Source: Corallococcus sp. NCRR (GTDB lineage Bacteria > Myxococcota > Myxococcia > Myxococcales > Myxococcaceae). From it: a stretch of 64,000 bases of DNA. The notes below the pieces were generated by a model, which saw only the letters and a list, made by a program, of their open reading frames with translations, was not told where the DNA came from and searched no databases. Location: NCBI RefSeq assembly GCF_026965535.1, contig NZ_CP114039.1, positions 2,604,001 to 2,668,000 on the forward strand. The letters run 5' to 3'. A program made the position numbers and the translations under genes. Below, in pieces: positions 1 to 64,000 of the stretch; position 1 is the first letter of the stretch, and every line of letters starts with the position of its first letter.

Positions 1-27
1 GCGGCCCGGTAGCCACTTTCCTCCACA

Positions 28-57
28 GGCTGGCAGGCAGGGAATAGCCTGCCAGCC
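28..57. other. Perfect hairpin before the first gene
   Basis: An 11-bp perfect inverted repeat (GGCTGGCAGGC at 28-38, its complement at 47-57) with an 8-nt loop lies 23 nt before the start codon at 81. There is no T-run, so it may be the terminator of a gene outside the window or a leader hairpin of the transporter gene. Confidence 0.5.
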
Positions 58-80
58 GTGGCGTTGAGGGCGCCGCCAAC

Positions 81-1367
81 ATGCTCAAGCGCTTCGTGGA
101 CGTCCGTGACGAGGAGGTAGGGGCGGTCCTCGGGGCGTTCGTCTACTTCTTCACGCTGATGTGCGGCTACGCCATCCTGCGGCCCATCCGCAATGAGATG
201 GGCACCGCCGGGGACGTGAAGCACCTGCCCTGGCTCTTCACCGTCACCTTCGTCGTGATGTTGCTGGCGGTGCCGGCCTTCTCCGCGCTGGTGGCGCGCT
301 ACCCCCGGCGGGTGGTGGTGCCGCGGGTCTACCGCTTCTTCCTCCTCAACCTGCTGGCCTTCTTCGTGCTGCTCAAGTGGGGCGTGGCGAAGGAGGGCGT
401 GGCGCGCGCCTTCTATGTCTGGCTGAGCGTCTACAACCTGTTCGTCGTCTCCATCTTCTGGAGCTTCATGGCGGACGTGTTCGCCAGCGACCAGGGCAAG
501 CGGCTCTTCGGTTTCATCGCCGCGGGCGGCACCACGGGGATGATTGTCGGCCCGTTCCTGGTGGGCAGGCTGGCGGAGCCGGTGGGGCCGGTGAACCTCA
601 TCCTCGTGTCCGCGGTGATGCTGGAGGTGAGCGCGCAGTGCGTGCGCCGCCTGGGCCACTGGGCGAGGGACGTGCAGCACCAGCCCGCCACGCGCGAGGG
701 TCCGGTGGGCGGCGGGATGCTCGCGGGCTTGAGGCTCCTGGTGACGTCGCCGTTCCTGCTCGCGCTGGGGATGCAGGTGCTGCTGTACGCGGCGACCTCC
801 ACGTTCCTGTACTACCAGGAGGTGCAACTCGTCGCGTCCCTGGCGAAGGACGCGGCGTCGCGCACGGCGGCGTTCGCGGACATCGACTTCTGGGTGCAGG
901 TGCTGACGCTGGGAATCCAGACGCTCGTCACCGGGCGGGTCATCTCGCGTCTGGGATTGGGCGTGGCGATGGCGGTGGCGCCGGTGCTGACCCTGGTGGG
1001 CTTTGGCGTGCTCGCGTTCGCGCCGGTGCTGGCGGTGCTCATCGCCGTCAAGTCGCTCCGGGGCGCGAGCCATTACGCGCTGGAGCGCCCGTCGCGCGAA
1101 ATCCTGTTCACCACGGTGGACCGCGAGGCCCGCTACAAGTCCAAGAGCTTCATCGACACGGTGGTGTACCGCGGCAGCGACACGCTGAGTGCGTGGCTGC
1201 AGGGCGGCCTCACCGCGCTGGGCCTGGGCATGACGGGCCTGTCGCTGGCGGCCGTGCCCGTGGCCGCGCTGTGGCTCGCGGTGGCCCTGTACCTGGCGCG
1301 CCAGCAGCGCACGCGCGCCGCTGAATCCATCCCGCAGACGACCCTTCCTGGAGGAACCACGGCATGA
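81..1367 (+). CDS. MFS transporter of the ATP/ADP-exchange (Tlc-like) type
   Basis: This is a 428-residue inner-membrane protein with about twelve hydrophobic segments. The first helix ends in ILRPIRNEMG (around residues 31-40), a pattern I associate with the bacterial NTP/NDP-exchange-like branch of the major facilitator superfamily. Known members exchange nucleotides in intracellular bacteria; the free-living homologues have no settled substrate, so transport of a nucleotide or phosphorylated compound is only a family-based guess. The ATG at 81 is the first in-frame start before the helices. The stop overlaps the start of the next gene as ATGA, so the two are almost certainly co-transcribed and translationally coupled. 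Confidence 0.8.
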   Translation: MLKRFVDVRDEEVGAVLGAFVYFFTLMCGYAILRPIRNEMGTAGDVKHLPWLFTVTFVVMLLAVPAFSALVARYPRRVVVPRVYRFFLLNLLAFFVLLKWGVAKEGVARAFYVWLSVYNLFVVSIFWSFMADVFASDQGKRLFGFIAAGGTTGMIVGPFLVGRLAEPVGPVNLILVSAVMLEVSAQCVRRLGHWARDVQHQPATREGPVGGGMLAGLRLLVTSPFLLALGMQVLLYAATSTFLYYQEVQLVASLAKDAASRTAAFADIDFWVQVLTLGIQTLVTGRVISRLGLGVAMAVAPVLTLVGFGVLAFAPVLAVLIAVKSLRGASHYALERPSREILFTTVDREARYKSKSFIDTVVYRGSDTLSAWLQGGLTALGLGMTGLSLAAVPVAALWLAVALYLARQQRTRAAESIPQTTLPGGTTA

Positions 1368-2539
1368 AGCTGTCCCGAAGAGGCGTGATTCAAGCAGCGG
1401 CCGCGCTGGGCGCGGTCCAGGTGTTGGGCTGTGCGTCGTCCCCCAAGGCGGGACCGGCCCCAGGCTCGGCGTCCGACGACAAGGGCGGGGAGGCTCCGGG
1501 CAAGCCCCTGAACATCCTCATCCTGGGCGGCACCCGCTTCCTGGGCCCGGCGCTGGTGCAGGTGGCGCAGGCGCGCGGCCACACGCTCACGCTCTTCAAC
1601 CGCGGCAAGTCCAACCCGGGCCTGTTCCCGGACGTGGAGAAGCTCCAGGGCGACCGCGACCCCACCAAGGGCGAGGGCCTGAAGGCGCTGCAGGGCCGCA
1701 AGTGGGACGCGGTCATCGACACGTCCGGCTACGTGCCGCGCATCGTGAAGGCGTCCGCGGAGCTGCTCGCGCCCAACGTGGGCCAGTACGTCTTCATCTC
1801 CAGCGTGTCCGTCTACAAGGAGATGACGAAGAAGGACCTCAACGAGTCCGACGCAGTGGGCACCCTCCCCGACGAGACCACGGAGGAGATTGGCGAGACG
1901 AGCTACGGCCCGCTCAAGGCGCTCTGCGAGAAGGCCGCGGAGACGGCGCTGCCCGGCCGCACGCTCAACATCCGCCCCGGCCTCATCGTGGGCCCGGATG
2001 ACGGCTCCGACCGCTTCACCTACTGGCCGCTGCGCGTGGCGAAGGGCGGCGAGGTGCTGGCCCCCGGCGACGGCGAGGACCCGGTGCAGATCATCGACGC
2101 GCGCGACCTGGCCGCGTTCATCATCCGGAACGTGGAGCGCCGCACCATGGGCATCTTCAACGTCACCGGCCCGGTCCAGCCCATGAACATGAAGGGCATG
2201 CTGGAGGACATCCAGAAGACCACCGGGAGCGACGCGCGCTTCACCTGGGTGGACAGCGCGTTCCTGGACCAGCAGAAGGTGACGGCCTTCGCGGACATGC
2301 CGGCGTGGGTGCCGCGCACCGGGCCGGAGAGCGGCATCGGCGCGGTGAGCATCGCCAGGGCCACGCAGGCGGGGCTGGCTACCCGGCCGCTCGCGGACAC
2401 CGTGCGCGACACGCTGACCTGGTTCCACGCGCTGCCGACGGACCGCCAGGAGAAGCTGCGCTCGGGCCTGTCCGCTGAGCGCGAGAAGGAAGTGCTCGCG
2501 GCCTGGCACCAGGCGAAGGGCACCGCGAAGGCGGGCTGA
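1364..2539 (+). CDS. Exported NAD-dependent epimerase/dehydratase, Tat lipoprotein
   Basis: This 391-residue protein begins with a twin-arginine signal (SRRGVIQAA) leading to a lipobox, LGCASS, with Cys near residue 22. A Rossmann-type nucleotide site follows (GGTRFLGPALV, about residues 53-63), then the YGPLK pair of the extended short-chain dehydrogenase/epimerase family (Tyr and Lys four residues apart, near residue 180). The family acts on nucleotide sugars or related compounds with NAD(P). A twin-arginine signal fits a protein exported folded with its cofactor. It is coupled to the upstream transporter by a 4-nt overlap. The substrate cannot be read from the sequence. Confidence 0.85.
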   Translation: MKLSRRGVIQAAAALGAVQVLGCASSPKAGPAPGSASDDKGGEAPGKPLNILILGGTRFLGPALVQVAQARGHTLTLFNRGKSNPGLFPDVEKLQGDRDPTKGEGLKALQGRKWDAVIDTSGYVPRIVKASAELLAPNVGQYVFISSVSVYKEMTKKDLNESDAVGTLPDETTEEIGETSYGPLKALCEKAAETALPGRTLNIRPGLIVGPDDGSDRFTYWPLRVAKGGEVLAPGDGEDPVQIIDARDLAAFIIRNVERRTMGIFNVTGPVQPMNMKGMLEDIQKTTGSDARFTWVDSAFLDQQKVTAFADMPAWVPRTGPESGIGAVSIARATQAGLATRPLADTVRDTLTWFHALPTDRQEKLRSGLSAEREKEVLAAWHQAKGTAKAG

Positions 2540-2663
2540 TCCACCGCGTCCTGAGTCCAGATGCCTGGCCGGGGAGCGGCCGGGCATCCGTCCATGGGCC
2601 TCCAGGCAGGCGAGGGCGATGCGGTGCTGGCCAGGCGCGTCATGCGTCCGCACCTTTTCCGCC

Positions 2664-4025
2664 ATGGAACGCGACCGGGACAGCAGGCATCACGTGGTCA
2701 TCGTGGGGGCGGGCTTTGGCGGGCTGGAGGCCGCGAAGGCCCTGGGCAAGGCGGACAACGTGCGGGTGACGGTGGTGGACCGCTACAACCACCACCTCTT
2801 CCAGCCGCTGCTCTATCAGGTGGCGACCTCGGTGTTGAACACCGCGGACATCTCCGCGCCCATTCGCAGCGTGCTGCACTCGCGCAACACGGAGGTGCTG
2901 CTGGCGGACGCGAAGTCGGTGGACGCGCGCCGCAAGGTGCTCGTCGTGGAGGGCGGGGAGATTGCCTACGACTCGCTGGTGCTGGCGACGGGCGCGTCGC
3001 ACTCGTACTTCAAGCACCCGGAGTGGGCGGAGGTGGCGCCGGGCCTGAAGACGCTGGACGACGCGGTGCGCATCCGCGAGCGCATCCTGACGGCCTTCGA
3101 GGCCGCGGAGCGCGAGCCCGACCCGGCGCGCCAGCGCGAGTGGATGACCTTCGTCATCATCGGCGCGGGGCCCACGGGCGTGGAGCTGGCGGGGGCGCTC
3201 GCGTACATGACGCGGCACTCGCTGCCGAAGGACTTCCGGCGCATCGACACGCGCCAGGCGCGGGTCGTCCTGCTGGAAGGCCTGCCTCGCGTGCTGAGCG
3301 CCTACTCGGAGGACCTGTCGGAGGCGGCGAAGCGCGACCTGGAGAAGCTGCACGTCGAGGTGCGCACCGGGGCCCTGGTGACGGACCTGGACGCGGAGGG
3401 CGTCACGTTCGGTGACGAGCGCATCGCCACGCGCACGGTGCTGTGGGGCGCGGGGGTGGCGGCGTCGCCGCTGGTGCGCTCGCTGGAGGTGCCGCTGGAC
3501 CGTGCGGGGCGGGTGAAGGTGACGCCGCTGCTCACGGCGCCGGGCCTGCCGGACGTGTATGTGATTGGCGACGTGGCGGCGGCGGAGCAGCACGGCAAGC
3601 CCGTGCCGGGCATCGCGCCGGCGGCGATGCAGATGGGGCGGCACGCGGCGAAGACCATCCGCGACCGCCTGGCGAACAAGCCGCTGCGAGCGTTCCGTTA
3701 CCACGACAAGGGTAGCTTCGCGGTGATTGGCCGCGGCTATGCGGTGGGCGTGCTCTTCGACAAGTGGCGCATGAAGGGGCTGCCCGCGTGGTGCGTCTGG
3801 GCGGGCGTGCACATCGCCTACCTCATCGGCTTCCGCAACCGGCTCTTCGTGATGCTGAACTGGGGCTACACGTTCTTCACCCAGGGGGGCCGGAACATGC
3901 GGCTCATCACCCACAACGTGTCCAAGCGCATGCCCGCACTGGCCCCGTCCCGCCAGGCGCCCGCCCTGCCTCCTGCTCCTGTGCGTCCGGAGCTCCCGGC
4001 GTCGCAGCCCGCGCCGGTGCACTGA
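2664..4025 (+). CDS. ndh: Type II NADH dehydrogenase (NDH-2), NAD(P)/FAD oxidoreductase
   Basis: NDH-2 passes electrons from NADH to quinone at the inner face of the membrane without pumping protons. The protein shows the FAD-binding GAGFGGLEAA near its N-terminus, a second dinucleotide fold GAGPTGVELAGAL for NADH around residues 172-184, a GDVAAA segment of the FAD site, and a hydrophobic C-terminal stretch (about 380-425) that should sit on the membrane, followed by a Pro/Ala-rich tail. I place the start at 2664 because MERDRDS leads straight into the first Rossmann strand. An upstream ATG at 2619 in the same frame would add 15 unconserved-looking residues. A strong hairpin follows the stop. 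Confidence 0.88.
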   Translation: MERDRDSRHHVVIVGAGFGGLEAAKALGKADNVRVTVVDRYNHHLFQPLLYQVATSVLNTADISAPIRSVLHSRNTEVLLADAKSVDARRKVLVVEGGEIAYDSLVLATGASHSYFKHPEWAEVAPGLKTLDDAVRIRERILTAFEAAEREPDPARQREWMTFVIIGAGPTGVELAGALAYMTRHSLPKDFRRIDTRQARVVLLEGLPRVLSAYSEDLSEAAKRDLEKLHVEVRTGALVTDLDAEGVTFGDERIATRTVLWGAGVAASPLVRSLEVPLDRAGRVKVTPLLTAPGLPDVYVIGDVAAAEQHGKPVPGIAPAAMQMGRHAAKTIRDRLANKPLRAFRYHDKGSFAVIGRGYAVGVLFDKWRMKGLPAWCVWAGVHIAYLIGFRNRLFVMLNWGYTFFTQGGRNMRLITHNVSKRMPALAPSRQAPALPPAPVRPELPASQPAPVH

Positions 4026-4052
4026 GGAAAGAAGACCTGGGACGTGGTGCGC

Positions 4053-4088
4053 AAGTCGCCCCGGTGCCTGCTGGCGCCGGGGCGATTT
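4053..4088. terminator. Bidirectional terminator hairpin after ndh
   Basis: AAGTCGCCCCGG (4053-4064) pairs with CCGGGGCGATTT (4077-4088), with one G-U pair and a 12-nt loop. The stem is GC-rich and ends in TTT on the plus strand and in A residues on the other, as expected between convergent genes. Before the IS insertion it lay between ndh and the minus-strand nuclease gene. Confidence 0.7.
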
Positions 4089-4218
4089 CCGTCATCCAAC
4101 TCTCGAACCAATGGCGGAGCGGTCATCGCTCAATGCCGCTCACCCAATTTCGAGATGGTTTCTAGGATGCCAGAAACAGGGGATTTAGACGTTCCCGCTA
4201 TTCAATGCGGCTCGTTAG

Positions 4219-4235
4219 TACTACCCGGTCACTTG
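4219..4235 (+). repeat. Left terminal inverted repeat of the IS701-type element
   Basis: The left end reads TACTACCCGGTCACTTG and matches the complement of the right end (TACTACTTGATCAGATG) at 12 of 17 positions, including the first six. The four bases before it (4215-4218) are TTAG, identical to the four bases after the right end (5635-5638). Confidence 0.85.
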
Positions 4236-4267
4236 AATCCAGGGGGCCCGTGTGATCTACGGCCGGG

Positions 4268-5632
4268 ATGACACCCGCGCAGCTCAAGAAGTTGGATGAG
4301 TCGCTGAGCGCCTATCTCGAAGAGATGGTCGCCGGCATGGGGCGACTGGAGAGGCGGCGCGCCATGGAGGCCTATGTCACGGGCCTACTGCTGGATGGGG
4401 AGCGCAAGAGCATCGAGCCGATGGCGGCCCGGCTGGTAGAGGACGCCAGGGATGTCGAGGCAATGCGCCAGCGACTGCAGCAGTGCGTCTCGCAAGGGAC
4501 GTGGAGCGACGAGGCGCTGAGGGAGCGACTGGCGCGGAAGCTGGAAGAGCGGCTGCCGGAGGTGGAAGCCCTTGTGGTGGACGACACGGGCTTCCCGAAG
4601 AAGGGGAAGCACTCGGTGGGAGTCGCCCGTCAGTACTCGGGGACGCTGGGGCGCACGGACAACTGCCAGGTGGCCGTCAGCCTGCATTTGGCTGGGGCTC
4701 GTGGCAGCGGGTGTATCGGCATGCAGCTGTACCTGCCCGAGGAGTGGGTGACGGAGAAGGACCGACGCAAGGCGGCCGGAGTCCCCGAGGCGGTAGGCGC
4801 CTCGCGCAAATGGGAATTGGCGCTGTCGCAGTTGGATGACGCGTTGGAGTGGGGCGTGCGCAAGCACGTCGTCCTGGCGGATGCGGGGTATGGCAATTGC
4901 CGGGAGTTTCGCGAAGGACTCACGGCACGCGGGCTGCCCTACCTCGTCGCCGTGCCGGGGCAGCACAAGGTGTGGCCTCCGGGGGCGACGCCGCACCTGC
5001 CCGTGAAGAAGGCTGGCGCGTACGGACGCCCCCGGACTCGCTTCGTCGACGACAGCGGCGTGCAGCCCTGGACGATTGAAGAGTTGGCGCGCCAGTTACC
5101 CGAGGAGGAGTACCGCCGCATCAGCTGGCGCGAGGGCAGCCGCGGCACGCAGTCCTCCACTTTCGCCGCAGTGCGAATCCAGGTCGCTGAAGGCCATGTC
5201 GTGCGCAAGGCGCCCGGCGCTCCCGAGTGGCTCCTGTGTGAGTGGCCGCCGGGCGAGGCCGCGCCAACGAAGTACTACCTCTCGTCTCTGCCGGAAGACA
5301 CGCCCCTCAAACGCCTCGTCACCCTGGCGAAGCTGCGCTGGCGCGTCGAGCGCGACTACCAGGAGATGAAGGGCGAAGTCGGCCTGGACCATTTCGAGGG
5401 CCGCACCTGGAGAGGCTTTCACCACCACGCCACCCTCTGCATGGTGGCCCATGGCTTCCTCGCGCTCCGTCGAGCGCTTTTTCCCCCGGAGGAGGATTCC
5501 CTGGCCCCTTCCCCAGGTGCGTCGGCGGCTTCAGCATCTGCTGCTGCGCCGCCTCGGCCATTGTCCGCTGTGCCTCCGCAGACTCGGCGCTCGCGCTCCT
5601 CCTCGAGGACCGTCACGCATCTGATCAAGTAG
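4268..5632 (+). CDS. IS701-family transposase (DDE, DUF4338-like domain)
   Basis: This 454-residue transposase has the IS701/IS4-superfamily pattern: VVDDTGFPKKGKHSVG with the first catalytic Asp at about residue 105, VLADAGYGN with the second Asp near 206, and the C-terminal block LRWRVERDYQEMKGEVGLDHFEGR with the catalytic Glu in the YQEMK region. It would cut and join the ends of the surrounding element. The frame is intact. The tail after about residue 410 is Ser/Ala/Pro-rich. Its TAG stop lies in the right inverted repeat and overlaps the 3' end of the convergent nuclease gene. Confidence 0.95.
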   Translation: MTPAQLKKLDESLSAYLEEMVAGMGRLERRRAMEAYVTGLLLDGERKSIEPMAARLVEDARDVEAMRQRLQQCVSQGTWSDEALRERLARKLEERLPEVEALVVDDTGFPKKGKHSVGVARQYSGTLGRTDNCQVAVSLHLAGARGSGCIGMQLYLPEEWVTEKDRRKAAGVPEAVGASRKWELALSQLDDALEWGVRKHVVLADAGYGNCREFREGLTARGLPYLVAVPGQHKVWPPGATPHLPVKKAGAYGRPRTRFVDDSGVQPWTIEELARQLPEEEYRRISWREGSRGTQSSTFAAVRIQVAEGHVVRKAPGAPEWLLCEWPPGEAAPTKYYLSSLPEDTPLKRLVTLAKLRWRVERDYQEMKGEVGLDHFEGRTWRGFHHHATLCMVAHGFLALRRALFPPEEDSLAPSPGASAASASAAAPPRPLSAVPPQTRRSRSSSRTVTHLIK

Positions 5633-5634
5633 TA
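5618..5634 (-). repeat. Right terminal inverted repeat of the IS701-type element
   Basis: This is the right end, read on the minus strand as TACTACTTGATCAGATG. It contains the transposase stop codon and also supplies the stop codon (TGA, complement of 5625-5627) now used by the nuclease gene. Confidence 0.85.
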
Positions 5635-6434
5635 TTAGGTACGATGTACCAGCCTACAGGTTGCTGAATGAGTTTCCAGCCTGGCGCAAGAAGGCCTTTC
5701 ACGAGATCAACCCACTGGATGAATGGCAGCGTTTGAGGCGTGATGCCGTGACGCGCCACATGCGCTGCCTTGAATTTTGCCTTGTATTCTTTTGGAATGG
5801 TGAACGTGATGGGTGATTGTGAGCCGATGACTGCCACAAGGTCGGAAAGCACAAGGGGCTCGGAGGTGCCTGCCAGCACGGAATGTGTCAGGTCTGGTGG
5901 ATACTGACGACTCCAAGCGGATGCTGCGGTTCGGTCCCGGCCATATCCCGGGACCTTCGAACCGAATCCGCTCAAGTTCCAATCCGCCATTCCGCGTCGT
6001 GAAAAGAAATCAATCAGAGCACCTTCAGCCACATCGACCAGGGATGGGTCCTCAACGAAAGCGTACCGGCACCGCACCTCGGCAAGCGAGATTCCAGTGC
6101 GGCCACGAAGTTTACCTATATGTTCTCGAAGACGAACACTGATGGGCCGCGACGTTTTGCCGATGTACTTTGGCTGGTCATGCAGAAGGAGTTGGTAGAA
6201 GCCCGGATACTTCGCGTCCTCCGCCTCACGGATCGGAACAGCAGCGACACGGGAAAGCTTCTCAAGAAGCTGTGCAAGAATCGCGGGCCCGAGTTCGAAG
6301 CGAAAGACTAAGTGATCTGGCTCATCCCGAATTGGGGCGATGACTCGAGACGCCGGCTCCCCTTCGGGTGTCTGCTCATCGGGTTCGTCGTGAGCATCGG
6401 TCTGAAGGATCGGGTCCTGTGGATCGCGGGGCAT
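5625..6434 (-). CDS. Second Eco29kI-like GIY-YIG nuclease, C-terminus altered by IS
   Basis: This 269-residue protein carries a GIY-YIG nuclease core in its middle: GFY at 78-80, KYIGK at 89-93, then RLREH with Arg101 and His105, Glu137 in AEGALIDFF, and Asn153 in DWNLSGFG, followed by a PGYGR segment. The order and spacing parallel the Eco29kI-like enzyme encoded just upstream, including the GFGxxxPGxGR block, so I read it as a diverged paralogue with all catalytic positions kept and a different C-terminal extension. The IS insertion replaced only the last residues: the present end is VPNTT, while joining the flanks without the IS gives VPNEPH. The protein is therefore probably still functional. 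It is the last gene of the restriction-modification operon. Confidence 0.8.
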   Translation of the reverse strand: MPRDPQDPILQTDAHDEPDEQTPEGEPASRVIAPIRDEPDHLVFRFELGPAILAQLLEKLSRVAAVPIREAEDAKYPGFYQLLLHDQPKYIGKTSRPISVRLREHIGKLRGRTGISLAEVRCRYAFVEDPSLVDVAEGALIDFFSRRGMADWNLSGFGSKVPGYGRDRTAASAWSRQYPPDLTHSVLAGTSEPLVLSDLVAVIGSQSPITFTIPKEYKAKFKAAHVARHGITPQTLPFIQWVDLVKGLLAPGWKLIQQPVGWYIVPNTT

Positions 6435-6500
6435 GTTGATTTCAAGGTGCTTGCCGACCCTCGTCTACGCACCAACAGGGGGCAGTTTGTAGGCAATTGG

Positions 6501-7160
6501 TTATTGCTCGTCGTCCTCGGTGAACAAGTCGGGGTCGCTTCGAAGCGCCGGCATCTTCGCTCCCGGTCGATGATCCTTGAGGAACTCGCTCAAGCGTTGC
6601 TTGGCGTCCCCCCGTTTGCGGCTGGCGACAAGCTTCTCCGCCCACCCTCTACCGGGATGAAGCGTGTCCCACCAACTACGCTCACCTTGATGGCGTCCGG
6701 AGCCCGGGTCGTGGTTACCAAAACCCTCGATGCAGACGTTCCAAACGGGTTGATAGTGCTCGATGAGAAAGCGCTCGGCCATGGTGATCCAGAGTGGCGT
6801 CACCACGAGGTATCTTGCCAGGAAGTCCTTTGGGTCGAGGTTATCCGCAGCCCTGATGGATTCCCGGTGTTGGCGGAGGCGAGAGTAGAGCGACCGAGAA
6901 GCTCCGGTCTCCTTGGCTCCCTTGCGCGCCCCAGCCGGGACGGCCTTGCCTACGTAGATAGGCCACTGCGCCTTCTTGGAACTGACAGGCGCGTATATAT
7001 CCAGTTTCCCCTTGTAGAAGAGGGCGTAGACCCCGGCACCTTCGAAAGGTATGTCCAGATCCAGGGTATAGGGCCCCCGGGTCATCAACTCATCGACGCA
7101 GTTCTTCGTCAGGTTGGCGTAGTCGAGTGGATTGTACTCGTCAGTGCTCATCTCCCGCAT
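6501..7160 (-). CDS. Eco29kI-family type II restriction endonuclease (GIY-YIG)
   Basis: This 219-residue GIY-YIG restriction enzyme should cleave DNA at the site protected by the adjacent methyltransferase. Eco29kI itself recognises CCGCGG; the site here is inferred only. Visible positions are GVY at 43-45, PIYVGK at 67-72, Arg94 and His98 in SRLRQH, Glu129 in MAERFLIE, Asn141 in VWN, and the family block IEGFGNHDPGSGR. The start overlaps the 3' end of the methyltransferase gene by about 20 nt, so expression is coupled. The in-frame ATG at 7151 is an equally possible start. Base composition is less GC-rich than in the flanking chromosomal genes. Confidence 0.9.
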   Translation of the reverse strand: MREMSTDEYNPLDYANLTKNCVDELMTRGPYTLDLDIPFEGAGVYALFYKGKLDIYAPVSSKKAQWPIYVGKAVPAGARKGAKETGASRSLYSRLRQHRESIRAADNLDPKDFLARYLVVTPLWITMAERFLIEHYQPVWNVCIEGFGNHDPGSGRHQGERSWWDTLHPGRGWAEKLVASRKRGDAKQRLSEFLKDHRPGAKMPALRSDPDLFTEDDEQ

Positions 7161-8322
7161 TCAACTTCGCCGCCACGCTGTTGGCCACCACGGCGGCGAG
7201 GTCCACTGGGACTGCATTGCCCAGTTGCCGCATCGCCTCCGACCACGAACCCTCGAAGAGCCAGGTGTCGGGGAAGGTCTGGACGCGCGCGGCTTCACGC
7301 ACGGTGAGGTACCGGACCGAACCATTCGGATATGCGATCATGTTCTCGCCGCCCGGCACTCCGTGGACGCCCGCTTTCAGCGTCTTCGACGGAAGATCGA
7401 TGGGGCTTCCGGTGTGCCCTGGATAAACCCTCGCGCCCGGGTTGAGGCGATGATTGCTGAAGTCCTTGGCGTCGCGACCCGCGATGGGCTCGGGGAGGCC
7501 CGCGATGGCGTCTCGCACCGTGCGCCAGGGCTGCGTCTTGAAGGGTCCTTCCTGCTCCAGGTCGCTCAGCTTCACTCCCAAGCTGACCGGTTCGTTTCTC
7601 GGCGCGCGGATCCGGTGACGCTTCCAGTACTCCTTGGTGATGTACTGGTCCCACTTCAGCGCATCCAGGCTGTGCGTTGGCTCGGGGAAGTGCCACTCCA
7701 GGTTCGTGTCGGAACGGAAACCCACGACGAAGACCCGCTCACGGGTCTGGGGAACGCCGTAATCGGCCGCGTTCAGCAGCTCGGAGATCACGTTGTACTT
7801 CAGGCCCTGGTGCCGCCCCTTCGTCCGCACCTCTTCCAAGCGGTTGCGATGGTCGGTCCACTCTTCGTCGCGCTTCTTGGTGATGGTCGGGTACTCGAGC
7901 TGGAGCTTGATGTACTCGAAGTAGTTGCTGAAGCTCTGCCGCAGCAGGCCCTTCACGTTCTCCAGGATGAACGCGCGCGGCTGCAACTCACGGACGGCGC
8001 GGACGAACTCGGGGAACATGTTGCGGCTGTCGTCCTGGGCGCGGTGCTTGCCGCCAAGGCTGAAGGGCTGACACGGCGGTCCGCCCGCGACGAGGTCCAC
8101 TTCGCCGAAGAGGTCGAAGGACATCATCCGCACGTCGGTCTGATGCACCCGCCAACCGCTGATGCCGGGCAGTGCGTTCAACTTCGCGTTGCGTCGAAGG
8201 GTGTCGCACGCGTCGTCGTTCCACTCCATCAGACCGCGATGGTGGAAGCCCGCCAGGTGCGTTCCCAAGGCCAGGCCACCCGCGCCCGTGAACAGTTCAA
8301 TCGAGTCCATGCGTGGGTCCAT
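7141..8322 (-). CDS. DNA (cytosine-5) methyltransferase of the R-M system
   Basis: This 393-residue enzyme transfers a methyl group from S-adenosylmethionine to C5 of cytosine. The motifs appear in order: motif I FTGAGGLALG (residues 11-20), motif IV GGPPCQPFS with the catalytic Cys84, motif VI ENVKGL (121-126), motif VIII QTRERVFVVGF, and motif X GNAVPVDLAAVVANSV near the C-terminus. The target-recognition region lies between VIII and X. It protects the chromosome from the downstream Eco29kI-like nuclease, and a C5 enzyme suits both Eco29kI-type systems and the upstream Vsr. The second Met (8310) is an alternative start. The stop overlaps the endonuclease gene. Confidence 0.93.
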   Translation of the reverse strand: MDPRMDSIELFTGAGGLALGTHLAGFHHRGLMEWNDDACDTLRRNAKLNALPGISGWRVHQTDVRMMSFDLFGEVDLVAGGPPCQPFSLGGKHRAQDDSRNMFPEFVRAVRELQPRAFILENVKGLLRQSFSNYFEYIKLQLEYPTITKKRDEEWTDHRNRLEEVRTKGRHQGLKYNVISELLNAADYGVPQTRERVFVVGFRSDTNLEWHFPEPTHSLDALKWDQYITKEYWKRHRIRAPRNEPVSLGVKLSDLEQEGPFKTQPWRTVRDAIAGLPEPIAGRDAKDFSNHRLNPGARVYPGHTGSPIDLPSKTLKAGVHGVPGGENMIAYPNGSVRYLTVREAARVQTFPDTWLFEGSWSEAMRQLGNAVPVDLAAVVANSVAAKLNAGDEH

Positions 8323-8473
8323 ACAAGGTCGGGCTGACGAACGAGCCCGCGATGAATGGGTCGTGGTACCGCGGAACCTCGGTTGGCGCCATTTCCATCA
8401 TGCGCTTCACGGTGAGGTTTCGAGCATGGAACCCCACGCCGTGATCCGGTTCACGCGGTGCTACATCCTGGGC

Positions 8474-8950
8474 TCACGCATTGGCTGCGGGCTCGGTGCC
8501 AGCGGCCGAGTCAACGTCCCTGGCCGCGAACTTGGAGGGCCCCAGGAATTCCATGATCCGTTCGGTCAGCTGCTCTGGCGAGCAGGTGAGCTCGCACTCC
8601 CAGATTTCAAGGACCGACCATCCCAGCGCCTCAAGCTGCGCGCGCTTCGCCAGATCGCGCTCCCGGTTCGACTCCAATTTGGGGAGCCAGAAGTCGAGGC
8701 GGGACTTGGGAAGTCGCGCCAGGGGGCAGGTGGGGTCGGGATGTCGATGCCAGAAGCAGCCGTGCACGAAGATGGCCTTACGCCGACCGGGAAACGCGAG
8801 GTCGGGCTTCCCTGGCACCTTGCCGTAGTGAAGCCGGTAACGGTGTCCGAGCGCGGTGACCAGGCGGCGGACAACGAGTTCGGGCTTCGTGTTCCGCCCC
8901 TTCACGCGCGACATCCGCTCGCTGCGCTCCTGAGGGGTCAGCGTATCCAT
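8474..8950 (-). CDS. vsr: Very short patch repair endonuclease Vsr
   Basis: Vsr nicks beside T:G mismatches that arise when 5-methylcytosine deaminates, so it commonly accompanies a C5 methyltransferase such as the one 150 bp downstream. The family signature runs through the protein: MDTLTPQERSERMSRVKGR at the start, TKPE, a YRLHYGKVPGKPDLAFPGRR segment, FVHGCFWHRH, then PKSRLDFWLPKLESN and WSVLEIWECEL. I choose the start at 8950 because Vsr proteins begin with this D-x-L-T-P block; an in-frame ATG at 8989 would add 13 residues. The Ala-rich tail after GPSKFAA is not part of the fold. Confidence 0.93.
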   Translation of the reverse strand: MDTLTPQERSERMSRVKGRNTKPELVVRRLVTALGHRYRLHYGKVPGKPDLAFPGRRKAIFVHGCFWHRHPDPTCPLARLPKSRLDFWLPKLESNRERDLAKRAQLEALGWSVLEIWECELTCSPEQLTERIMEFLGPSKFAARDVDSAAGTEPAANA

Positions 8951-8998
8951 GCCTTCTCCCAAGACGTCGTCGAGATGCCGCCTCGCCATTGGCGTCCG

Positions 8999-9178
8999 CT
9001 ACAGGAGAGCAGGATCGCCTGGGACCTCCAGTGCCATCCCATCGAACGTACGTCGCACGTCCCGAGGCGACAATCCAACCTGAGAGGCCTTCACCACGAC
9101 GCGCCAACCATCGAGATGCGGTCCCGCTTTCGCTTGGCCCTTTGGGAGAGGAGTAAGCGTGCCGAGTGATCGCGACAA
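8999..9178 (-). CDS. Small unknown ORF just upstream of vsr
   Basis: A minus-strand frame ends 48 nt before the vsr start. From a TTG at 9178 it encodes about 59 residues ending in GLSPRDVRRTFDGMALEVPG. The composition (mixed charged and hydrophobic, no Pro/Arg bias) looks protein-like, whereas the same frame upstream of about 9180 does not. It could be a small gene or the remnant of one. No ribosome-binding site is evident. I do not recognise it. The rest of 8990-9346 holds nothing else I can support. Confidence 0.3.
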   Translation of the reverse strand: MSRSLGTLTPLPKGQAKAGPHLDGWRVVVKASQVGLSPRDVRRTFDGMALEVPGDPALL

Positions 9179-9346
9179 GTAGGAGAGGCGCGAGGTCCGG
9201 GCCCCCTGGTGGGGGAGCGGGCGTGACGGAGCGGGACAGGGGGGCCCTGGCCATGTCAGCCTCTCGCGATAGGGAAGGGTAGGGACGCGCACGGTGGGGG
9301 GCCCGACCCCGCGGGTGGGCGTTCAGGGGCGGGGAGGGGACAGGTC

Positions 9347-14110
<4,764 letters not shown>

Positions 14111-14139
14111 CGCCGGGCGGATCCGCGTGTCACCCGGCG
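14111..14139 (+). terminator. Possible terminator after the topoisomerase-helicase gene
   Basis: CGCCGGG (14111-14117) pairs with CCCGGCG (14133-14139), directly after the stop codon. The loop contains a palindrome GCGGATCCGC. There is no T-run, so termination is only suggested. Confidence 0.35.
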
Positions 14140-14262
14140 GACAGGGGCGCGTGGATCCACCCGTCCAGGGCACTCCAGGGGCAGCGCCGTCCGCCTCGAA
14201 CCGCCTGACAAGGGAACGCCTTTTCCTGGGCCGCAGGCGCGGGGGGCTACCGGCCAGGCGTG

Positions 14263-14281
14263 AAGCTTGTTTCCCAAGCTT
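14263..14281. promoter_or_regulatory. Inverted repeat upstream of the MBL-fold gene
   Basis: AAGCTTG (14263-14269) and CAAGCTT (14275-14281) form a 7-bp inverted repeat with a 5-bp spacer, about 80 nt before the start at 14359. It could be an operator or a small leader hairpin. Apart from this and the hairpin at 14111, the 248-bp gap shows nothing else. Confidence 0.35.
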
Positions 14282-14358
14282 GTAGGCAAAAGTCCGGGTG
14301 CCACCTTCTCGTCCACACGCGCAATGGGAGCGGCGTGAGGGGTCCAAGGGGGCGCGCA

Positions 14359-15753
14359 ATGGAGCTGGGTTTCGAGACGATTGGCAACGCCACACTCATC
14401 TGTCACGACAACGGGCCGGTGCTGGTGACCGACCCCTGGACGGACGGGGACGCGTACTTCGGCAGCTGGACCCTGTCCCACGAGATTCCGGAGGAGCAGC
14501 GCCAGTCCATCCGGGACTGCCCCTACGTGTGGCTGTCCCACGGCCACCCGGACCACCTGAGCATGGCGTCGCTGGAGAAGCTGCGGGAGCGCACGCTGCT
14601 GGTCCCCAACCACGTGGGCGGCCGCATCCGCGACGACCTGCGCGAGGCGGGCTTCAAGGTCCAGGTGCTCCAGGACCGCGAATGGACGCGCCTGTCCCCG
14701 CGCATCCGCGTGCTGTGCATCCCGGACGTGAACCAGGACGCGGTGCTGCTGGTGGAGGTGGGCGGCCGGCTCATCGTCAACCTCAACGACGCCGGTGACC
14801 GCGGCCAGGGCCGCTTCGTGCGCCGGGTCATCAAGGAGTACAGCGAGTCGTACCTCCTGGCCCTGTCCGGCTACGGCGACGCGGACATGATGAACTTCTT
14901 CACCGAGGACGGGCGCCGCATCCTCCCGTACGCGGCGGCGAAGACGCCCGTGGGACAGACCATCGCGCGCATGGCGGAGACGTACGGCGTGCGCTACTTC
15001 GTCCCCTTCAGCTCCATGCACAAGTACCAGCGCTCCGACAGCGTCTGGTGCTCCGAGTACACCACCACGCTGCCGGACTACGCGCGGGGCTTCGCCTCCA
15101 ACACCTGCGAGATGCTCCCGGCCTTCCTGCGCCAGGACTTCACCAACGACTCCTCCGTCTCCATCAACCCGAAGGAGCGCGCCATCAAGCCGGTGGACTC
15201 CAAGGAGTTCGGGGACGACTGGAGCGAGCGCCTGGAGGCGGACGAGGTGAAGCAGCTGGAGCAGTACTTCCGCGCCGTCGAGCACCTGGGCACGGTGATG
15301 GACTTCCTGCGCTTCCGCGTGGGCGGCCAGGAGCACGTCATCGAGTTCAACAAGCGCCGCTTCCACAAGGGCATCACCTTCGAGGCGCCCCGCAACTCGC
15401 TGATGACCGCCGTGAAGTACCAGGTGTTCGACGACCTGCTCATCGGCAACTTCATGAAGACCACCGTGCACGGCGGCTTCGGCAAGGGCAGCCTCTACCC
15501 GGACTTCAGCCCCTTCGTGGCCAAGTACGCGGACAACGGCAAGGCCCGCACGGCGGCGGAGCTGCGCAACTACTTCAACGAGTACCGCAGCCGCGACATG
15601 GTGGGCTACCTGCGCCACCAGCTGGACGCCCACTGCGTGCGCCCCCTCCAGATTCAGTCCGCGGAGCTGCTGCGCACCCTGCTGCCCCCGGGCTCCAACA
15701 GCTTCCGCATCGCCAAGGAGACCTACTGGAAGATGCGCCGCGCCATCCTCTAG
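14359..15753 (+). CDS. MBL-fold metallohydrolase, UlaG/CMAH-like
   Basis: This 464-residue protein has a metallo-beta-lactamase fold signature near its N-terminus: HGHPDH with His61, His63, Asp65 and His66, preceded by VLVTDPW (21-27) and followed by IVNLNDAGD (about 136-144). These features are reminiscent of the UlaG / CMP-sialic acid hydroxylase branch rather than of beta-lactamases. It should bind two metal ions; the substrate is not evident. The C-terminal 250 residues form an additional domain that I cannot name. The start at 14359 is chosen because MELGFETIGN begins the first beta strand. An upstream ATG at 14260 would add 33 residues of unlikely composition. Confidence 0.8.
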   Translation: MELGFETIGNATLICHDNGPVLVTDPWTDGDAYFGSWTLSHEIPEEQRQSIRDCPYVWLSHGHPDHLSMASLEKLRERTLLVPNHVGGRIRDDLREAGFKVQVLQDREWTRLSPRIRVLCIPDVNQDAVLLVEVGGRLIVNLNDAGDRGQGRFVRRVIKEYSESYLLALSGYGDADMMNFFTEDGRRILPYAAAKTPVGQTIARMAETYGVRYFVPFSSMHKYQRSDSVWCSEYTTTLPDYARGFASNTCEMLPAFLRQDFTNDSSVSINPKERAIKPVDSKEFGDDWSERLEADEVKQLEQYFRAVEHLGTVMDFLRFRVGGQEHVIEFNKRRFHKGITFEAPRNSLMTAVKYQVFDDLLIGNFMKTTVHGGFGKGSLYPDFSPFVAKYADNGKARTAAELRNYFNEYRSRDMVGYLRHQLDAHCVRPLQIQSAELLRTLLPPGSNSFRIAKETYWKMRRAIL

Positions 15754-15799
15754 GGATTCCCCGGAAAGCCACAGCCAGGGCTGACCGGAATCAGGACAC

Positions 15800-15826
15800 C
15801 TTGCTGTCTCTTTCCAAGACAGTAAG
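15800..15826 (+). terminator. Hairpin after the MBL-fold gene
   Basis: CTTGCTGTCT (15800-15809) pairs with AGACAGTAAG (15817-15826) through one G-U pair, with a 7-nt loop. It is followed by a purine-rich stretch, not a T-run. It lies 47 nt after the stop of the MBL-fold gene, in a 315-bp intergenic region. Confidence 0.4.
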
Positions 15827-15873
15827 AGCCGCCCGGGAAAAGCATAATCCTTCAGGGTACTTGGCTTTGTAAA

Positions 15874-15890
15874 CGTCACGTGAAGTGACG
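15874..15890. promoter_or_regulatory. CGTCAC inverted repeat upstream of the protease gene
   Basis: CGTCAC (15874-15879) and GTGACG (15885-15890) form a 6-bp perfect inverted repeat with a 5-bp spacer, 178 nt before the metalloprotease start. It could be an operator. The remainder of the 15754-16068 gap shows no gene that I can support. Confidence 0.3.
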
Positions 15891-16068
15891 GTTGACGTGG
15901 GGAGGGCTGGAGCGGGAGCGCTCCAGCTATCCCCGCGTTTCCTGTTTTTCTCCTGGGGAGTGCCGTTGGCCCGACAGTTGCTCAATGGCCCGGCGCGCGA
16001 CACGCGGCTGGCGGGAAGGCCAGGGCGGTGGTGGCGCATCCCTCGAAGCACACAGGAAGAGTCTCCCA

Positions 16069-16884
16069 ATGCTCAAGTTCCGCTCTGTTGCGATGCTGGC
16101 TGGCGTGTCGCTGACGCTCGGCGCGTGCGGTGGCCCCGAGTCCGCGCAGGAGTCCGAGGTCAAGCCGACGTGGGAGGAGTTCCAGGCGAACGCCTACCGC
16201 GAGCCGTGGGAGGGCGGGAAGATCATCGTCAACGGTGACGAGGCCCTGGAGTCCGAGGAGGAGCTGAAGGCCTACTTCCACAACGTCGTCGAGGCGCAGC
16301 TGGGCAAGTCCCAGGACGGCCTGGCCGTGTACTACATCGGCGGCGACATCAAGTGGAGCAGCACGCAGAAGCTGAACCTCACGTACTGCATCAGCAACAA
16401 CTTCGGCACCAACAAGACGAAGATGGTGAACGCGATGGCGAGCGCGACGGCGGCCTGGGAGGCCACCGCGAGCGTCAACTTCACCTACCTGTCCCAGTAC
16501 GACGCGTCCTGCACCGCGTCCCAGTCGGGCGTGCTGTTCGACATCCGTCCGGTGTCGGGCCAGTCCTACGTGGCCCGCGCGTTCTTCCCGAACTCCAGCC
16601 GCTCTGGCCGCAACGTGCTGGTGGACAGCAGCGCCTTCGGCAACCTGTCGCCCTGGACCCTGACGGGCATCCTGCGCCACGAGCTGGGCCACACGCTGGG
16701 CTTCCGTCACGAGCACACCCGCTCCACGGCGAGCGGCTGCTACGAGGACAGCCAGTGGCGCGCGCTGACCTCCACCTACGACCGCTCCTCCGTCATGCAC
16801 TACCCGCAGTGCAACGGCACCCAGACGGGCGACCTCGTGCTGACGACCCTGGACAAGCAGGGCGCCCGCGCGCTGTACCCGTGA
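16069..16884 (+). CDS. Secreted astacin-like zinc metalloprotease lipoprotein
   Basis: This 271-residue protein has a signal peptide ending in the lipobox LGAC (Cys20), so it is probably lipid-anchored and extracytoplasmic. The catalytic zinc site HELGHTLGFRHEH is complete: His204, Glu205, His208, His214 and the Glu215 typical of metzincins. A Met-turn, SVMHYPQ, follows about 50 residues later. Four or more Cys in the mature part could form disulfides. Proteases of this type in predatory soil bacteria usually degrade environmental or prey protein, but no substrate can be inferred. AGGAAGAG lies about 10 nt before the ATG at 16069, which decides this start over longer upstream options. Confidence 0.88.
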   Translation: MLKFRSVAMLAGVSLTLGACGGPESAQESEVKPTWEEFQANAYREPWEGGKIIVNGDEALESEEELKAYFHNVVEAQLGKSQDGLAVYYIGGDIKWSSTQKLNLTYCISNNFGTNKTKMVNAMASATAAWEATASVNFTYLSQYDASCTASQSGVLFDIRPVSGQSYVARAFFPNSSRSGRNVLVDSSAFGNLSPWTLTGILRHELGHTLGFRHEHTRSTASGCYEDSQWRALTSTYDRSSVMHYPQCNGTQTGDLVLTTLDKQGARALYP

Positions 16885-16911
16885 GCTGAGCTTCACGCTT
16901 GAGGGGGCAGG

Positions 16912-16949
16912 GGCCGGTGGGAGCGTCCTTTCGGACGCGCCCGTCGGCC
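16912..16949. terminator. Bidirectional terminator between convergent genes
   Basis: A long imperfect hairpin has GCGTCC (16923-16928) and GGACGC (16933-16938) around a TTTC loop, extended outward by GGG/CCC and GGCCG/CGGCC pairing with single mismatches. It sits between the ends of the metalloprotease gene and the DUF5335 gene and can serve both. Confidence 0.6.
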
Positions 16950-16970
16950 TCGTGCCGTTTCTGGCGGCGG

Positions 16971-17348
16971 TTAGAAGCGGGCGGAGACCTCGTCGGCCTC
17001 CGTGGGGCGCTCGAAGAAGATGAGCGTCTTGCCGCCGCGCTCGCCAATCTCCAGGCACTCCAGCGCGCCCGTGTCGCTGTCCAGCTCCGCGTAGACGTGG
17101 TCCGGTTCGAGGATGCGGTGGGTGATGCGCCCGTCCTCGCGGCCCACGATGATCTGCACCGCGCCGGAGTCGCTCCCCTTCCTCTCCAGGGAGATGTCCA
17201 CCAGGGGCAGGCGGTCGGCGAGCGGCTGGTCGCCCGTCTCCGCGTCGATGGACTCCACGCGCACCCACTGGGTGACGTCCTTCTTGCTGATGCCGGCGAG
17301 GTAGCTCGCCCACTGCTCCCGGGGGATTTCCTGGTTGATGTGTGCCAT
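16971..17348 (-). CDS. DUF5335-like protein
   Basis: This is a 125-residue cytoplasmic protein with no signal or membrane segment. The N-terminus IPREQWASYLAGISKKDVTQWVRVE and the overall length resemble the DUF5335 family, a small beta-rich group without known function. The middle and C-terminal parts alternate short strands (VQIIVGRED, LECLEIGE, LIFFERP). It is monocistronic, convergent with the protease gene and separated from the next minus-strand gene by 123 bp. Confidence 0.7.
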   Translation of the reverse strand: MAHINQEIPREQWASYLAGISKKDVTQWVRVESIDAETGDQPLADRLPLVDISLERKGSDSGAVQIIVGREDGRITHRILEPDHVYAELDSDTGALECLEIGERGGKTLIFFERPTEADEVSARF

Positions 17349-17471
17349 GGGTCCGCCTCCGCGGCTGTCGTGTGCCTCAACCGTAAGGCGTCTGACTCGC
17401 GGGTGAAGGACGGGCCCGGCTGAACGACGCTCCGGGGGCCCCGCGGACCGGGCCCCGGTGCGTTGGCTGCT

Positions 17472-18620
17472 TCAGCCGCGCACGGCGTGCACGGCGTCGT
17501 CCTTCAACACCAGGCGCACGGTGGCGGCCTTGCCGTGGCCGAAGTGCTCGTAGGCGGCCTGCTCCAGCACGGGGGCCAGGGCGGTGCGCAGGCCGCGAGC
17601 GCCCGTCTCGCGCTTGAGGGCGCGGGCGACGATCCACTCGCGCACGCCCGCGTCCACGGTGAGCTCCAGGCCCTCGTGGGCGAACTCGCGCTCCCAGGTG
17701 CGCAGCACGTTGTCCTGGAGGATGTCCCCCAGCGTGGCCGCGTCCAGCGGGTTGAAGGACACCAGCCGGTTGAAGCGGCCAATCAGCTCCGGGATGAAGC
17801 CGTAGCGGGAGAACGCGGTGGTGTTCTCCAGGTGCTCCTCGGTGATGCGCGTGGCGATGGACTCCAGGTCCTTCTGGCCACCCTTGCCGGGCGTGCGGCC
17901 AAAGCCCACGCGCTCCACGTGGGTCATGGTCTCCGCCGTGCCCCGGAAGCCGCTGAAGGCGCCGCAGGCGATGAAGGTGATGCAGCCCATGTCCAGGGAT
18001 TCGGAGCGGATCCGGCTGGTGAAGCCGAAGTCCGGCGGGAAGGTGGCCTGCGCCGCGGAGAGCAGGTGCAGCAGGCTTCGCTGCACGCCGAAGCCGCTCA
18101 CGTCCTTGGTGGTCTGCTGGCCGGAGAAGCGGCTGTCGGAGCGGCTGGTGGCGAGCTTGTCGAACTCGTCCATGCAGATGACGCCGCAGGCGGCCCACGC
18201 CGCGTCGCGCTCCGCGGCTTCGTAGAGGCGGGACAGCAGGGTGCTGACGTCGTCGCCCACGTAGCCCGTTTCGGAGAACTGGGTGGCGTCCGCGAGCACG
18301 GTGGGCACGCCCAGGATCTCCCGGAACATCAGCTCCACGAGGAACGTCTTGCCGGAGCCGGTGGGGCCCAGGAAGAGGGCGTTCTCTCGGGTGCCGGGCT
18401 CGGGCTCCAGCCCCTCCAGGTACAGCCGGCGGATGCGGCGCAGGTGGCGGTAGGCGAGCACGGAGGCCGCGCGGCGGGCCTCGGACTGGCCCCGGTAGCC
18501 CAGGTCTCCCAGGCGCGCGTCGATCTCCTGCGGCGACAGCACCTCCAGCGCGGCCACGCGCTCCTGGATGGGCGGGCCTTCGGGGAAGGCGGAGGGTTCG
18601 ACGCCGGAACGGGGAGACAT
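17472..18620 (-). CDS. ClpX-like AAA+ unfoldase lacking the zinc-binding domain
   Basis: This 382-residue AAA+ ATPase is closest in layout to ClpX. It has Walker A GPTGSGKT (85-92), the pore loop GYVG (119-122), Walker B VICMDEFDK (147-155), and a C-terminal small domain with the sensor-2 ETGARGLR. VGFG at 238-241 stands where ClpX carries its IGF loop, which docks on ClpP. Unlike housekeeping ClpX, there is no N-terminal Cys4 zinc domain, so substrate and adaptor choice must differ. The start at 18620 has TGGAG nine nt upstream. In-frame ATGs at 18659 and 18662 are alternatives. It is a probable paralogue, not the main ClpX, and no clpP is adjacent. Confidence 0.8.
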   Translation of the reverse strand: MSPRSGVEPSAFPEGPPIQERVAALEVLSPQEIDARLGDLGYRGQSEARRAASVLAYRHLRRIRRLYLEGLEPEPGTRENALFLGPTGSGKTFLVELMFREILGVPTVLADATQFSETGYVGDDVSTLLSRLYEAAERDAAWAACGVICMDEFDKLATSRSDSRFSGQQTTKDVSGFGVQRSLLHLLSAAQATFPPDFGFTSRIRSESLDMGCITFIACGAFSGFRGTAETMTHVERVGFGRTPGKGGQKDLESIATRITEEHLENTTAFSRYGFIPELIGRFNRLVSFNPLDAATLGDILQDNVLRTWEREFAHEGLELTVDAGVREWIVARALKRETGARGLRTALAPVLEQAAYEHFGHGKAATVRLVLKDDAVHAVRG

Positions 18621-18833
18621 CGCGGTGGGCTCCAGGAGGGCAGGCTCGGCGGCGCCCATCATCCGGGACGTGCGCGGGCGCCACAAGCCATCCCCCCGTG
18701 ACGGAGGGCGTGCGCGCCTCCGTCCGCCGGTCCGCACTCGTGGGCCCCGAGAGGTCGGCCCGTGAACAGCGGTGGGCCTTGAGGGCGAGGGGTGCTCCCC
18801 GGGCCCGCGTCCGCGCATTAACAGGGACACGAC

Positions 18834-20678
18834 ATGGCTCAATCGATTGAAGCACGGTCCCAAGCGCCCCGGCTGGGTGCGTGGGCGGAGGGTTCCTCGG
18901 TGCGCTGGCGCGTCTGGGCGCCCGGCCACAAGGGCGTGGACGTGGTCCTCTACGACGCGCAAGACCGCGTCCTGCGCAAGGTGCCGCTCACCGCCGAGGC
19001 GGACGGCTGCTTCGGCGGCGCGCTGCCGGACCTGCCCGAGGGCACGCGCTACAAGCTCAGCGTGGACGGCGGAGACCCCTTCCCCGACCCGTGGTCCCGC
19101 TCGCAGCCCGGGGGCGTGCACGGCCCGTCGGAGGTGGTGGGCTCCGACCACGGCTGGACGGACTCGCACTGGAAGGGGCCGGATCCGCGGGCGATGGTCA
19201 TCTACGAGGTGCACGTGGGCACCGCCACGCCGGAGGGCACCTTCGAGGCGTTCATCCCGAAGCTCGCCCACCTGCGCGAGCTGGGCGTGAACACACTGGA
19301 GCTGTTGCCGGTGGCCAGCTTCCCGGGGGCCCGAAACTGGGGCTACGACGGCGTGGACCTCTTCGCGCCGCAGGCCACCTACGGCGGGCCCCGGGGCCTG
19401 CGCAAGCTCATCGACGCGGCGCACGCGCACGGGCTCGCGGTGCTCATCGACGCCGTCTACAACCACTTCGGACCGGACGGGAACTACCTGCGCGCGTACT
19501 CGCCGCACTACTTCACCGGCAAGCACCACACGCCCTGGGGCGACGCGGTGAACTACGACAGCGAGGGCAGCCGCTTCGTGCGCTCGCTGGTGCTCTCCAA
19601 CGTGGAGATGTGGATCCGCGACTACCACGCGGACGGCCTGCGCCTGGACGCCGCGCACGCGCTGGTGGACGACGGCCAGCCGCACCTGCTCGCTGAAATC
19701 GTGGAGCGCGCCCACGCCGCTGGCTCCGGCCGCCGCGTGGTCGTCATCGCCGAGGACGAGCGCAACGAGCGCAAGCTCGTCACGCCCGCGTCCGAGGGCG
19801 GCTACGGCCTGGACGGCGTCTGGGCGGATGACCTGCACCACCAACTGCGGCGCGCCTTCGCGGGCGACCACGAGGGCTACTATCAGGACTACACGGGCAG
19901 CGCGGAGGACCTGGCCGCGACGCTGCGGCAGGGCTGGTTCTACACGGGCCAGAAGTCGAAGAACCTGGGCCACGCGCGCGGCACGGACCCGAAGGGGCTG
20001 GGGCCGTGGCACTTCGTCCACTGCATCCAGAACCATGATCAGGTGGGCAACCGGCCCTTCGGCAACCGCCTGTCGGAGGACGTGTCGCCGGCCGCCTACC
20101 GCGCCATGAGCACGCTGCTCCTGATGTCGCCCTTCACGCCGCTGCTCTTCATGGGCCAGGAGTGGAACGCGCGCACGCCGTTCCTCTACTTCACGGACCA
20201 CAACGCGGAGCTGGGCAAGCTCGTCACGGAGGGGCGCCGCAAGGAGTTCGCCGGCTTCTCCCGCTTCAAGGGCGAAGAGGTGCCGGACCCGCAGGACCGC
20301 GACACCTTCACCCGCTCCACGCTGGACTGGGGCGAGCTGGCCCACGCGGAGGCCGCGGGCGTGCATACGCTCTACAAGGAGCTGCTGCGCCTGCGCGCCA
20401 CGGAAGCGGTGCTCACCAGCCGTCAGGGCACGCACGACGCCCGCGCGCTGGGGCCGGACGCGTTCGTGCTGGAGCGCCGCGCGGAAGGGGACACCTTCCT
20501 CATCTTCGTGAACCTGCGGGGCTCGCTGGTGCACACGCTGAACCCGCACGCGAGCGCGGGCATCGTCATGTGGAGTGAGAACCCGCGCTACGGCGGCACC
20601 GTGGAGGCGTCCCCGCTCACCGGCAACGTCGTGCGCCTGGAGGGCCCCTCCGCCGCGGTGGTGAAGCTGCGCGAGTAG
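18834..20678 (+). CDS. treZ: Malto-oligosyltrehalose trehalohydrolase
   Basis: This 614-residue GH13 enzyme releases trehalose from the reducing-end-modified malto-oligosaccharides made by TreY. It has an N-terminal beta-sandwich (about 1-110), then the catalytic barrel. The GH13 residues are in place: nucleophile Asp272 in LRLDAAHAL, acid/base Glu307 in VIAEDERN, and Asp402 in IQNHDQVGNR. The VYNHFGPDGNY motif precedes them. No treY or treX gene lies in this window, so the partner must be elsewhere. A GC-rich hairpin follows the stop. The 213 bp between this gene and the divergent ClpX-like gene must hold both promoters, but I cannot pick convincing hexamers. Confidence 0.92.
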   Translation: MAQSIEARSQAPRLGAWAEGSSVRWRVWAPGHKGVDVVLYDAQDRVLRKVPLTAEADGCFGGALPDLPEGTRYKLSVDGGDPFPDPWSRSQPGGVHGPSEVVGSDHGWTDSHWKGPDPRAMVIYEVHVGTATPEGTFEAFIPKLAHLRELGVNTLELLPVASFPGARNWGYDGVDLFAPQATYGGPRGLRKLIDAAHAHGLAVLIDAVYNHFGPDGNYLRAYSPHYFTGKHHTPWGDAVNYDSEGSRFVRSLVLSNVEMWIRDYHADGLRLDAAHALVDDGQPHLLAEIVERAHAAGSGRRVVVIAEDERNERKLVTPASEGGYGLDGVWADDLHHQLRRAFAGDHEGYYQDYTGSAEDLAATLRQGWFYTGQKSKNLGHARGTDPKGLGPWHFVHCIQNHDQVGNRPFGNRLSEDVSPAAYRAMSTLLLMSPFTPLLFMGQEWNARTPFLYFTDHNAELGKLVTEGRRKEFAGFSRFKGEEVPDPQDRDTFTRSTLDWGELAHAEAAGVHTLYKELLRLRATEAVLTSRQGTHDARALGPDAFVLERRAEGDTFLIFVNLRGSLVHTLNPHASAGIVMWSENPRYGGTVEASPLTGNVVRLEGPSAAVVKLRE

Positions 20679-20708
20679 CCCGCACGCAAAGGCAGACACG
20701 GTTTCACG

Positions 20709-20747
20709 CGCGGCCCGTCACCCCGGAAGCAGGGGAGGCGGGCCGCG
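20709..20747 (+). terminator. Strong GC hairpin after treZ
   Basis: CGCGGCCCG (20709-20717) pairs perfectly with CGGGCCGCG (20739-20747). Inside it CCCC pairs with GGGG across a short internal loop. No T-run follows. Its position 30 nt after the treZ stop fits a terminator. Confidence 0.55.
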
Positions 20748-20828
20748 ACGTATTCGGACAGTGAAACATGCAACGACAAGGAATGCCCTCGGGGCCGGGC
20801 CGGTACACGGCCGCCAGGAGGAAGCACC

Positions 20829-22091
20829 TTGTCTCAATCTCATCCATCACCGTGGAAGCGGCACCTCACCACCGCGAGCGCGCTCGCGCTGTTCGCGTCC
20901 GCGGCACCGGCGCTCGCCGCGTCGGGCTTCACCGCTGTCACCGCCAGTGGGAATGACGGGAACCTTCCGTCCGCCTCCATCGACGGCAACCTCACCACGC
21001 GCTGGTCCAGCGACGGCGTGGGGCAGTGGCTCCGGGGCGACCTGGGCAGCGTGAAGTCGCTGTCCGCGGTGGACATCGCCTGGCACCGGGGCGACGAGCG
21101 GACCAACACGTTCGTCCTCGCCACGTCCACGGATGGCACCACCTGGTCCACGGCCGTGTCCACGAAGTCGTCCGGCACCACCGCGAACTTCGAGCGCTAC
21201 AGCTTCACCGCGCGCAACGCCCGCTACGTGCGCGTCACCGTCAACGGCAACTCCGTCAACACCTGGGCCAGCATCGCGGAGTGGGCCGCCATCACCGGCG
21301 CCGCCACGCCCACGGCAGGCAAGGACCGCTTCGGCGTCACCATGCTCTACCCCTCGAAGTCCGGGGGCGAGGCGTGGACGCTGGCGGACAACGCGCTGGC
21401 GGATTCGCGCTTCGACCCGCAGGACACCATCACGCGCAACAGCGACGGCTCCTGGAAGATGAAGGACAAGCAGGTGCGGATGAGCGTCTTCACGTCCACG
21501 GGCTACGACGACCGGAAGATTCCCACCTACGACCGGGACGTGCTCGCGAGCCGCGGCTACATGCAGGCGCCGAACGACTGGAAGAACATCGAGATGACCG
21601 GCTTCGTGAAGGTCAACGCGGTGGCGGACGTGAAGGACAACTTCGCCTGGTACGCGCGCGGCGGGAAGCACAACGACAAGTACTCCGGCTGCGAGGGCAG
21701 CAGCTACAAGGCGGGCCTGCACTATGACGGCCGCGCGCGCTGGGAGAAGGAGACCTGGCACGTCTCCTACGAGCAGACGCCCTACGTCACCGCGACGTCC
21801 GCGCTGAAGGGCCGCTGGGTGGGCTTCAAGGCCGTCATGCGCAACATCACCGTCAACAGCCAGACGGCGGTGAAGCTGGAGCTGTACGTCAACGAGAACG
21901 CGGACAAGGTGACGTGGAAGAAGGTCTACGACCAGACCGACGCCGGCCGGTGGGGCGGGGATGCCCAGCACTGCGGCGGCGCCGTGCCGGCCGCGCCCAT
22001 TACGTGGGGGGGCCCCATCGCGGTGTTCCGCTGGGACAACGCGACGGACGTGGACTTCAAGTGGCTGAGTGTTCGCGAAATCCAGCCCTGA
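20829..22091 (+). CDS. Secreted discoidin (F5/8 type C) domain protein
   Basis: This 420-residue protein has a Sec signal peptide ending at APALAAS (about residue 31). A discoidin/F5/8-type-C beta-sandwich follows (about 33-150): DGNLTTRWSSDG, then LGSVKSLSAVDIAW, and YVRVTVNGNS at the end. The remaining 260 residues form a beta-rich domain of the kind seen in polysaccharide lyases and other carbohydrate-binding secreted proteins; I cannot name its family. The start is a TTG. The strong AGGAGGAAG at 20816-20824 sits at the right distance from it and no in-frame ATG lies nearby. A role in binding or degrading polysaccharide outside the cell is likely but unproven. Confidence 0.78.
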   Translation: MSQSHPSPWKRHLTTASALALFASAAPALAASGFTAVTASGNDGNLPSASIDGNLTTRWSSDGVGQWLRGDLGSVKSLSAVDIAWHRGDERTNTFVLATSTDGTTWSTAVSTKSSGTTANFERYSFTARNARYVRVTVNGNSVNTWASIAEWAAITGAATPTAGKDRFGVTMLYPSKSGGEAWTLADNALADSRFDPQDTITRNSDGSWKMKDKQVRMSVFTSTGYDDRKIPTYDRDVLASRGYMQAPNDWKNIEMTGFVKVNAVADVKDNFAWYARGGKHNDKYSGCEGSSYKAGLHYDGRARWEKETWHVSYEQTPYVTATSALKGRWVGFKAVMRNITVNSQTAVKLELYVNENADKVTWKKVYDQTDAGRWGGDAQHCGGAVPAAPITWGGPIAVFRWDNATDVDFKWLSVREIQP

Positions 22092-22244
22092 ACCCCGCGT
22101 GAAGACGGGCCCGCGCGCGGCCTGACGCAGGACGGCAGGCCGCGCGCAGGGCGGGCGGGGAGGCCCGGGTGGGGGTGTCCCGGCCGTGGGGAGGCGGGGC
22201 TTTCCATCGACAGGGGGCGCCGGGGTGGGCAGCATGGCGCCGCC

Positions 22245-23675
22245 ATGAACGTCGACCAAGCCCTCGCCTCGTCCGAGCGCATCTGGGAGCAGGAAATCCT
22301 CCCGGCGCTGGAGCGCTACATCCGCATCCCCAACAAGTCGCCCGCCTTCGACCCGGACTGGGTGAAGTCCGGCCACATGGAGCAGGCCGTCCAGCTCATC
22401 GCGGACTGGTGCCGCGCGCAGGCCACGCACCTGCCGGGGCTGACGGTGGAGGTGGTGCGGCTGAAGACGGCGGACGGCAAGGACCGCACGCCGGTCATCT
22501 ACATGGAGGTGCCGGGCACGCGCGGTGACGACACCGTGCTGCTCTACGGCCACCTGGACAAGCAGCCGGAGATGACCGGCTGGCGCGAGGGCCTGACGCC
22601 GTGGACCCCCGTGCGCGAGGGCGACAAGCTCTTCGGGCGCGGCGGCGCGGATGACGGCTACTCCGCGTTCGCGTCGCTGTCCGCGCTGCGGCTGCTGAAG
22701 GAGCAGGGCGTGCCGCACGCGCGCTGCGCCATCGTCATCGAGGCGTGCGAGGAGAGCGGCAGCTACGACCTGCCCGCGTACATCGAGGCGCTGGCGCCGC
22801 GCATCGGCAAGCCGTCGCTGGTGGTGTGCCTGGACTCGGGCTGCGCGAACTACGAGCAGCTGTGGATGACCACCAGCCTGCGCGGCATGGTGGCCGGCAA
22901 CCTGCGCGTGGACATCCTCACGGAGGGCGTGCACTCCGGTGACGCGACGGGCGTGGTGGCGTCCTCCATGCGCATCATGCGGATGCTGCTGTCGCGCGTG
23001 GAGGACGAGGCCACGGGCCACATCAAGGTGCAGGCCCTGCACACGGAGATTCCCGAGGGTCGCCGCCAGCAGGCGAAGGCCGCCGCCCAGACGATGGGCG
23101 ACGAGCTGTTCTCCAAGTTCCCCTGGGTGGAGGGCGCGCGCCCGGTGACGACGGACGGCGTGGAGCTGGTGCTCAACCGCACCTGGCGTCCGGCGCTGGC
23201 GCTGACGGGCGTGGAGGGCGTGCCGGCCCTGGCGAGCGCGGGCAACGTGCTGCGCCCCTTCACGACGTGGAAGCTGTCCATGCGCATCCCGCCGCGCGTG
23301 GACCCCAAGGCGGCCGCGAAGGCGCTGAAGGAGACGCTGGAGAAGGACCCGCCGTACGGCGCGAAGGTGTCGTTCGAAGGGGACAAGGCGTCGGTGGGCT
23401 GGGACGCGCCGCCGCTGGCCGGCTGGCTGTCCAACGCGGTGGAGAACGCGTCCAAGGCGTGCTTCGGCAAGCCCGCGATGGCGATGGGCGAGGGTGGCAC
23501 CATCCCGTTCATGGGCATGCTGGGTGAGCGCTTCCCGGAGGCGCAGTTCCTCATCACGGGCCTGTTGGGGCCGGGCAGCAACGCGCACGGGCCCAATGAG
23601 TTCCTGCACATCCCCACGGGCAAGAAGCTGACCGCCGCGGTGGCGAGCGTCGTCGCGGACCACTTCAAGCGGTAG
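22245..23675 (+). CDS. M20-family dipeptidase/carboxypeptidase
   Basis: This 476-residue cytoplasmic metallopeptidase of the M20 clan has the metal-binding positions in order: His103 and Asp105 in YGHLDKQP, Asp136 in GRGGADDGYSA, and Glu169-Glu170 in EACEESGSYDL. The central dimerisation (lid) domain lies at about 215-330, and the last ligand is the His in GSNAHGPNEF near the C-terminus. Such enzymes hydrolyse di- or tripeptides or release a C-terminal residue using two zinc ions; the length and the HLDKQP form point to the dipeptidase branch (CNDP-like). The next gene begins 66 nt later and may be co-transcribed. Confidence 0.9.
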   Translation: MNVDQALASSERIWEQEILPALERYIRIPNKSPAFDPDWVKSGHMEQAVQLIADWCRAQATHLPGLTVEVVRLKTADGKDRTPVIYMEVPGTRGDDTVLLYGHLDKQPEMTGWREGLTPWTPVREGDKLFGRGGADDGYSAFASLSALRLLKEQGVPHARCAIVIEACEESGSYDLPAYIEALAPRIGKPSLVVCLDSGCANYEQLWMTTSLRGMVAGNLRVDILTEGVHSGDATGVVASSMRIMRMLLSRVEDEATGHIKVQALHTEIPEGRRQQAKAAAQTMGDELFSKFPWVEGARPVTTDGVELVLNRTWRPALALTGVEGVPALASAGNVLRPFTTWKLSMRIPPRVDPKAAAKALKETLEKDPPYGAKVSFEGDKASVGWDAPPLAGWLSNAVENASKACFGKPAMAMGEGGTIPFMGMLGERFPEAQFLITGLLGPGSNAHGPNEFLHIPTGKKLTAAVASVVADHFKR

Positions 23676-23740
23676 TCGTGCCTCAACGGAGAGACGGGGG
23701 CCGCACGTGCCCCGTCCTCCTCGGTTCTCCTGGAGCCCCC

Positions 23741-24160
23741 ATGCCGAGCAAGCCCCGCCGCACCGGCCACGTCCGTTCGCAGCCCCTCATCGCGGTGCGC
23801 GACGTGGAGGCCAGCAGCCGGTGGTACCAGCAGGTGCTCGGCTGCGAGAGCGGGCACGGCGGGCCCGAGTACGAGATGTTGCTGAACAACGGCGAGCTCG
23901 TGCTCCAGCTCCACGCGTGGGACCTGGATGAGCACGCGAACCTGATGGGGCCGGACACGGCGCCGAAGGGCCACGGCGTGCTGCTCTGGTTCGAGACCAC
24001 GGACTTCGACGCGTGCGTGGAGGCGGCGCAGGCGCTGAAGGTGGAGTGGGTGGAAGAGCCGCACGTGAACCCGAACTCACGCCGCTGGGAGTTCTGGGTG
24101 AAGGATCCGGACGGCTACGTCGTCGTCGTGGCCGCGGAGTCGCGAGCGAAGCGCTCCTGA
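23741..24160 (+). CDS. VOC (glyoxalase/bleomycin-resistance) family protein
   Basis: This 139-residue protein has the paired beta-alpha-beta-beta-beta units of the vicinal oxygen chelate fold: PLIAVRDVEASSRWYQQVLG at the start, a first metal-ligand region around ELVLQLHAW, and a second half ending with WEFWVKDPDGYVVVVAA, whose DPDGY is the usual family ending. Glyoxalases, extradiol dioxygenases and antibiotic-binding proteins share this fold, so the reaction is unknown. The start at 23741 fits the fold better than upstream possibilities. It follows the M20 gene closely. Confidence 0.82.
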   Translation: MPSKPRRTGHVRSQPLIAVRDVEASSRWYQQVLGCESGHGGPEYEMLLNNGELVLQLHAWDLDEHANLMGPDTAPKGHGVLLWFETTDFDACVEAAQALKVEWVEEPHVNPNSRRWEFWVKDPDGYVVVVAAESRAKRS

Positions 24161-24230
24161 CGCGCCTTATCCGGGGCAGGGCTTTTCGGCGGCACGAAGC
24201 GGCGCCTCGGCGCCCCGTCTTGATGCCAGC
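24157..24230. repeat. Copy 1 of a duplicated kinase 3'-end segment
   Basis: This segment matches 24240-24321 as a degenerate direct repeat. Both begin GACGCGC, share CGGCGGCACGAAG, and end with a near-identical block around GCGCCCCGTCTTGATGCC. The second copy contains the last codons and stop of the kinase gene, so copy 1 is a non-coding duplicate of that end. Each copy can fold a small hairpin (GGCGCC...GGCGCC or similar). Confidence 0.7.
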
Positions 24231-24239
24231 GACGACGCG

Positions 24240-24321
24240 CTGACGCGCGTTACCCGAACAGGATTTGTCCGCCGGACCGGCGGCACGAAGAGGCGCCTCA
24301 GCGCCCCGTCTTGATGCCCAG
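24240..24321. repeat. Copy 2 of the duplicated segment, overlapping the kinase stop
   Basis: This is the functional copy. Its right part is the complement of the kinase's final codons (LGIKTGR and stop). The similarity to copy 1 is highest over the last 44 bp (24278-24321 against 24187-24230). Confidence 0.7.
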
Positions 24322-25920
24322 CGTGGACCCGGAGGGTGGCTTCTTCGGCTGGGTCGCCGGCCGCGTCGGCCGCTTCTGGAGCGCCACCGCCACCCCGGGC
24401 GCGTCCGCCGCGGACACCTGCCGCGTCACCGGCTCGTAGCCGTTGAGCGCGAGCGTCACCGCCACCGACGGCTCCCCGGGCACCAGCGGCAGCGCCACCG
24501 GCGTGATGCCGCGCTCCTCACCCGCCACCTGCACCGTGGCGCCGGGCGGCTCGCTCGTCACCATCAAGCGCACTGGCTGGGGCTCCGGCTTCTGCGCGGG
24601 CGTCTCCGGCGTCGCGGGACGCGTGGGCGTCTCCGGCGCGCGGCCCCGCACCTCCTCGGGGGGCCGCGTGGCCACGACCGGGGGCGGCGTCACCGTCTCG
24701 GTGCCACCGCGCACCAGCACCACCGCCGCGCCGCCCACCACCAGCGCCACGCCGCCCACCACGAAGGGCAGCCACGCGCGCCGCTTCGGAGGCTCCGGCA
24801 TCAGGGCCGCGGTGTTCCGCGTCTTCTCCGGCTCCACGCGCGTGGGCGGACGGGACGGCGGCCCCACCAGCTTCGACGCCCGCGAGCCGGCCTGGCCCCG
24901 CGCACCCGACGTGGGCATCCCGTCCCGTGACGAGTTGGACTGCGCGTCCAGGTCCACGTCCTCGGCCAGCTGGTCCAACTTCGTCGGATCCGCCTCCGTG
25001 GCGATGCGGTCCGCGTACAGCTCCCGCAGGTACGCGGCCAGGTGCGCGCTGCTGGACGGCAGCCGCAGGTTGAGCGCCCAGTCCTCCAGCGCCAGGCGGA
25101 ACGCGGCGCAGTCCGCGTAGCGACCCTCCGGCGTGGGCGCCAGGGCCTTGAGGACAATCTCATCCAGGCCCGGCGGCAGCTTCGGGTTGAGCTGCGAAGG
25201 CGGCGGCACCTGGCAGTCGCGCACCAGCCGCAGCGTCATCAGGTCCGTGTCGCCCTTGAAGAGGCGCTTGCCCGTGAGCAGCTCCCACATCACGACGCCG
25301 AGCGCGAACTGGTCGCTCCGGCCGTCCACCGCCATGCCGTTGGCCTGCTCCGGCGACATGTACGGGTACTTGCCCTTGAGCACGCCCGTCGCCGTCTGCT
25401 GACCGCTGGTGGCCGCCTTCGCCACGCCGAAGTCGATGACCTTCACGCCCCCGTCGAACCCGACGAGCACGTTCTGCGGCGACACGTCCCGGTGCACCAG
25501 CTTCAGCGGCTGACCGTGCCCGTCCCGCGCACCGTGCGCGTAGGACAGCCCCGCCGCCGCGTCCGCGATGATGCGCACCACCAGTCCCACCGGCAGCGGG
25601 CGCTCCTGCTTGCGCGCGAAGCGGTCCAGGCGGCGCACGTCCTCGCCCTGCACGTACTCCATGGCCAGGCAGTGCCGGCCCTCAATCTCCGTGAGGTCGA
25701 GGATGGTGATGAGGTTCGGGTGGGACAGCCGCGCCACCAGCCGCGCCTCGTCCAGGAACATCTCCAGGAACTCTTCGTCCTCGGCGAGGTGCGGCAAGAT
25801 GAGCTTGAGGACGACCAGGCGCTCGAAGCCCGTCCCGTGCTCTCGGGCGAGGAACACCTGTCCCATTCCGCCCGACGCGATTTTTCGAAGCAGCTCGTAT
25901 TTCCCGAAGACCACCGCCAT
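24298..25920 (-). CDS. Membrane Ser/Thr protein kinase with C-terminal PEGA domain
   Basis: This 540-residue eukaryote-like kinase has a Gly-rich loop IASGGMGQVF (14-23), catalytic Lys39 in VVLKLIL, catalytic loop HRDVSPQNVL with Asp145, and DFG at 163-165. A Pro/charged linker (about 315-380) leads to one membrane helix (about 385-405). A Pro-rich extracytoplasmic stretch and a PEGA-like domain follow (LMVTSEPPGATVQVAGEER, GYEPVTRQV). The kinase is therefore cytoplasmic and anchored, with an outside domain that may sense the envelope. Such kinases are abundant in myxobacteria and regulate development and metabolism. It is transcribed alone; a palindrome lies about 60 bp upstream. Confidence 0.93.
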   Translation of the reverse strand: MAVVFGKYELLRKIASGGMGQVFLAREHGTGFERLVVLKLILPHLAEDEEFLEMFLDEARLVARLSHPNLITILDLTEIEGRHCLAMEYVQGEDVRRLDRFARKQERPLPVGLVVRIIADAAAGLSYAHGARDGHGQPLKLVHRDVSPQNVLVGFDGGVKVIDFGVAKAATSGQQTATGVLKGKYPYMSPEQANGMAVDGRSDQFALGVVMWELLTGKRLFKGDTDLMTLRLVRDCQVPPPSQLNPKLPPGLDEIVLKALAPTPEGRYADCAAFRLALEDWALNLRLPSSSAHLAAYLRELYADRIATEADPTKLDQLAEDVDLDAQSNSSRDGMPTSGARGQAGSRASKLVGPPSRPPTRVEPEKTRNTAALMPEPPKRRAWLPFVVGGVALVVGGAAVVLVRGGTETVTPPPVVATRPPEEVRGRAPETPTRPATPETPAQKPEPQPVRLMVTSEPPGATVQVAGEERGITPVALPLVPGEPSVAVTLALNGYEPVTRQVSAADAPGVAVALQKRPTRPATQPKKPPSGSTLGIKTGR

Positions 25921-25980
25921 GGGTGTCCGGGAGGATACCGCGCTTTCTCACCGGGCGGGAAACAGCCGACTTCCAAAATG

Positions 25981-25993
25981 ACAGAGGCTCTGT
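25981..25993. promoter_or_regulatory. ACAGAG-G-CTCTGT palindrome upstream of the kinase gene
   Basis: A perfect 13-bp palindrome around a central G lies about 60 bp before the kinase start, in the kinase promoter region. It could be an operator. Confidence 0.35.
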
Positions 25994-26006
25994 CCAGCAG
26001 GGAGGG

Positions 26007-26041
26007 GCCCGCCTCCCTACCCGTGGAGGAGGCAGGCGGGC
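26007..26041 (-). terminator. Terminator hairpin after the ABC-2 permease gene
   Basis: GCCCGCCT (26007-26014) pairs with AGGCGGGC (26034-26041), and an inner CCTCC/GGAGG pairing offers an alternative stem. It begins 10 nt after the permease stop on the minus strand. No clear T-run follows. Confidence 0.5.
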
Positions 26042-26050
26042 TACTGACGT

Positions 26051-26812
26051 CTAGGCCTTCATCTTGTAGCCGGAGCGCAGCACCGCGTACGTGACGCCCG
26101 TCGCGACCGCAGCCGTCACGGCGAGGATGGCCCCACCCACCAGCGGTGAAAACAGGCTGCTGCCGAGCATGCCGTAGCGCAGCCCCTCCACCATGTAGAC
26201 CATGGGGTTGAAGAGGCTGACCTGGCTCCACGGCGAGGGCAGCTCGCGCACCGAGTAGAAGACGCCGCCCAGGAACGTGAGGGGCAGCATGACGAAGGTC
26301 GGGAAGAAGTTGATCTGCTCGAACTTCTCCGCCCACACGGCGGCGAGCATGCCCAGCACGCTGAACACGTAGCTGGACAGCAGGAGGAAGTAGAGCGTCG
26401 CCAGCGGGTGCTCCAGGCTGAAGCCGGAGAACACCGCCGCGACAATCCACGTCAGCAGGCCCACCACCAGGCCGCGCACCATGGCGCCGCCGATGAAGCC
26501 CACCATCAGCTCACCGGGCCCCAGCGGCGCCACCAGCAGGTCCACCACCGTGCCTTGAATCTTGGTGATGAACAGCGACGAGGAGCTGTTGAGGAACGCG
26601 TTGTTCGCGATGCCCAGGAACACGAGGCCCGGCACGATGAAGTGCAGGTACGGGTGGCCCTCCACCTCGTGGATGCGGCCGGAAATCGAATAGCCGAAGA
26701 CGATGAAGTACAGCGTGGTGCTGATGAGGGGCGAGAGGACGGTCTGGCCCGGCACGCGCATGAAGCGCCGGACCTCCTTCGCGAACAGCGTCTGCATCCC
26801 GAGGACGTTCAT
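26051..26812 (-). CDS. ABC-2 type transporter permease (YadH-like)
   Basis: This 253-residue inner-membrane protein has six hydrophobic segments and resembles E. coli YadH in length and in the start FAKEVRRFMRVPGQTVLSPL. It includes the ABC-2 signature region around FLGGVFYSVRELPSPW, seen before the last two helices. It pairs with the ATPase encoded 26 bp upstream to form an exporter. The substrate of YadGH-type systems is not established, and candidates range from drugs to polysaccharide or lipid. Confidence 0.88.
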   Translation of the reverse strand: MNVLGMQTLFAKEVRRFMRVPGQTVLSPLISTTLYFIVFGYSISGRIHEVEGHPYLHFIVPGLVFLGIANNAFLNSSSSLFITKIQGTVVDLLVAPLGPGELMVGFIGGAMVRGLVVGLLTWIVAAVFSGFSLEHPLATLYFLLLSSYVFSVLGMLAAVWAEKFEQINFFPTFVMLPLTFLGGVFYSVRELPSPWSQVSLFNPMVYMVEGLRYGMLGSSLFSPLVGGAILAVTAAVATGVTYAVLRSGYKMKA

Positions 26813-26838
26813 GGGGTGTTTTTCGAAGGAGCGGGGGT

Positions 26839-27780
26839 TCAGGCGGCCTGCGAGGGGCGGCCACGGAGGATTTCGATGAGCACGTCTTCCAGGCGCGACC
26901 GCCGCGTCTCCACCTCGGCGATGGGCAGCCCGTCCGCGTAGAGCGAGCGGAGCAGCTCACCGGAGGGCGCGCAGTTGTCGCGCTCCACGTAGGTGAGCGT
27001 GCGGCCATCGGCGGAGAGGCTCGCGGCGAAGCGCGTGCCCGCGGCGGGCATGGCGGCCTGCGGTTCGGCGAAGGTCACGACCAGGCGCTTCTCACCGAAG
27101 CGGCGCAGGAGCGCGGCCTTGTCCTCGGTCATGAGGAGGCGGCCCTCGTTGATGATGCCCACGCGGTCCGCCAATTCCTCGGCCTCTTCCAGGTAGTGCG
27201 TGGTGAGGACGATGGTGGTGCCCTCGCTGGCGATCTTCTTCACATACGTCCACAGGTCGCGGCGCAGCTCCACGTCCACGCCCGCGGTGGGCTCGTCCAG
27301 GAACACGAGCTTGGGCTTGTGGACCAGCGCCTTGGCGATGAGCAGCCGGCGCTTCATGCCGCCGGACAGGGCGCGCGTGAGGGAGTCCTTCTTGGCCTGG
27401 AGGTTCAGGGCGGTGAGGACCTCATCGATGCGCGCGTCGTCGCGGGGCTGGCCGTAGTAGCCCTGCTGGATGCGCAGGGACTCCGCGACGGAGAAGAACG
27501 GGTCGAAGTTGATCTCCTGGGGCACGAGGCCCACCTGGTAGCGGGGCCCGGTGGGGTCCTGGTCCAGGTCCTTGCCGAAGACCTTCATGGTGCCAGCGGA
27601 CTTCTTCACCAGGCCGCACACACTGCCGATGAGGGTCGTCTTGCCGGCGCCGTTGGGGCCCAGGAGGGCGAAGATTTCACCGGGGCGGATGGTGAGGTCC
27701 ACGGCGTGAAGCGCGGTGAACTTTCCGTAGGCCTTGGAGAGGCCCTTCAGCTCCAGGGCGGGGGTCGTGGGCTCGGACAT
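26839..27780 (-). CDS. ABC-2 transporter ATP-binding protein (YadG-like)
   Basis: This 313-residue ATPase has Walker [10 protein letters not shown] (about 39-47), Q-loop VPQEINF, signature LSGGMKRRL, Walker B LVFLDEPTAGVD and the switch His in TTHYLEEAE. The C-terminal 80 residues form the small regulatory domain common in ABC-2 exporters. It precedes and is co-transcribed with the YadH-like permease. The promoter must lie in the 190-bp divergent region shared with ettA. Confidence 0.92.
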   Translation of the reverse strand: MSEPTTPALELKGLSKAYGKFTALHAVDLTIRPGEIFALLGPNGAGKTTLIGSVCGLVKKSAGTMKVFGKDLDQDPTGPRYQVGLVPQEINFDPFFSVAESLRIQQGYYGQPRDDARIDEVLTALNLQAKKDSLTRALSGGMKRRLLIAKALVHKPKLVFLDEPTAGVDVELRRDLWTYVKKIASEGTTIVLTTHYLEEAEELADRVGIINEGRLLMTEDKAALLRRFGEKRLVVTFAEPQAAMPAAGTRFAASLSADGRTLTYVERDNCAPSGELLRSLYADGLPIAEVETRRSRLEDVLIEILRGRPSQAA

Positions 27781-27894
27781 GGGGCGCTTCCTCTAACACC
27801 TTCGAATTGGGTTCGCTGGTCAGCGAGCAGGCGTTTTCGCTCCTGGACGCGTGACGCGCCCCGTCCAGCCGGACACGGCGTCAACGCAGGCGCC

Positions 27895-27923
27895 TTGAGC
27901 CGGATGGGGCTCCCTGCTATCCG
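27895..27923 (+). promoter_or_regulatory. Putative housekeeping promoter of ettA
   Basis: TTGAGC (27895-27900) and TATCCG (27918-27923) are separated by 17 bp and end 47 nt before the ettA start. The -35 is fair, the -10 weak. A Shine-Dalgarno AGGAGG lies just before the gene. Confidence 0.35.
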
Positions 27924-27970
27924 CTGGCCCCGCTCACGTCTTTTCGGCGAATCCCAGGAGGCCTTCCGCC

Positions 27971-29650
27971 ATGGCCCAGAATTTCATCTTCACGATGCAG
28001 GACCTGCGCAAGGTCAAGAACGGCAAGGACATCCTCAAAGGCATCTACCTGTCCTTCTTCCCGGGCGCGAAGATTGGCGTGATTGGCCCCAACGGCTCCG
28101 GCAAGTCCACGCTCCTGCGCATCATGGCGGGGGTGGACACGGAGTTCTTCGGCATCGCGAAGCCGGACCCCACGGTGAAGGTGGGCTACCTGGCGCAGGA
28201 GCCGCAGCTCGAAACGAAGCTGGACGTGAAGGGGAACGTGGAGCTGGGCCTGAAGGAGATCCGTCAGGCACTGGACCGCTTCAATGAGGTGAGCGCGAAG
28301 TTCGCGGAGCCCATGGATGACGCGGCCATGGAGAAGCTGCTCGCCGAGCAGGCGAAGCTGCAGGACTTCATCGACGCGAACAACGGCTGGGAGCTGGACC
28401 GCACGCTGGAGATGGCGATGGACGCCCTGCGGCTGCCCCCGGGCGACGCGGACGTGACGAAGCTGTCCGGCGGTGAGAAGCGCCGCGTGGCGCTCTGCCG
28501 CATCCTCCTGGAGAAGCCGGACCTGCTGCTCCTGGACGAGCCCACCAACCACCTGGACGCGGAGAGCGTGGCGTGGCTGGAGCAGGCGCTGAAGGCATAC
28601 ACGGGGACCATCGTGTGCATCACGCACGACCGGTACTTCCTGGACAACGTGGCGGAGTGGATTCTGGAGCTGGACCGCGGCGAGGGGGTGCCCTGGAAGG
28701 GGAACTACTCCAGCTGGCTGGACCAGAAGCAGAAGCGGCTGGAGCTGGAGGAGAAGTCGGAGAGTCACCGTCAGAAGACGCTCAAGCGCGAGCTGGAGTG
28801 GGTGCGCGCGTCTCCGAAGGCGCGTCAGGCGAAGAGCAAGGCGCGCATCGCGGCGTACGAGGACCTGCTCAACCAGTCGCAGGAGAAGCGCGAGCCGACG
28901 GGCGAGGTGGTGATTCCGCCGGGCGAGAAGCTGGGCGGTCTGGTGGTGGAGGCGAAGGGGCTGCGCAAGGCGTACGGCGACCGGCTGCTCATCGACGACC
29001 TGAACTTCAAGTTGCCGCCGGGTGGCATCGTGGGCGTGATTGGTCCGAACGGCGCGGGCAAGACGACGCTGTTCCGGATGCTGACGGGCGCGGAGAAGCC
29101 GGACGCGGGCGAGCTGCGCGTGGGCGAGACCGTGAAGATGGCCTACGTGGACCAGAGCCGCGACGCGCTGAACGGTGAGAATTCGGTGTTCCAGGAGGTG
29201 AGCGGCGGGTTGGATCACCTGGACCTGGGCCGTGCGGGCCAGATGCCCAGCCGGGCGTACCTGGCGGGGTTCGCGTTCAAGGGGCAGGACCAGCAGAAGC
29301 GGGTGAAGGACCTGTCCGGCGGCGAGCGCAACCGGGTGCACCTGGCGAAGATGCTGAAGGAGGGCGGCAACCTGCTCTTGTTGGACGAGCCCACGAACGA
29401 CCTGGACGTGGAGACGCTGCGCAGCCTGGAGGACGCGCTGCTCAGCTTCGCGGGCTGCGCGGTGGTCATCAGCCACGACCGCTGGTTCCTGGACCGCATC
29501 GCCACGCACATCCTGGCGTTCGAAGGCGACAGCAAAGCCTTCTTCTTCGAGGGCAACTTCGAGGACTACGAAGCGGACAAGAAGAAGCGCCTGGGCCCGG
29601 ACGCGCTGGAGCCGCACCGGATCCGGTACCGCCCGCTGACGAAGAGCTGA
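27971..29650 (+). CDS. ettA: Energy-dependent translational throttle protein EttA
   Basis: This 559-residue ABC-F protein has two ATPase domains and no membrane segments. It has Walker [10 protein letters not shown] and GPNGAGKTT, signatures [13 protein letters not shown] and [13 protein letters not shown], and Walker [13 protein letters not shown] and [12 protein letters not shown]. The charged linker between the domains carries the P-site tRNA interaction motif region ([16 protein letters not shown] onward). EttA binds the ribosomal E site and slows the first elongation step when ATP is low. Length and linker match EttA better than Uup or YheS. AGGAGG precedes the ATG. Confidence 0.93.
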
Positions 29651-29667
29651 GATTGCAGTGTGCCGTG

Positions 29668-29697
29668 CTCCGCCCCGTGAGTGATTCCGGGGCGGAG
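29668..29697 (+). terminator. Hairpin between ettA and the AAA gene
   Basis: CTCCGCCCCG (29668-29677) and CGGGGCGGAG (29688-29697) form a perfect 10-bp stem with a 10-nt loop, 18 nt after the ettA stop. It probably ends the ettA transcript at the edge of the accessory block. Confidence 0.6.
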
Positions 29698-29722
29698 GTG
29701 TCGTCGGGAGGAGGGTGCACGC

Positions 29723-30826
29723 GTGATCGAGTCGGTGCAGTTCCGCAACTTCAAGGCGTACCGCTCACTCGACCTGGACCTGGAGCCTTTCACCGTGCTG
29801 GTGGGGCCGAATGCTTCGGGCAAGACGACGCTGCTGGATGGCTTGCGGATGCTGGCCATGCTCGTCCGGCTTCCTCCCGTATTTCCGGAAGAAAGAGTCA
29901 TTCCAGAGAGCTTTCGTTCTTTTGGCGTGAGTCAACCTACTGAGCTGACTTTCTACACACGCCATGAGGCATACCTCGGTGAAGTGCGTATCTGGGGGGC
30001 TGGAGGGCCTATTGCGAGGGGACCGTTCTCGAGGGCGGTAAATAAGGAATCCGAGCCTGGACTGCGGCGTGCCGACGACAAGTTGCGTCAGTTCTTGCGC
30101 ACAGCGACGCTCCTGCGATTCGAGGCGAGGAAGCTGGCAGACGCATCGTATAGCGATGAGCAGGTGCCCACAGTCGCCAGTGACGGCGCCGGGCTGGCCT
30201 CCACGATTGCATTCCTCAAATTGAGCCATGAGGACTTGTTCGAGGAGATTGAGTCCGCGCTGAAGCAGGTCGTGCCGTCTGTGCGTAAGATTCGCGTCGA
30301 GCGTGCCTCGGTTGAGCAGAGCAACGTGCGAACGATTGCACTCGATGACCAGACGACCCATGTGTCCGAGAAACGGACGCTCTGGGGAAATCGGATCGTG
30401 CTCGATATGCAAGGCGCCAAGGGCGTGCCCGCAGACTCTGTGGGCGAAGGCACGTTGATGGCATTGGGGCTGCTGACAGTGCTGCTCGGACCCAAACGGC
30501 CCAAGCTGCTCCTCCTGGATGACATTGAGCTGGCGCTTCATCCCGTGGCGCAGGGAAAGCTTATCGGGGTTCTGCGTGCCATCCAGGAGAACAATCCCGA
30601 GTTGCAGATCGTGGCGACCAGTCACTCGCCGTTCATCCTGAACTACCTGAAGCCGGAAGAGATCCGGATGACCTTCCTGGCGGAGAACGGGTTCGCGCGC
30701 TGTGAGAAGCTCACGGCGCATCCCGAGTTCGAGAAGTGGAAGGGCCTGATGAGCCCCGGCGAGTTCTGGAGCACCGTGGGCGAGAGCTGGATTGGCAAGC
30801 TGCCCGCGTCCGCGCCGCATGAGTGA
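29723..30826 (+). CDS. AAA family ATPase, OLD/SMC-like
   Basis: This 367-residue ATPase has an SMC/RecF/OLD-type start, IESVQFRNFKAYRSLDLDL, then Walker A GPNASGKTTLLDGL (about 30-43). After a helical insertion come a signature-like SVGEGTLMALGLL, Walker B LLLLDDIELALHP and the switch His in VATSHSPFILNYL. The second Walker B acid is Asp where Glu is usual. The start is the GTG at 29723, with GGAGGAGGG just upstream. The gene overlaps the next by 8 nt. An ATPase of this class next to a small Toprim-like partner resembles split OLD or PARIS-type phage-defence modules, but this is inference. Base composition is clearly less GC-rich than in ettA. Confidence 0.82.
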   Translation: MIESVQFRNFKAYRSLDLDLEPFTVLVGPNASGKTTLLDGLRMLAMLVRLPPVFPEERVIPESFRSFGVSQPTELTFYTRHEAYLGEVRIWGAGGPIARGPFSRAVNKESEPGLRRADDKLRQFLRTATLLRFEARKLADASYSDEQVPTVASDGAGLASTIAFLKLSHEDLFEEIESALKQVVPSVRKIRVERASVEQSNVRTIALDDQTTHVSEKRTLWGNRIVLDMQGAKGVPADSVGEGTLMALGLLTVLLGPKRPKLLLLDDIELALHPVAQGKLIGVLRAIQENNPELQIVATSHSPFILNYLKPEEIRMTFLAENGFARCEKLTAHPEFEKWKGLMSPGEFWSTVGESWIGKLPASAPHE

Positions 30827-31577
30827 GCCTGCTTACGAATTTGGCGTCGTCTGCGAGGCTCCTGCTGACCAGGATACAGCGTGCTTGCTCGCGGACCGAG
30901 TCCTTGTTCAAGACATTGACTGGCTCGAACCTGAGATGCTGGACATGCAGCGTCAATGGCGAGGGCTGACACCCGCGACTTCGTTTCTTCGCTGGGACAA
31001 TGTGGGGGACGAAGCTGCCCGCGCGGGCTTCAAGCATGTTGTATTTGGGCACTTCTCGGGTGAACCAGGGGCGCATGATGCGTTCGCTGCTCGCAAGGCT
31101 CTGCTGTTGTTTGCAGCCTTGGACAGGCAACCCGACGCGGTCCTTCTCGTTCGAGACGCTGATAAAGACTCCGAGCGGCGTAAGGGGCTTGAGCAGGCTC
31201 GCGCTGACAAACCCTGGCGGTTCAAGGTGGTCATCGGCGTTGCGGAGCCCAAGCGGGAGTGCTGGGTGCTCGCCGGGTTTGATGCCCGTGAAGCGGAGGA
31301 GGACACCCTCAAGCGGGTGGAGCAGCGGCTCTCCTTCCACCCCGTGCGTGACGCCCACAAGCTGACCGCCAGGGAGCACGGCGCGAAGAACGACGCAAAG
31401 AAGGCGTTGGAAGAACTTACGTCCGGGGATCCGGAGCGTGAGCGTGAATGCCTACGCGATACGTCTTTGGAAACGCTGAAGCAACGGGGTGAACGCGTCG
31501 GACTGACGCAGTTCCTGGCCGAGGTCAGCGAACGACTGGTCCCCGTGATGGACGGCTCCCGGCGCGGTGGGAAGTAG
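30819..31577 (+). CDS. Toprim-like partner of the AAA ATPase (DUF4276-like)
   Basis: This is a 252-residue protein with a plausible Toprim/DUF4276 pattern: an N-terminal strand with Glu13 (VVCEAPADQD), then a strand ending in the acidic pair Asp113 and Asp115 (LLVRDADKDSERR), followed by GVAEPKRECWVLAGFD. Toprim nucleases use such a Glu plus DxD set to bind magnesium. The ATG at 30819 overlaps the upstream ATPase gene by 8 nt, so the two proteins are made together. It could be the effector nuclease of a two-gene defence system. The assignment rests on motif reading alone. Confidence 0.65.
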   Translation: MSEPAYEFGVVCEAPADQDTACLLADRVLVQDIDWLEPEMLDMQRQWRGLTPATSFLRWDNVGDEAARAGFKHVVFGHFSGEPGAHDAFAARKALLLFAALDRQPDAVLLVRDADKDSERRKGLEQARADKPWRFKVVIGVAEPKRECWVLAGFDAREAEEDTLKRVEQRLSFHPVRDAHKLTAREHGAKNDAKKALEELTSGDPERERECLRDTSLETLKQRGERVGLTQFLAEVSERLVPVMDGSRRGGK

Positions 31578-31583
31578 ACTTCA

Positions 31584-32168
31584 ATGCCTCCTTCTGGGCC
31601 TCTTGGTTTCGCGATGGTGCTGGGCGATGCAGTGAGAACGCTGGCAGTGGGGCGTTTCGGAGGCGTACGCGTGTGGCTCGGTGCTTGTTCGGACGCGACC
31701 TACACACCGGCTGGCCAGGTCGACCGAACGGTGGCCTCGGGACTGGAGATACCGATGCTCACTACCATCGGCATTGAGGCGCTGATTCCACGGGGGGCTT
31801 ACTCGGAGTTCGGGCTCCTTGGTCTTTCGGGGACGTATGCGCAGGAGCAGCCCGGGCTGCGGATTGAAGTTCCATGGACACAGGCTGATGGCGCGCCCTG
31901 GACTCCCGCTCCTGGATACGCGACCGCATCGCCACGCGTCGGATTACCGCAGGAGTTCACTCTCGCCGTCCTCGAAGGACTCGATGCAGCGTCAAGGTCC
32001 CGAATGGCGGGAGGCGTTCTCGCGGTCCGTGCGGCAGCCCCCTGTCCGGTAGGCTCCAACCCGAACATCATGGGGCGTCTGGCACGTGCGTGTGTCGGGC
32101 TGATGTTGCGCGGGGAAATGAGGGACGATGAGTTGAGCGCGTTCCTCGAAACCGTCCTGCTTCGCTGA
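31584..32168 (+). CDS. Hypothetical protein, accessory block
   Basis: This 194-residue soluble protein is not recognised. It has no signal peptide and is rich in Gly, Ala and short hydrophobic strands. The C-terminal 40 residues (GRLARACVGLMLRGEMRDDELSAFL) look helical. It starts 7 nt after the Toprim-like gene and 20 nt before the next, so it may belong to the same transcript. An internal ATG at 31614 is an alternative start. No function is proposed. Confidence 0.55.
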   Translation: MPPSGPLGFAMVLGDAVRTLAVGRFGGVRVWLGACSDATYTPAGQVDRTVASGLEIPMLTTIGIEALIPRGAYSEFGLLGLSGTYAQEQPGLRIEVPWTQADGAPWTPAPGYATASPRVGLPQEFTLAVLEGLDAASRSRMAGGVLAVRAAAPCPVGSNPNIMGRLARACVGLMLRGEMRDDELSAFLETVLLR

Positions 32169-32187
32169 AGGCGAGGGGGAAGAAGTC

Positions 32188-32508
32188 ATGCGAGAGCGTT
32201 TACTCATCCGTGCCTTGGTCAGACTCTTGACGCCTGAAGAGGGCGGCACCCAGGGACCGGTGGGAAAAGAGTTCAGGCCCAATTGGAACATCGGAAGCCG
32301 AACCGACGATGGCCAGATGGCATTGGATGGTGGCTTTGTCCGATTGGATGACGCCGGACCGCTTGTGCCGGGACAGGAGAAGGAGGCCATCATCGAGCCG
32401 CTTCTGTCCGAGCCTTGGCTGCACCTGACGCAGGGGATGGAAATCGCGATGCATGCAGGGGCTCGAGTCATCGGTTCCGCTCGAATCCTGGAGATTGTTC
32501 GGATCTGA
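32188..32508 (+). CDS. Small protein resembling EF-Tu domain 3
   Basis: This 106-residue protein resembles the C-terminal beta-barrel domain of elongation factor Tu. LTPEEGGTQGPV corresponds to the EF-Tu LxxxEGGR.TP turn, FRPNWNI to the GYRPQF-like strand, VPGQEKEAIIEPL to the PGD strand, and GMEIAMHAGARVIGSARILEIV to the final FAIREGGRTVGAGVV-like pair. There is no GTPase domain. Free-standing domains of this kind have no assigned role that I know of. It follows the 31584 gene by 19 bp with GGGGGAAGAAG before its ATG, so it is probably co-expressed. Confidence 0.6.
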   Translation: MRERLLIRALVRLLTPEEGGTQGPVGKEFRPNWNIGSRTDDGQMALDGGFVRLDDAGPLVPGQEKEAIIEPLLSEPWLHLTQGMEIAMHAGARVIGSARILEIVRI

Positions 32509-32557
32509 GAGGCCGTGGTGGCGCCCTGCGCGCGAGCCCGGGGTATCCTGGGTTCAA

Positions 32558-33487
32558 ATGACAATTCTTTCCATGATGGTTGGTCATGCCCTGATGCTCC
32601 TGTCCGGAGCGTCGCCACTGGTCCACTCAGATGGCTGTGCAGCCTCGGAGCCCACGCCTTCCTTTGTGGCGAAGTTCGCCACCACCGCCTCTGACTGCTC
32701 CATGGACTCGACCGTTCCCGGACCTCAGTGGCTGCCGGTGGCGGTGCGGCGCATCCCGGTGGTGGTTCATGTCGTCGCGGACAGTGCCTGCACGAATGGC
32801 AATGTCTCGGATGCGCTGGTCCACAGCCAGATCGCGGTCCTCAATGAGGACTTCCGCGCGATGGCTGGCACTCCGGGCGGCGGTGGGGTGGACAGCAAGA
32901 TTGAGTTCTTCCTGGCCACCGTGGACCCCTTGGGCAATCCGACCACGGGCATCCAGCGCTATTGCAACACGACCTGGTACCAGGACACGGGCAGCTATTG
33001 GCTCAGCACCGCCTGGGATCCGACGCGCTACGTGAACATCTACACCAACAGCGCCGGCGGCTCGCGAGGCTACGTGCCCTTCCTCCCCGCGGAGCCCACG
33101 GGTGCCGTCGGTCAGCCGCAGGACCGCGTGGTCATCAACTGGCTGGCATTCGGACGGGTGGGGCCTGTCGTTCCGTACCACAACGGGCGGACCGTCACGC
33201 ACGAGGTGGGCCACTACCTGGGCTTGTTCCACACGTACTACTCGGGATGCGGCACGGCCACCGCGCCGGATTGCTACACCACCGGCGACCGCATCTGCGA
33301 TACCCCGCCGAATGCCACCTCCCACAAGGGGTGCACCGCGGGAATCACCAGCTGTGGCGGCGTGCCGGTCCCCATCCAGAACTACATGGAACTGACGGAC
33401 GACGCCTGTATGACGGGCTTCAGCGCGGAGCAGGTCCAGCGCATGCGCTGCACCCTGGCCACCTACCGCCCGGGCCTGGCGCAGTAG
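32558..33487 (+). CDS. Secreted M43-family (pappalysin-like) metalloprotease
   Basis: This 309-residue protein has a hydrophobic signal segment in its first 20 residues. It has the M43 zinc site HEVGHYLGLFH: His215, Glu216, His219, Gly222 and His225. After a Cys-rich insertion (YSGC, APDC, RICDTPP) comes the Met-turn region NYMELTDD. The paired Cys residues suggest disulfides in the exported enzyme. Myxobacteria secrete many such proteases during growth on proteins or prey. It follows the small-gene group by about 50 bp but carries its own signal and may be independent. ATGs at 32558 and 32573 both allow a signal peptide. Confidence 0.85.
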   Translation: MTILSMMVGHALMLLSGASPLVHSDGCAASEPTPSFVAKFATTASDCSMDSTVPGPQWLPVAVRRIPVVVHVVADSACTNGNVSDALVHSQIAVLNEDFRAMAGTPGGGGVDSKIEFFLATVDPLGNPTTGIQRYCNTTWYQDTGSYWLSTAWDPTRYVNIYTNSAGGSRGYVPFLPAEPTGAVGQPQDRVVINWLAFGRVGPVVPYHNGRTVTHEVGHYLGLFHTYYSGCGTATAPDCYTTGDRICDTPPNATSHKGCTAGITSCGGVPVPIQNYMELTDDACMTGFSAEQVQRMRCTLATYRPGLAQ

Positions 33488-33540
33488 CCGTCCGGAGGCA
33501 GACAGGCCCATCCGAAGCCATCATTAGATAGGTATTCCCC

Positions 33541-33843
33541 ATGCATAGGAGCCAGGCACAAGAAACGCTGGAAGCCGCGTGGTCCGACGCGGATGGCTTT
33601 CTGGTCCAGCTCCGGATGGGAAACTTCGACTCCGCGAAGGCCGACGCCCTGCTGACCATGCTCATGCGGATGCAGCTGGGGGGAAACGGTCCTCTTGAGC
33701 GGCGTGTGGTCTCGCTGCTGTGGTACCTGCCCCTTTTCATGAGCTGGCAGCGTGAACGCGTCGAGCCGAAGCATTTGAGCGAACTGGCGAAGGTCGAGGC
33801 GCGGGTGACCAACGAAGTAGAGCGCCTCCTCGGTGTTCCGTGA
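33541..33843 (+). CDS. Small hypothetical protein (first of a coupled pair)
   Basis: This 100-residue, mainly helical, probably cytoplasmic protein is not recognised. The gene's stop overlaps the start of the next (GTG at 33840 or ATG at 33843), so the two are coupled. Small, less GC-rich paired genes like these occur among immunity genes of contact-dependent or polymorphic toxins, but nothing here proves that role. Confidence 0.6.
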   Translation: MHRSQAQETLEAAWSDADGFLVQLRMGNFDSAKADALLTMLMRMQLGGNGPLERRVVSLLWYLPLFMSWQRERVEPKHLSELAKVEARVTNEVERLLGVP

Positions 33844-34139
33844 TGAGCGACATCGTCCTGGAGTTCCCGCCCGGTTTCGATGACTACGCTTGGGAGGTCG
33901 AGGCCAAAGGCTGGCTCCCTGGAGTCGTCGCGGTGATTCAGGGGCGTCGGTACACGCTCACCGTGTACGACCCGGCTCGCTTGTCCCAGGACGTTGAGGA
34001 TGCGCTGAAGAGCGGCAAGGTGTTCCTTGAGCGGAATCTCGTGGTCGTCGCTTCCGTCACGAGGGAGCGCATCGTGTCCGCCATCCAGGAAATCGTTCAG
34101 ACAGGCCGGGTCGGCGACCTTCGACCCGAGCAGGGGTAG
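33840..34139 (+). CDS. Small hypothetical protein (second of a coupled pair)
   Basis: This 99-residue alpha/beta protein has a mixed strand pattern at the N-terminus (DIVLEFPPGFDDYAWEVEAK, YTLTVYDPARL) and a C-terminal helix (TRERIVSAIQEIVQTGRVG). It is not recognised. Translation is coupled to the upstream gene by overlap; either the GTG at 33840 or the adjacent ATG at 33843 starts it. Confidence 0.6.
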   Translation: MMSDIVLEFPPGFDDYAWEVEAKGWLPGVVAVIQGRRYTLTVYDPARLSQDVEDALKSGKVFLERNLVVVASVTRERIVSAIQEIVQTGRVGDLRPEQG

Positions 34140-34186
34140 GGTGACATCCGTCCGTTCAACCGCCGCTCCGCATTCCCTGAATATTC

Positions 34187-34561
34187 ATGGTCGCCTTGAA
34201 ACAAGCATCCATCGCCAGGCTGACGACCGCTCTTGCTCTTCCATCCAATGGCCAGGAGCAGGACTGGGATGTCGAACTGGCGGACCCCGCGCGTATCGGT
34301 GAGTTTCTGACGGCATATCGGTCTTTGCCTCTTGGCTCGGACGATAGGGTCGCGCTCATGGCGCTGATGCTCGCCTCAGTCGACCGCAGGCTTGGTTCTG
34401 GGCTTGGCGTGCCGAGCGAATGGAGTCAGATCGCCAACCTGCTCGGTGCTGAGCGAGACCTCCATCGTGAATCGCTTGAGTACTGGATGTGCGAGGCAGA
34501 CGACGAGCCCGATACCTGGTTTCACCTGACTCCTCTGGTTCGGGCCTTGGGTACAGGTTGA
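34187..34561 (+). CDS. Small hypothetical protein
   Basis: This 124-residue, mostly helical, acidic protein has no signal. It contains DWDVELADPARIGEFLTAYRS and a C-terminal EADDEPDTWFHLTPLVRAL. The pattern of a short acidic protein with Trp-rich ends recalls immunity proteins, but I do not recognise a family. It lies 47 bp after the coupled pair and may be co-transcribed with it. Confidence 0.5.
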   Translation: MVALKQASIARLTTALALPSNGQEQDWDVELADPARIGEFLTAYRSLPLGSDDRVALMALMLASVDRRLGSGLGVPSEWSQIANLLGAERDLHRESLEYWMCEADDEPDTWFHLTPLVRALGTG

Positions 34562-34567
34562 TGCAAT

Positions 34568-34837
34568 TCAGCCGCCGCTCCGCTCGCCCCAGCGCTTCTT
34601 GAACGTGTCCCTCCGCGCGGCCCACCAGTCGCGCCACTCCTGCACCGCGGCCTCCCTTTCGGCCCGCGGACCCGCGGGCTAGAAGTGGAGTCAGGTGGAG
34701 GTCGCGTCCCTCAGGCACATCTCCGCCAGGAAGCGTGTGCGGACGTCCTCGCTCTCCAGCAGGTCGATGAGCTCCGGGATGGTGTGCCTTCCCATCGCTT
34801 CGCGTGCCCTCGCGAACGCCTTGGAATCCTCCGCCAT
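34568..34837 (-). pseudogene. Decayed HEAT-like gene with two in-frame stops
   Basis: On the minus strand a 90-codon frame starts at ATG 34837 (MAEDSKAFARAREAMGR) and ends at a TGA at 34568-34570. It is broken by TGA at 34691-34693 and TAG at 34679-34681. Both sides look coding: the first part reads HTIPELIDLLESEDVRTRFL, like a HEAT repeat, and after the stops it continues in the same frame with EREAAVQEWRDWWAARRDTF. The segment between the stops, T-stop-LHF-stop-P, suggests point mutations in one ancestral gene. It fills most of the 34562-34966 gap. Confidence 0.6.
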
Positions 34838-34966
34838 GGCGCGAGTGTTCCCGGTGCAGGCCCCCGGCGCGAGTGCCGCTGGTGGACACTGTTCCCCACC
34901 GGGCTTCTAGGGCGCGGGCGGGGCCGCTATGGTCCACCCCAGCGGAGGACTCGCCCGCCAGGAGCC

Positions 34967-36127
34967 ATGAACTTCGTCTTCATCTCCCCCCACTTCCCCT
35001 CCCAGTACTTCCACTTCGCCACCGCCCTGCGCGAACGCGGTGTGTCCGTGCTGGGCATCGGCGATACCCCCTACGAGTCCCTCCGCCCGGAGCTTCGCGA
35101 GTCCCTTCGCGAATACTTCTTCGTCCCCAGCCTCAACGACTCCGACGCCCTCCTGCGCGCCACCGGCTACCTCACCTGGCGCCACGGCCGCATCGACCGC
35201 ATCGAGTCCCTCAACGAGTCCTGGCTCGAAGTCGAAGCCCGCCTGCGCGAGGACTTCCACGTCCCGGGCCTCCAGCCCTCGGACATCCTCAAGCTGCGCT
35301 CCAAGTCCGGCATGGCCGAGGTCTTCCACGCCTCCGGCGTCCCCCACCCGGACCTCCTGCGCGTGCGCGACGCGGACCAGGTGAAGTCCTTCGCCGCCCG
35401 CGTGGGCTATCCGCTCGTGCTCAAGCCCGACGTCGGCGTCGGCGCCGCCCACACCTTCAAGGTCGCCAGCGACGCGGAGGTCGACGCCGCGCTCGCCCAC
35501 CCCCTCCCCACGTCCTACGTCGCGCAGCCCTTCGTGCGCGGCACCATCGTCACCTACGACGGCATCGTGGACCGCCACGGCGTCATCGTCTTCAACCTCA
35601 GCCACGAGTACAGCGACGGCGGCATGGAGACCGTCACCGAACGGCGCGACATCTCCTTCTGGAGCCTCCAGCACATCCCCGCCGCACTCGACGTGCTGGG
35701 CCGCCAGGTCGTCGCCGCGTTCGGCTTGCGCGAGCGCTGGTTCCACCTGGAGTTCTTCCGCCTGCCGGATGGCCGCTTCGTCGTGCTGGAGGCCAACCTC
35801 CGCCCGCCCGGCGGCTTCATGACGGACATGATGAACTACACGTGCGACATCGACGTGTACCGGCTCTATGCCCGCGTCGTGACGGGGGACCCGGTGGCGG
35901 ACTTCCAGGCGATTCCACGCCACCACGTCTGTCACAGCGCCCGCCGTCACGGCCGGCGCTACAAGCACTCCCACGCGCAGATCGTCGAACGGCTGGGCAA
36001 GTCGCTGCTCGTGCACCGCGAGCTGCCGCCCATCTACCACTCGCTCCTGGGTGAAGAGATGTACCTCACGCGCCACCCGGACCTGGAGTCCATGCGGGAC
36101 GCGGTGCGCTTCATCCAGGCGACGTGA
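34967..36127 (+). CDS. ATP-grasp carboxylate-amine ligase
   Basis: This 386-residue protein has the ATP-grasp layout. The N-terminal Rossmann-like part reads FVFISPHFPSQYFHFATAL. The ATP-binding half contains SKSGMAEVFHASGVPHP, YPLVLKPDVGVGAAHTF (with the nucleotide Lys) and VAQPFVRGTIVTYDG. The metal-binding end is FHLEFFRLPDGRFVVLEANLRPPGG (Glu and Asn ligands). Such enzymes join a carboxylate to an amine or thiol through an acyl phosphate. The substrate cannot be told. AGGAG immediately before the ATG at 34967 fixes the start. The gene is convergent with the DUF2378 gene. Confidence 0.88.
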   Translation: MNFVFISPHFPSQYFHFATALRERGVSVLGIGDTPYESLRPELRESLREYFFVPSLNDSDALLRATGYLTWRHGRIDRIESLNESWLEVEARLREDFHVPGLQPSDILKLRSKSGMAEVFHASGVPHPDLLRVRDADQVKSFAARVGYPLVLKPDVGVGAAHTFKVASDAEVDAALAHPLPTSYVAQPFVRGTIVTYDGIVDRHGVIVFNLSHEYSDGGMETVTERRDISFWSLQHIPAALDVLGRQVVAAFGLRERWFHLEFFRLPDGRFVVLEANLRPPGGFMTDMMNYTCDIDVYRLYARVVTGDPVADFQAIPRHHVCHSARRHGRRYKHSHAQIVERLGKSLLVHRELPPIYHSLLGEEMYLTRHPDLESMRDAVRFIQAT

Positions 36128-36142
36128 GCGGCGACCCGCGCT

Positions 36143-36721
36143 TCAGGGTTCCTGGATCCAGGTGAGCGCGTACTCGGTGCGCTCCCCGTCGTCGTACAGC
36201 TTCGTCACGCAAGGCGCCTTCGCGCCGCCCGCGGCCAGCAGGGCTTCGAGGAGGGCCTCCACGTAGCCGGGCCCCTTGAGGCTCGAGTTGAAGTGCAGCT
36301 CGAAGTGCGCGGGACCGCGCTCCACCAGCGTCACCTCCGTGTAGTTGTCCGTGCCGCGCAGCACCTCCGGCATCCGCTGCACCATGCGCCGGGGTCCCAG
36401 CACGCGCATCACGCCCATCACCGCGCGGCCCAGCAGCGTGGCCCCGTAGCCCTCCACGTGCGCCCGGGCGAGCCGGGCGAAGCCCTCCGCCTTGGGCATG
36501 CCCGGGTACACCTCTTCGACGACGATCTCCAGGCACCGCCCCCAGAGCGGCACGGGGTAGAGCGGCAACAGCGGCCGGTCCAGGTCCACGCCCGCCTGGC
36601 GCAGCCGTTCACGCAGGCGGGGGGACACCTGGCCCTTCAGACCATGCTGGAGCAGGCCTTCCACGACCTGCACATAGACCTGCCGCTGTTCGAGCGGCAC
36701 CGAGCGGGGCCGGCGTGTCAC
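36143..36721 (-). CDS. DUF2378 family protein (myxobacterial)
   Basis: This 192-residue cytoplasmic protein matches the pattern of the DUF2378/TIGR02265 family known from myxobacteria, which occurs in many paralogues per genome: an N-terminal helical start (VYVQVVEGLLQHGL), a YPVPLWGRCLEIV segment, and a C-terminal VERGPAHFELHFNSSLKGPGYVEALLEALL. No function is known. The start is a GTG 10 nt after the stop of the upstream esterase gene, so the two form a small operon. Confidence 0.8.
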   Translation of the reverse strand: MTRRPRSVPLEQRQVYVQVVEGLLQHGLKGQVSPRLRERLRQAGVDLDRPLLPLYPVPLWGRCLEIVVEEVYPGMPKAEGFARLARAHVEGYGATLLGRAVMGVMRVLGPRRMVQRMPEVLRGTDNYTEVTLVERGPAHFELHFNSSLKGPGYVEALLEALLAAGGAKAPCVTKLYDDGERTEYALTWIQEP

Positions 36722-36731
36722 GAGAGGGCGC

Positions 36732-37505
36732 TCACCCGAGCAGCCACTGCATGGCCGCCGGAAGCCGGCGCTGCCAGTCCTTCTCGTGGTGCTCGCCGCC
36801 GGGCTCCAGCACGAGCGACACCTCGTGGTCGCCGTAGCCCAGGCCCTTGAGGTGCTGGAAGAAGTCGTGCGTGCCCCGGCCGTAGTCCAGGGGGATGCCG
36901 CCCGCGTGGATGTACTCCGTGGCGCCCGCGTCCAGGTAGATGCGCGACCAGCGGCGGCTGTGCTCGCGCCACGCGTCGAACAGGCGGCCCTGGCTCCACA
37001 TCACCGTGGGCGACAGCGCGCCGATGCGCCCGAACACCCGCGGGAACTTCCACCCCAGGTACAGCGAGATGAGCCCGCCCAGGGATGAGCCCATCACACC
37101 GGTCCATTCACTGCCCTGGCGCGTGCGGTACGTCCGGTCGATGTATGGCTTCAGCTCCTCCACGAGGAAGCGTCCGTAGGCCTCGCCTCGCGCGGACACG
37201 CCGTTGCGCGGCTCGTCCCACGGCGAGTACTCCTGGAACCGGCCGGGGCCCGAGTCCACCGCGACGATGATCCACGGCTCCATCCGCCCCGCCTGGACGT
37301 TCTCCTCCGCGACGCGGTTGGCGCACCACGTGTCGAAGACGGCGGACTCCGGATGCGCGAAGACGTTCTGCCCGTCGTGCATGTAGAGCACCGGGAAGCG
37401 GTGGTCCTGCCAGGCGTCGTAGGTGTCCGGCGTGTAGATGCGGACGGTGCGGTTGAACCCCTCCTGGGGAGAGGGGAAGTGGCGAAGGATGTGGACGTAG
37501 CCCAT
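36732..37505 (-). CDS. Alpha/beta-hydrolase fold esterase (putative esterase/Fes family)
   Basis: This 257-residue protein is of the esterase D/enterobactin-esterase-like branch. It has RIYTPDTYDAWQDHRFPVLYMHDGQNVF near the N-terminus, the nucleophile elbow GSSLGG (Ser about 140), and a C-terminal His in EPGGEHHEKDW. The catalytic acid is probably in the LDAGATE or DFFQH region. No signal peptide is present. It would cleave an ester or similar bond; the substrate is unknown. It is the first gene of a two-gene operon with the DUF2378 gene. Confidence 0.83.
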   Translation of the reverse strand: MGYVHILRHFPSPQEGFNRTVRIYTPDTYDAWQDHRFPVLYMHDGQNVFAHPESAVFDTWCANRVAEENVQAGRMEPWIIVAVDSGPGRFQEYSPWDEPRNGVSARGEAYGRFLVEELKPYIDRTYRTRQGSEWTGVMGSSLGGLISLYLGWKFPRVFGRIGALSPTVMWSQGRLFDAWREHSRRWSRIYLDAGATEYIHAGGIPLDYGRGTHDFFQHLKGLGYGDHEVSLVLEPGGEHHEKDWQRRLPAAMQWLLG

Positions 37506-37668
37506 GCGCTGTTTCTGGGGCCGGACGGGACCGGCCTCGCGAGGATGTCACCGCAGCATAGCCGCACCGCCCCACGCCCACGCGGTGGCCGTGGACCGCC
37601 GTCCCTGGCCTGGACGGCGGGTCCGGGGAAGGGATGGACCGCGCGTCGTGTCTTCTCTGTAGGGAAGG

Positions 37669-39699
37669 GTGGTCCCGCTCGTGCAGAGGGCCCGCCGCGT
37701 GCGTTCCGTCCTCCTCTGCGTCTGGCTGTTCCTGCTGGGTCTGCCCTTCACGGCGCTCGCCGCGACCTATGAGGTAGACCCCGAGGACACGGGGGAGCAG
37801 GCGCTGTTCGCGCTGAGGGAGGACGGCGCCATCACGGCGGAGACGCTGTCCGCGCTGCTGGTGCTGCGGCGCTCGGGCGTGGATGTGGCGCATGCGTCAC
37901 GCGCCGCGCTCTATGCGTTGCCGGGACTGACGTACGCGCGCGTGGATGGGTTCACGGCTTCCGGCGGGCTGACGCTGGAGGAGCGGCGACGGCTGGCGCC
38001 CTTCCTGACGACCTCGGCGCCAGAGCGGGTGACGGGGGATGCGCGCCTGCTGACGGCGTTCGCCGCGTCGGATCCGGTGCTTCCGCCCCTGGCGCTCCAG
38101 GTGCGCGTGGCGGGGCCGGAGGGCTGGCGCGTGGGGTTGCTCACTTCGCTCACGCGGCGACGGCTGGGCTCGGTGCACCGGGACGCGAACCGGCGCGCAC
38201 TGGTGGCGGAGGCGCCCGGTGTGTCGGTGGCCGTGCCCAAGTTCCACGCCCAGTGGACGGGCGAGCGGGCTTCCGTGCTGGTGGGCTCGTACCGGCTGGG
38301 CTTCGGTCAGCGGCTGACGTTGGACACCACGGGACTGCCCACGCCGGACGGCTTCCTGCCTGACGACACCGTGCGAATACCGGACGACGTGGAGCGCTGG
38401 TGCTTTCTGGGAGAGGGTGCCTGCACCCCCGAGGAGCGCGCCGCGGAGGTGACGCCGGACTTCCAGTGGGACGAAGGCTTCCGGGGTGTGGTGGGCACGG
38501 TGCGGAGCGCCTCGGGCGTGTCCGTGACGGGCTTCGGTTCGTACCAGTCCCGTTCGTTGATCTCCCATGCCCTCTGCGAGGGCACCGCATGCAAGGCTCC
38601 TCCGGTGTGGCTCGCGGGGACGGGGGCACCCGTGGGACGCGTGGTGTCGCGCAAGCTGCCCGGCGTGTTTCGCGAGTGGGCCGGAGGCGGCCACGCGGCG
38701 ATGGCGTGGACCCGGCGGGCACAGGTCGGTGTGACGGCCTGGGGCGCACGGCCCGTATGGAGCGTGGAGGGCGCGGTGCTCGATTTCCGCTCCACCGCGG
38801 GCTACCCGGCGGGCGGAGCTTTCGGCGCGGTGGGCGTGGATGGCGCGTGGGGGCTGGGGCCCGTGGACCTCTTCGTGGAAGCGGCGCGCACGTTCGATGC
38901 GGCGGGCGGTGGCTACGGCGCGCTTCAGCGCACGGTGGTGGCGGACACATCGAAGGAGTTGGAGCTGTCGCTGCGTGCCTACGGGCGCGGCTTCGCCAAT
39001 CCCTACACGGGCGCGATGTCCGGCCCGGACGAACTGGAGGGCTCACGGGCGCGAAATGAAGTGGGTGCGCGCGTGCGCTACCTGCACCGGGTGGAGGGCG
39101 CGCTGCGGCTGCGCGGTGAGGTGGATGCATGGACGCTGCCCGCCGACGGCGCGGCGGTGGGCAGCGCCGGCACGGTGAACCTGCGGGCTTCGGCCCGGGT
39201 GGACTGGCGGGCGCATGCGTTGTTCCAACCGTCGCTGTGGGCGGAGTACCGGGACAAGGACGTCGGCGTGGCGGGTGACTGCTTCGACGGTTCGGGCGAG
39301 GACCCCTGTGCAGGGTCGCTCCTGCGCATCACGGCCCGGGTGAAGGCGGAGCTTCACGACGCAGTGTCCGTGGCCGCGCAGTACGCGCATGCCCGCGTGG
39401 ATGATCCAGTGAACCGGGGCGTGCGTGAAGACGCGCATGCGGTCGTGGAGGCGCAGGTGCGGCCGTGCGACGCCGTGAGGCTGCGGGGCCGCGCCGTGTG
39501 GAAGGACGAGGACCTGTCGACGCGCCACCGGCTGGAGCAGGCGTTCCGGGCCACGCTCGATGCGAGCTGGACGGCGGACGCCGTGACGACACGGGCCCGG
39601 TACGCGTGGGTCGTGGACTTGAAGGACGCGACAGGGGCCCGGACGCCGCCAGATGCGCCCCGGCACCTGTTCGCGCTGGAAGTGGAGACGCGGTTCTGA
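37669..39699 (+). CDS. Exported helix-hairpin-helix protein with barrel-like C-terminus
   Basis: This 676-residue protein has a signal peptide (hydrophobic core LLCVWLFLLGLPFTALAA). The mature N-terminus contains ComEA-like helix-hairpin-helix units, the clearest being DVAHASRAALYALPGLTYARV, where the LPGL hairpin normally contacts the DNA backbone. From about residue 140 to the end there are repeated amphipathic strands (VSVTGFGSYQSRS, VELSLRAYGRG and similar) and a terminal Phe (VETRF), as in outer-membrane beta barrels. I read it as an outer-membrane protein with a periplasmic DNA-binding domain. The start is GTG (37669 or 37681). The next gene begins 12 nt after the stop. Confidence 0.65.
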   Translation: MVPLVQRARRVRSVLLCVWLFLLGLPFTALAATYEVDPEDTGEQALFALREDGAITAETLSALLVLRRSGVDVAHASRAALYALPGLTYARVDGFTASGGLTLEERRRLAPFLTTSAPERVTGDARLLTAFAASDPVLPPLALQVRVAGPEGWRVGLLTSLTRRRLGSVHRDANRRALVAEAPGVSVAVPKFHAQWTGERASVLVGSYRLGFGQRLTLDTTGLPTPDGFLPDDTVRIPDDVERWCFLGEGACTPEERAAEVTPDFQWDEGFRGVVGTVRSASGVSVTGFGSYQSRSLISHALCEGTACKAPPVWLAGTGAPVGRVVSRKLPGVFREWAGGGHAAMAWTRRAQVGVTAWGARPVWSVEGAVLDFRSTAGYPAGGAFGAVGVDGAWGLGPVDLFVEAARTFDAAGGGYGALQRTVVADTSKELELSLRAYGRGFANPYTGAMSGPDELEGSRARNEVGARVRYLHRVEGALRLRGEVDAWTLPADGAAVGSAGTVNLRASARVDWRAHALFQPSLWAEYRDKDVGVAGDCFDGSGEDPCAGSLLRITARVKAELHDAVSVAAQYAHARVDDPVNRGVREDAHAVVEAQVRPCDAVRLRGRAVWKDEDLSTRHRLEQAFRATLDASWTADAVTTRARYAWVVDLKDATGARTPPDAPRHLFALEVETRF

Positions 39700-39711
39700 A
39701 GGGAGCGGAGT

Positions 39712-41406
39712 GTGGCGGCTTGGGCAGTGCGGGGATGGGGCGTGCGGTTGGGATTGGGATGGGTGCTGGGGTGGATGGGGGCGTGCGGACTGCCCATGTG
39801 GGAGGAGGAGCCAGCGGCCTGTGATGCGCTGCTGCCTGGGGACCTGGTCATCACGGAGTACCTCAACGACCCCTCGGGCGCGGACACGGGGAAGGAGTAC
39901 GTGGAGCTCCACAACCCCACCCGGGAGACCGTGGACCTGCTGGGCGTCACGCTCTTCACCGCGCGCGATGAAGCGGCGCAGGAGCGCGTCTACACGTTCA
40001 CCACGGGCCTGCCGGTGGACGCGGGGGCCTTCGTCGTGCTGGGCGACGTGCGTGACGGCGCGCTGCCCGAGCACGTGGACCAGACCTATGGGGATGCGCT
40101 CGGCGCGCTGGGCAACAGCGCGGGGCTCCTGGGGCTGCGGTGCGGGACGCGCGTGCTCGACTCGGTGGTGCTCGAAGCGCCCGCGAAGTCGGGCATGGCC
40201 CGGACCCATGACGGCGTGTCGCGCTGGTGCGATGCACCGGGCAGTCCGGGAAGCGCGAACGCGCCGTGTCCCGCGCTGGCGGATGGCGGCGTGACAGCCG
40301 GAGCGACGTGTCTGCCACCGGGCGCGGTCTCTCCCCGGGACATCCAGTCCCCGCGACCCGGAGAGCTGATCATCACCGAGGTGATGGCCAACCCGCGAGG
40401 CGACGACACCGTGGGCGAGTGGCTGGAGGTCCGCGCCACCGTGCCCGTAGACCTCAACGGGCTGACGGTGGGGACGGACACATCCGGTACACGCCTGGAA
40501 TTGGAGCGCTGTCTGTCCCTCGCCGCCGGAGAGTCCGCGCTGCTCGCGCGCAGAAGGGAGCCGGAGGTGAACGGTGGCCTGCCGGAGCCGCTGGCCACGT
40601 TCGCCGTGGACCTGCGCAACGCGGGCGGCGTGGTCGCCATTCGCTCGGGCAACGTCCTCATCGACAGCGCGCTGTATGGCCCGGCCCAGGACGGCGTGGC
40701 CACCCAGATATCCGCGCCGCTCACCAGCGATGCGAAGAACAACGACGTCACGGCGTCCTGGTGCGCGGCCACGGAGGCCTACGGTGACAAGGGCAACCTG
40801 GGCACACCGGGACGGACCAACCGCGCGTGCACCGGGACGGACGCGGGCACGGCGCAGGCGGGCTGTATCGACCGGACCACGGGGCAGACCCGTGCGCTTC
40901 GCGTTCCCACCGTGGGCTCGCTGGTGCTCACCGAGTTCATGGCCGACCCCGCGGTCGTCCCGGATGCGCAGGGGGAATGGGTGGAGGTGCTCGCGCTGCG
41001 GGAGGTGGACCTCAACGGGGTGACGCTCGCCAACGAGTCAGGCGGCTCCGTCCTGGAGTCCCCGCTGTGCCTGTCGATGAAGGCCGGAAGCTTCGCGGTC
41101 CTTGCTCGCGGTGACGACGCTTCACTCAATGGCGGATTGCCCTCGGTGCTCGGCACGTTCGCGTTCGGTCTGGGCAATGGCGCGGGGGCCCATGTCCTCA
41201 AGCTGTCGGCGCAGGGCACCGTCCTGGACTCGGTGGCCTTCACGAACGCCGCAAGCCCCGGCGTGTCGTCGCAGTTGGATGCGCGCGTGCGGGACGCCGC
41301 CGGCAACGACGCGGCCGGGGCCTTCTGTCCCACGCCCTCCGGTGTGACCTACGGCGCGGGCGACCGGGGCACCCCGGGCCGGGAGAACCGGACGTGCGCG
41401 CGATGA
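39712..41406 (+). CDS. Lipoprotein with three lamin-tail domains
   Basis: This 564-residue protein has a signal segment ending in a lipobox-like GACG. Three lamin-tail (LTD) beta-sandwich domains follow, each opening with the typical phrase: GDLVITEYLNDPSGADTGKEYVEL (about 43), GELIITEVMANPRGDDTVGEWLEV (about 217) and GSLVLTEFMADPAVVPDAQGEWVEV (about 402). Bacterial LTDs are surface modules often found with nucleases or other hydrolases. Cys pairs recur at the domain ends. It is preceded by a helix-hairpin-helix envelope protein and overlaps a nuclease-type lipoprotein gene, so the three are probably one operon. The start is a GTG. Confidence 0.82.
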   Translation: MAAWAVRGWGVRLGLGWVLGWMGACGLPMWEEEPAACDALLPGDLVITEYLNDPSGADTGKEYVELHNPTRETVDLLGVTLFTARDEAAQERVYTFTTGLPVDAGAFVVLGDVRDGALPEHVDQTYGDALGALGNSAGLLGLRCGTRVLDSVVLEAPAKSGMARTHDGVSRWCDAPGSPGSANAPCPALADGGVTAGATCLPPGAVSPRDIQSPRPGELIITEVMANPRGDDTVGEWLEVRATVPVDLNGLTVGTDTSGTRLELERCLSLAAGESALLARRREPEVNGGLPEPLATFAVDLRNAGGVVAIRSGNVLIDSALYGPAQDGVATQISAPLTSDAKNNDVTASWCAATEAYGDKGNLGTPGRTNRACTGTDAGTAQAGCIDRTTGQTRALRVPTVGSLVLTEFMADPAVVPDAQGEWVEVLALREVDLNGVTLANESGGSVLESPLCLSMKAGSFAVLARGDDASLNGGLPSVLGTFAFGLGNGAGAHVLKLSAQGTVLDSVAFTNAASPGVSSQLDARVRDAAGNDAAGAFCPTPSGVTYGAGDRGTPGRENRTCAR

Positions 41407-41876
41407 GGACGCATGTCCTGGGATGGCTGCTGCTCACCGTGCTGTCCGCCTGTGGTGGCGGGGAAGGGGAGTGCGGCCCGAGCACAGGCGTGGTGACGAA
41501 GGTCATCGACGGGGACACGGTGGTGCTCCAGGACGGTGAGCGCATCCGCTACCTGCTGGCCGACACGCCAGAGATGACGCAGGGGCACGACGACTGCTTC
41601 GGCGAGGAGGCCGCGGCGTTCAACCGCTCGCTCGTGGAGGGGCGCTCGGTGCGGCTGCGGGACGGGGAGGCGTGCACGGACCGCTACGGGCGGCGGCTCG
41701 CCTACGTGTCCGTGGACGGCGAGGACGTGAACGCGCTGCTCGTGCGGCGCGGCTATGCGTGCACGCTGTTCATCCCGCCGGCCGGTGCCTCCCGGCGCGG
41801 CGAGTTCGAGGCCCTGGAGCTGGAGGCCCGGCGCGCCCGCCGGGGCCTTTGGGGCCGCTGCCCGGCGCCGTGTCCC
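41403..41876 (+). CDS. Thermonuclease (SNase-like) lipoprotein; no stop codon near its end
   Basis: From the ATG at 41403, overlapping the previous stop, the protein has a signal with lipobox LSACG and a staphylococcal-nuclease fold: VVTKVIDGDTVVLQDGERIRYLLADTPE with the first catalytic Arg and the Glu of DTPE, then the second Arg in CTDRYGRRLAYV, and the fold ends about RRGLWGRC. This predicts an extracytoplasmic, lipid-anchored DNase/RNase. Oddly, the frame has no stop after the domain and stays open to 45272 through an opposite-strand gene and into the histidine kinase. The end given here marks the end of the recognisable domain. An in-frame ATG at 41394 is also possible. Confidence 0.7.
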
Positions 41877-41903
41877 AGAGGGCGGCGCGCACCCGCGTCC
41901 AGG

Positions 41904-42611
41904 CTACGGCAGGGTGTCCTTCACCGCCCGGGCCAGCTGCGCGTCCAGCGGCCAGGCCGCGGGGCGGCGCGACGTGGTGAGGTCCAGCGTGCCGTCCGTG
42001 AGCTTCGCCCCGAAGGAGTCCCCCACGAACAGCCGCACCCTGCGCACCCGCTCCCGGAGCACGTCGCCCACGTCGGGCGTCGCGGCCAGCCTGGGCAGCA
42101 CCTCGCCCGCGCGCTCGACGAGCCACGCCAGGGGCTGGATGTGGGCCTCGTGCTCCAATTCCTCGGCCGTGCCGAACTCCGCCGCAACCTTCGTGCCCCA
42201 GGCGGTGGACAGCTTGTCGGCCAGCGCGGGCAGGTGGCGGCGCAGGTGCATGGGCGAGGACTCGGGCATCGACTTCGCGGGCGTGTCCAGCACCGTGGCG
42301 TCGTGCAGCGTGAGCGCCTCGATGACGCCGTCCGGGACGAACGTCACGTCCAGGCCCTCCCCGTGCGAACGGTAGCCTCCGGAGGTGGTGAGCAGCACGC
42401 CGCGGCCCTGGCGGAACTCGCCGTACTCCCGGACGAGCCCTGTAATCTCACGCCCGCTGCGCAGGAACAGCGTCACCTGCGGCAGGTTCAGCGGCAGGCC
42501 CTCGTTGCGGCGGCGCATGAGGATGCTCATCGCCTCCAGCACCTCCCAGACGCTGCGCACATGGCCCTGGGCCAGCGACTCCAGTGGATCCATTGCCTGG
42601 GGCGTGCTCAT
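41904..42611 (-). CDS. Hypothetical protein under a 24-bp palindrome
   Basis: This 235-residue cytoplasmic protein is not recognised. The N-terminal helix (PLESLAQGHVRSVWEVLEAMSI) is followed by a beta-rich part with LPQVTLFLRSGREITGLVREY and GVLLTTSGGYRS, faintly like an Sm-type barrel, then a helical C-terminus. The start at 42611 is chosen over a GTG at 42650 because the latter lies inside a perfect palindrome. It is convergent with the nuclease gene, whose open frame runs through it in the opposite sense. Codon pattern and composition support it as the real gene in this stretch. Confidence 0.6.
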   Translation of the reverse strand: MSTPQAMDPLESLAQGHVRSVWEVLEAMSILMRRRNEGLPLNLPQVTLFLRSGREITGLVREYGEFRQGRGVLLTTSGGYRSHGEGLDVTFVPDGVIEALTLHDATVLDTPAKSMPESSPMHLRRHLPALADKLSTAWGTKVAAEFGTAEELEHEAHIQPLAWLVERAGEVLPRLAATPDVGDVLRERVRRVRLFVGDSFGAKLTDGTLDLTTSRRPAAWPLDAQLARAVKDTLP

Positions 42612-42630
42612 GACCGGCCCTCGCCCCTCT

Positions 42631-42654
42631 GGACGTGGACCCGGGTCCACGTCC
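42631..42654. promoter_or_regulatory. Perfect 24-bp palindrome (operator-like)
   Basis: The half-site GGACGTGGACCC is followed directly by its complement. The centre lies about 31 nt upstream of the start at 42611, in the 396-bp divergent region before the histidine kinase. Its length and perfection suggest a dimeric regulator site, possibly autoregulatory; as RNA it would fold into a hairpin. I see no other gene or clear promoter in 42612-43007. Confidence 0.5.
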
Positions 42655-43007
42655 CCGGGGACGACCGCCCCGTCGCCCGCGCGTCATCGCCCTGCCCGCC
42701 GGTCCTGCGTTCCGCGAATGCCATGGCCTGCTGCCTCCCGTGTGCTTGGGCGTCAGTCTCCCCCAGCTCCCTGTCGGGGCCCAGCGGTTCACGGAGGCCT
42801 CCCATGGCCGCCCGCCATGTCCCCGGGTTCAATCCCAGAGGTGGGCAACCCACCCGACCCCGTCCCGTGGGCCCCATCCATTTCGTGACGCGGGATGTCC
42901 ATCTTCCCTCCACTCCGGCCACGTCCCGGGAGCAGGGGTACGGTGACATCTATTCTTCGAACAGCAGGCGGCCTGCCTCGTCCGACCGGTGCCTCCGGAG
43001 CGTCGGC

Positions 43008-45272
43008 ATGAATCCGTTTGCCTCCACGACGGACTCGCTCGCGGACCTCGTGGAGTCGCGGCGTGAGGACATCCTCCGGCGCTGGGGCGCACGGTTGGAG
43101 CCCCACCCGCCCGGCATGTCCGTGGAGTTCCAGGACCGGCTGGAGGGGATGCTCAAGCTGGTGGACGCGCTGGTGCTCGTCCTCCGGCAGGGCCCCGTGG
43201 AGACCGGGTCCTCGGAGGCGGTCTGGGCCCATGCCCGGGAGCTGGGGCTGCGGCGTTTCCGGGCCGGCGCCCGCGTGGAGACGCTGGTGGAGGAGTACGG
43301 CCTCCTGCGCGAGACCCTCCTCGAGGTGCTGGATGCATCCCACCGGCCGCTCGCCACGGGCGAGCTGCGCACGCTCTGGCGCGCGCTGGACCGGAGCCTG
43401 ACGGAGGCCGTGGCCCACTACGTCCACGAACACGAACACGCGCTGCGCGCCCGCGAACGGCGGCTGCAGGAGATCCTCGACCACGCCCCGGCCGCCATCT
43501 ACGCGAAGGACGCCAGCGGGAGGTACCTCTTCATCAACCGCCCCTTCGAGGCCATCTCCGGGCACGAGCGCGAGTCGGTGCTGGGGCGCACGGACCTGGA
43601 CCTGTTCCCACGGGAGACGGCGGAGCGCTTCCGCTACAACGACCGCCGGGTGCTGGCGGCGAAGACGCCGCTCGTCTTCGACGAGGAGGTGCTCCAGCCC
43701 GACGGGACGCACCTCTACCACACGATGAAGTTCCCCCTGCCCGGCGTCGTGCAGGGGGAGGCGTGGGCGCTGTGCGGCGTGTCCACGGACATCACCACCA
43801 CGCGCACGCTGCGCCAGGAGCGCGACGAGGCCCGCGAGCAGCTCCACCGCGTGCTCACGCAGCTGCCCGTCGTGCTGTGGGCCTTCGACGCGCAGGGCGT
43901 GTTCACCCTCTTCGAGGGCGAGGGCGTGACGTCCACGTCCGTGCCCTCCCGGGTGATGCACGGACGCTCCGTCTTCGACGTGTTCCGGGACCGGCGCGAC
44001 GTGCTGGAGGTCATCCTGCGCGCGCTGGCCGGGGAGCGGCTGTCCACGGAGCTGTACCTCATGGGCGTCTGGTTCGAGGTCCGCCTCCTGCCGGTGTTCG
44101 ACGCGGGCGGGCGCGTGGTGAGCGTGTCGGGCGTGTCGCTGGACATCACCGAGCGGCGCCGGGCGGAGCAGGAGCTGCGTGCGTCGGAGACGCGCTACCG
44201 GCTGGCCACCCTGGCCACCCGCGACATCATCTGGGACTGGGACCTGGTGACGGACGAAATCCACTGGAGCGAGTCCGCGCCCCGCGTCCTCCGGCTGGAC
44301 ACGTCCCGGGGGCCGCCCGTCATGGACACCGCGTGGTGGACGGCCAGCCTGCACCCCGACGAGCGCGAGCAGGTGACGCGGGAGCTGCGCATGGCCATCG
44401 ACAGCGACGAGGGCCACTGGGAGGCCGAGTACCGGATGCGCCGGGGTGACGGGACGTGGGCCTTCGTCGAGGACCGGGGCCGCGTGGTGAAGGACCTCCA
44501 GGGGCGCCCGGTGCGCATGGTGGGTGCCATGCAGGACGTCACCGACCGGCACGAGGCCGAGGCCGAGGCGAAGCGCCGCGCGGAGTTCGAACAGCTGCTC
44601 ATCGGCATCGTGGGCCACGACCTGCGCAACCCCATCTCCGCCATCACCATGGCCGCCACGTCGCTGGCGAAGCGCGAGGACTCCGACTCGCGCGACCAGA
44701 AGGCCGTGGCCCGCATCCTCTCCAGCGCCGAGCGCGCCCACCGCATGCTGCGCGACGTGCTGGACTTCACCCAGGCGCGGCTGGGCGGCGGCATCCCCAT
44801 GGACCCGCGCGAGGTGGACCTCCTGGACCTGGTGCGCCAGGTGATGGACGAGGTGCAGCAGGCCCACCCGGACCGGCGCCTGGAGGTGGCCGGGCGGGGA
44901 GAGGCCCGGCTGTCGTGCGACCCGGACCGGCTGGCGCAGGTCATCACCAACCTGGTGAACAACGCGCTCGCCTACGGAGACGCCCACTGCCCGGTGCGCG
45001 TGTGGCTGCGCGGCCAGCCGGGGGCGGTGACGCTCGCGGTGCGGAACCAGGGGCGCCCCATTCCCCAGCACCTGATGCCGCACCTGTTCGAACCCCTCAA
45101 GCGCGCGCAGACCCAGGACGGCCACCGCAACTCCCACGGGCTCGGGCTGGGGCTGTTCATCGTGAAGCACATCGTGGATGCGCATGGCGGCCGGCTGCGC
45201 GTGCGCTCCTCCGCCCGGGACGGCACCACCTTCCTCGTGCAGCTGCCCCGCCGGCTGCCCTCCGGGGACTGA
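43008..45272 (+). CDS. Multi-PAS sensor histidine kinase
   Basis: This 754-residue soluble sensor kinase has an N-terminal helical RsbU/RsbR-like domain (about 1-145), a PAS domain (about 152-268, ILDHAPAAIYAKDASGRYLF), a second PAS (about 283-390, ending LDITERRRAEQEL) and a third, PAS_3-like (about 395-515, IIWDWDLVTDEIHWS). A HisKA domain follows with His537 in GIVGHDLRNPISAI. The HATPase domain has NLVNNALAYGD and GLGLGLFIVKHIVDAHGG. No membrane segment is present, so it senses a cytoplasmic or bound signal. No response regulator is adjacent. The ATG at 43008 fits the start of the first domain, although the same frame stays open upstream to the nuclease lipoprotein. Confidence 0.9.
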   Translation: MNPFASTTDSLADLVESRREDILRRWGARLEPHPPGMSVEFQDRLEGMLKLVDALVLVLRQGPVETGSSEAVWAHARELGLRRFRAGARVETLVEEYGLLRETLLEVLDASHRPLATGELRTLWRALDRSLTEAVAHYVHEHEHALRARERRLQEILDHAPAAIYAKDASGRYLFINRPFEAISGHERESVLGRTDLDLFPRETAERFRYNDRRVLAAKTPLVFDEEVLQPDGTHLYHTMKFPLPGVVQGEAWALCGVSTDITTTRTLRQERDEAREQLHRVLTQLPVVLWAFDAQGVFTLFEGEGVTSTSVPSRVMHGRSVFDVFRDRRDVLEVILRALAGERLSTELYLMGVWFEVRLLPVFDAGGRVVSVSGVSLDITERRRAEQELRASETRYRLATLATRDIIWDWDLVTDEIHWSESAPRVLRLDTSRGPPVMDTAWWTASLHPDEREQVTRELRMAIDSDEGHWEAEYRMRRGDGTWAFVEDRGRVVKDLQGRPVRMVGAMQDVTDRHEAEAEAKRRAEFEQLLIGIVGHDLRNPISAITMAATSLAKREDSDSRDQKAVARILSSAERAHRMLRDVLDFTQARLGGGIPMDPREVDLLDLVRQVMDEVQQAHPDRRLEVAGRGEARLSCDPDRLAQVITNLVNNALAYGDAHCPVRVWLRGQPGAVTLAVRNQGRPIPQHLMPHLFEPLKRAQTQDGHRNSHGLGLGLFIVKHIVDAHGGRLRVRSSARDGTTFLVQLPRRLPSGD

Positions 45273-45381
45273 AAGGGCGGCCTTTCCGGGGCGCGCTTGC
45301 CCTCCAGGGACGGCCCGGGTAGCAAAGGGGCTCCGGCGGCGGGCGGGCCCCGCCCTTCCGGAAGGAGAGCGGAGCAGCGCC

Positions 45382-46179
45382 ATGAACAAGAAGTGGATCC
45401 TCGGGCTGGGACTGGGTGTCGGCGGGCTGCTCCTCGTGGGAGGAGGCCTGGTCGCGACGGGAGTCTGGGCGGACCGCCAGATGGACGGCACCGGCGTGGC
45501 TACGCTGATGAAGTCCCAGGAGCGCGCCCAGAAGGCCGCCGAGCTCAACGCCCGCTTCCCCTTCGCGCCGCCTGCCCCGGGCAAGGTGCTGAAGCTGGAT
45601 GAGGCGCGGCTGGAGACCTACCTCGCGGCGCGCGAGGCGACCCTGCCCGCCTACGACGTGCTCCAGAAGGAGTCCCTGGAGTACGTCCAGTCGTACGGCA
45701 AGGAGCTCACCACCGGAACCCGCAGCGCGAAGCTCCGGGCCGCGGGCGCCTCCCTGCGCATGCTGGGCAAGGCCCAGGCCGCCCTCCTCCTGAACCTGGA
45801 GGCGAAGGGCATGTCGCCCCAGGAGTTCGGCGGCCTCACCGCCGTGGTGTATCCGGAGCCCGTGGCCGCCGCGCCGGACGCGGGCGTGGCGATGGTGTCC
45901 CAGGCCACCGACCCCGCGAACATCGCGCTTTTGGAGGAGCAGCTCGCCGCCATCGGGCCCCAGTTGGAGGACCCGAAGCTCAGCGAGGCGGAGCGGCTGC
46001 AGCTGGAGCAGCGCCGCGCCGGGCTGCGCAAGTACATCACCCAGTTGGAGGTGGCCTCCGGCAAGGACGTGAAGGACGCCAACGCCGCCCTCCTGAAGAA
46101 GCACGCGGCGCGCATCGCGAAGGCGGCGAACCCCACGTTCGACCAGCTGCTGACGAAGCCCCTGAACCCCGGCGGCTGA
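45382..46179 (+). CDS. Hypothetical single-pass membrane protein, helical
   Basis: This 265-residue protein has one N-terminal membrane helix (ILGLGLGVGGLLLVGGGLVATG), then a long helical, Ala/Leu/Glu-rich region outside the membrane with coiled-coil character (LLEEQLAAIGPQLEDPKLSEAERLQLEQRR). No family is recognised. The start has AAGGAGAGCGGAG upstream of the ATG at 45382. It is convergent with terC, only 3 bp apart. The function is unknown; the topology suggests a periplasmic-facing anchored protein. Confidence 0.65.
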   Translation: MNKKWILGLGLGVGGLLLVGGGLVATGVWADRQMDGTGVATLMKSQERAQKAAELNARFPFAPPAPGKVLKLDEARLETYLAAREATLPAYDVLQKESLEYVQSYGKELTTGTRSAKLRAAGASLRMLGKAQAALLLNLEAKGMSPQEFGGLTAVVYPEPVAAAPDAGVAMVSQATDPANIALLEEQLAAIGPQLEDPKLSEAERLQLEQRRAGLRKYITQLEVASGKDVKDANAALLKKHAARIAKAANPTFDQLLTKPLNPGG

Positions 46180-46182
46180 GCG

Positions 46183-47106
46183 TCAGGCCTCCACCTGGCG
46201 CACGGACCTGCGGTGCAGGAGGCTGGCGCCCACCGCTCCGCCAATCACCACCACGATGATGGCCACGGACAGGAGCGGCGGGATGTGCACCCACGTCTCC
46301 ACGACCATCTTCACGCCCGCGAACGCCAGCACCCCCGCCAGCCCGTAGTGCAGGTACTTCAGCTGCCCCACGGCCCCGGCGATGACCAGGTAGAGCGCGC
46401 GCAACCCCAGGATGGCGAAGGCGTTGGAGCTGTAGAGGATGAACGTGTCGGTGGTGACGGAGAACGCCGCCGGCACCGAGTCCACCGCGAACAGGATGTC
46501 CGTCACCTCCAGGCCCACGAGCGCCAGCAGCAGCGGCGTGGCCAGCCTGCGGCCCTGGTGCTTCACCAGGAAGTGCGGCCCCTCCACCTGGTCCGTCACC
46601 GGCAGCCGCTTCGCCAGCCACCCCACGACGCGGTTGTCCTCCTGCTTCGACGGGTCCTCGCGGAACACGCGCCACGCGGTGATGAGCAGGATGGCGCCGA
46701 AGACGTACGACACCCAGCCCCAGCGCTGCAGCGCCGCCGCCCCCACGAAGATGAACAGGGCCCGGAACACCAGCGCGCCGAAGATGCCCAGGAAGAGCAC
46801 CTCGTGCTGGTAGCGCTGGGGCACGCTCAGGCTGCGGAAGATGACGAGGAAGACGAAGACGTTGTCCAGGCTGAGGCTCTTCTCGATGAGCCAGGCCGCC
46901 AGGTACTCGTGGCCGCGCTCACTGCCCAGCGTCACCCACACGAAGCCGCAGAAGCCCAGGCCCAGGCCCACCCACGCCAGGCTCCACAGCACCGCCGCGC
47001 GGCGCGACTGCCCACGGCCTCCCCGGTGCGCGAGCAGGTCCACCACCAGCAGCGCCAGGAGCAGCGCCCAGAAGACGATCCAGGCCCAGGAAGGGGTGCT
47101 TTGCAT
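46183..47106 (-). CDS. TerC/Alx family integral membrane protein
   Basis: This 307-residue protein has about eight to nine membrane helices and the TerC hallmarks: EKSLSLDNVFVFLVIF (acidic metal-like motif in a helix), FGALVFRALFIFVGAAAL, and LLALVGLEVTDILFAVDSVPAAF with the second acidic pair. TerC and Alx proteins handle metal ions; E. coli Alx responds to alkaline pH and manganese. No pH or manganese riboswitch (yybP-ykoY type) can be recognised upstream. The 5' region is shared with the divergent phosphatase gene. Confidence 0.92.
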   Translation of the reverse strand: MQSTPSWAWIVFWALLLALLVVDLLAHRGGRGQSRRAAVLWSLAWVGLGLGFCGFVWVTLGSERGHEYLAAWLIEKSLSLDNVFVFLVIFRSLSVPQRYQHEVLFLGIFGALVFRALFIFVGAAALQRWGWVSYVFGAILLITAWRVFREDPSKQEDNRVVGWLAKRLPVTDQVEGPHFLVKHQGRRLATPLLLALVGLEVTDILFAVDSVPAAFSVTTDTFILYSSNAFAILGLRALYLVIAGAVGQLKYLHYGLAGVLAFAGVKMVVETWVHIPPLLSVAIIVVVIGGAVGASLLHRRSVRQVEA

Positions 47107-47190
47107 GACCCCACCAACCTAGGCATCCCCCCGGCTCCCGCCCGAGCGGAGGGTTCGCACGGAGTCAAATCCTACCCAGATTGGCCGTCA

Positions 47191-47205
47191 TGACATCGCT
47201 TGTCA
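47191..47205. promoter_or_regulatory. TGACA-N5-TGTCA inverted repeat in the divergent region
   Basis: A 5-bp perfect inverted repeat with a 5-bp spacer lies between the divergent terC and phosphatase genes. It is operator-like in form. Confidence 0.3.
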
Positions 47206-47232
47206 GGGGGACGTGCGGGGGAAGGGCGAGCG

Positions 47233-47262
47233 TTGTCCTCCTCCCCGCTCAGGATGTGATAC
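47233..47262 (+). promoter_or_regulatory. Putative promoter of the ArsC-like gene
   Basis: TTGTCC (47233-47238) and TGATAC (47257-47262) are separated by 18 bp and end 52 nt before the start codon. Both hexamers are imperfect. Confidence 0.25.
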
Positions 47263-47314
47263 TTCCCAGGAAGCCCAGGAACATCATGATTCTCAACACT
47301 CCAAAGGCGGTGCG

Positions 47315-47722
47315 ATGAACACGGTCATCTTCGCTTGTACGCACAACGCGGGTCGCTCGCAGATCGCGGCGGCCTTCTTCAACCTGCTGGCGGACCCGGC
47401 GAAGGCGCGCGCGATTTCCGCGGGAACGCAGCCGGCCGAGCGTCTGCATCCCGAGGTGCTCGCCACCATGAAGGAGATGGGCGTGGACCTGGGCGACGCG
47501 AAGCCGCAGCGCCTGACGCCGGAGCTGGCCAAGAGCGCGCAGATCCTGGTGACGCTGGGCGGGCTGCCGGACGCGCCGTCGGTGGCGGACCAGAAGCGCG
47601 AGGACTGGCCCATGGAGGACACGGTGGGCAAGTCCGCGGCGGACGTGGAGAAGATCCGCGACACGACGGCGGCCATGGTGTCGGACTTCGTGAACCGCCA
47701 CGGTTGGGAGCGCCCGGCTTAA
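47315..47722 (+). CDS. Low-molecular-weight phosphatase / ArsC-like protein lacking resolving cysteines
   Basis: This 135-residue protein of the LMW-PTP fold has the CX5R active-site loop CTHNAGRS right after the first strand (Cys8, Arg14) and an Asp in WPMEDTVG that can act as general acid. Thioredoxin-coupled arsenate reductases carry two more Cys in a VTxCGD...C stretch; here that region is ILVTLGGLPDAPS with none. It may therefore be a phosphatase, or an arsenate reductase using an external thiol. No arsR, arsB or acr3 gene is nearby. AAAGGCGG precedes the ATG at 47315. Confidence 0.8.
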   Translation: MNTVIFACTHNAGRSQIAAAFFNLLADPAKARAISAGTQPAERLHPEVLATMKEMGVDLGDAKPQRLTPELAKSAQILVTLGGLPDAPSVADQKREDWPMEDTVGKSAADVEKIRDTTAAMVSDFVNRHGWERPA

Positions 47723-47969
47723 GTCGGGTGCCGCAGGCGGGGCCCTTCTGACGCGTGACCGTGGGTGCCCGGGCCCGAAAGGCGGGCGGACGGACGCGCG
47801 AGGAGGGGAGGCGAAGGCCGCGACGTCCAACGTCGCGGCGGGGGGGCTTCCCGGGCCATGGCGCCAGCGGGGGCCGGGTGGCTTGAAAAGGGGTGGGGGC
47901 TTGCCGCACGCTGTGTCTCCTCGCGGACACGCGGTTCGCGCACCCCACCTCCAGGCTCGCAGGCTCCAC

Positions 47970-48875
47970 ATGCTCTCCGTCCTTCTCGCCGGGCTGCTCA
48001 GCCAGACGGCGCCGCCGGTCTCCGCCCGCCAGCAGGGCGTGCCCATTGGCCGGGGCACCACGGTTCCCAAGGTGGTGTTGAGCGCGCCGTCCGGCGGGTG
48101 GACGGTGGACCGGATGCTGCAAATCGAGGGCACGGTGAGCGACGCCTCGGTGGATCCGGTGGTCGTGTCCATCAACGGCGACCGCTACCTGATGCGCACG
48201 CAAGGGGGGCGCTTCAGCCGCAAGTTCCCCGCGGCCAGCGGGAAGAACATCGTGACGGTGATGGCCACCAACAAGGGGGGCACGGCGCGCGCGCAGGCGA
48301 CGAGCTACGCGCAGGTGCCCCCGGTGCCGCTCAAGGCCATCCTCACGAGCGACACGGACGGCGTCTACACGGACCTGCACATCTACGAGCCCACGGACGC
48401 GAGCAGCGCGGGTGAGACGCTGGACGTGTCGTCCATGGCGCACGTGTACTGGGCGAACACGCAGAGCCCGTCCGGCGGCACGTTCTTCCTCAACGAGCAG
48501 GGCGGCGACTTCGACCAGCCGGCCTACGGCCCGTACCTCTACATCCACCGCGCGCCGCCCACGGGCGTGTACCTGGTGGCGACGAACTACTGGCCCAGCG
48601 GCGACAAGGCGCACACGGTGGCCACGCTCAACCTGGCGCTCTTCGAAGGCACGCCGGGCGAGGTCCGCCGCCGCGTGCGCATCCCGCTGGCGACGCCGGG
48701 CACGACGCGCGTGCTCGCGTGGGTGAACATCCTGGGGGACGGGCAGGCGGAGGTGTACGTGCCGTCCGCGGATCCGAAGCCCAAGGGGAACGGCTGGCCC
48801 ACGAACCTGGAGGAGGCGGTCAAGGAGCTCCAGAAGAGCGGTGACGGCGGCGGCGAAGGGGAAGGCGATTACTGA
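47970..48875 (+). CDS. yfaP: YfaP-like DUF2135 protein, first gene of the macroglobulin operon
   Basis: This 301-residue exported protein has a short signal peptide (LSVLLAGLLSQTAPPVSA). The mature part begins with an Ig-like beta domain (VVLSAPSGGWTVDRMLQIEGTVSD). The DUF2135 domain follows (about 110-260), with DTDGVYTDLHIYEP, GGTFFLNEQGGDFDQPAYGPYLY and PPTGVYLVATNYWP. E. coli YfaP has the same domain and belongs to the yfaA-T-S-Q-P group. The start at 47970 is preferred because it begins the signal peptide; longer frames upstream are Arg/His-rich and unlikely. The next gene starts 30 nt later. Confidence 0.82.
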   Translation: MLSVLLAGLLSQTAPPVSARQQGVPIGRGTTVPKVVLSAPSGGWTVDRMLQIEGTVSDASVDPVVVSINGDRYLMRTQGGRFSRKFPAASGKNIVTVMATNKGGTARAQATSYAQVPPVPLKAILTSDTDGVYTDLHIYEPTDASSAGETLDVSSMAHVYWANTQSPSGGTFFLNEQGGDFDQPAYGPYLYIHRAPPTGVYLVATNYWPSGDKAHTVATLNLALFEGTPGEVRRRVRIPLATPGTTRVLAWVNILGDGQAEVYVPSADPKPKGNGWPTNLEEAVKELQKSGDGGGEGEGDY

Positions 48876-48905
48876 CGCGGCCGGCGCTCCCGGCTCGGCC
48901 CCGCC

Positions 48906-49538
48906 ATGCGCGTCCTGATGCTCACGGTGTTGTTGAACGCCGCCCCGCTCCCGTCCGGGACGGCCCCCGCGCGTGAAGGCGCGTCCATCGCGGCGGAGCC
49001 GGTGGCTCCGGAGACGCGCGCGCGGCTGCTGCGACGGGAGGTCGCGCAGGTGGCGCTCGCGCAGGTGAAGGCTTTCGACGCCGCGTGGCAGCCGGCGCAG
49101 CGCGACTGCGCGGGCCTCATCCGCTACGCGTACCGCACGGCGTACCGGCGCGTGGCCTCCGAGCGCCTCGCCTCTCCGCTGTGGCGGGACACGCGCGGCG
49201 GTCCCTCCGACTTCGCGGACGCGGAGACGTTGATCAGCCGCAACTTCGCTCCGCTGGGCCGGGGCGAGGACGCGCGCGAGCAGCTCCGCACCGGAGACGT
49301 GGTGGCCTTCCGCCAGGAGCACGACGCAGGCCCCGTCTTCCACCTGATGCTCGTGGTGCGCCCGGAGGACCGGGCCCACGCACCCGCGCGCGTCGTCTAC
49401 CACCCCGGTGAGGCTGGAGCGCGCGTGCGCACCGGCGTCCTGGACGCTCTCGCCACCGAGGCGCCGCTGGAGTGGCGCCCCGTGCCGGCCAACGCTTCCT
49501 TCCTCGGCTTCTTCCGCTTCAAGGAGTGGATGTCATGA
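48906..49538 (+). CDS. yfaT: YfaT-like DUF1175 protein, NlpC/P60-like
   Basis: This 210-residue exported protein resembles DUF1175 (YfaT). It shows a likely cysteine-peptidase arrangement of the NlpC/P60 kind: QRDCAGLIRYAYR with Cys68 at a helix start, and VFHLMLVV with His146 on the following strand, with RTGDVVAF before it. NlpC/P60 enzymes cut peptides in peptidoglycan; that this protein does so is inference. The N-terminus has a short hydrophobic signal. Its stop overlaps the next start as ATGA, so it is coupled to the yfaA-like gene. Confidence 0.78.
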   Translation: MRVLMLTVLLNAAPLPSGTAPAREGASIAAEPVAPETRARLLRREVAQVALAQVKAFDAAWQPAQRDCAGLIRYAYRTAYRRVASERLASPLWRDTRGGPSDFADAETLISRNFAPLGRGEDAREQLRTGDVVAFRQEHDAGPVFHLMLVVRPEDRAHAPARVVYHPGEAGARVRTGVLDALATEAPLEWRPVPANASFLGFFRFKEWMS

Positions 49539-51133
49539 CGTCTCCCGTGAGCCCGCCGCCCCCCGCTGGAGGCGGAGGCAAGGGCCCCTCGTCCGCCGTG
49601 CGCATCGCGCTCATCGGCGCCATCGTCGTGGGTGTGGGCGTGGGGGCCTTCGTCATCGGCCGCAAGAGCAGCGGCGGCGGCGGCTCCGGCCCCGCCTTCT
49701 CCTCGGGTGGGCCCAAGGGCCCGCCGACCGCGGGCGCCACCGTGGAGGGCATGCCGGAGGTGTCCTCCGAGCCCACGAAGATGGAGGTGCCCGGCGCCGC
49801 GGCGCTGCCCGCCATCTGGGTGGACGTGCACTCGCCCGCGAAGGTGCGTGACGCGCTGGCGCGCAACGCGTGGCTGAAGTCGCAGTGGGAGAAGCCGCTG
49901 GGCCAGGGCTTCGCGAGCGGCTGGGCCGCGTTCCTGGGCTCCACCGGCACCGACCTCAAGGCGTCCTTCAAGGGCGCGGTGCTGGACGTCATCGTCGGGC
50001 AGGTGCTCGACACGCCGTTCCGCACGGTGTGGTTCAGTGGCGACGCGCGCGTGGGCACGCCCGCCATCCTCGTCCCCAAGGCGAACAAGACCGCGCGGGC
50101 GGCGTGGGACTCGCTGGACGCAGTGGCGAAGCGCGGGGAGATGGTCGCGGACAGCTGCCCCTCCGGCATGGAGAAGGCGCCCGACGGCGGCTTCCACCTG
50201 TCGCGCTGGCTCGTCGCCGAGCAGACGGTGTGGGCCGCGCGCTCGGAGGACCGGCTGGTGCTGTCGCGCCACCCGGTGGTGGTGCTCCAGGCGCTGTGCA
50301 CGGCGCTGCCGGAGCTGGAGGGGGACAGCGGCGTGGACGTGGAGGTGGGCTTCGACGCGAACGCCTACGGCCGCGAGGCGCAGCTCTTCACCCACGTGCT
50401 GGGCCTGGGCGAGGACACGCGGCTCCAACTGGGCGTGGAGGGCGACCGGCTGGTGGCCAAGGGCATCGCCGGGAAGGTCAGCGGGACGTCGGTGTCCACC
50501 GGCAAGCCCCTCTCCGACGACCTGCTCAAGCTGGTGCCCGAGGACACGCCGGTGCTGTTCGCGTTCCGGCTCACGCTGCCGGAGTCGCTGGAGCCCGCGC
50601 AGCTCAAGGCCTTCTGGAAGGGCGAGAGCCGAGCCCCGATGCGCGAGCGCCAGGTGGCCCTGGCGTGGACGCCGCGCGGCAGCACGTCCATGGAGCCGGA
50701 GCTGGCCCTGCTGTGGGGCGATGAGAAGGACGCGGAGGGGCTGTCCGGGCTGTTCTCCGGCGGCGCGCGGACGCTGGTGAGCACCCCGCTGTGCAAGCAC
50801 GTGGTGCTGGCCACGAGCCAGCAGGTGGTGGAGCGGCTCCAGAAGGCGTGCGAAGGCCGCGCGCCCAACATGCTCAACGCCGCGGGCCCGGTGGTCGCGG
50901 GGCTGCGCGCGCCCTCCACGGTGATGCTGGGCGTCAACCTGGGGCGGCTGCTCAGCGGGCTCGCCATGGACGGCTACACGTCCGAGGCGCGCGTGGACCG
51001 CTCGTCGCCTCTGCCCAAGGCGCTGCCCCCTGAAATCGAAGCGGCCCGCCGCGACCTGGAGGCCCTGCCGTACCTGGGCTTCCGTGGCAACGCGCAGGGC
51101 TACGTCATGGCGTCGGAAGGATTTGGGACATGA
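49535..51133 (+). CDS. yfaA: YfaA-like DUF2138 membrane-anchored protein
   Basis: This 532-residue protein has one membrane helix near its N-terminus (RIALIGAIVVGVGVGAFVIG, about 24-43) and a Gly/Pro-rich spacer. The large periplasmic domain resembles DUF2138 (YfaA): PAIWVDVHSPAKVRDALARN, FHLSRWLVAEQTVWAARSEDRL, SDDLLKLVPEDTPVLFAFRLTLP. Its biochemical role is unknown. The genes before and after both overlap it by 4 nt (ATGA), fixing both ends within the operon. It probably helps hold the macroglobulin complex at the inner membrane. Confidence 0.8.
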   Translation: MTSPVSPPPPAGGGGKGPSSAVRIALIGAIVVGVGVGAFVIGRKSSGGGGSGPAFSSGGPKGPPTAGATVEGMPEVSSEPTKMEVPGAAALPAIWVDVHSPAKVRDALARNAWLKSQWEKPLGQGFASGWAAFLGSTGTDLKASFKGAVLDVIVGQVLDTPFRTVWFSGDARVGTPAILVPKANKTARAAWDSLDAVAKRGEMVADSCPSGMEKAPDGGFHLSRWLVAEQTVWAARSEDRLVLSRHPVVVLQALCTALPELEGDSGVDVEVGFDANAYGREAQLFTHVLGLGEDTRLQLGVEGDRLVAKGIAGKVSGTSVSTGKPLSDDLLKLVPEDTPVLFAFRLTLPESLEPAQLKAFWKGESRAPMRERQVALAWTPRGSTSMEPELALLWGDEKDAEGLSGLFSGGARTLVSTPLCKHVVLATSQQVVERLQKACEGRAPNMLNAAGPVVAGLRAPSTVMLGVNLGRLLSGLAMDGYTSEARVDRSSPLPKALPPEIEAARRDLEALPYLGFRGNAQGYVMASEGFGT

Positions 51134-54100
51134 AGACCTCCGTTCGTTTCGCGGCCCTGGCCGCGCTCCTGCTGTCCGGCGTGGCGCTGGCCAAGCCGCT
51201 CTACATCACCGTCCCCCGCTCCTACGGCAGCAGCGAGCCGGTGGCCGTGGATGTCGCCTTCGAGGACAAGGGCCCCGTCGAACTGCGCGTGCTCCAGCCC
51301 GCGAACCTGGACGCGTTCATCCGCGCGCAGGGGGACCTGCGGCGCGCGTACGAGACGCCGCCCACGTTGCTCAACCCGGGCCGCGGCCTGAGCCGTGGCC
51401 TCAACGCGGTGCGCTCGCCGGGCATCGTGCTGATGGAGGCGCTGTCGCCCGACTTCCGTCAGGAGGTGGGCACGTCGCTGCCTCCGCCGCCGGGGGAGTC
51501 CTCGTCCAGCGAGCCGCTGGCGAAGGTGTCGGAGGGGCCGGAGAAGCTGGTGGGCACGCCGCCGGGCTTCACCGTGGTGCGCAGCCAGTGGCTCAACCTG
51601 GACCTGGGCGGCGCGAACCGGGACTTCAACGTGCCGGGCTTCGACACGGGCGACAGCGGCAGCGGCTTCCAGGAGCGCCGCGTGCTGCTCGCGCCGCTGC
51701 CCGCGGGTACCTACGTGCTCCAACTGGTGCAGGGCCGGGTGGAGGGGCAGGTGGTGCTCGTCGTCAGCGACGTCACCGTGCAGCTCAAGCAGACGGACGG
51801 CCAGGTGCTGGTGCGCGTGGCGGGGCGCGACCAGCAGCCGCGCGCGGGGGCACAGGTGCAGGTGTACCTGCCCACGGGCAAGGGCCCCACGGGCACCACG
51901 GACGACAAGGGCGAGGTGACGCTGGCGGTGACGGAGCCGCGCATCATCGCGACGGTGACGGCTGGCAAGGACACGGCCATCGTGGACACGGACTTCTACT
52001 CCGCGCTGGCGGTGGCGCCGGACGTGTTCATCTACAGCGACCGGCCCATCTACAAGCCGGGCAACGAGGTGAAGTTCCGCGGGCTCGTGCGCCAGCCGGA
52101 CACGTTCCTCGCGCGGCTCTTCACGCCGAAGAAGCGCGACGTGCGCGTGAAGCTGGTGTCGCAGGAGGGCCGTGAAATCGTCACCCGCGCGGCGGTGGAC
52201 GAGTTCGGCGCGTTCAACGGCACGCTGAAGGTGCCGGACGACCTGGGCACGGGCGTGCTGCGCATCGAGGCGGACCTGGACGAGCACCCCCACCAGGGCG
52301 AGGCGCGCGTGCAGGACTACGTGAAGCCCACGTTCTACCTGGAGGTGCAGCCCGCGTCGGAGACGGTGGTGCCCGGCCAGACGGTGAGCATGACGGTGCG
52401 CGCGCGCCGCTACGCGGGCGGCGTGCCCAAGGGCGCGAAGTACGAGGTGTTCCTCTACCGCAGCCTGCTGGACGCGCCCGCGTGGGTGGACGACTCCGGC
52501 CGCGGCGGCCAGGGCAGCGCGGTGACGTACGGCACCGCCTCCAGCAGCGAGGGCAAGCTGAGCGTGCCGGAGCGGCTGTACTCGTCCGTCGCGGAGCGCC
52601 AGGCCACGGACGACCCGTGGTCCTCCGCCAGCGAGTTCAACGCGGAGGGCGAGGCCCAGGTGGAGGTCGCGGTTCCCCCGCTCGGCGCGGGCGAGGACCG
52701 GCTGCCGTACCGCTACAGCCTCACCGTGCGCGCGCGGGATGATCAGGAGACGTTCGCCACCGGCACCGCCGCCTTCTTCCTGTCGAAGGTGGAGGTGCTG
52801 GGCGTGGCGCGGTTCTCGGACGCGGTGGTGCAGAAGGGCTCGGACGCGCAGCTGTCCGTGCGCGCCACCACGCTGTCCGGCAAGCCCTACGGCGTCACCA
52901 CGGGCGAGGTGGACTTCACGCTGGTCCGCGCGGACGGCAGCGAGAAGGACCTGGGCAAGCAGCCCTTCACCACGCAGCAGGACGGCACGTCCCGCCTGAA
53001 GGTGCCCACCACGGACGTGGGCCGGGTGGTCGCGAGCGTGACGGTGAAGGACAAGAAGGGCGAGGCGTGGACGGGCGAGGAGTCGCTGCTCGTCATCGGC
53101 GGCGCGGACGAGCCCGTGGCGCAGGTGCCCAACCTCACGCTCGCGTCGCTGTCCGGCACGCTGGAGCCGGGGGACAGCGCGAAGCTGGTGGCGCTGATGC
53201 CGGACGCCTGGGGCCAGGGCGGCAAGGACGCGGGGCCCGTGTGGGTGACGCTGACGGGCGCGAACCTGTACGGCACCTCGGTGGTGCAGCTCAAGGGCCG
53301 CACGCTGGTGCATTCGTTCCCGGTGGAGAAGCGCTTCGGCAGCGCGGTGTACGCGTCCGTGGCGTACCCCACGGCGACGGGCCGCTGGGAGGAGCGCACG
53401 GTGGCGTTCCGCGTGGTGCCCAAGGAGCGCACGCTCACGGTGGCGCTGCAGCCGCGCCGCGCGGAGGCGATGCCGCTCACGGAGCAGGCCATCGACGTGC
53501 GCGTCACCGACAGCGACGGCAACGGCGTGTCCGCGCAGCTGTCCGTGGGCGTGGTGGACAAGGCCGTCTACGCCATCCAGTCCGAGTTCCGCCCCGGCGT
53601 GCTGGACTTCTTCTATCCGCCGGCGCGCGACAACGTGACGAACTTCTACTCGGCGGAGTTCCAGGGCTACGGCTACGGCGAGCAGTTGGCGCGCAAGATG
53701 GCGGGCCTTCCCGACCACGCGTTCGCGTCCATCAAGCCGCCCACCCGCAGCGCGAAGGACCTGGAGAAGGACACCGCGCACTGGGACCCTGCCGTGGTGA
53801 CGGACCGGGATGGGCGCGCGACGGTGCGCTTCAAGCTGCCCTCCAACCAGACGCTGTGGGTGGTGACGGCGGTGGCGGCGGACACGTCCGGCCGCTTCGG
53901 TGAGGGCACGGCGGAGTTCGCCACGCGCGGTGGACTGAACGTCTACGCGGCGCTGCCGCAGTTCCTGCGCGAGGGCGACGAGGCGCTCGCGTCCGTGCGG
54001 CTGGCCGCGGGCACGAAGTCCAAGGGCAGCCAGGTGCTGGACGTGCGGTTGCAGCCGGGCGGCGCGCTCCAGGCGGAGGCGCTCCAGCGCAAGGTGGAGC

Positions 54101-55845
54101 TGGGCGAGGGCGGCGAGCAGGTGGTGCCGGTGACGCTGCGCGCGGGCAAGACGGGCCCGGCGGAGCTCGCGGTGGACGTGGTGGGCGGCAAGGACCCCTT
54201 GCGCGACCTGAAGCGCTTCGACGTGGCGCCGGCCGCGGTGGAGGACGCGGTGCAGGTGAGCGCGTGGGGCGGCGGCGCGCTGTCGCTGGAGGCCCCTGAG
54301 GCGTCCGCGTTGACGCGCGTGGAGCTGGTGCTCCAGCCGTCCACGGTGGACGCGGCGCTCACCAACGTGCGCGAGCTGCTCACGTATCCGTACGGGTGCC
54401 TGGAGCAGCTCGTCTCCACGACGGTGCCCAACGTGGCGGTGTACCAGGTGCTCCAGAAGGCGGGGGCGCTGGACAAGCTGGATCCGGACTCGCAGGCGCT
54501 CTTGGCGGAGGCGCGCAGCCGCTCCGTGCAGGGCACGGCCCGCATCCTGGGGCTCGCGGTAAAGGGCGGCGGCTTCACCTGGTTCGGCGGCTACAGCGAG
54601 CCCAGCCTGCCGCTCACGCTCATCGCGCTGGACGGCCTGGCGTACGCGTCCGAGGCGGGGCTGGTGGACCGCGACGACGCGCGCATCCAGGAGAGCGCGA
54701 AGTGGCTGGAGGCGCAGGAGGGCCTGTCGCCGGAGTACGACGCGACGCGCGCCTACGTGCTCGCGCGCCTTCAGGGGCCGCGTCAGGCGGCGCGGGTGCG
54801 CGCGCTGGTGGAGGCCGCGAAGCCGGGGGACTTGTATCCGCTGGCGCTCGCGGTGCTGGCCGCGGAGAAGGCGGGCGTGATGAAGGAGCCGGGCCTCCAG
54901 GGGCGCATCCAGGGGCTGGTGAAGGAGAGCGGCGAGGGCTTCGCGAAGCTCGCGGGGCTGCGGGGCGAGGCGGAGACGTCCGAGGCGTTCTACCGCTTCC
55001 CGCTGCGGCGCGTGGGCCTCACCGCCATCACCGCGCACGCGGCGTCGTTCGGGTCGCTGGACGTCACCCGCGCGCGCAAGCGCATCCTGGAGATGCTGAG
55101 CGAGCCGGGCCTGTCCACCTTCGACCGGAGCACGGCGCTGCTGCACTCGCTCTGGCTGGTGGAGCGCGACGCGAAGGCGTTCAAGGGCATGGCGCCGCCG
55201 GAGGTGAAGGGCGCTTCGGCGCCGGTGAAGTTCTCGGCGCGCGGCATGGGCCTGGTGGCCACGCTGCCGGCGGGGACGCGCACGGTGGACGTGGGCGGCT
55301 TCGACGGCGTGGCCACGCTGCGCGCCGCCGCGATGACGCCGCTCAAGAGCGTGCAGCCGCGCGTGAACGGGATGTCCGTGGAGCGCGCGTACTACGTGCT
55401 GCGCGAGGGCGGGAAGGTGAAGCTGGAGTCGGGCGCTTCCGTGAACCAGGGCGAGGAGGTCTACGTGGAGCTGACGCTGGACGCGCGCGGAGAGAACCGG
55501 GCGCGCTCGGCGTACTACGTGGTGGAGGACGCGGTGCCGGCGGGCTTCGTTCCGCTCCAGGAGGACAAGGTCTTCCGCGGTCCGCCGCACTCGCTGCCGC
55601 TGGCTCCGGAGGCGCTCAAGCGCCGGCAGTTGGACCCGTCCCAAGCGACGTTCTTCTTCGAGGAGCCGGCGTGGTGGAGCGACAGCCCGCGCACGGTGGG
55701 CTACGTGATGCGCGCGCAGTTCGCGGGCACGTTCGCGGCGCCGCCCGCGACCATCGAGGACATGTACTCGGCGCGCATCCGGGGCCGCACGGCCGCGGAC
55801 GTGTTGAAGGTGGTGCCCTCGAAGACGTCCGTGAGTGACCTGTAG
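51130..55845 (+). CDS. yfaS: Alpha-2-macroglobulin family protein (YfaS-like) with CLEQ thioester motif
   Basis: This 1571-residue protein has a Sec signal (AALLLSGVALA, cleavage about residue 21, no lipobox), then tandem macroglobulin beta domains (IYSDRPIYKPGNEVKFRG about 300) and the central A2M domain with AHWDPAVVTDRDGRATVRFKLP. The thioester domain has YPYGCLEQLVS with Cys1090-Leu-Glu-Gln1093. A C-terminal receptor-like domain ends the chain. Eukaryotic and enterobacterial macroglobulins trap proteases: cleavage in the bait region exposes the thioester, which binds the attacker covalently. An intact CLEQ indicates this mechanism is possible here. Gene order and the ATGA overlap with the yfaA-like gene indicate a periplasmic complex with the neighbours. 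Confidence 0.92.
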   Translation: MKTSVRFAALAALLLSGVALAKPLYITVPRSYGSSEPVAVDVAFEDKGPVELRVLQPANLDAFIRAQGDLRRAYETPPTLLNPGRGLSRGLNAVRSPGIVLMEALSPDFRQEVGTSLPPPPGESSSSEPLAKVSEGPEKLVGTPPGFTVVRSQWLNLDLGGANRDFNVPGFDTGDSGSGFQERRVLLAPLPAGTYVLQLVQGRVEGQVVLVVSDVTVQLKQTDGQVLVRVAGRDQQPRAGAQVQVYLPTGKGPTGTTDDKGEVTLAVTEPRIIATVTAGKDTAIVDTDFYSALAVAPDVFIYSDRPIYKPGNEVKFRGLVRQPDTFLARLFTPKKRDVRVKLVSQEGREIVTRAAVDEFGAFNGTLKVPDDLGTGVLRIEADLDEHPHQGEARVQDYVKPTFYLEVQPASETVVPGQTVSMTVRARRYAGGVPKGAKYEVFLYRSLLDAPAWVDDSGRGGQGSAVTYGTASSSEGKLSVPERLYSSVAERQATDDPWSSASEFNAEGEAQVEVAVPPLGAGEDRLPYRYSLTVRARDDQETFATGTAAFFLSKVEVLGVARFSDAVVQKGSDAQLSVRATTLSGKPYGVTTGEVDFTLVRADGSEKDLGKQPFTTQQDGTSRLKVPTTDVGRVVASVTVKDKKGEAWTGEESLLVIGGADEPVAQVPNLTLASLSGTLEPGDSAKLVALMPDAWGQGGKDAGPVWVTLTGANLYGTSVVQLKGRTLVHSFPVEKRFGSAVYASVAYPTATGRWEERTVAFRVVPKERTLTVALQPRRAEAMPLTEQAIDVRVTDSDGNGVSAQLSVGVVDKAVYAIQSEFRPGVLDFFYPPARDNVTNFYSAEFQGYGYGEQLARKMAGLPDHAFASIKPPTRSAKDLEKDTAHWDPAVVTDRDGRATVRFKLPSNQTLWVVTAVAADTSGRFGEGTAEFATRGGLNVYAALPQFLREGDEALASVRLAAGTKSKGSQVLDVRLQPGGALQAEALQRKVELGEGGEQVVPVTLRAGKTGPAELAVDVVGGKDPLRDLKRFDVAPAAVEDAVQVSAWGGGALSLEAPEASALTRVELVLQPSTVDAALTNVRELLTYPYGCLEQLVSTTVPNVAVYQVLQKAGALDKLDPDSQALLAEARSRSVQGTARILGLAVKGGGFTWFGGYSEPSLPLTLIALDGLAYASEAGLVDRDDARIQESAKWLEAQEGLSPEYDATRAYVLARLQGPRQAARVRALVEAAKPGDLYPLALAVLAAEKAGVMKEPGLQGRIQGLVKESGEGFAKLAGLRGEAETSEAFYRFPLRRVGLTAITAHAASFGSLDVTRARKRILEMLSEPGLSTFDRSTALLHSLWLVERDAKAFKGMAPPEVKGASAPVKFSARGMGLVATLPAGTRTVDVGGFDGVATLRAAAMTPLKSVQPRVNGMSVERAYYVLREGGKVKLESGASVNQGEEVYVELTLDARGENRARSAYYVVEDAVPAGFVPLQEDKVFRGPPHSLPLAPEALKRRQLDPSQATFFFEEPAWWSDSPRTVGYVMRAQFAGTFAAPPATIEDMYSARIRGRTAADVLKVVPSKTSVSDL

Positions 55846-55848
55846 CCC

Positions 55849-58113
55849 ATGGGGTGGGCCGTCGCCGTCGCCGTGCTGTTGTCGGCTTCGCCCACCTTCG
55901 TCACGCGGGGCGATGTGACGCCGGAGGCGGACCTGCGCCGTGAGGTCCAGGCCGCCTGGACGTCCCTGGAGACTCAGTACGCGGCGCAGGCGGGAGGCCT
56001 TCCGACGAGGGCCCCCGCCACCGTGACGATCCAGAAGGGCACGTCGCTGACTCCCGAGCGCAACGCGCAGGGCCGGCCCGGCGTGGTGGAGCTGCGGCAG
56101 AACACGCCCGGCGTGCTGGACGCGAGGACGCGCACGGCGCTGCGGCACGAGCTGGCGCACCAACTGCTGTGGTGGGCCTGTCCCGCGTCCAGCGAGGACC
56201 GCCTCTTCCACGAAGCCTTCGCGCTGACGGTGAGCGGAGAGCTGCCCGCGTGGCGCGACGGGCCGTACCTGTCGCTGTCGCGCGCGGCGAAGGAGGTGGC
56301 GAGCGCGCCAGCGGTGGACACGTCGCGAGCGAGGCGGGGACTGGCCCGCATCCTGGGAGAGCACACGGGGTTTCCCGCCGCGCTGACGCGCAGGCTGCGC
56401 CAGTGTCATGACGGAGCGCGGTGGGCAGCGCCCCTGACGGTGGAGGAGCTGGCGGACGTGGCGGTGCTCGCGCCCGCGCCGGCCACGGTGGTGGTGAGCC
56501 GGCACTCGGGAGAAGTGCTGTTCTCGGAGGGAGACGTGCGCCGCGCGGTGCCCTACGGCTCCGCGCTCAAGCCGTTCCTGTACGCGGCGGGGACGCCCGA
56601 AGGTGCGGGACGTGCTGCTGCGGAAGCCAACGCGCCTCCACTGCTCGCGCCGCGCAGGGGCGTGCAGGAGTGGGCTTGCGGCGCGGGGCTGCCTCCGAAG
56701 GTGGATGCACGGATGGCGCTCCTGCGCTCGTGCAACGGCTGGTTCCTGGACTGGGAGGCCACGGGCCTTGCTCCCAAGGCCTTCGGTGTCTGGGGCCCGG
56801 TGCTGTCCTCCGTGGGCCTCACCGGTCTGCCCTCGGACATGACGGAGGCCATCGGGCTCCGCTCCGCGCATGGCCTGTCTCCATGGGGCATGGCGCAGGC
56901 GTACCGCTTGCTCGCGGAGGCGCGGCCGGACGTGCTCGCGCTCCTCACCGGCAACGTGGATGAAGGCACGCTCAGCGGCCTCTCCACGTCCAAGGCCCTC
57001 AAGGGCGTCGCCACCAAGACGGGCACCGTGCGCGACGCCGCGAGCCGCCCCCAGTTCGGATGGATCGCCGCCGTGGACGCGGACCTCGTCGCCGTCATCG
57101 TGCGGCCCGGCAAGATGCCCCGGCACTTCGTGGATGAGCTCCCCGCGCTCCTCTCCCGCGTGCGCCGGCAGGCGGGACTGGACGCCGCGCGCGTGCAGGT
57201 GCTCGGCCTGTTGCCCTCTTCGATCGTGGAGGCCCGCTGCGCGGGCTCGGGCTTCTCCCTGGACGATGGCGTTCCTCGCGCCGCGCCACCGGACTTCTCG
57301 CGCCTGGACGCGCTCACCGCGAAAGGGCCCGCCGTCTGCCTGGGCAGCCCGTGGCGCGTGCGCTTCCCGGACGGCCCCGACGGTGGCCGCGATTACGCGG
57401 GCGTCTTCACCTGGTCGACGCCTCCGCCGTACCGCCCGCCCCCCGGCGTGCCCACCACGCCCAGCGCGCTCAAGGCCCGGCGCGGATCCGACTTCGTCTT
57501 CCGCACCACGCGCGTGCAGTACACCGCCGGCGTCGTCGCCGCCGAGGACGTCACGCTCCAGGGCGAAGCCCGCGTCGCCCTGGCCCGCGTCGCCGCGCAC
57601 AACGAGCGCCACGCCGACACCCGCCACCCCGGCCGCGCCCTCTGCGACACCACCCACTGCCAGGCCTTCCGCGGCACCGTGCGCATCCGCCCGGAAGAGA
57701 CCCGCGCCCTCCAACTCCCGCCCCTGAAGTGGGACGCCTGGCTCACCTTCTCGCAGGGCGGCGCCACCCCGTGGCGCGAAGCCCGTTCCCGCTCGGAGGT
57801 GGAGGCCCTGCTGGGCAGGAACCTCGTCTCCCTGCGCTTCGAATCCGGCCGCGTGCGCTACCTGCGCACCGAAGGCACCCCCGCCGCGCCCTACGAGGAC
57901 GCGCGCTCCCTCCCGTGCGACACCCTGCGCGCCGGCCTGAAGCTCCCCTCCTGCCCCCAGCGCGCCTCCTTCGACGGCCCCCAGGTCCTCTTCGAAGGTC
58001 AGGGCCGGGGCCACGGCGAGGGCCTGGACGTCGAAGCCGCCAAGGCCAGTCCCGGCCTCTCCAGCGACGCGCTCCTGGAGCGTGCCTACGGCGCCCGGCC
58101 TCCCACCCCTTGA
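55849..58113 (+). CDS. yfaQ: YfaQ-like DUF2300 protein with PBP-like and SpoIID-like regions
   Basis: This 754-residue exported protein has three recognisable regions. First, residues about 90-130 carry LRHELAH (100-104) and FHEAFA (Glu122), a gluzincin-like HExxH plus Glu. Second, about 210-420 has the three transpeptidase motifs in order: SALK (238-241), SCN (294-296) and KTGT (390-393). Third, about 540-750 has SpoIID-like elements CDTTHCQAFRG (599 onward) and GRGHGEGLD near the C-terminus. Each family acts on peptidoglycan or its peptides, so a cell-wall role is likely; activity is untested. It begins 3 nt after the macroglobulin stop and is the last gene of the operon. Confidence 0.82.
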   Translation: MGWAVAVAVLLSASPTFVTRGDVTPEADLRREVQAAWTSLETQYAAQAGGLPTRAPATVTIQKGTSLTPERNAQGRPGVVELRQNTPGVLDARTRTALRHELAHQLLWWACPASSEDRLFHEAFALTVSGELPAWRDGPYLSLSRAAKEVASAPAVDTSRARRGLARILGEHTGFPAALTRRLRQCHDGARWAAPLTVEELADVAVLAPAPATVVVSRHSGEVLFSEGDVRRAVPYGSALKPFLYAAGTPEGAGRAAAEANAPPLLAPRRGVQEWACGAGLPPKVDARMALLRSCNGWFLDWEATGLAPKAFGVWGPVLSSVGLTGLPSDMTEAIGLRSAHGLSPWGMAQAYRLLAEARPDVLALLTGNVDEGTLSGLSTSKALKGVATKTGTVRDAASRPQFGWIAAVDADLVAVIVRPGKMPRHFVDELPALLSRVRRQAGLDAARVQVLGLLPSSIVEARCAGSGFSLDDGVPRAAPPDFSRLDALTAKGPAVCLGSPWRVRFPDGPDGGRDYAGVFTWSTPPPYRPPPGVPTTPSALKARRGSDFVFRTTRVQYTAGVVAAEDVTLQGEARVALARVAAHNERHADTRHPGRALCDTTHCQAFRGTVRIRPEETRALQLPPLKWDAWLTFSQGGATPWREARSRSEVEALLGRNLVSLRFESGRVRYLRTEGTPAAPYEDARSLPCDTLRAGLKLPSCPQRASFDGPQVLFEGQGRGHGEGLDVEAAKASPGLSSDALLERAYGARPPTP

Positions 58114-58147
58114 GTCCCCCAGCCGCAACCCCCACCCACACCCACCG

Positions 58148-58174
58148 GGTTTCCCTTTACCCACTCGGGAAACC
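58148..58174 (+). terminator. Hairpin ending the macroglobulin operon
   Basis: GGTTTCCC (58148-58155) pairs with GGGAAACC (58167-58174) over an 11-nt loop, 35 nt after the last stop of the operon. A second small repeat, CACG-AAAAA-CGTG, follows. No long T-run. Confidence 0.5.
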
Positions 58175-58186
58175 ACGAAAAACGTG

Positions 58187-58216
58187 CTGACACGGGCCTC
58201 GAATCACAGCTATTAC
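58187..58216 (+). promoter_or_regulatory. Putative promoter of the 58255 gene
   Basis: CTGACA (58187-58192) and TATTAC (58211-58216) with an 18-bp spacer lie in the only AT-rich stretch here, 38 nt before the start codon. Confidence 0.35.
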
Positions 58217-58254
58217 GTAAGAATACCGTAGCGCTGTTTGGTTTGAGGGGCCCA

Positions 58255-59286
58255 ATGGCGGAAGGGTTGAGCGAGGCGGAGGCCACGCGGCGCGCTTTGG
58301 AGGCGTTGCCGGAGGGCCTTCGGGTGCGCTGGGTCCAGGAGGGCCGCGGGGCCTGGGTGCTGGGCTGCCAGGACTCGAGGCCGAACCTGCACGCCCCCCG
58401 GGGCGAGGACGTGCTCATCCAGGGCGAGCTGTGGCTGCTGGGCGCGCGCTACGTGGAGGGCGCGGTGCCGCGAGGCGCCCTGCGGGTGTGGCTCCTGGAA
58501 GGCCCCGTGCGGCACGTGCTGGCCTCGCGCGTGGCGGTGGGCGGCGAGGACCTGACGCTGGGGCTGGGGCCTCCCGGGGCGCGGGTGCCTTCGGCGCGCG
58601 TGGTGTGTCAGCGCGTGGAGTGGCGGCCGTACTCGGTCGCGAACGCGGCGCCGCTGGCGGCGGCCTTCGTGGACCTGTGGCGGAGCCTGGGCCGGGGCTC
58701 GCGGCTGGAGCGGCTGGGGCTGGAGGTGGACGGCACGGTGGAGGGCCCCGCGCGCGTGTCCCCCTTCGTGGAGGTGGAGCCGGACCGCAAGGGCGGCCGC
58801 CGCTCCCCGACGCGCCACCCGCTGCCCCCCTTCGTGGCGGCCACGGCGGACGTGCTGCGCGACTGCCGCCTGTGGCTGCGTGCGACGGCGCACGCGCTGA
58901 CCCGCGAGCCGCCCTTCCTTCGCGAGGTGTACCTGCCCTCCCCTTCGTCCGGAGACGGCGAGCCCCTGGCGCTCCAGGCCACGGCCGCGAGTGAATCCCT
59001 GAGCGCGTTGCTGGAGCGGCGGCTGCGCTGGGCGGAAGGGTGGCTGTCCCCGTCCGCGCTGCTGGAGCTGGAGGTGTCGCGCACGGTGCCCGAGGGCGTG
59101 GGCGCCGGGGCCTGCTGGCTCACCGCGCGCTTCGAGCAGGCGCAGACGGGCGGGACGTCCACCACCGTCACGCTGGTCGACACGCCCAGCTTCTCCTCGG
59201 AGGTGCTGGCGCTCTTGCGCGGCTGGGCCCAGGCCACGGCGCAGGGGCGCGGCGCCGTGGCGCGCGGCCTGTTGCCCGTGGAGTGA
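58255..59286 (+). CDS. Hypothetical protein
   Basis: This 343-residue, probably cytoplasmic protein is not recognised. It has no signal or membrane helices and alternates Arg/Glu-rich helices with Val-rich strands. The C-terminal third includes LLERRLRWAEGWLSPSALLELEVSR and a final beta strand FEQAQTGGTSTTVTLVDTPSF. The ATG at 58255 has GAGGGG upstream; a TTG at 58243 is less likely. It is separated from the macroglobulin operon by a hairpin and a promoter-like sequence, so it is probably independent. Confidence 0.65.
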   Translation: MAEGLSEAEATRRALEALPEGLRVRWVQEGRGAWVLGCQDSRPNLHAPRGEDVLIQGELWLLGARYVEGAVPRGALRVWLLEGPVRHVLASRVAVGGEDLTLGLGPPGARVPSARVVCQRVEWRPYSVANAAPLAAAFVDLWRSLGRGSRLERLGLEVDGTVEGPARVSPFVEVEPDRKGGRRSPTRHPLPPFVAATADVLRDCRLWLRATAHALTREPPFLREVYLPSPSSGDGEPLALQATAASESLSALLERRLRWAEGWLSPSALLELEVSRTVPEGVGAGACWLTARFEQAQTGGTSTTVTLVDTPSFSSEVLALLRGWAQATAQGRGAVARGLLPVE

Positions 59287-59418
59287 CACGGCTTCATCCC
59301 GCGCGCCTCGTGCCCCGCGGGGTGGGGCGCTCGGCCAGGCGGCCCTGGCACCCCGCTTCCGCGTCCACACCTTGCTCCCGTCGAATTCATCCGCGGCAAA
59401 GCGGGGGAGGCAGGAGCC

Positions 59419-60102
59419 ATGAGCAAGATGAACTGGAAGGCGCGTGCGGTGACGGCGGCGGTCGTGACGGGGCTGATGGGCTTCTCCGCCCACGCCGAGG
59501 ATCAGTCCAAGCAGGAAAAGCAGGAGATGAAGCAGGGCAAGGCCGTGGGTGAGGCCGCCGCCAAGCGCGTGCAGTACGTGGGCAAGCTGGCCGTCTTCAA
59601 CAACCGGCAGATCAAGCTGGCGCGGCTCGCGGAGCAGCAGGCGACGGATCCGCAGGTGAAGGAGTTCGCCACCAAGCTGCGCGAGGACCACGAGAACAGC
59701 CAGAGCCAGCTGCGCACCTGGGCCGAGCAGAAGAAGATGCAGATCAGTGCCCTCAGCGACAGCAACGTCACCTCCGAGGACCAGACGGGCGTGGGCGGCT
59801 CCGGCGTCCAGGAGGGCTACCAGGAGAAGATGAAGGGCACCGGCGAGAAGCTGGGCAAGGCCATCGACAAGTCGAACGAGGAGTACAACAAGCTCCAGGC
59901 GAAGCAGGGGCCTGAGTTCGACAAGGCCTTCCTGACGCGCATCGCGGAGGACCAGAAGAAGGGCAAGGACATCCTCGAAGAGGGCCGCAAGGAGTACAAG
60001 AACGACGCCGGCTTCCTGGCGCTCCTGAGCGACACCGAGCGCACCGTCCGCGGCAACGAGACGCAGGCGAAGGAGCTCGAGAAGGAGATGAAGAAGAAGT
60101 AG
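59419..60102 (+). CDS. Exported DUF4142 protein
   Basis: This 227-residue protein has a signal peptide (AVTAAVVTGLMGFSAHA) and a long helical DUF4142 domain: KLAVFNNRQIKLARLAEQQATDPQVKEFATKLREDHENSQSQL at about 57-99 and a second helical pair near the C-terminus. It is highly charged (Lys/Glu) and lacks Cys. DUF4142 proteins are small exported ferritin-like-fold proteins without a fixed role. GGAGGCAGGAG lies before the ATG. It is probably monocistronic: 132 bp of non-coding sequence precede it. Confidence 0.85.
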   Translation: MSKMNWKARAVTAAVVTGLMGFSAHAEDQSKQEKQEMKQGKAVGEAAAKRVQYVGKLAVFNNRQIKLARLAEQQATDPQVKEFATKLREDHENSQSQLRTWAEQKKMQISALSDSNVTSEDQTGVGGSGVQEGYQEKMKGTGEKLGKAIDKSNEEYNKLQAKQGPEFDKAFLTRIAEDQKKGKDILEEGRKEYKNDAGFLALLSDTERTVRGNETQAKELEKEMKKK

Positions 60103-60181
60103 TGCCCGCGTGTGTAGCGCGGTGGGCGTCGGGCCGACGGGCCGGTTGACTCGGCCGGGTCCGGCGCCTATCCCCTCGCGG

Positions 60182-61153
60182 ATGCGCACGGCACTCGCGG
60201 CGATGGGAGTGACATTCGGGGGGCTGCTGAGCGCGTGTCTCGCGACCGCGCCAGTGGCCTCCGCGGTGCCCTCCGAGGGAGTGACGCCCGCGGGCCCCTT
60301 CGTCGACGACGCGCGCCCCCTCTTCGAAGGCTGTGTCCCCGTCCCGGACAGCGCCACGTCCCGCACGTACCGCTGCGGCACGCTCTCCGTGTGGCTGCAC
60401 GAACAGCCCGGATTGAGCGAGGCCCAGGCCGTGGACGCCGGCCGCACCCGCGTGCATGCCCGGCTGGGCCCGGGCCTCACTGAAGCCCGGGGCGAGCTGC
60501 CGCTCGGCGGACAGCCGCACCCGTCCCTGCGCTTCGAGCAGTGCTCCGGTGAGAACACCTGCACGGTGGGCGGCTACGTCACGGCGGTGACACCCTCCGC
60601 GGGCCACGTGCGGCAGCTGGGCTGCGTGGTGCGCGGCGACCTCCGCGCGGGACTGGGCCGGTGCCTGGAGCTGTTCGCGTACCTGGCCACGCGGGGCAAT
60701 CCGGAGGGCGACACGCTGTCACCTTCCGCGCTCGTCACACCGCCCCGGCTGCCGTGGCGGGTGCTGTTCGTGCCGGAGGGCTGTGAGGTCGCGGACTCGA
60801 CGACGCGCGCGGGGAGGATCCGCTGCGCCGCGTCCACCTTCTCCTGGAGCCTCTTCCGTCCGGTGGCGCCGGGCTCGGGGCAGGTGGAGCGCTGGCGCGA
60901 CCGGAGCTCGGAGGAGCTGCGCGACGCGCTCCCGGGAGCCCGCCCGGTGGAGGTGCGCGACTGCTACGTGGAGGGCCAGGCCACGCGCTGCGTCCGCTTC
61001 ACCGCGCCCGCCCCGGAGGGTGGAGGTGACGTCCAGGTCTGGACCGGCGGCGTGGACCACCAGGGCTGGGGCCTGTTCGCGGCGTGCAGTCTCCCGACGA
61101 GTACGGCCTCCCTCTTTCCAACCGCCTGCAATGGCGTGTTCGCTCCGCGCTGA
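60182..61153 (+). CDS. Hypothetical lipoprotein
   Basis: This 323-residue protein has a signal peptide with lipobox LSAC (about residue 20) and a Cys-rich extracytoplasmic part with regularly placed Cys pairs (FEGCVPVP, TYRCGTL, QCSGENTCTVGG, LGCVVRGD). No family is recognised. The start is the ATG at 60182, which begins the signal. It ends 6 nt before the ABC transporter ATPase gene and may be expressed with it, but its composition does not suggest a transport role. Confidence 0.6.
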   Translation: MRTALAAMGVTFGGLLSACLATAPVASAVPSEGVTPAGPFVDDARPLFEGCVPVPDSATSRTYRCGTLSVWLHEQPGLSEAQAVDAGRTRVHARLGPGLTEARGELPLGGQPHPSLRFEQCSGENTCTVGGYVTAVTPSAGHVRQLGCVVRGDLRAGLGRCLELFAYLATRGNPEGDTLSPSALVTPPRLPWRVLFVPEGCEVADSTTRAGRIRCAASTFSWSLFRPVAPGSGQVERWRDRSSEELRDALPGARPVEVRDCYVEGQATRCVRFTAPAPEGGGDVQVWTGGVDHQGWGLFAACSLPTSTASLFPTACNGVFAPR

Positions 61154-61159
61154 AGGGTC

Positions 61160-61918
61160 GTGGCGTTCGTGTTCCTCCTGGAAGGCGTGTCCAAGCGCTT
61201 CGGTGCCGCGCAGGCCCTGCACCCGCTGGACTTGAATCTACCCAAGGGCGCCACCACGGTGCTCATCGGCCCCAGCGGCTGCGGGAAGTCCACGCTGCTG
61301 CGGCTGCTCAACGGCCTGCTCCGGCCCGACACCGGCCGCGTGCGCTTCGACGGACAGCCCCTGCCGGAGGACGCGGACGCGCTGCTCGCCGTGCGCCAGC
61401 GCGTGGGCTACGCGCTCCAGGGCGGAGGCCTGTTCCCGCACCTCACCGGCGCCCGGAACGTCACGCTGATGGCGCGGCACCTGCGCTGGCCGGAGGCGCG
61501 GATCCGCGAGCGGCTGGCACAGTTGATGGACCTGACGCGCTTCCCGGCGGATGCACTGGAGCGCTTCCCGGGAGAACTCTCCGGAGGCCAGCGGCAGCGC
61601 GTGGCGCTGATGCGCGCGCTGATGCTGGACCCGGACGTGCTGCTGCTGGATGAACCCCTGGGCGCGTTGGATCCGCTGGTGCGCCATGACCTCCAGACGG
61701 ACCTGCGCGGCATCTTCGAGCGGCTGGGCAAGACGGTGGTGCTCGTCACGCACGACCTGGCGGAGGCCGCCTTCCTGGGCGACGGCATCGTGCTGATGCG
61801 CGAGGGCCAGGTGGTGCAGCAGGGCACGCTGGACGACCTGGAGTCGCGGCCCGCGGATCCGTTCGTCACGCGGTTCATCCAGGCGCAGCGCCCGTTGCCC
61901 CTGCGGAGGCCAGGATGA
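61160..61918 (+). CDS. ABC transporter ATPase, glycine betaine/quaternary amine type
   Basis: This 252-residue ATPase has Walker A GPSGCGKSTLLRLLNGLL, signature LSGGQRQRVALMRALM, Walker B VLLLDEPLGALD and switch His in VTHDLAEA. It lacks the C-terminal CBS domains of OpuCA/ProV-like regulated forms. It overlaps the start of the next gene by 4 nt, which encodes a substrate-binding/permease fusion, so together they form an importer. The start is a GTG at 61160. Confidence 0.9.
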   Translation: MAFVFLLEGVSKRFGAAQALHPLDLNLPKGATTVLIGPSGCGKSTLLRLLNGLLRPDTGRVRFDGQPLPEDADALLAVRQRVGYALQGGGLFPHLTGARNVTLMARHLRWPEARIRERLAQLMDLTRFPADALERFPGELSGGQRQRVALMRALMLDPDVLLLDEPLGALDPLVRHDLQTDLRGIFERLGKTVVLVTHDLAEAAFLGDGIVLMREGQVVQQGTLDDLESRPADPFVTRFIQAQRPLPLRRPG

Positions 61919-63408
61919 TGCGCGCGCTGTCGCTGGCGTGGCTGCTGTGGCTCGCTGTCGCGTGCACGAGCACCGAAGGAGGCAGCGGGCCCCAGGTGCG
62001 CGTGGGGTCCAAGAAGTTCACCGAGTCCGTCATCCTCGGGGAGATGGTGACGCAGGTGGCGAAGGACGCGGGCGCGCGGGCGTCGCACCGGCGCGAGCTG
62101 GGCGGCACCACGGTGCTGTGGGAGGCGCTGCGCCGGGGCGAGCTGGATGTCTATCCCGAGTACACCGGCACGCTGCGCCAGGAGTTGCTCGTGGGCCGCG
62201 CGCTGCCGGACGACGACGCGCTGAGGAAGGCGCTCGCGGACGAAGGCCTGCGGATGAGCGCGCCGCTGGGCTTCAACAACACCTACGCGCTGGGCATGAA
62301 GGAAGCGGAGGCCCAGCGGCTGGGCATCCGCCGCATCTCCGACTTGAAGGCGCACCCGGAGCTGCGCGTGGGCTTCAGCAACGAGTTCATGCAGCGGGGC
62401 GACGGCTGGCCCGCGCTGCGCGACGCGTACGGCCTGCCCCAGCGCGACGTGCGCGGCCTGGACCACGACCTGGCGTACCGGGGCATGGAGAGCGGGGCCA
62501 TCCAGCTCACGGACCTGTACTCCACGGACGCGGAGATCGCCGCCTACGGCTTGCGCGTGCTGGAGGACGACCGGCACCACTTCCCCGCGTACGACGCCGT
62601 GCTCCTCTACCGCGCGGACCTGGAGACCCGTGCGCCCCAAGTGGCCCAGGCGCTGCGCCGGCTGGAGGGCTCGCTGACGGAGGCGAAGATGGTCCAGCTC
62701 AACGCCCGCGCGCGGCTGGAGCATGTGCCGGAGGCCCAGGTGGCGGCGGACTTCCTCCAGGCTTCATTCGGCCTGACGACGGAGGTGCGCACGGACGGGC
62801 GGGGGGCACGCATCTGGCAGCGCACGCGCGAGCACCTGTTCCTCGTGGGGCTGTCGCTGATGGCGGCCATCGCGCTCGCCATCCCGCTGGGTGTGGTGGC
62901 CGCTCGACGTCCGCGCCTGGGGCAGGGCGTGCTGGGCCTCTCCAGCGTCATCCAGACGGTGCCGTCGCTGGCGCTGCTGGTGTTCATGATTCCGCTGCTG
63001 GGTATCGGCTCGAAGCCGGCCATCGCGGCGCTGTTCCTCTACAGCCTGCTGCCCATCGTGCGGAACACGGCGGCGGGGCTCCAGGGCATCCCGTGGGAGG
63101 TGCGCGAGTCCGCGGAGGCGCTGGGCCTGCCGTCCGGCGCGAGGCTCTGGCGCATCGAGCTGCCCATGGCGGCGGCCTCCATCCTCGCGGGTATCCAGAC
63201 GGCGGCGGTCATCAACGTGGGCACCGCCACGCTGGGCGCGCTGGTGGGCGCGGGCGGCTACGGCCAGCCCATCCTCACCGGCATCCGCCTGGACGACGTG
63301 GGGCTCATCTTGGAAGGCGCGGTGCCCGCGGCGGTGCTCGCGCTCGCGGTCAGCGGCCTCTTCGAGGCGGTGGCGCGCGTGCTGGTGCCTCGCGGGCTGC
63401 GCGGCTGA
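61915..63408 (+). CDS. Substrate-binding/permease fusion of a quaternary-amine ABC importer
   Basis: This 497-residue protein starts with a lipoprotein-like signal (LWLAVACTS). An OpuAC/ProX-like binding domain follows (about 25-290), with VGSKKFTESVILGEMVTQ, GELDVYPEYTGTL and DLYSTDAEIAAYGLRVLEDD. A permease domain (about 305-490) has five or so membrane helices and the EAA-like loop ESAEALGLPSGARLWRIELP. Related fusions (EgtU, OpuC types) usually carry the permease first and the binding domain last; here the order is reversed. Betaine, choline or ergothioneine are family substrates, not distinguishable from sequence. It is coupled to the ATPase gene by ATGA-type overlap. Confidence 0.88.
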   Translation: MMRALSLAWLLWLAVACTSTEGGSGPQVRVGSKKFTESVILGEMVTQVAKDAGARASHRRELGGTTVLWEALRRGELDVYPEYTGTLRQELLVGRALPDDDALRKALADEGLRMSAPLGFNNTYALGMKEAEAQRLGIRRISDLKAHPELRVGFSNEFMQRGDGWPALRDAYGLPQRDVRGLDHDLAYRGMESGAIQLTDLYSTDAEIAAYGLRVLEDDRHHFPAYDAVLLYRADLETRAPQVAQALRRLEGSLTEAKMVQLNARARLEHVPEAQVAADFLQASFGLTTEVRTDGRGARIWQRTREHLFLVGLSLMAAIALAIPLGVVAARRPRLGQGVLGLSSVIQTVPSLALLVFMIPLLGIGSKPAIAALFLYSLLPIVRNTAAGLQGIPWEVRESAEALGLPSGARLWRIELPMAAASILAGIQTAAVINVGTATLGALVGAGGYGQPILTGIRLDDVGLILEGAVPAAVLALAVSGLFEAVARVLVPRGLRG

Positions 63409-63411
63409 GCG

Positions 63412-64000
63412 CTACACCGGCTCCACGTGGGAGGCCGGCTCGGCGGCGGGCTCCAGGCGCGGTGCGTCCTCCGCGAGCCCCGCCGCGCACAGCCGCACCA
63501 CGCACATCCACACGCAGTCCGCGAGCAGCAGGTGCACCAGCTGCATCGTCACGGGCGCCAGCAGCACCAGGTTGATGATGCCCGCGCACAGCTGCGCGAC
63601 GTACACGCCGGTGAGCCACGCCGAGGCGCGCCGCACGTCCGGCGAGGGCCGCAGCCGCGCCACCTGACGGCCGCCGAACACCAGCAGCGCGCCCATGGCC
63701 ACCGCGATGGCCGGGTGGAACACGCGCAGGCGCAACAGCACGTGCGCCGTCTCGGACAGGTCCTGCTCGAAGCCGTGCGTGAGGCTGGTGGCGGGGAAGA
63801 GCGTGTCGCCCAGCGCGGCCACCGCGCCGCTGATGCCCAGCACCAGCATGCCGACGATGCTCCCGCCCAAGAGCGCGCCCACCACGCCCTGGCCCTGGAG
63901 CACCATGCGCGCGCGGCCCTTGGAGGCCCACACCACCAGCGTCTGCGCGCCCACCAGGAGGAAGGTGTTGGTCAGGTGCACGCCCATCCACACCGCGCGG
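63412..64000 (-). CDS. ctaA: Heme A synthase (COX15/CtaA family), C-terminal part, cut by the window edge
   Basis: This is the 3' part of a minus-strand gene whose start lies beyond the right edge. At least four membrane helices are visible, with the family's His residues: HLTNTFLLVG near the edge, FHPAIAVAMG and QLVHLLLAD, which in CtaA bind the second heme. The enzyme converts heme O to heme A for cytochrome oxidase. The last residues are Ala/Pro-rich. The stop is 1 nt from that of the ABC importer on the other strand. Confidence 0.83.
   Translation of the reverse strand, partial: RAVWMGVHLTNTFLLVGAQTLVVWASKGRARMVLQGQGVVGALLGGSIVGMLVLGISGAVAALGDTLFPATSLTHGFEQDLSETAHVLLRLRVFHPAIAVAMGALLVFGGRQVARLRPSPDVRRASAWLTGVYVAQLCAGIINLVLLAPVTMQLVHLLLADCVWMCVVRLCAAGLAEDAPRLEPAAEPASHVEPV

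Follow-up and report, generated by a model that had tools for sequence, protein, structure and literature searches.

The window analysed here, a stretch of 64,000 nucleotides from the 9.79-Mb, single-contig genome of Corallococcus sp. NCRR, carries three adjoining genes for a probable barrel-type protein with a degenerate helix-hairpin-helix (HhH) domain (referred to as HHB hereafter), a lipoprotein with lamin tail domains (LTD), and a thermonuclease-type (SNase) lipoprotein. The reading that we prefer, to which we give about an even chance of being correct, is that the products of this operon form a unit anchored in the envelope that degrades nucleic acid and most likely salvages it. The component families are known, and their arrangement appears to be undescribed and conserved across much of the phylum; the gene set is not described in the open-licence literature searched. 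To our knowledge, the processing of prey nucleic acid in Myxococcota and the crossing of the outer membrane by nucleic-acid fragments are poorly understood.

HHB is encoded on the plus strand at 37669-39699 (ORF, 676 aa); its start may instead be the alternative GTG at 37681, because a heuristic script favoured this position in the relatives L039 and L040. The predicted protein consists of a signal-type N-terminus, a degenerate ComEA/HhH-type N-terminal domain, and a putative barrel-type outer-membrane domain. The LTD lipoprotein, which is Cys-rich, acidic and probably a scaffold, follows at 39712-41406 on the same strand (ORF, 564 aa). According to the ORF list of the window, the gap between HHB and LTD is 12 nt, and the ATG of the plus-strand SNase gene at 41403 lies on the LTD stop codon in an ATGA overlap. 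Inspection by eye found a signal-type stretch at the start of all three proteins alike, and a lipobox-like Cys in LTD (..WMGAC) and in SNase (..VLSAC). These coordinates agree with the sequence-only reading, which had described three exported proteins encoded with a 12-nt gap and an overlap. Its end coordinate, 41876, has to be given up: this position is about the end of the SNase domain and has no stop codon, and the SNase frame is open to 45272.

The remainder of this frame (41877-45272, plus strand) runs over a convergent gene at 41904-42650 (minus strand) into a sensor-kinase-like frame (ATG at 43008; the kinase was named by eye). The same read-through into the kinase frame is found in three same-genus relatives (L038, L039 and L040); the SNase frame ends at 369 aa in L041, also of the same genus, and a normal nuclease-gene stop is present in L043 and L046, which belong to other genera of the family. 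The GC contents by codon position in 41877-42650 are 0.93, 0.51 and 0.74, and those of the opposite-strand coding pattern are 0.74, 0.49 and 0.94. One real nuclease-kinase fusion at 41394-45272 was rejected, because the codon-position GC fits coding on the other strand and the nuclease stops normally in L043 and L046. By its codon-position GC, the middle part of 41877-45272 appears to be non-coding on the plus strand.

The convergent gene encodes a 248-aa protein, lies next to the operon in relatives such as L039, L040, L041, L046 and L047, and gave no Pfam or NCBIfam match at E ≤ 1. On the upstream side, a putative esterase gene (PF00756; 36732-37505, minus strand) is divergent from HHB and is kept as a neighbour in 21 of 40 family loci. 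Farther upstream lies a putative ATP-grasp-like gene, which is likewise kept near HHB among the 40 family loci examined.

HHB was found in 104 of 195 Myxococcota genomes. In the search within the window's family, it was present in 47 of 59 sampled genomes (its own among them), with one match in each of the 47. A single-protein scan of genome contigs with HHB gave seven loci, six from Corallococcus and one from a Myxococcaceae MAG, and no HHB relatives were found in viral contigs and plasmids. The surroundings of HHB were read in 60 loci: 40 come from the window's family, which has 46 further matches, and 20 from the 22 matches found in other families. In 48 of these loci HHB, LTD and SNase share a strand and a span of 7 kb, and in 54 HHB and LTD do so, as counted with LTD and SNase profiles that were built from those same 60 loci. 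Nine of the 12 loci lacking the full trio lie near contig ends; among these is L117, where the LTD matches reach at most 16 bits. HHB and LTD are present in L074, L077 and L127, and SNase was not found there although the flanks were covered. The linked trio is a genuine feature and no chance grouping. The genes are not scattered in relatives: the conservation across myxobacteria on which the earlier interpretation depended is there.

Outside the 60-locus count stand L132, L134 and L136. HHB, a second nuclease lipoprotein with an OB fold (SNase-OB), LTD and SNase are all present in L134, and L136 has LTD and a partial HHB match, with no SNase found. In L132 (G055:C62:400000-414000), a three-LTD gene occurs alone, without HHB or SNase matches in the 14 kb; no HHB was found in G055, and this gene is an orphan of the set.

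The position of HHB within the cluster is variable: it is the last gene instead of the first in the loci of families f10 and f11 and in the readable loci of f26-f31. On the HHB tree, the gene order changed at least two times with the linkage kept. This tree was made by a quick method from 58 of 61 rows (L117, L124 and L129, whose neighbours are unresolved, were left out), and the placement of L126, L127 and L128 is unsure because of their long branches. These data bear on the explanation that the three envelope genes are merely transcribed together, serve no common function and owe their linkage to inheritance, as the first place of HHB in the resolved loci of the window's family would allow. 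We consider this very improbable, since the linkage outlasts at least two changes of order and the gain and loss of members over several family-level groups, and since an LTD match is also absent in 10 of the 14 window-family genomes without HHB.

The co-occurrence in the 195 genomes is in line with the linkage. At a threshold of E ≤ 1e-20 for the presence of LTD, HHB and LTD occur together in 103 genomes, HHB only in one (G164), LTD only in 11, and neither in 80; the genomes are related, so that these counts are not independent and a Fisher p calculated from them is no true probability. Ten of the 11 LTD-only genomes have E values from 1.5e-57 to 6.9e-24, and G055 has 1.9e-221. Because a few HHB genomes have LTD matches no better than those ten, the LTD tally is no proof of an operon partner in each genome. 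With these 103 genomes and a nuclease adjoining in the 48 loci, a defined gene set is available for deletion and testing.

The sequence of HHB suggests an outer-membrane barrel, as had been read from it earlier. The window protein ends in LFALEVETRF, which has the form of a C-terminal signal of the BAM type. A C-terminal F is found in 52 of 61 members, and in all 52 of these the positions -5, -7 and -9 are hydrophobic. In the 555 aligned family columns that follow the N-terminal domain, the two-residue periodicity has a mean moment of 0.322, as compared with 0.213 (sd 0.016) in 500 column shuffles. Strand-like windows number 21 there, where the shuffles average 13.1 (sd 2.6) and reach 21 once in 500. 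By the same measure, the N-terminal domain is also above the helical value (0.26 vs 0.20); therefore, periodicity alone is not specific for a barrel. Both the C-terminal beta-signal and the alternating periodicity expected of an outer-membrane beta-barrel are present in HHB. An AF2 prediction of the whole protein from the window and seven close relatives reached a pLDDT of 29, too low for use as a model, and the N-terminal domain modelled alone reached 50; since no usable model was obtained, the barrel reading is drawn from sequence signatures. HHB is thus probably a barrel-type outer-membrane protein, and the picture of a soluble first protein without a barrel does not agree with these signatures.

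In the window protein and the 32 members scanned, the barrel region lies outside every Pfam and NCBIfam match. Six Cys columns are conserved in HHB, each in 29 to 32 of 32 members. The conserved Arg residues of the barrel were also considered as a track for polyanions, and this idea was dropped; conserved acidic residues are, by eye, about as many.

The domain of about 100 residues that follows the signal-type stretch of HHB was recognised as an HhH fold through relatives only: HHH_3 matches it in 22 of 32 members and the ComEA model TIGR01259 in 11 of 32 (E ≤ 0.01), and the family profile matches 8dss (ComE operon protein 1) in the PDB with E 1.4e-07. The window HHB itself has no HhH match in Pfam and NCBIfam (its best Pfam match is at chance level, E 0.063), and a PDB search with it alone gave only titin, again at chance level (E 0.76). 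From the signal peptide and the barrel topology, the domain would face the periplasm. HHB may resemble the large HhH proteins of Bacteroidota. The canonical GhG hairpin is a motif for contact with the DNA backbone. Two rows had no readable hairpin; among the 59 readable ones, the hairpin reads LPGLT in 32, the window protein included, and the second Gly is missing in 57, again including the window protein, both Gly being present in two. A DNA-contacting hairpin (ALPGL) had been claimed for HHB, and the DNA-contact reading is weakened by this loss.

The N-terminal domain also raises the question of natural transformation, in which HHB would let DNA through the outer membrane and carry a ComEA-like receptor domain of its own. 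The ComEA matches mentioned above are consistent with this explanation, and Riemerella anatipestifer is described in the excerpted text of PMC8459023 as needing a predicted periplasmic HhH protein and a proposed beta-barrel protein for transformation. The loss of the GhG hairpin, the nuclease within the same operon, and four other HHH_3 places above the cut-off in the window genome speak against it. Moreover, ComEC matches (E ≤ 1e-10) occur in 184 of the 195 genomes, 147 of them above the curated cut-off, as opposed to HHB in 104, and one occurs in 13 of the 14 window-family genomes without HHB. Because ComEC is thus nearly universal with or without HHB, a role in transformation is highly improbable.

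The LTD lipoprotein matches PF00932 with 79 bits (cut-off 34.3; E 4.3e-22) in three stretches, which bears out the three lamin-tail domains counted at first sight. Besides the lipid Cys, 12 Cys columns are conserved. The net charge has a median of -33.5 in 24 members and is -26 in the window protein. As to the function of such domains elsewhere, the LTD is tied to an extracellular nuclease in ExeM; according to an excerpt of PMC6085458, it is dispensable there for the degradation of extracellular DNA in vivo, and its absence lowers the activity in vitro. In Izemoplasmatales, an LTD-nuclease protein lies within putative DNA-degradation loci, as the available part of PMC8289736 states. Because the LTD lipoproteins are strongly acidic and the LTD of ExeM is dispensable in vivo, obvious unspecific DNA binding is not suggested for them. 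If the degradation reading is true, a lamin tail domain protein of bacteria would thereby gain a function.

The third protein was confirmed as an SNase-type nuclease with a lipobox-like Cys: it matches PF00565 with 70.5 bits (cut-off 21; E 1.9e-19) and the thermonuclease 4iun in the PDB (E 3.8e-16), the alignment to staphylococcal nuclease running through the IDGDT, DTPE and YGR motifs. The active-site set of Asp, Arg, Glu and Arg is kept in all 26 members, and we take these residues to be the equivalents of staphylococcal D21, R35, E43 and R87. A further Asp, the D40 equivalent, is Asn in three of the 26. Six Cys columns are conserved besides the lipid Cys. Both RNA and DNA are cut by SNase enzymes, so the substrate may be either.

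The SNase-OB lipoprotein, mostly 370-450 aa long, lies inside the cluster in 27 of the 60 loci. Of 18 members scanned, all have the SNase domain and nine match the OB fold (PF01336) with E ≤ 0.01; the single OB score given does not reach the cut-off. The catalytic residues are kept in 18 of 18, and no conserved Cys pairs were found. SNase-OB is present in 37 of the 195 genomes, and HHB is present in all 37; in G192-G194, three genomes of f31, its match lies on another contig than HHB. The 16 genomes from the genus of the window gave no match to it. A small LTD lipoprotein is an extra member in some groups. In four loci of family f11 (L118, L120, L122 and L123), a third SNase-like lipoprotein is encoded on the opposite strand between the LTD-SNase pair and HHB.

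Among the operon proteins, only the nucleases are clearly nucleic-acid enzymes. The view that all three families are linked to nucleic acid stands for the nucleases, whose catalytic residues are kept, and is less secure for HHB with its degenerate hairpin and for the acidic LTD protein. The retained nuclease residues of these envelope proteins, together with the periplasmic side expected for the HhH domain, would also suit a periplasmic barrier, in which phage or environmental DNA that comes in is destroyed by lipoprotein nucleases seated in the inner leaflet of the outer membrane and HHB serves as an organiser. The conserved cysteines would suit a location on either face of the membrane. We regard such a barrier as quite improbable.

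Under the preferred degradation reading, HHB would span the outer membrane as a barrel, its HhH-type domain facing the periplasm, and the multi-LTD lipoprotein would be a disulfide-braced scaffold on the outer membrane. Exposed at the surface and in a physical complex with them, the SNase lipoprotein (accompanied in many relatives by SNase-OB) would cut DNA and/or RNA from lysed prey or matrix. The HHB barrel would either let short products pass inward or seat the lipoproteins at the surface, and the purpose may be nutritional. A breakdown of nucleic acid at the envelope is suggested because one or two envelope nucleases are tied to a barrel and a scaffold. The HhH domain without its GhG hairpin and the acidic LTD protein offer no account of how nucleic acid would be captured, which counts against this reading. 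Salvage would fit predatory bacteria: according to a partial text of PMC9073016, many DNA hydrolases are secreted by Myxococcus xanthus, which may feed on DNA under nutrient-poor conditions. A genome survey of activated sludge counts against the degradation reading: in the excerpt of PMC11495043, the predicted outer-membrane-bound nucleases are few (10), mainly from Bacteroidota. So do the loci with HHB and LTD in which SNase was not found (L074, L077, L127 and L136), the lone LTD of G055, the SNase-OB matches away from the HHB contig in three f31 genomes, and the lack of conserved Cys pairs in SNase-OB. The sequence-only reading had proposed that the set captures and degrades, or takes up, extracellular DNA. 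The degradation of extracellular or prey nucleic acid survives as the best reading, and both uptake by transformation and capture by a DNA-contacting hairpin lose ground.

The operon can finally be compared with known systems. Like ExeM of Shewanella, which acts on extracellular DNA with LTD, OB-like and EEP domains (PMC6085458), the set brings LTD, OB-type and nuclease functions together beyond the cytoplasm; ExeM is one polypeptide with an EEP nuclease, whereas the operon has separate lipoproteins, SNase nucleases and a barrel, and the ExeM model NF033680 scored 11.6 bits on the LTD protein against a cut-off of 1300. The SNase shares its family and, by sequence, its catalytic residues with the staphylococcal-type nuclease, and differs from it as a lipoprotein with extra conserved cysteines and as an operon partner of HHB and LTD. 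The N-terminal domain of HHB relatives is ComEA-like in the profile matches given above. HHB differs from ComEA by about 550 barrel-type residues after the domain, the loss of the GhG hairpin and the linkage to a nuclease; with its 676 aa and barrel signatures, it is not a small barrel-less periplasmic receptor.

Slam exporters consist of a periplasmic domain and a barrel and adjoin lipoprotein genes, their N-terminal domain being TPR. HHB likewise appears to join a periplasmic domain to a barrel beside lipoprotein genes, and its N-terminal domain is HhH-type, not TPR. It might therefore be a dedicated Slam-like exporter or anchor that places LTD and SNase on the surface, with degradation outside and no import through HHB. 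The order of a soluble domain and a barrel-type domain, the linkage to lipoprotein genes in changing order, and the variable number of lipoproteins (SNase-OB, the small LTD, the third SNase) beside an HHB that is single in each of 47 genomes agree with this explanation. The Pfam and NCBIfam matches of 32 HHB members (E ≤ 0.01) contain neither a Slam-type barrel nor a TPR domain, and G055 keeps an LTD lipoprotein without HHB. On balance, we give such an exporter a small yet real chance.

In the SusC/D-type units of Bacteroidota, an outer-membrane barrel, a binding lipoprotein and a hydrolase lipoprotein are encoded in one locus. The operon has the same layout, with LTD and SNase in the places of SusD and the glycan enzymes and without TonB parts: TonB plug and receptor domains are absent among the Pfam matches of 32 HHB members (E ≤ 0.01). 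This likeness leads to a tentative extension of the degradation reading, to which we give a modest chance: HHB and the LTD and SNase lipoproteins may form a Myxococcota nucleic-acid "utilisome," in which a barrel with an HhH-type gate imports the cut fragments directly. If true, it would be a non-TonB counterpart of the SusC/D systems, and HHB would represent a new outer-membrane transporter family.
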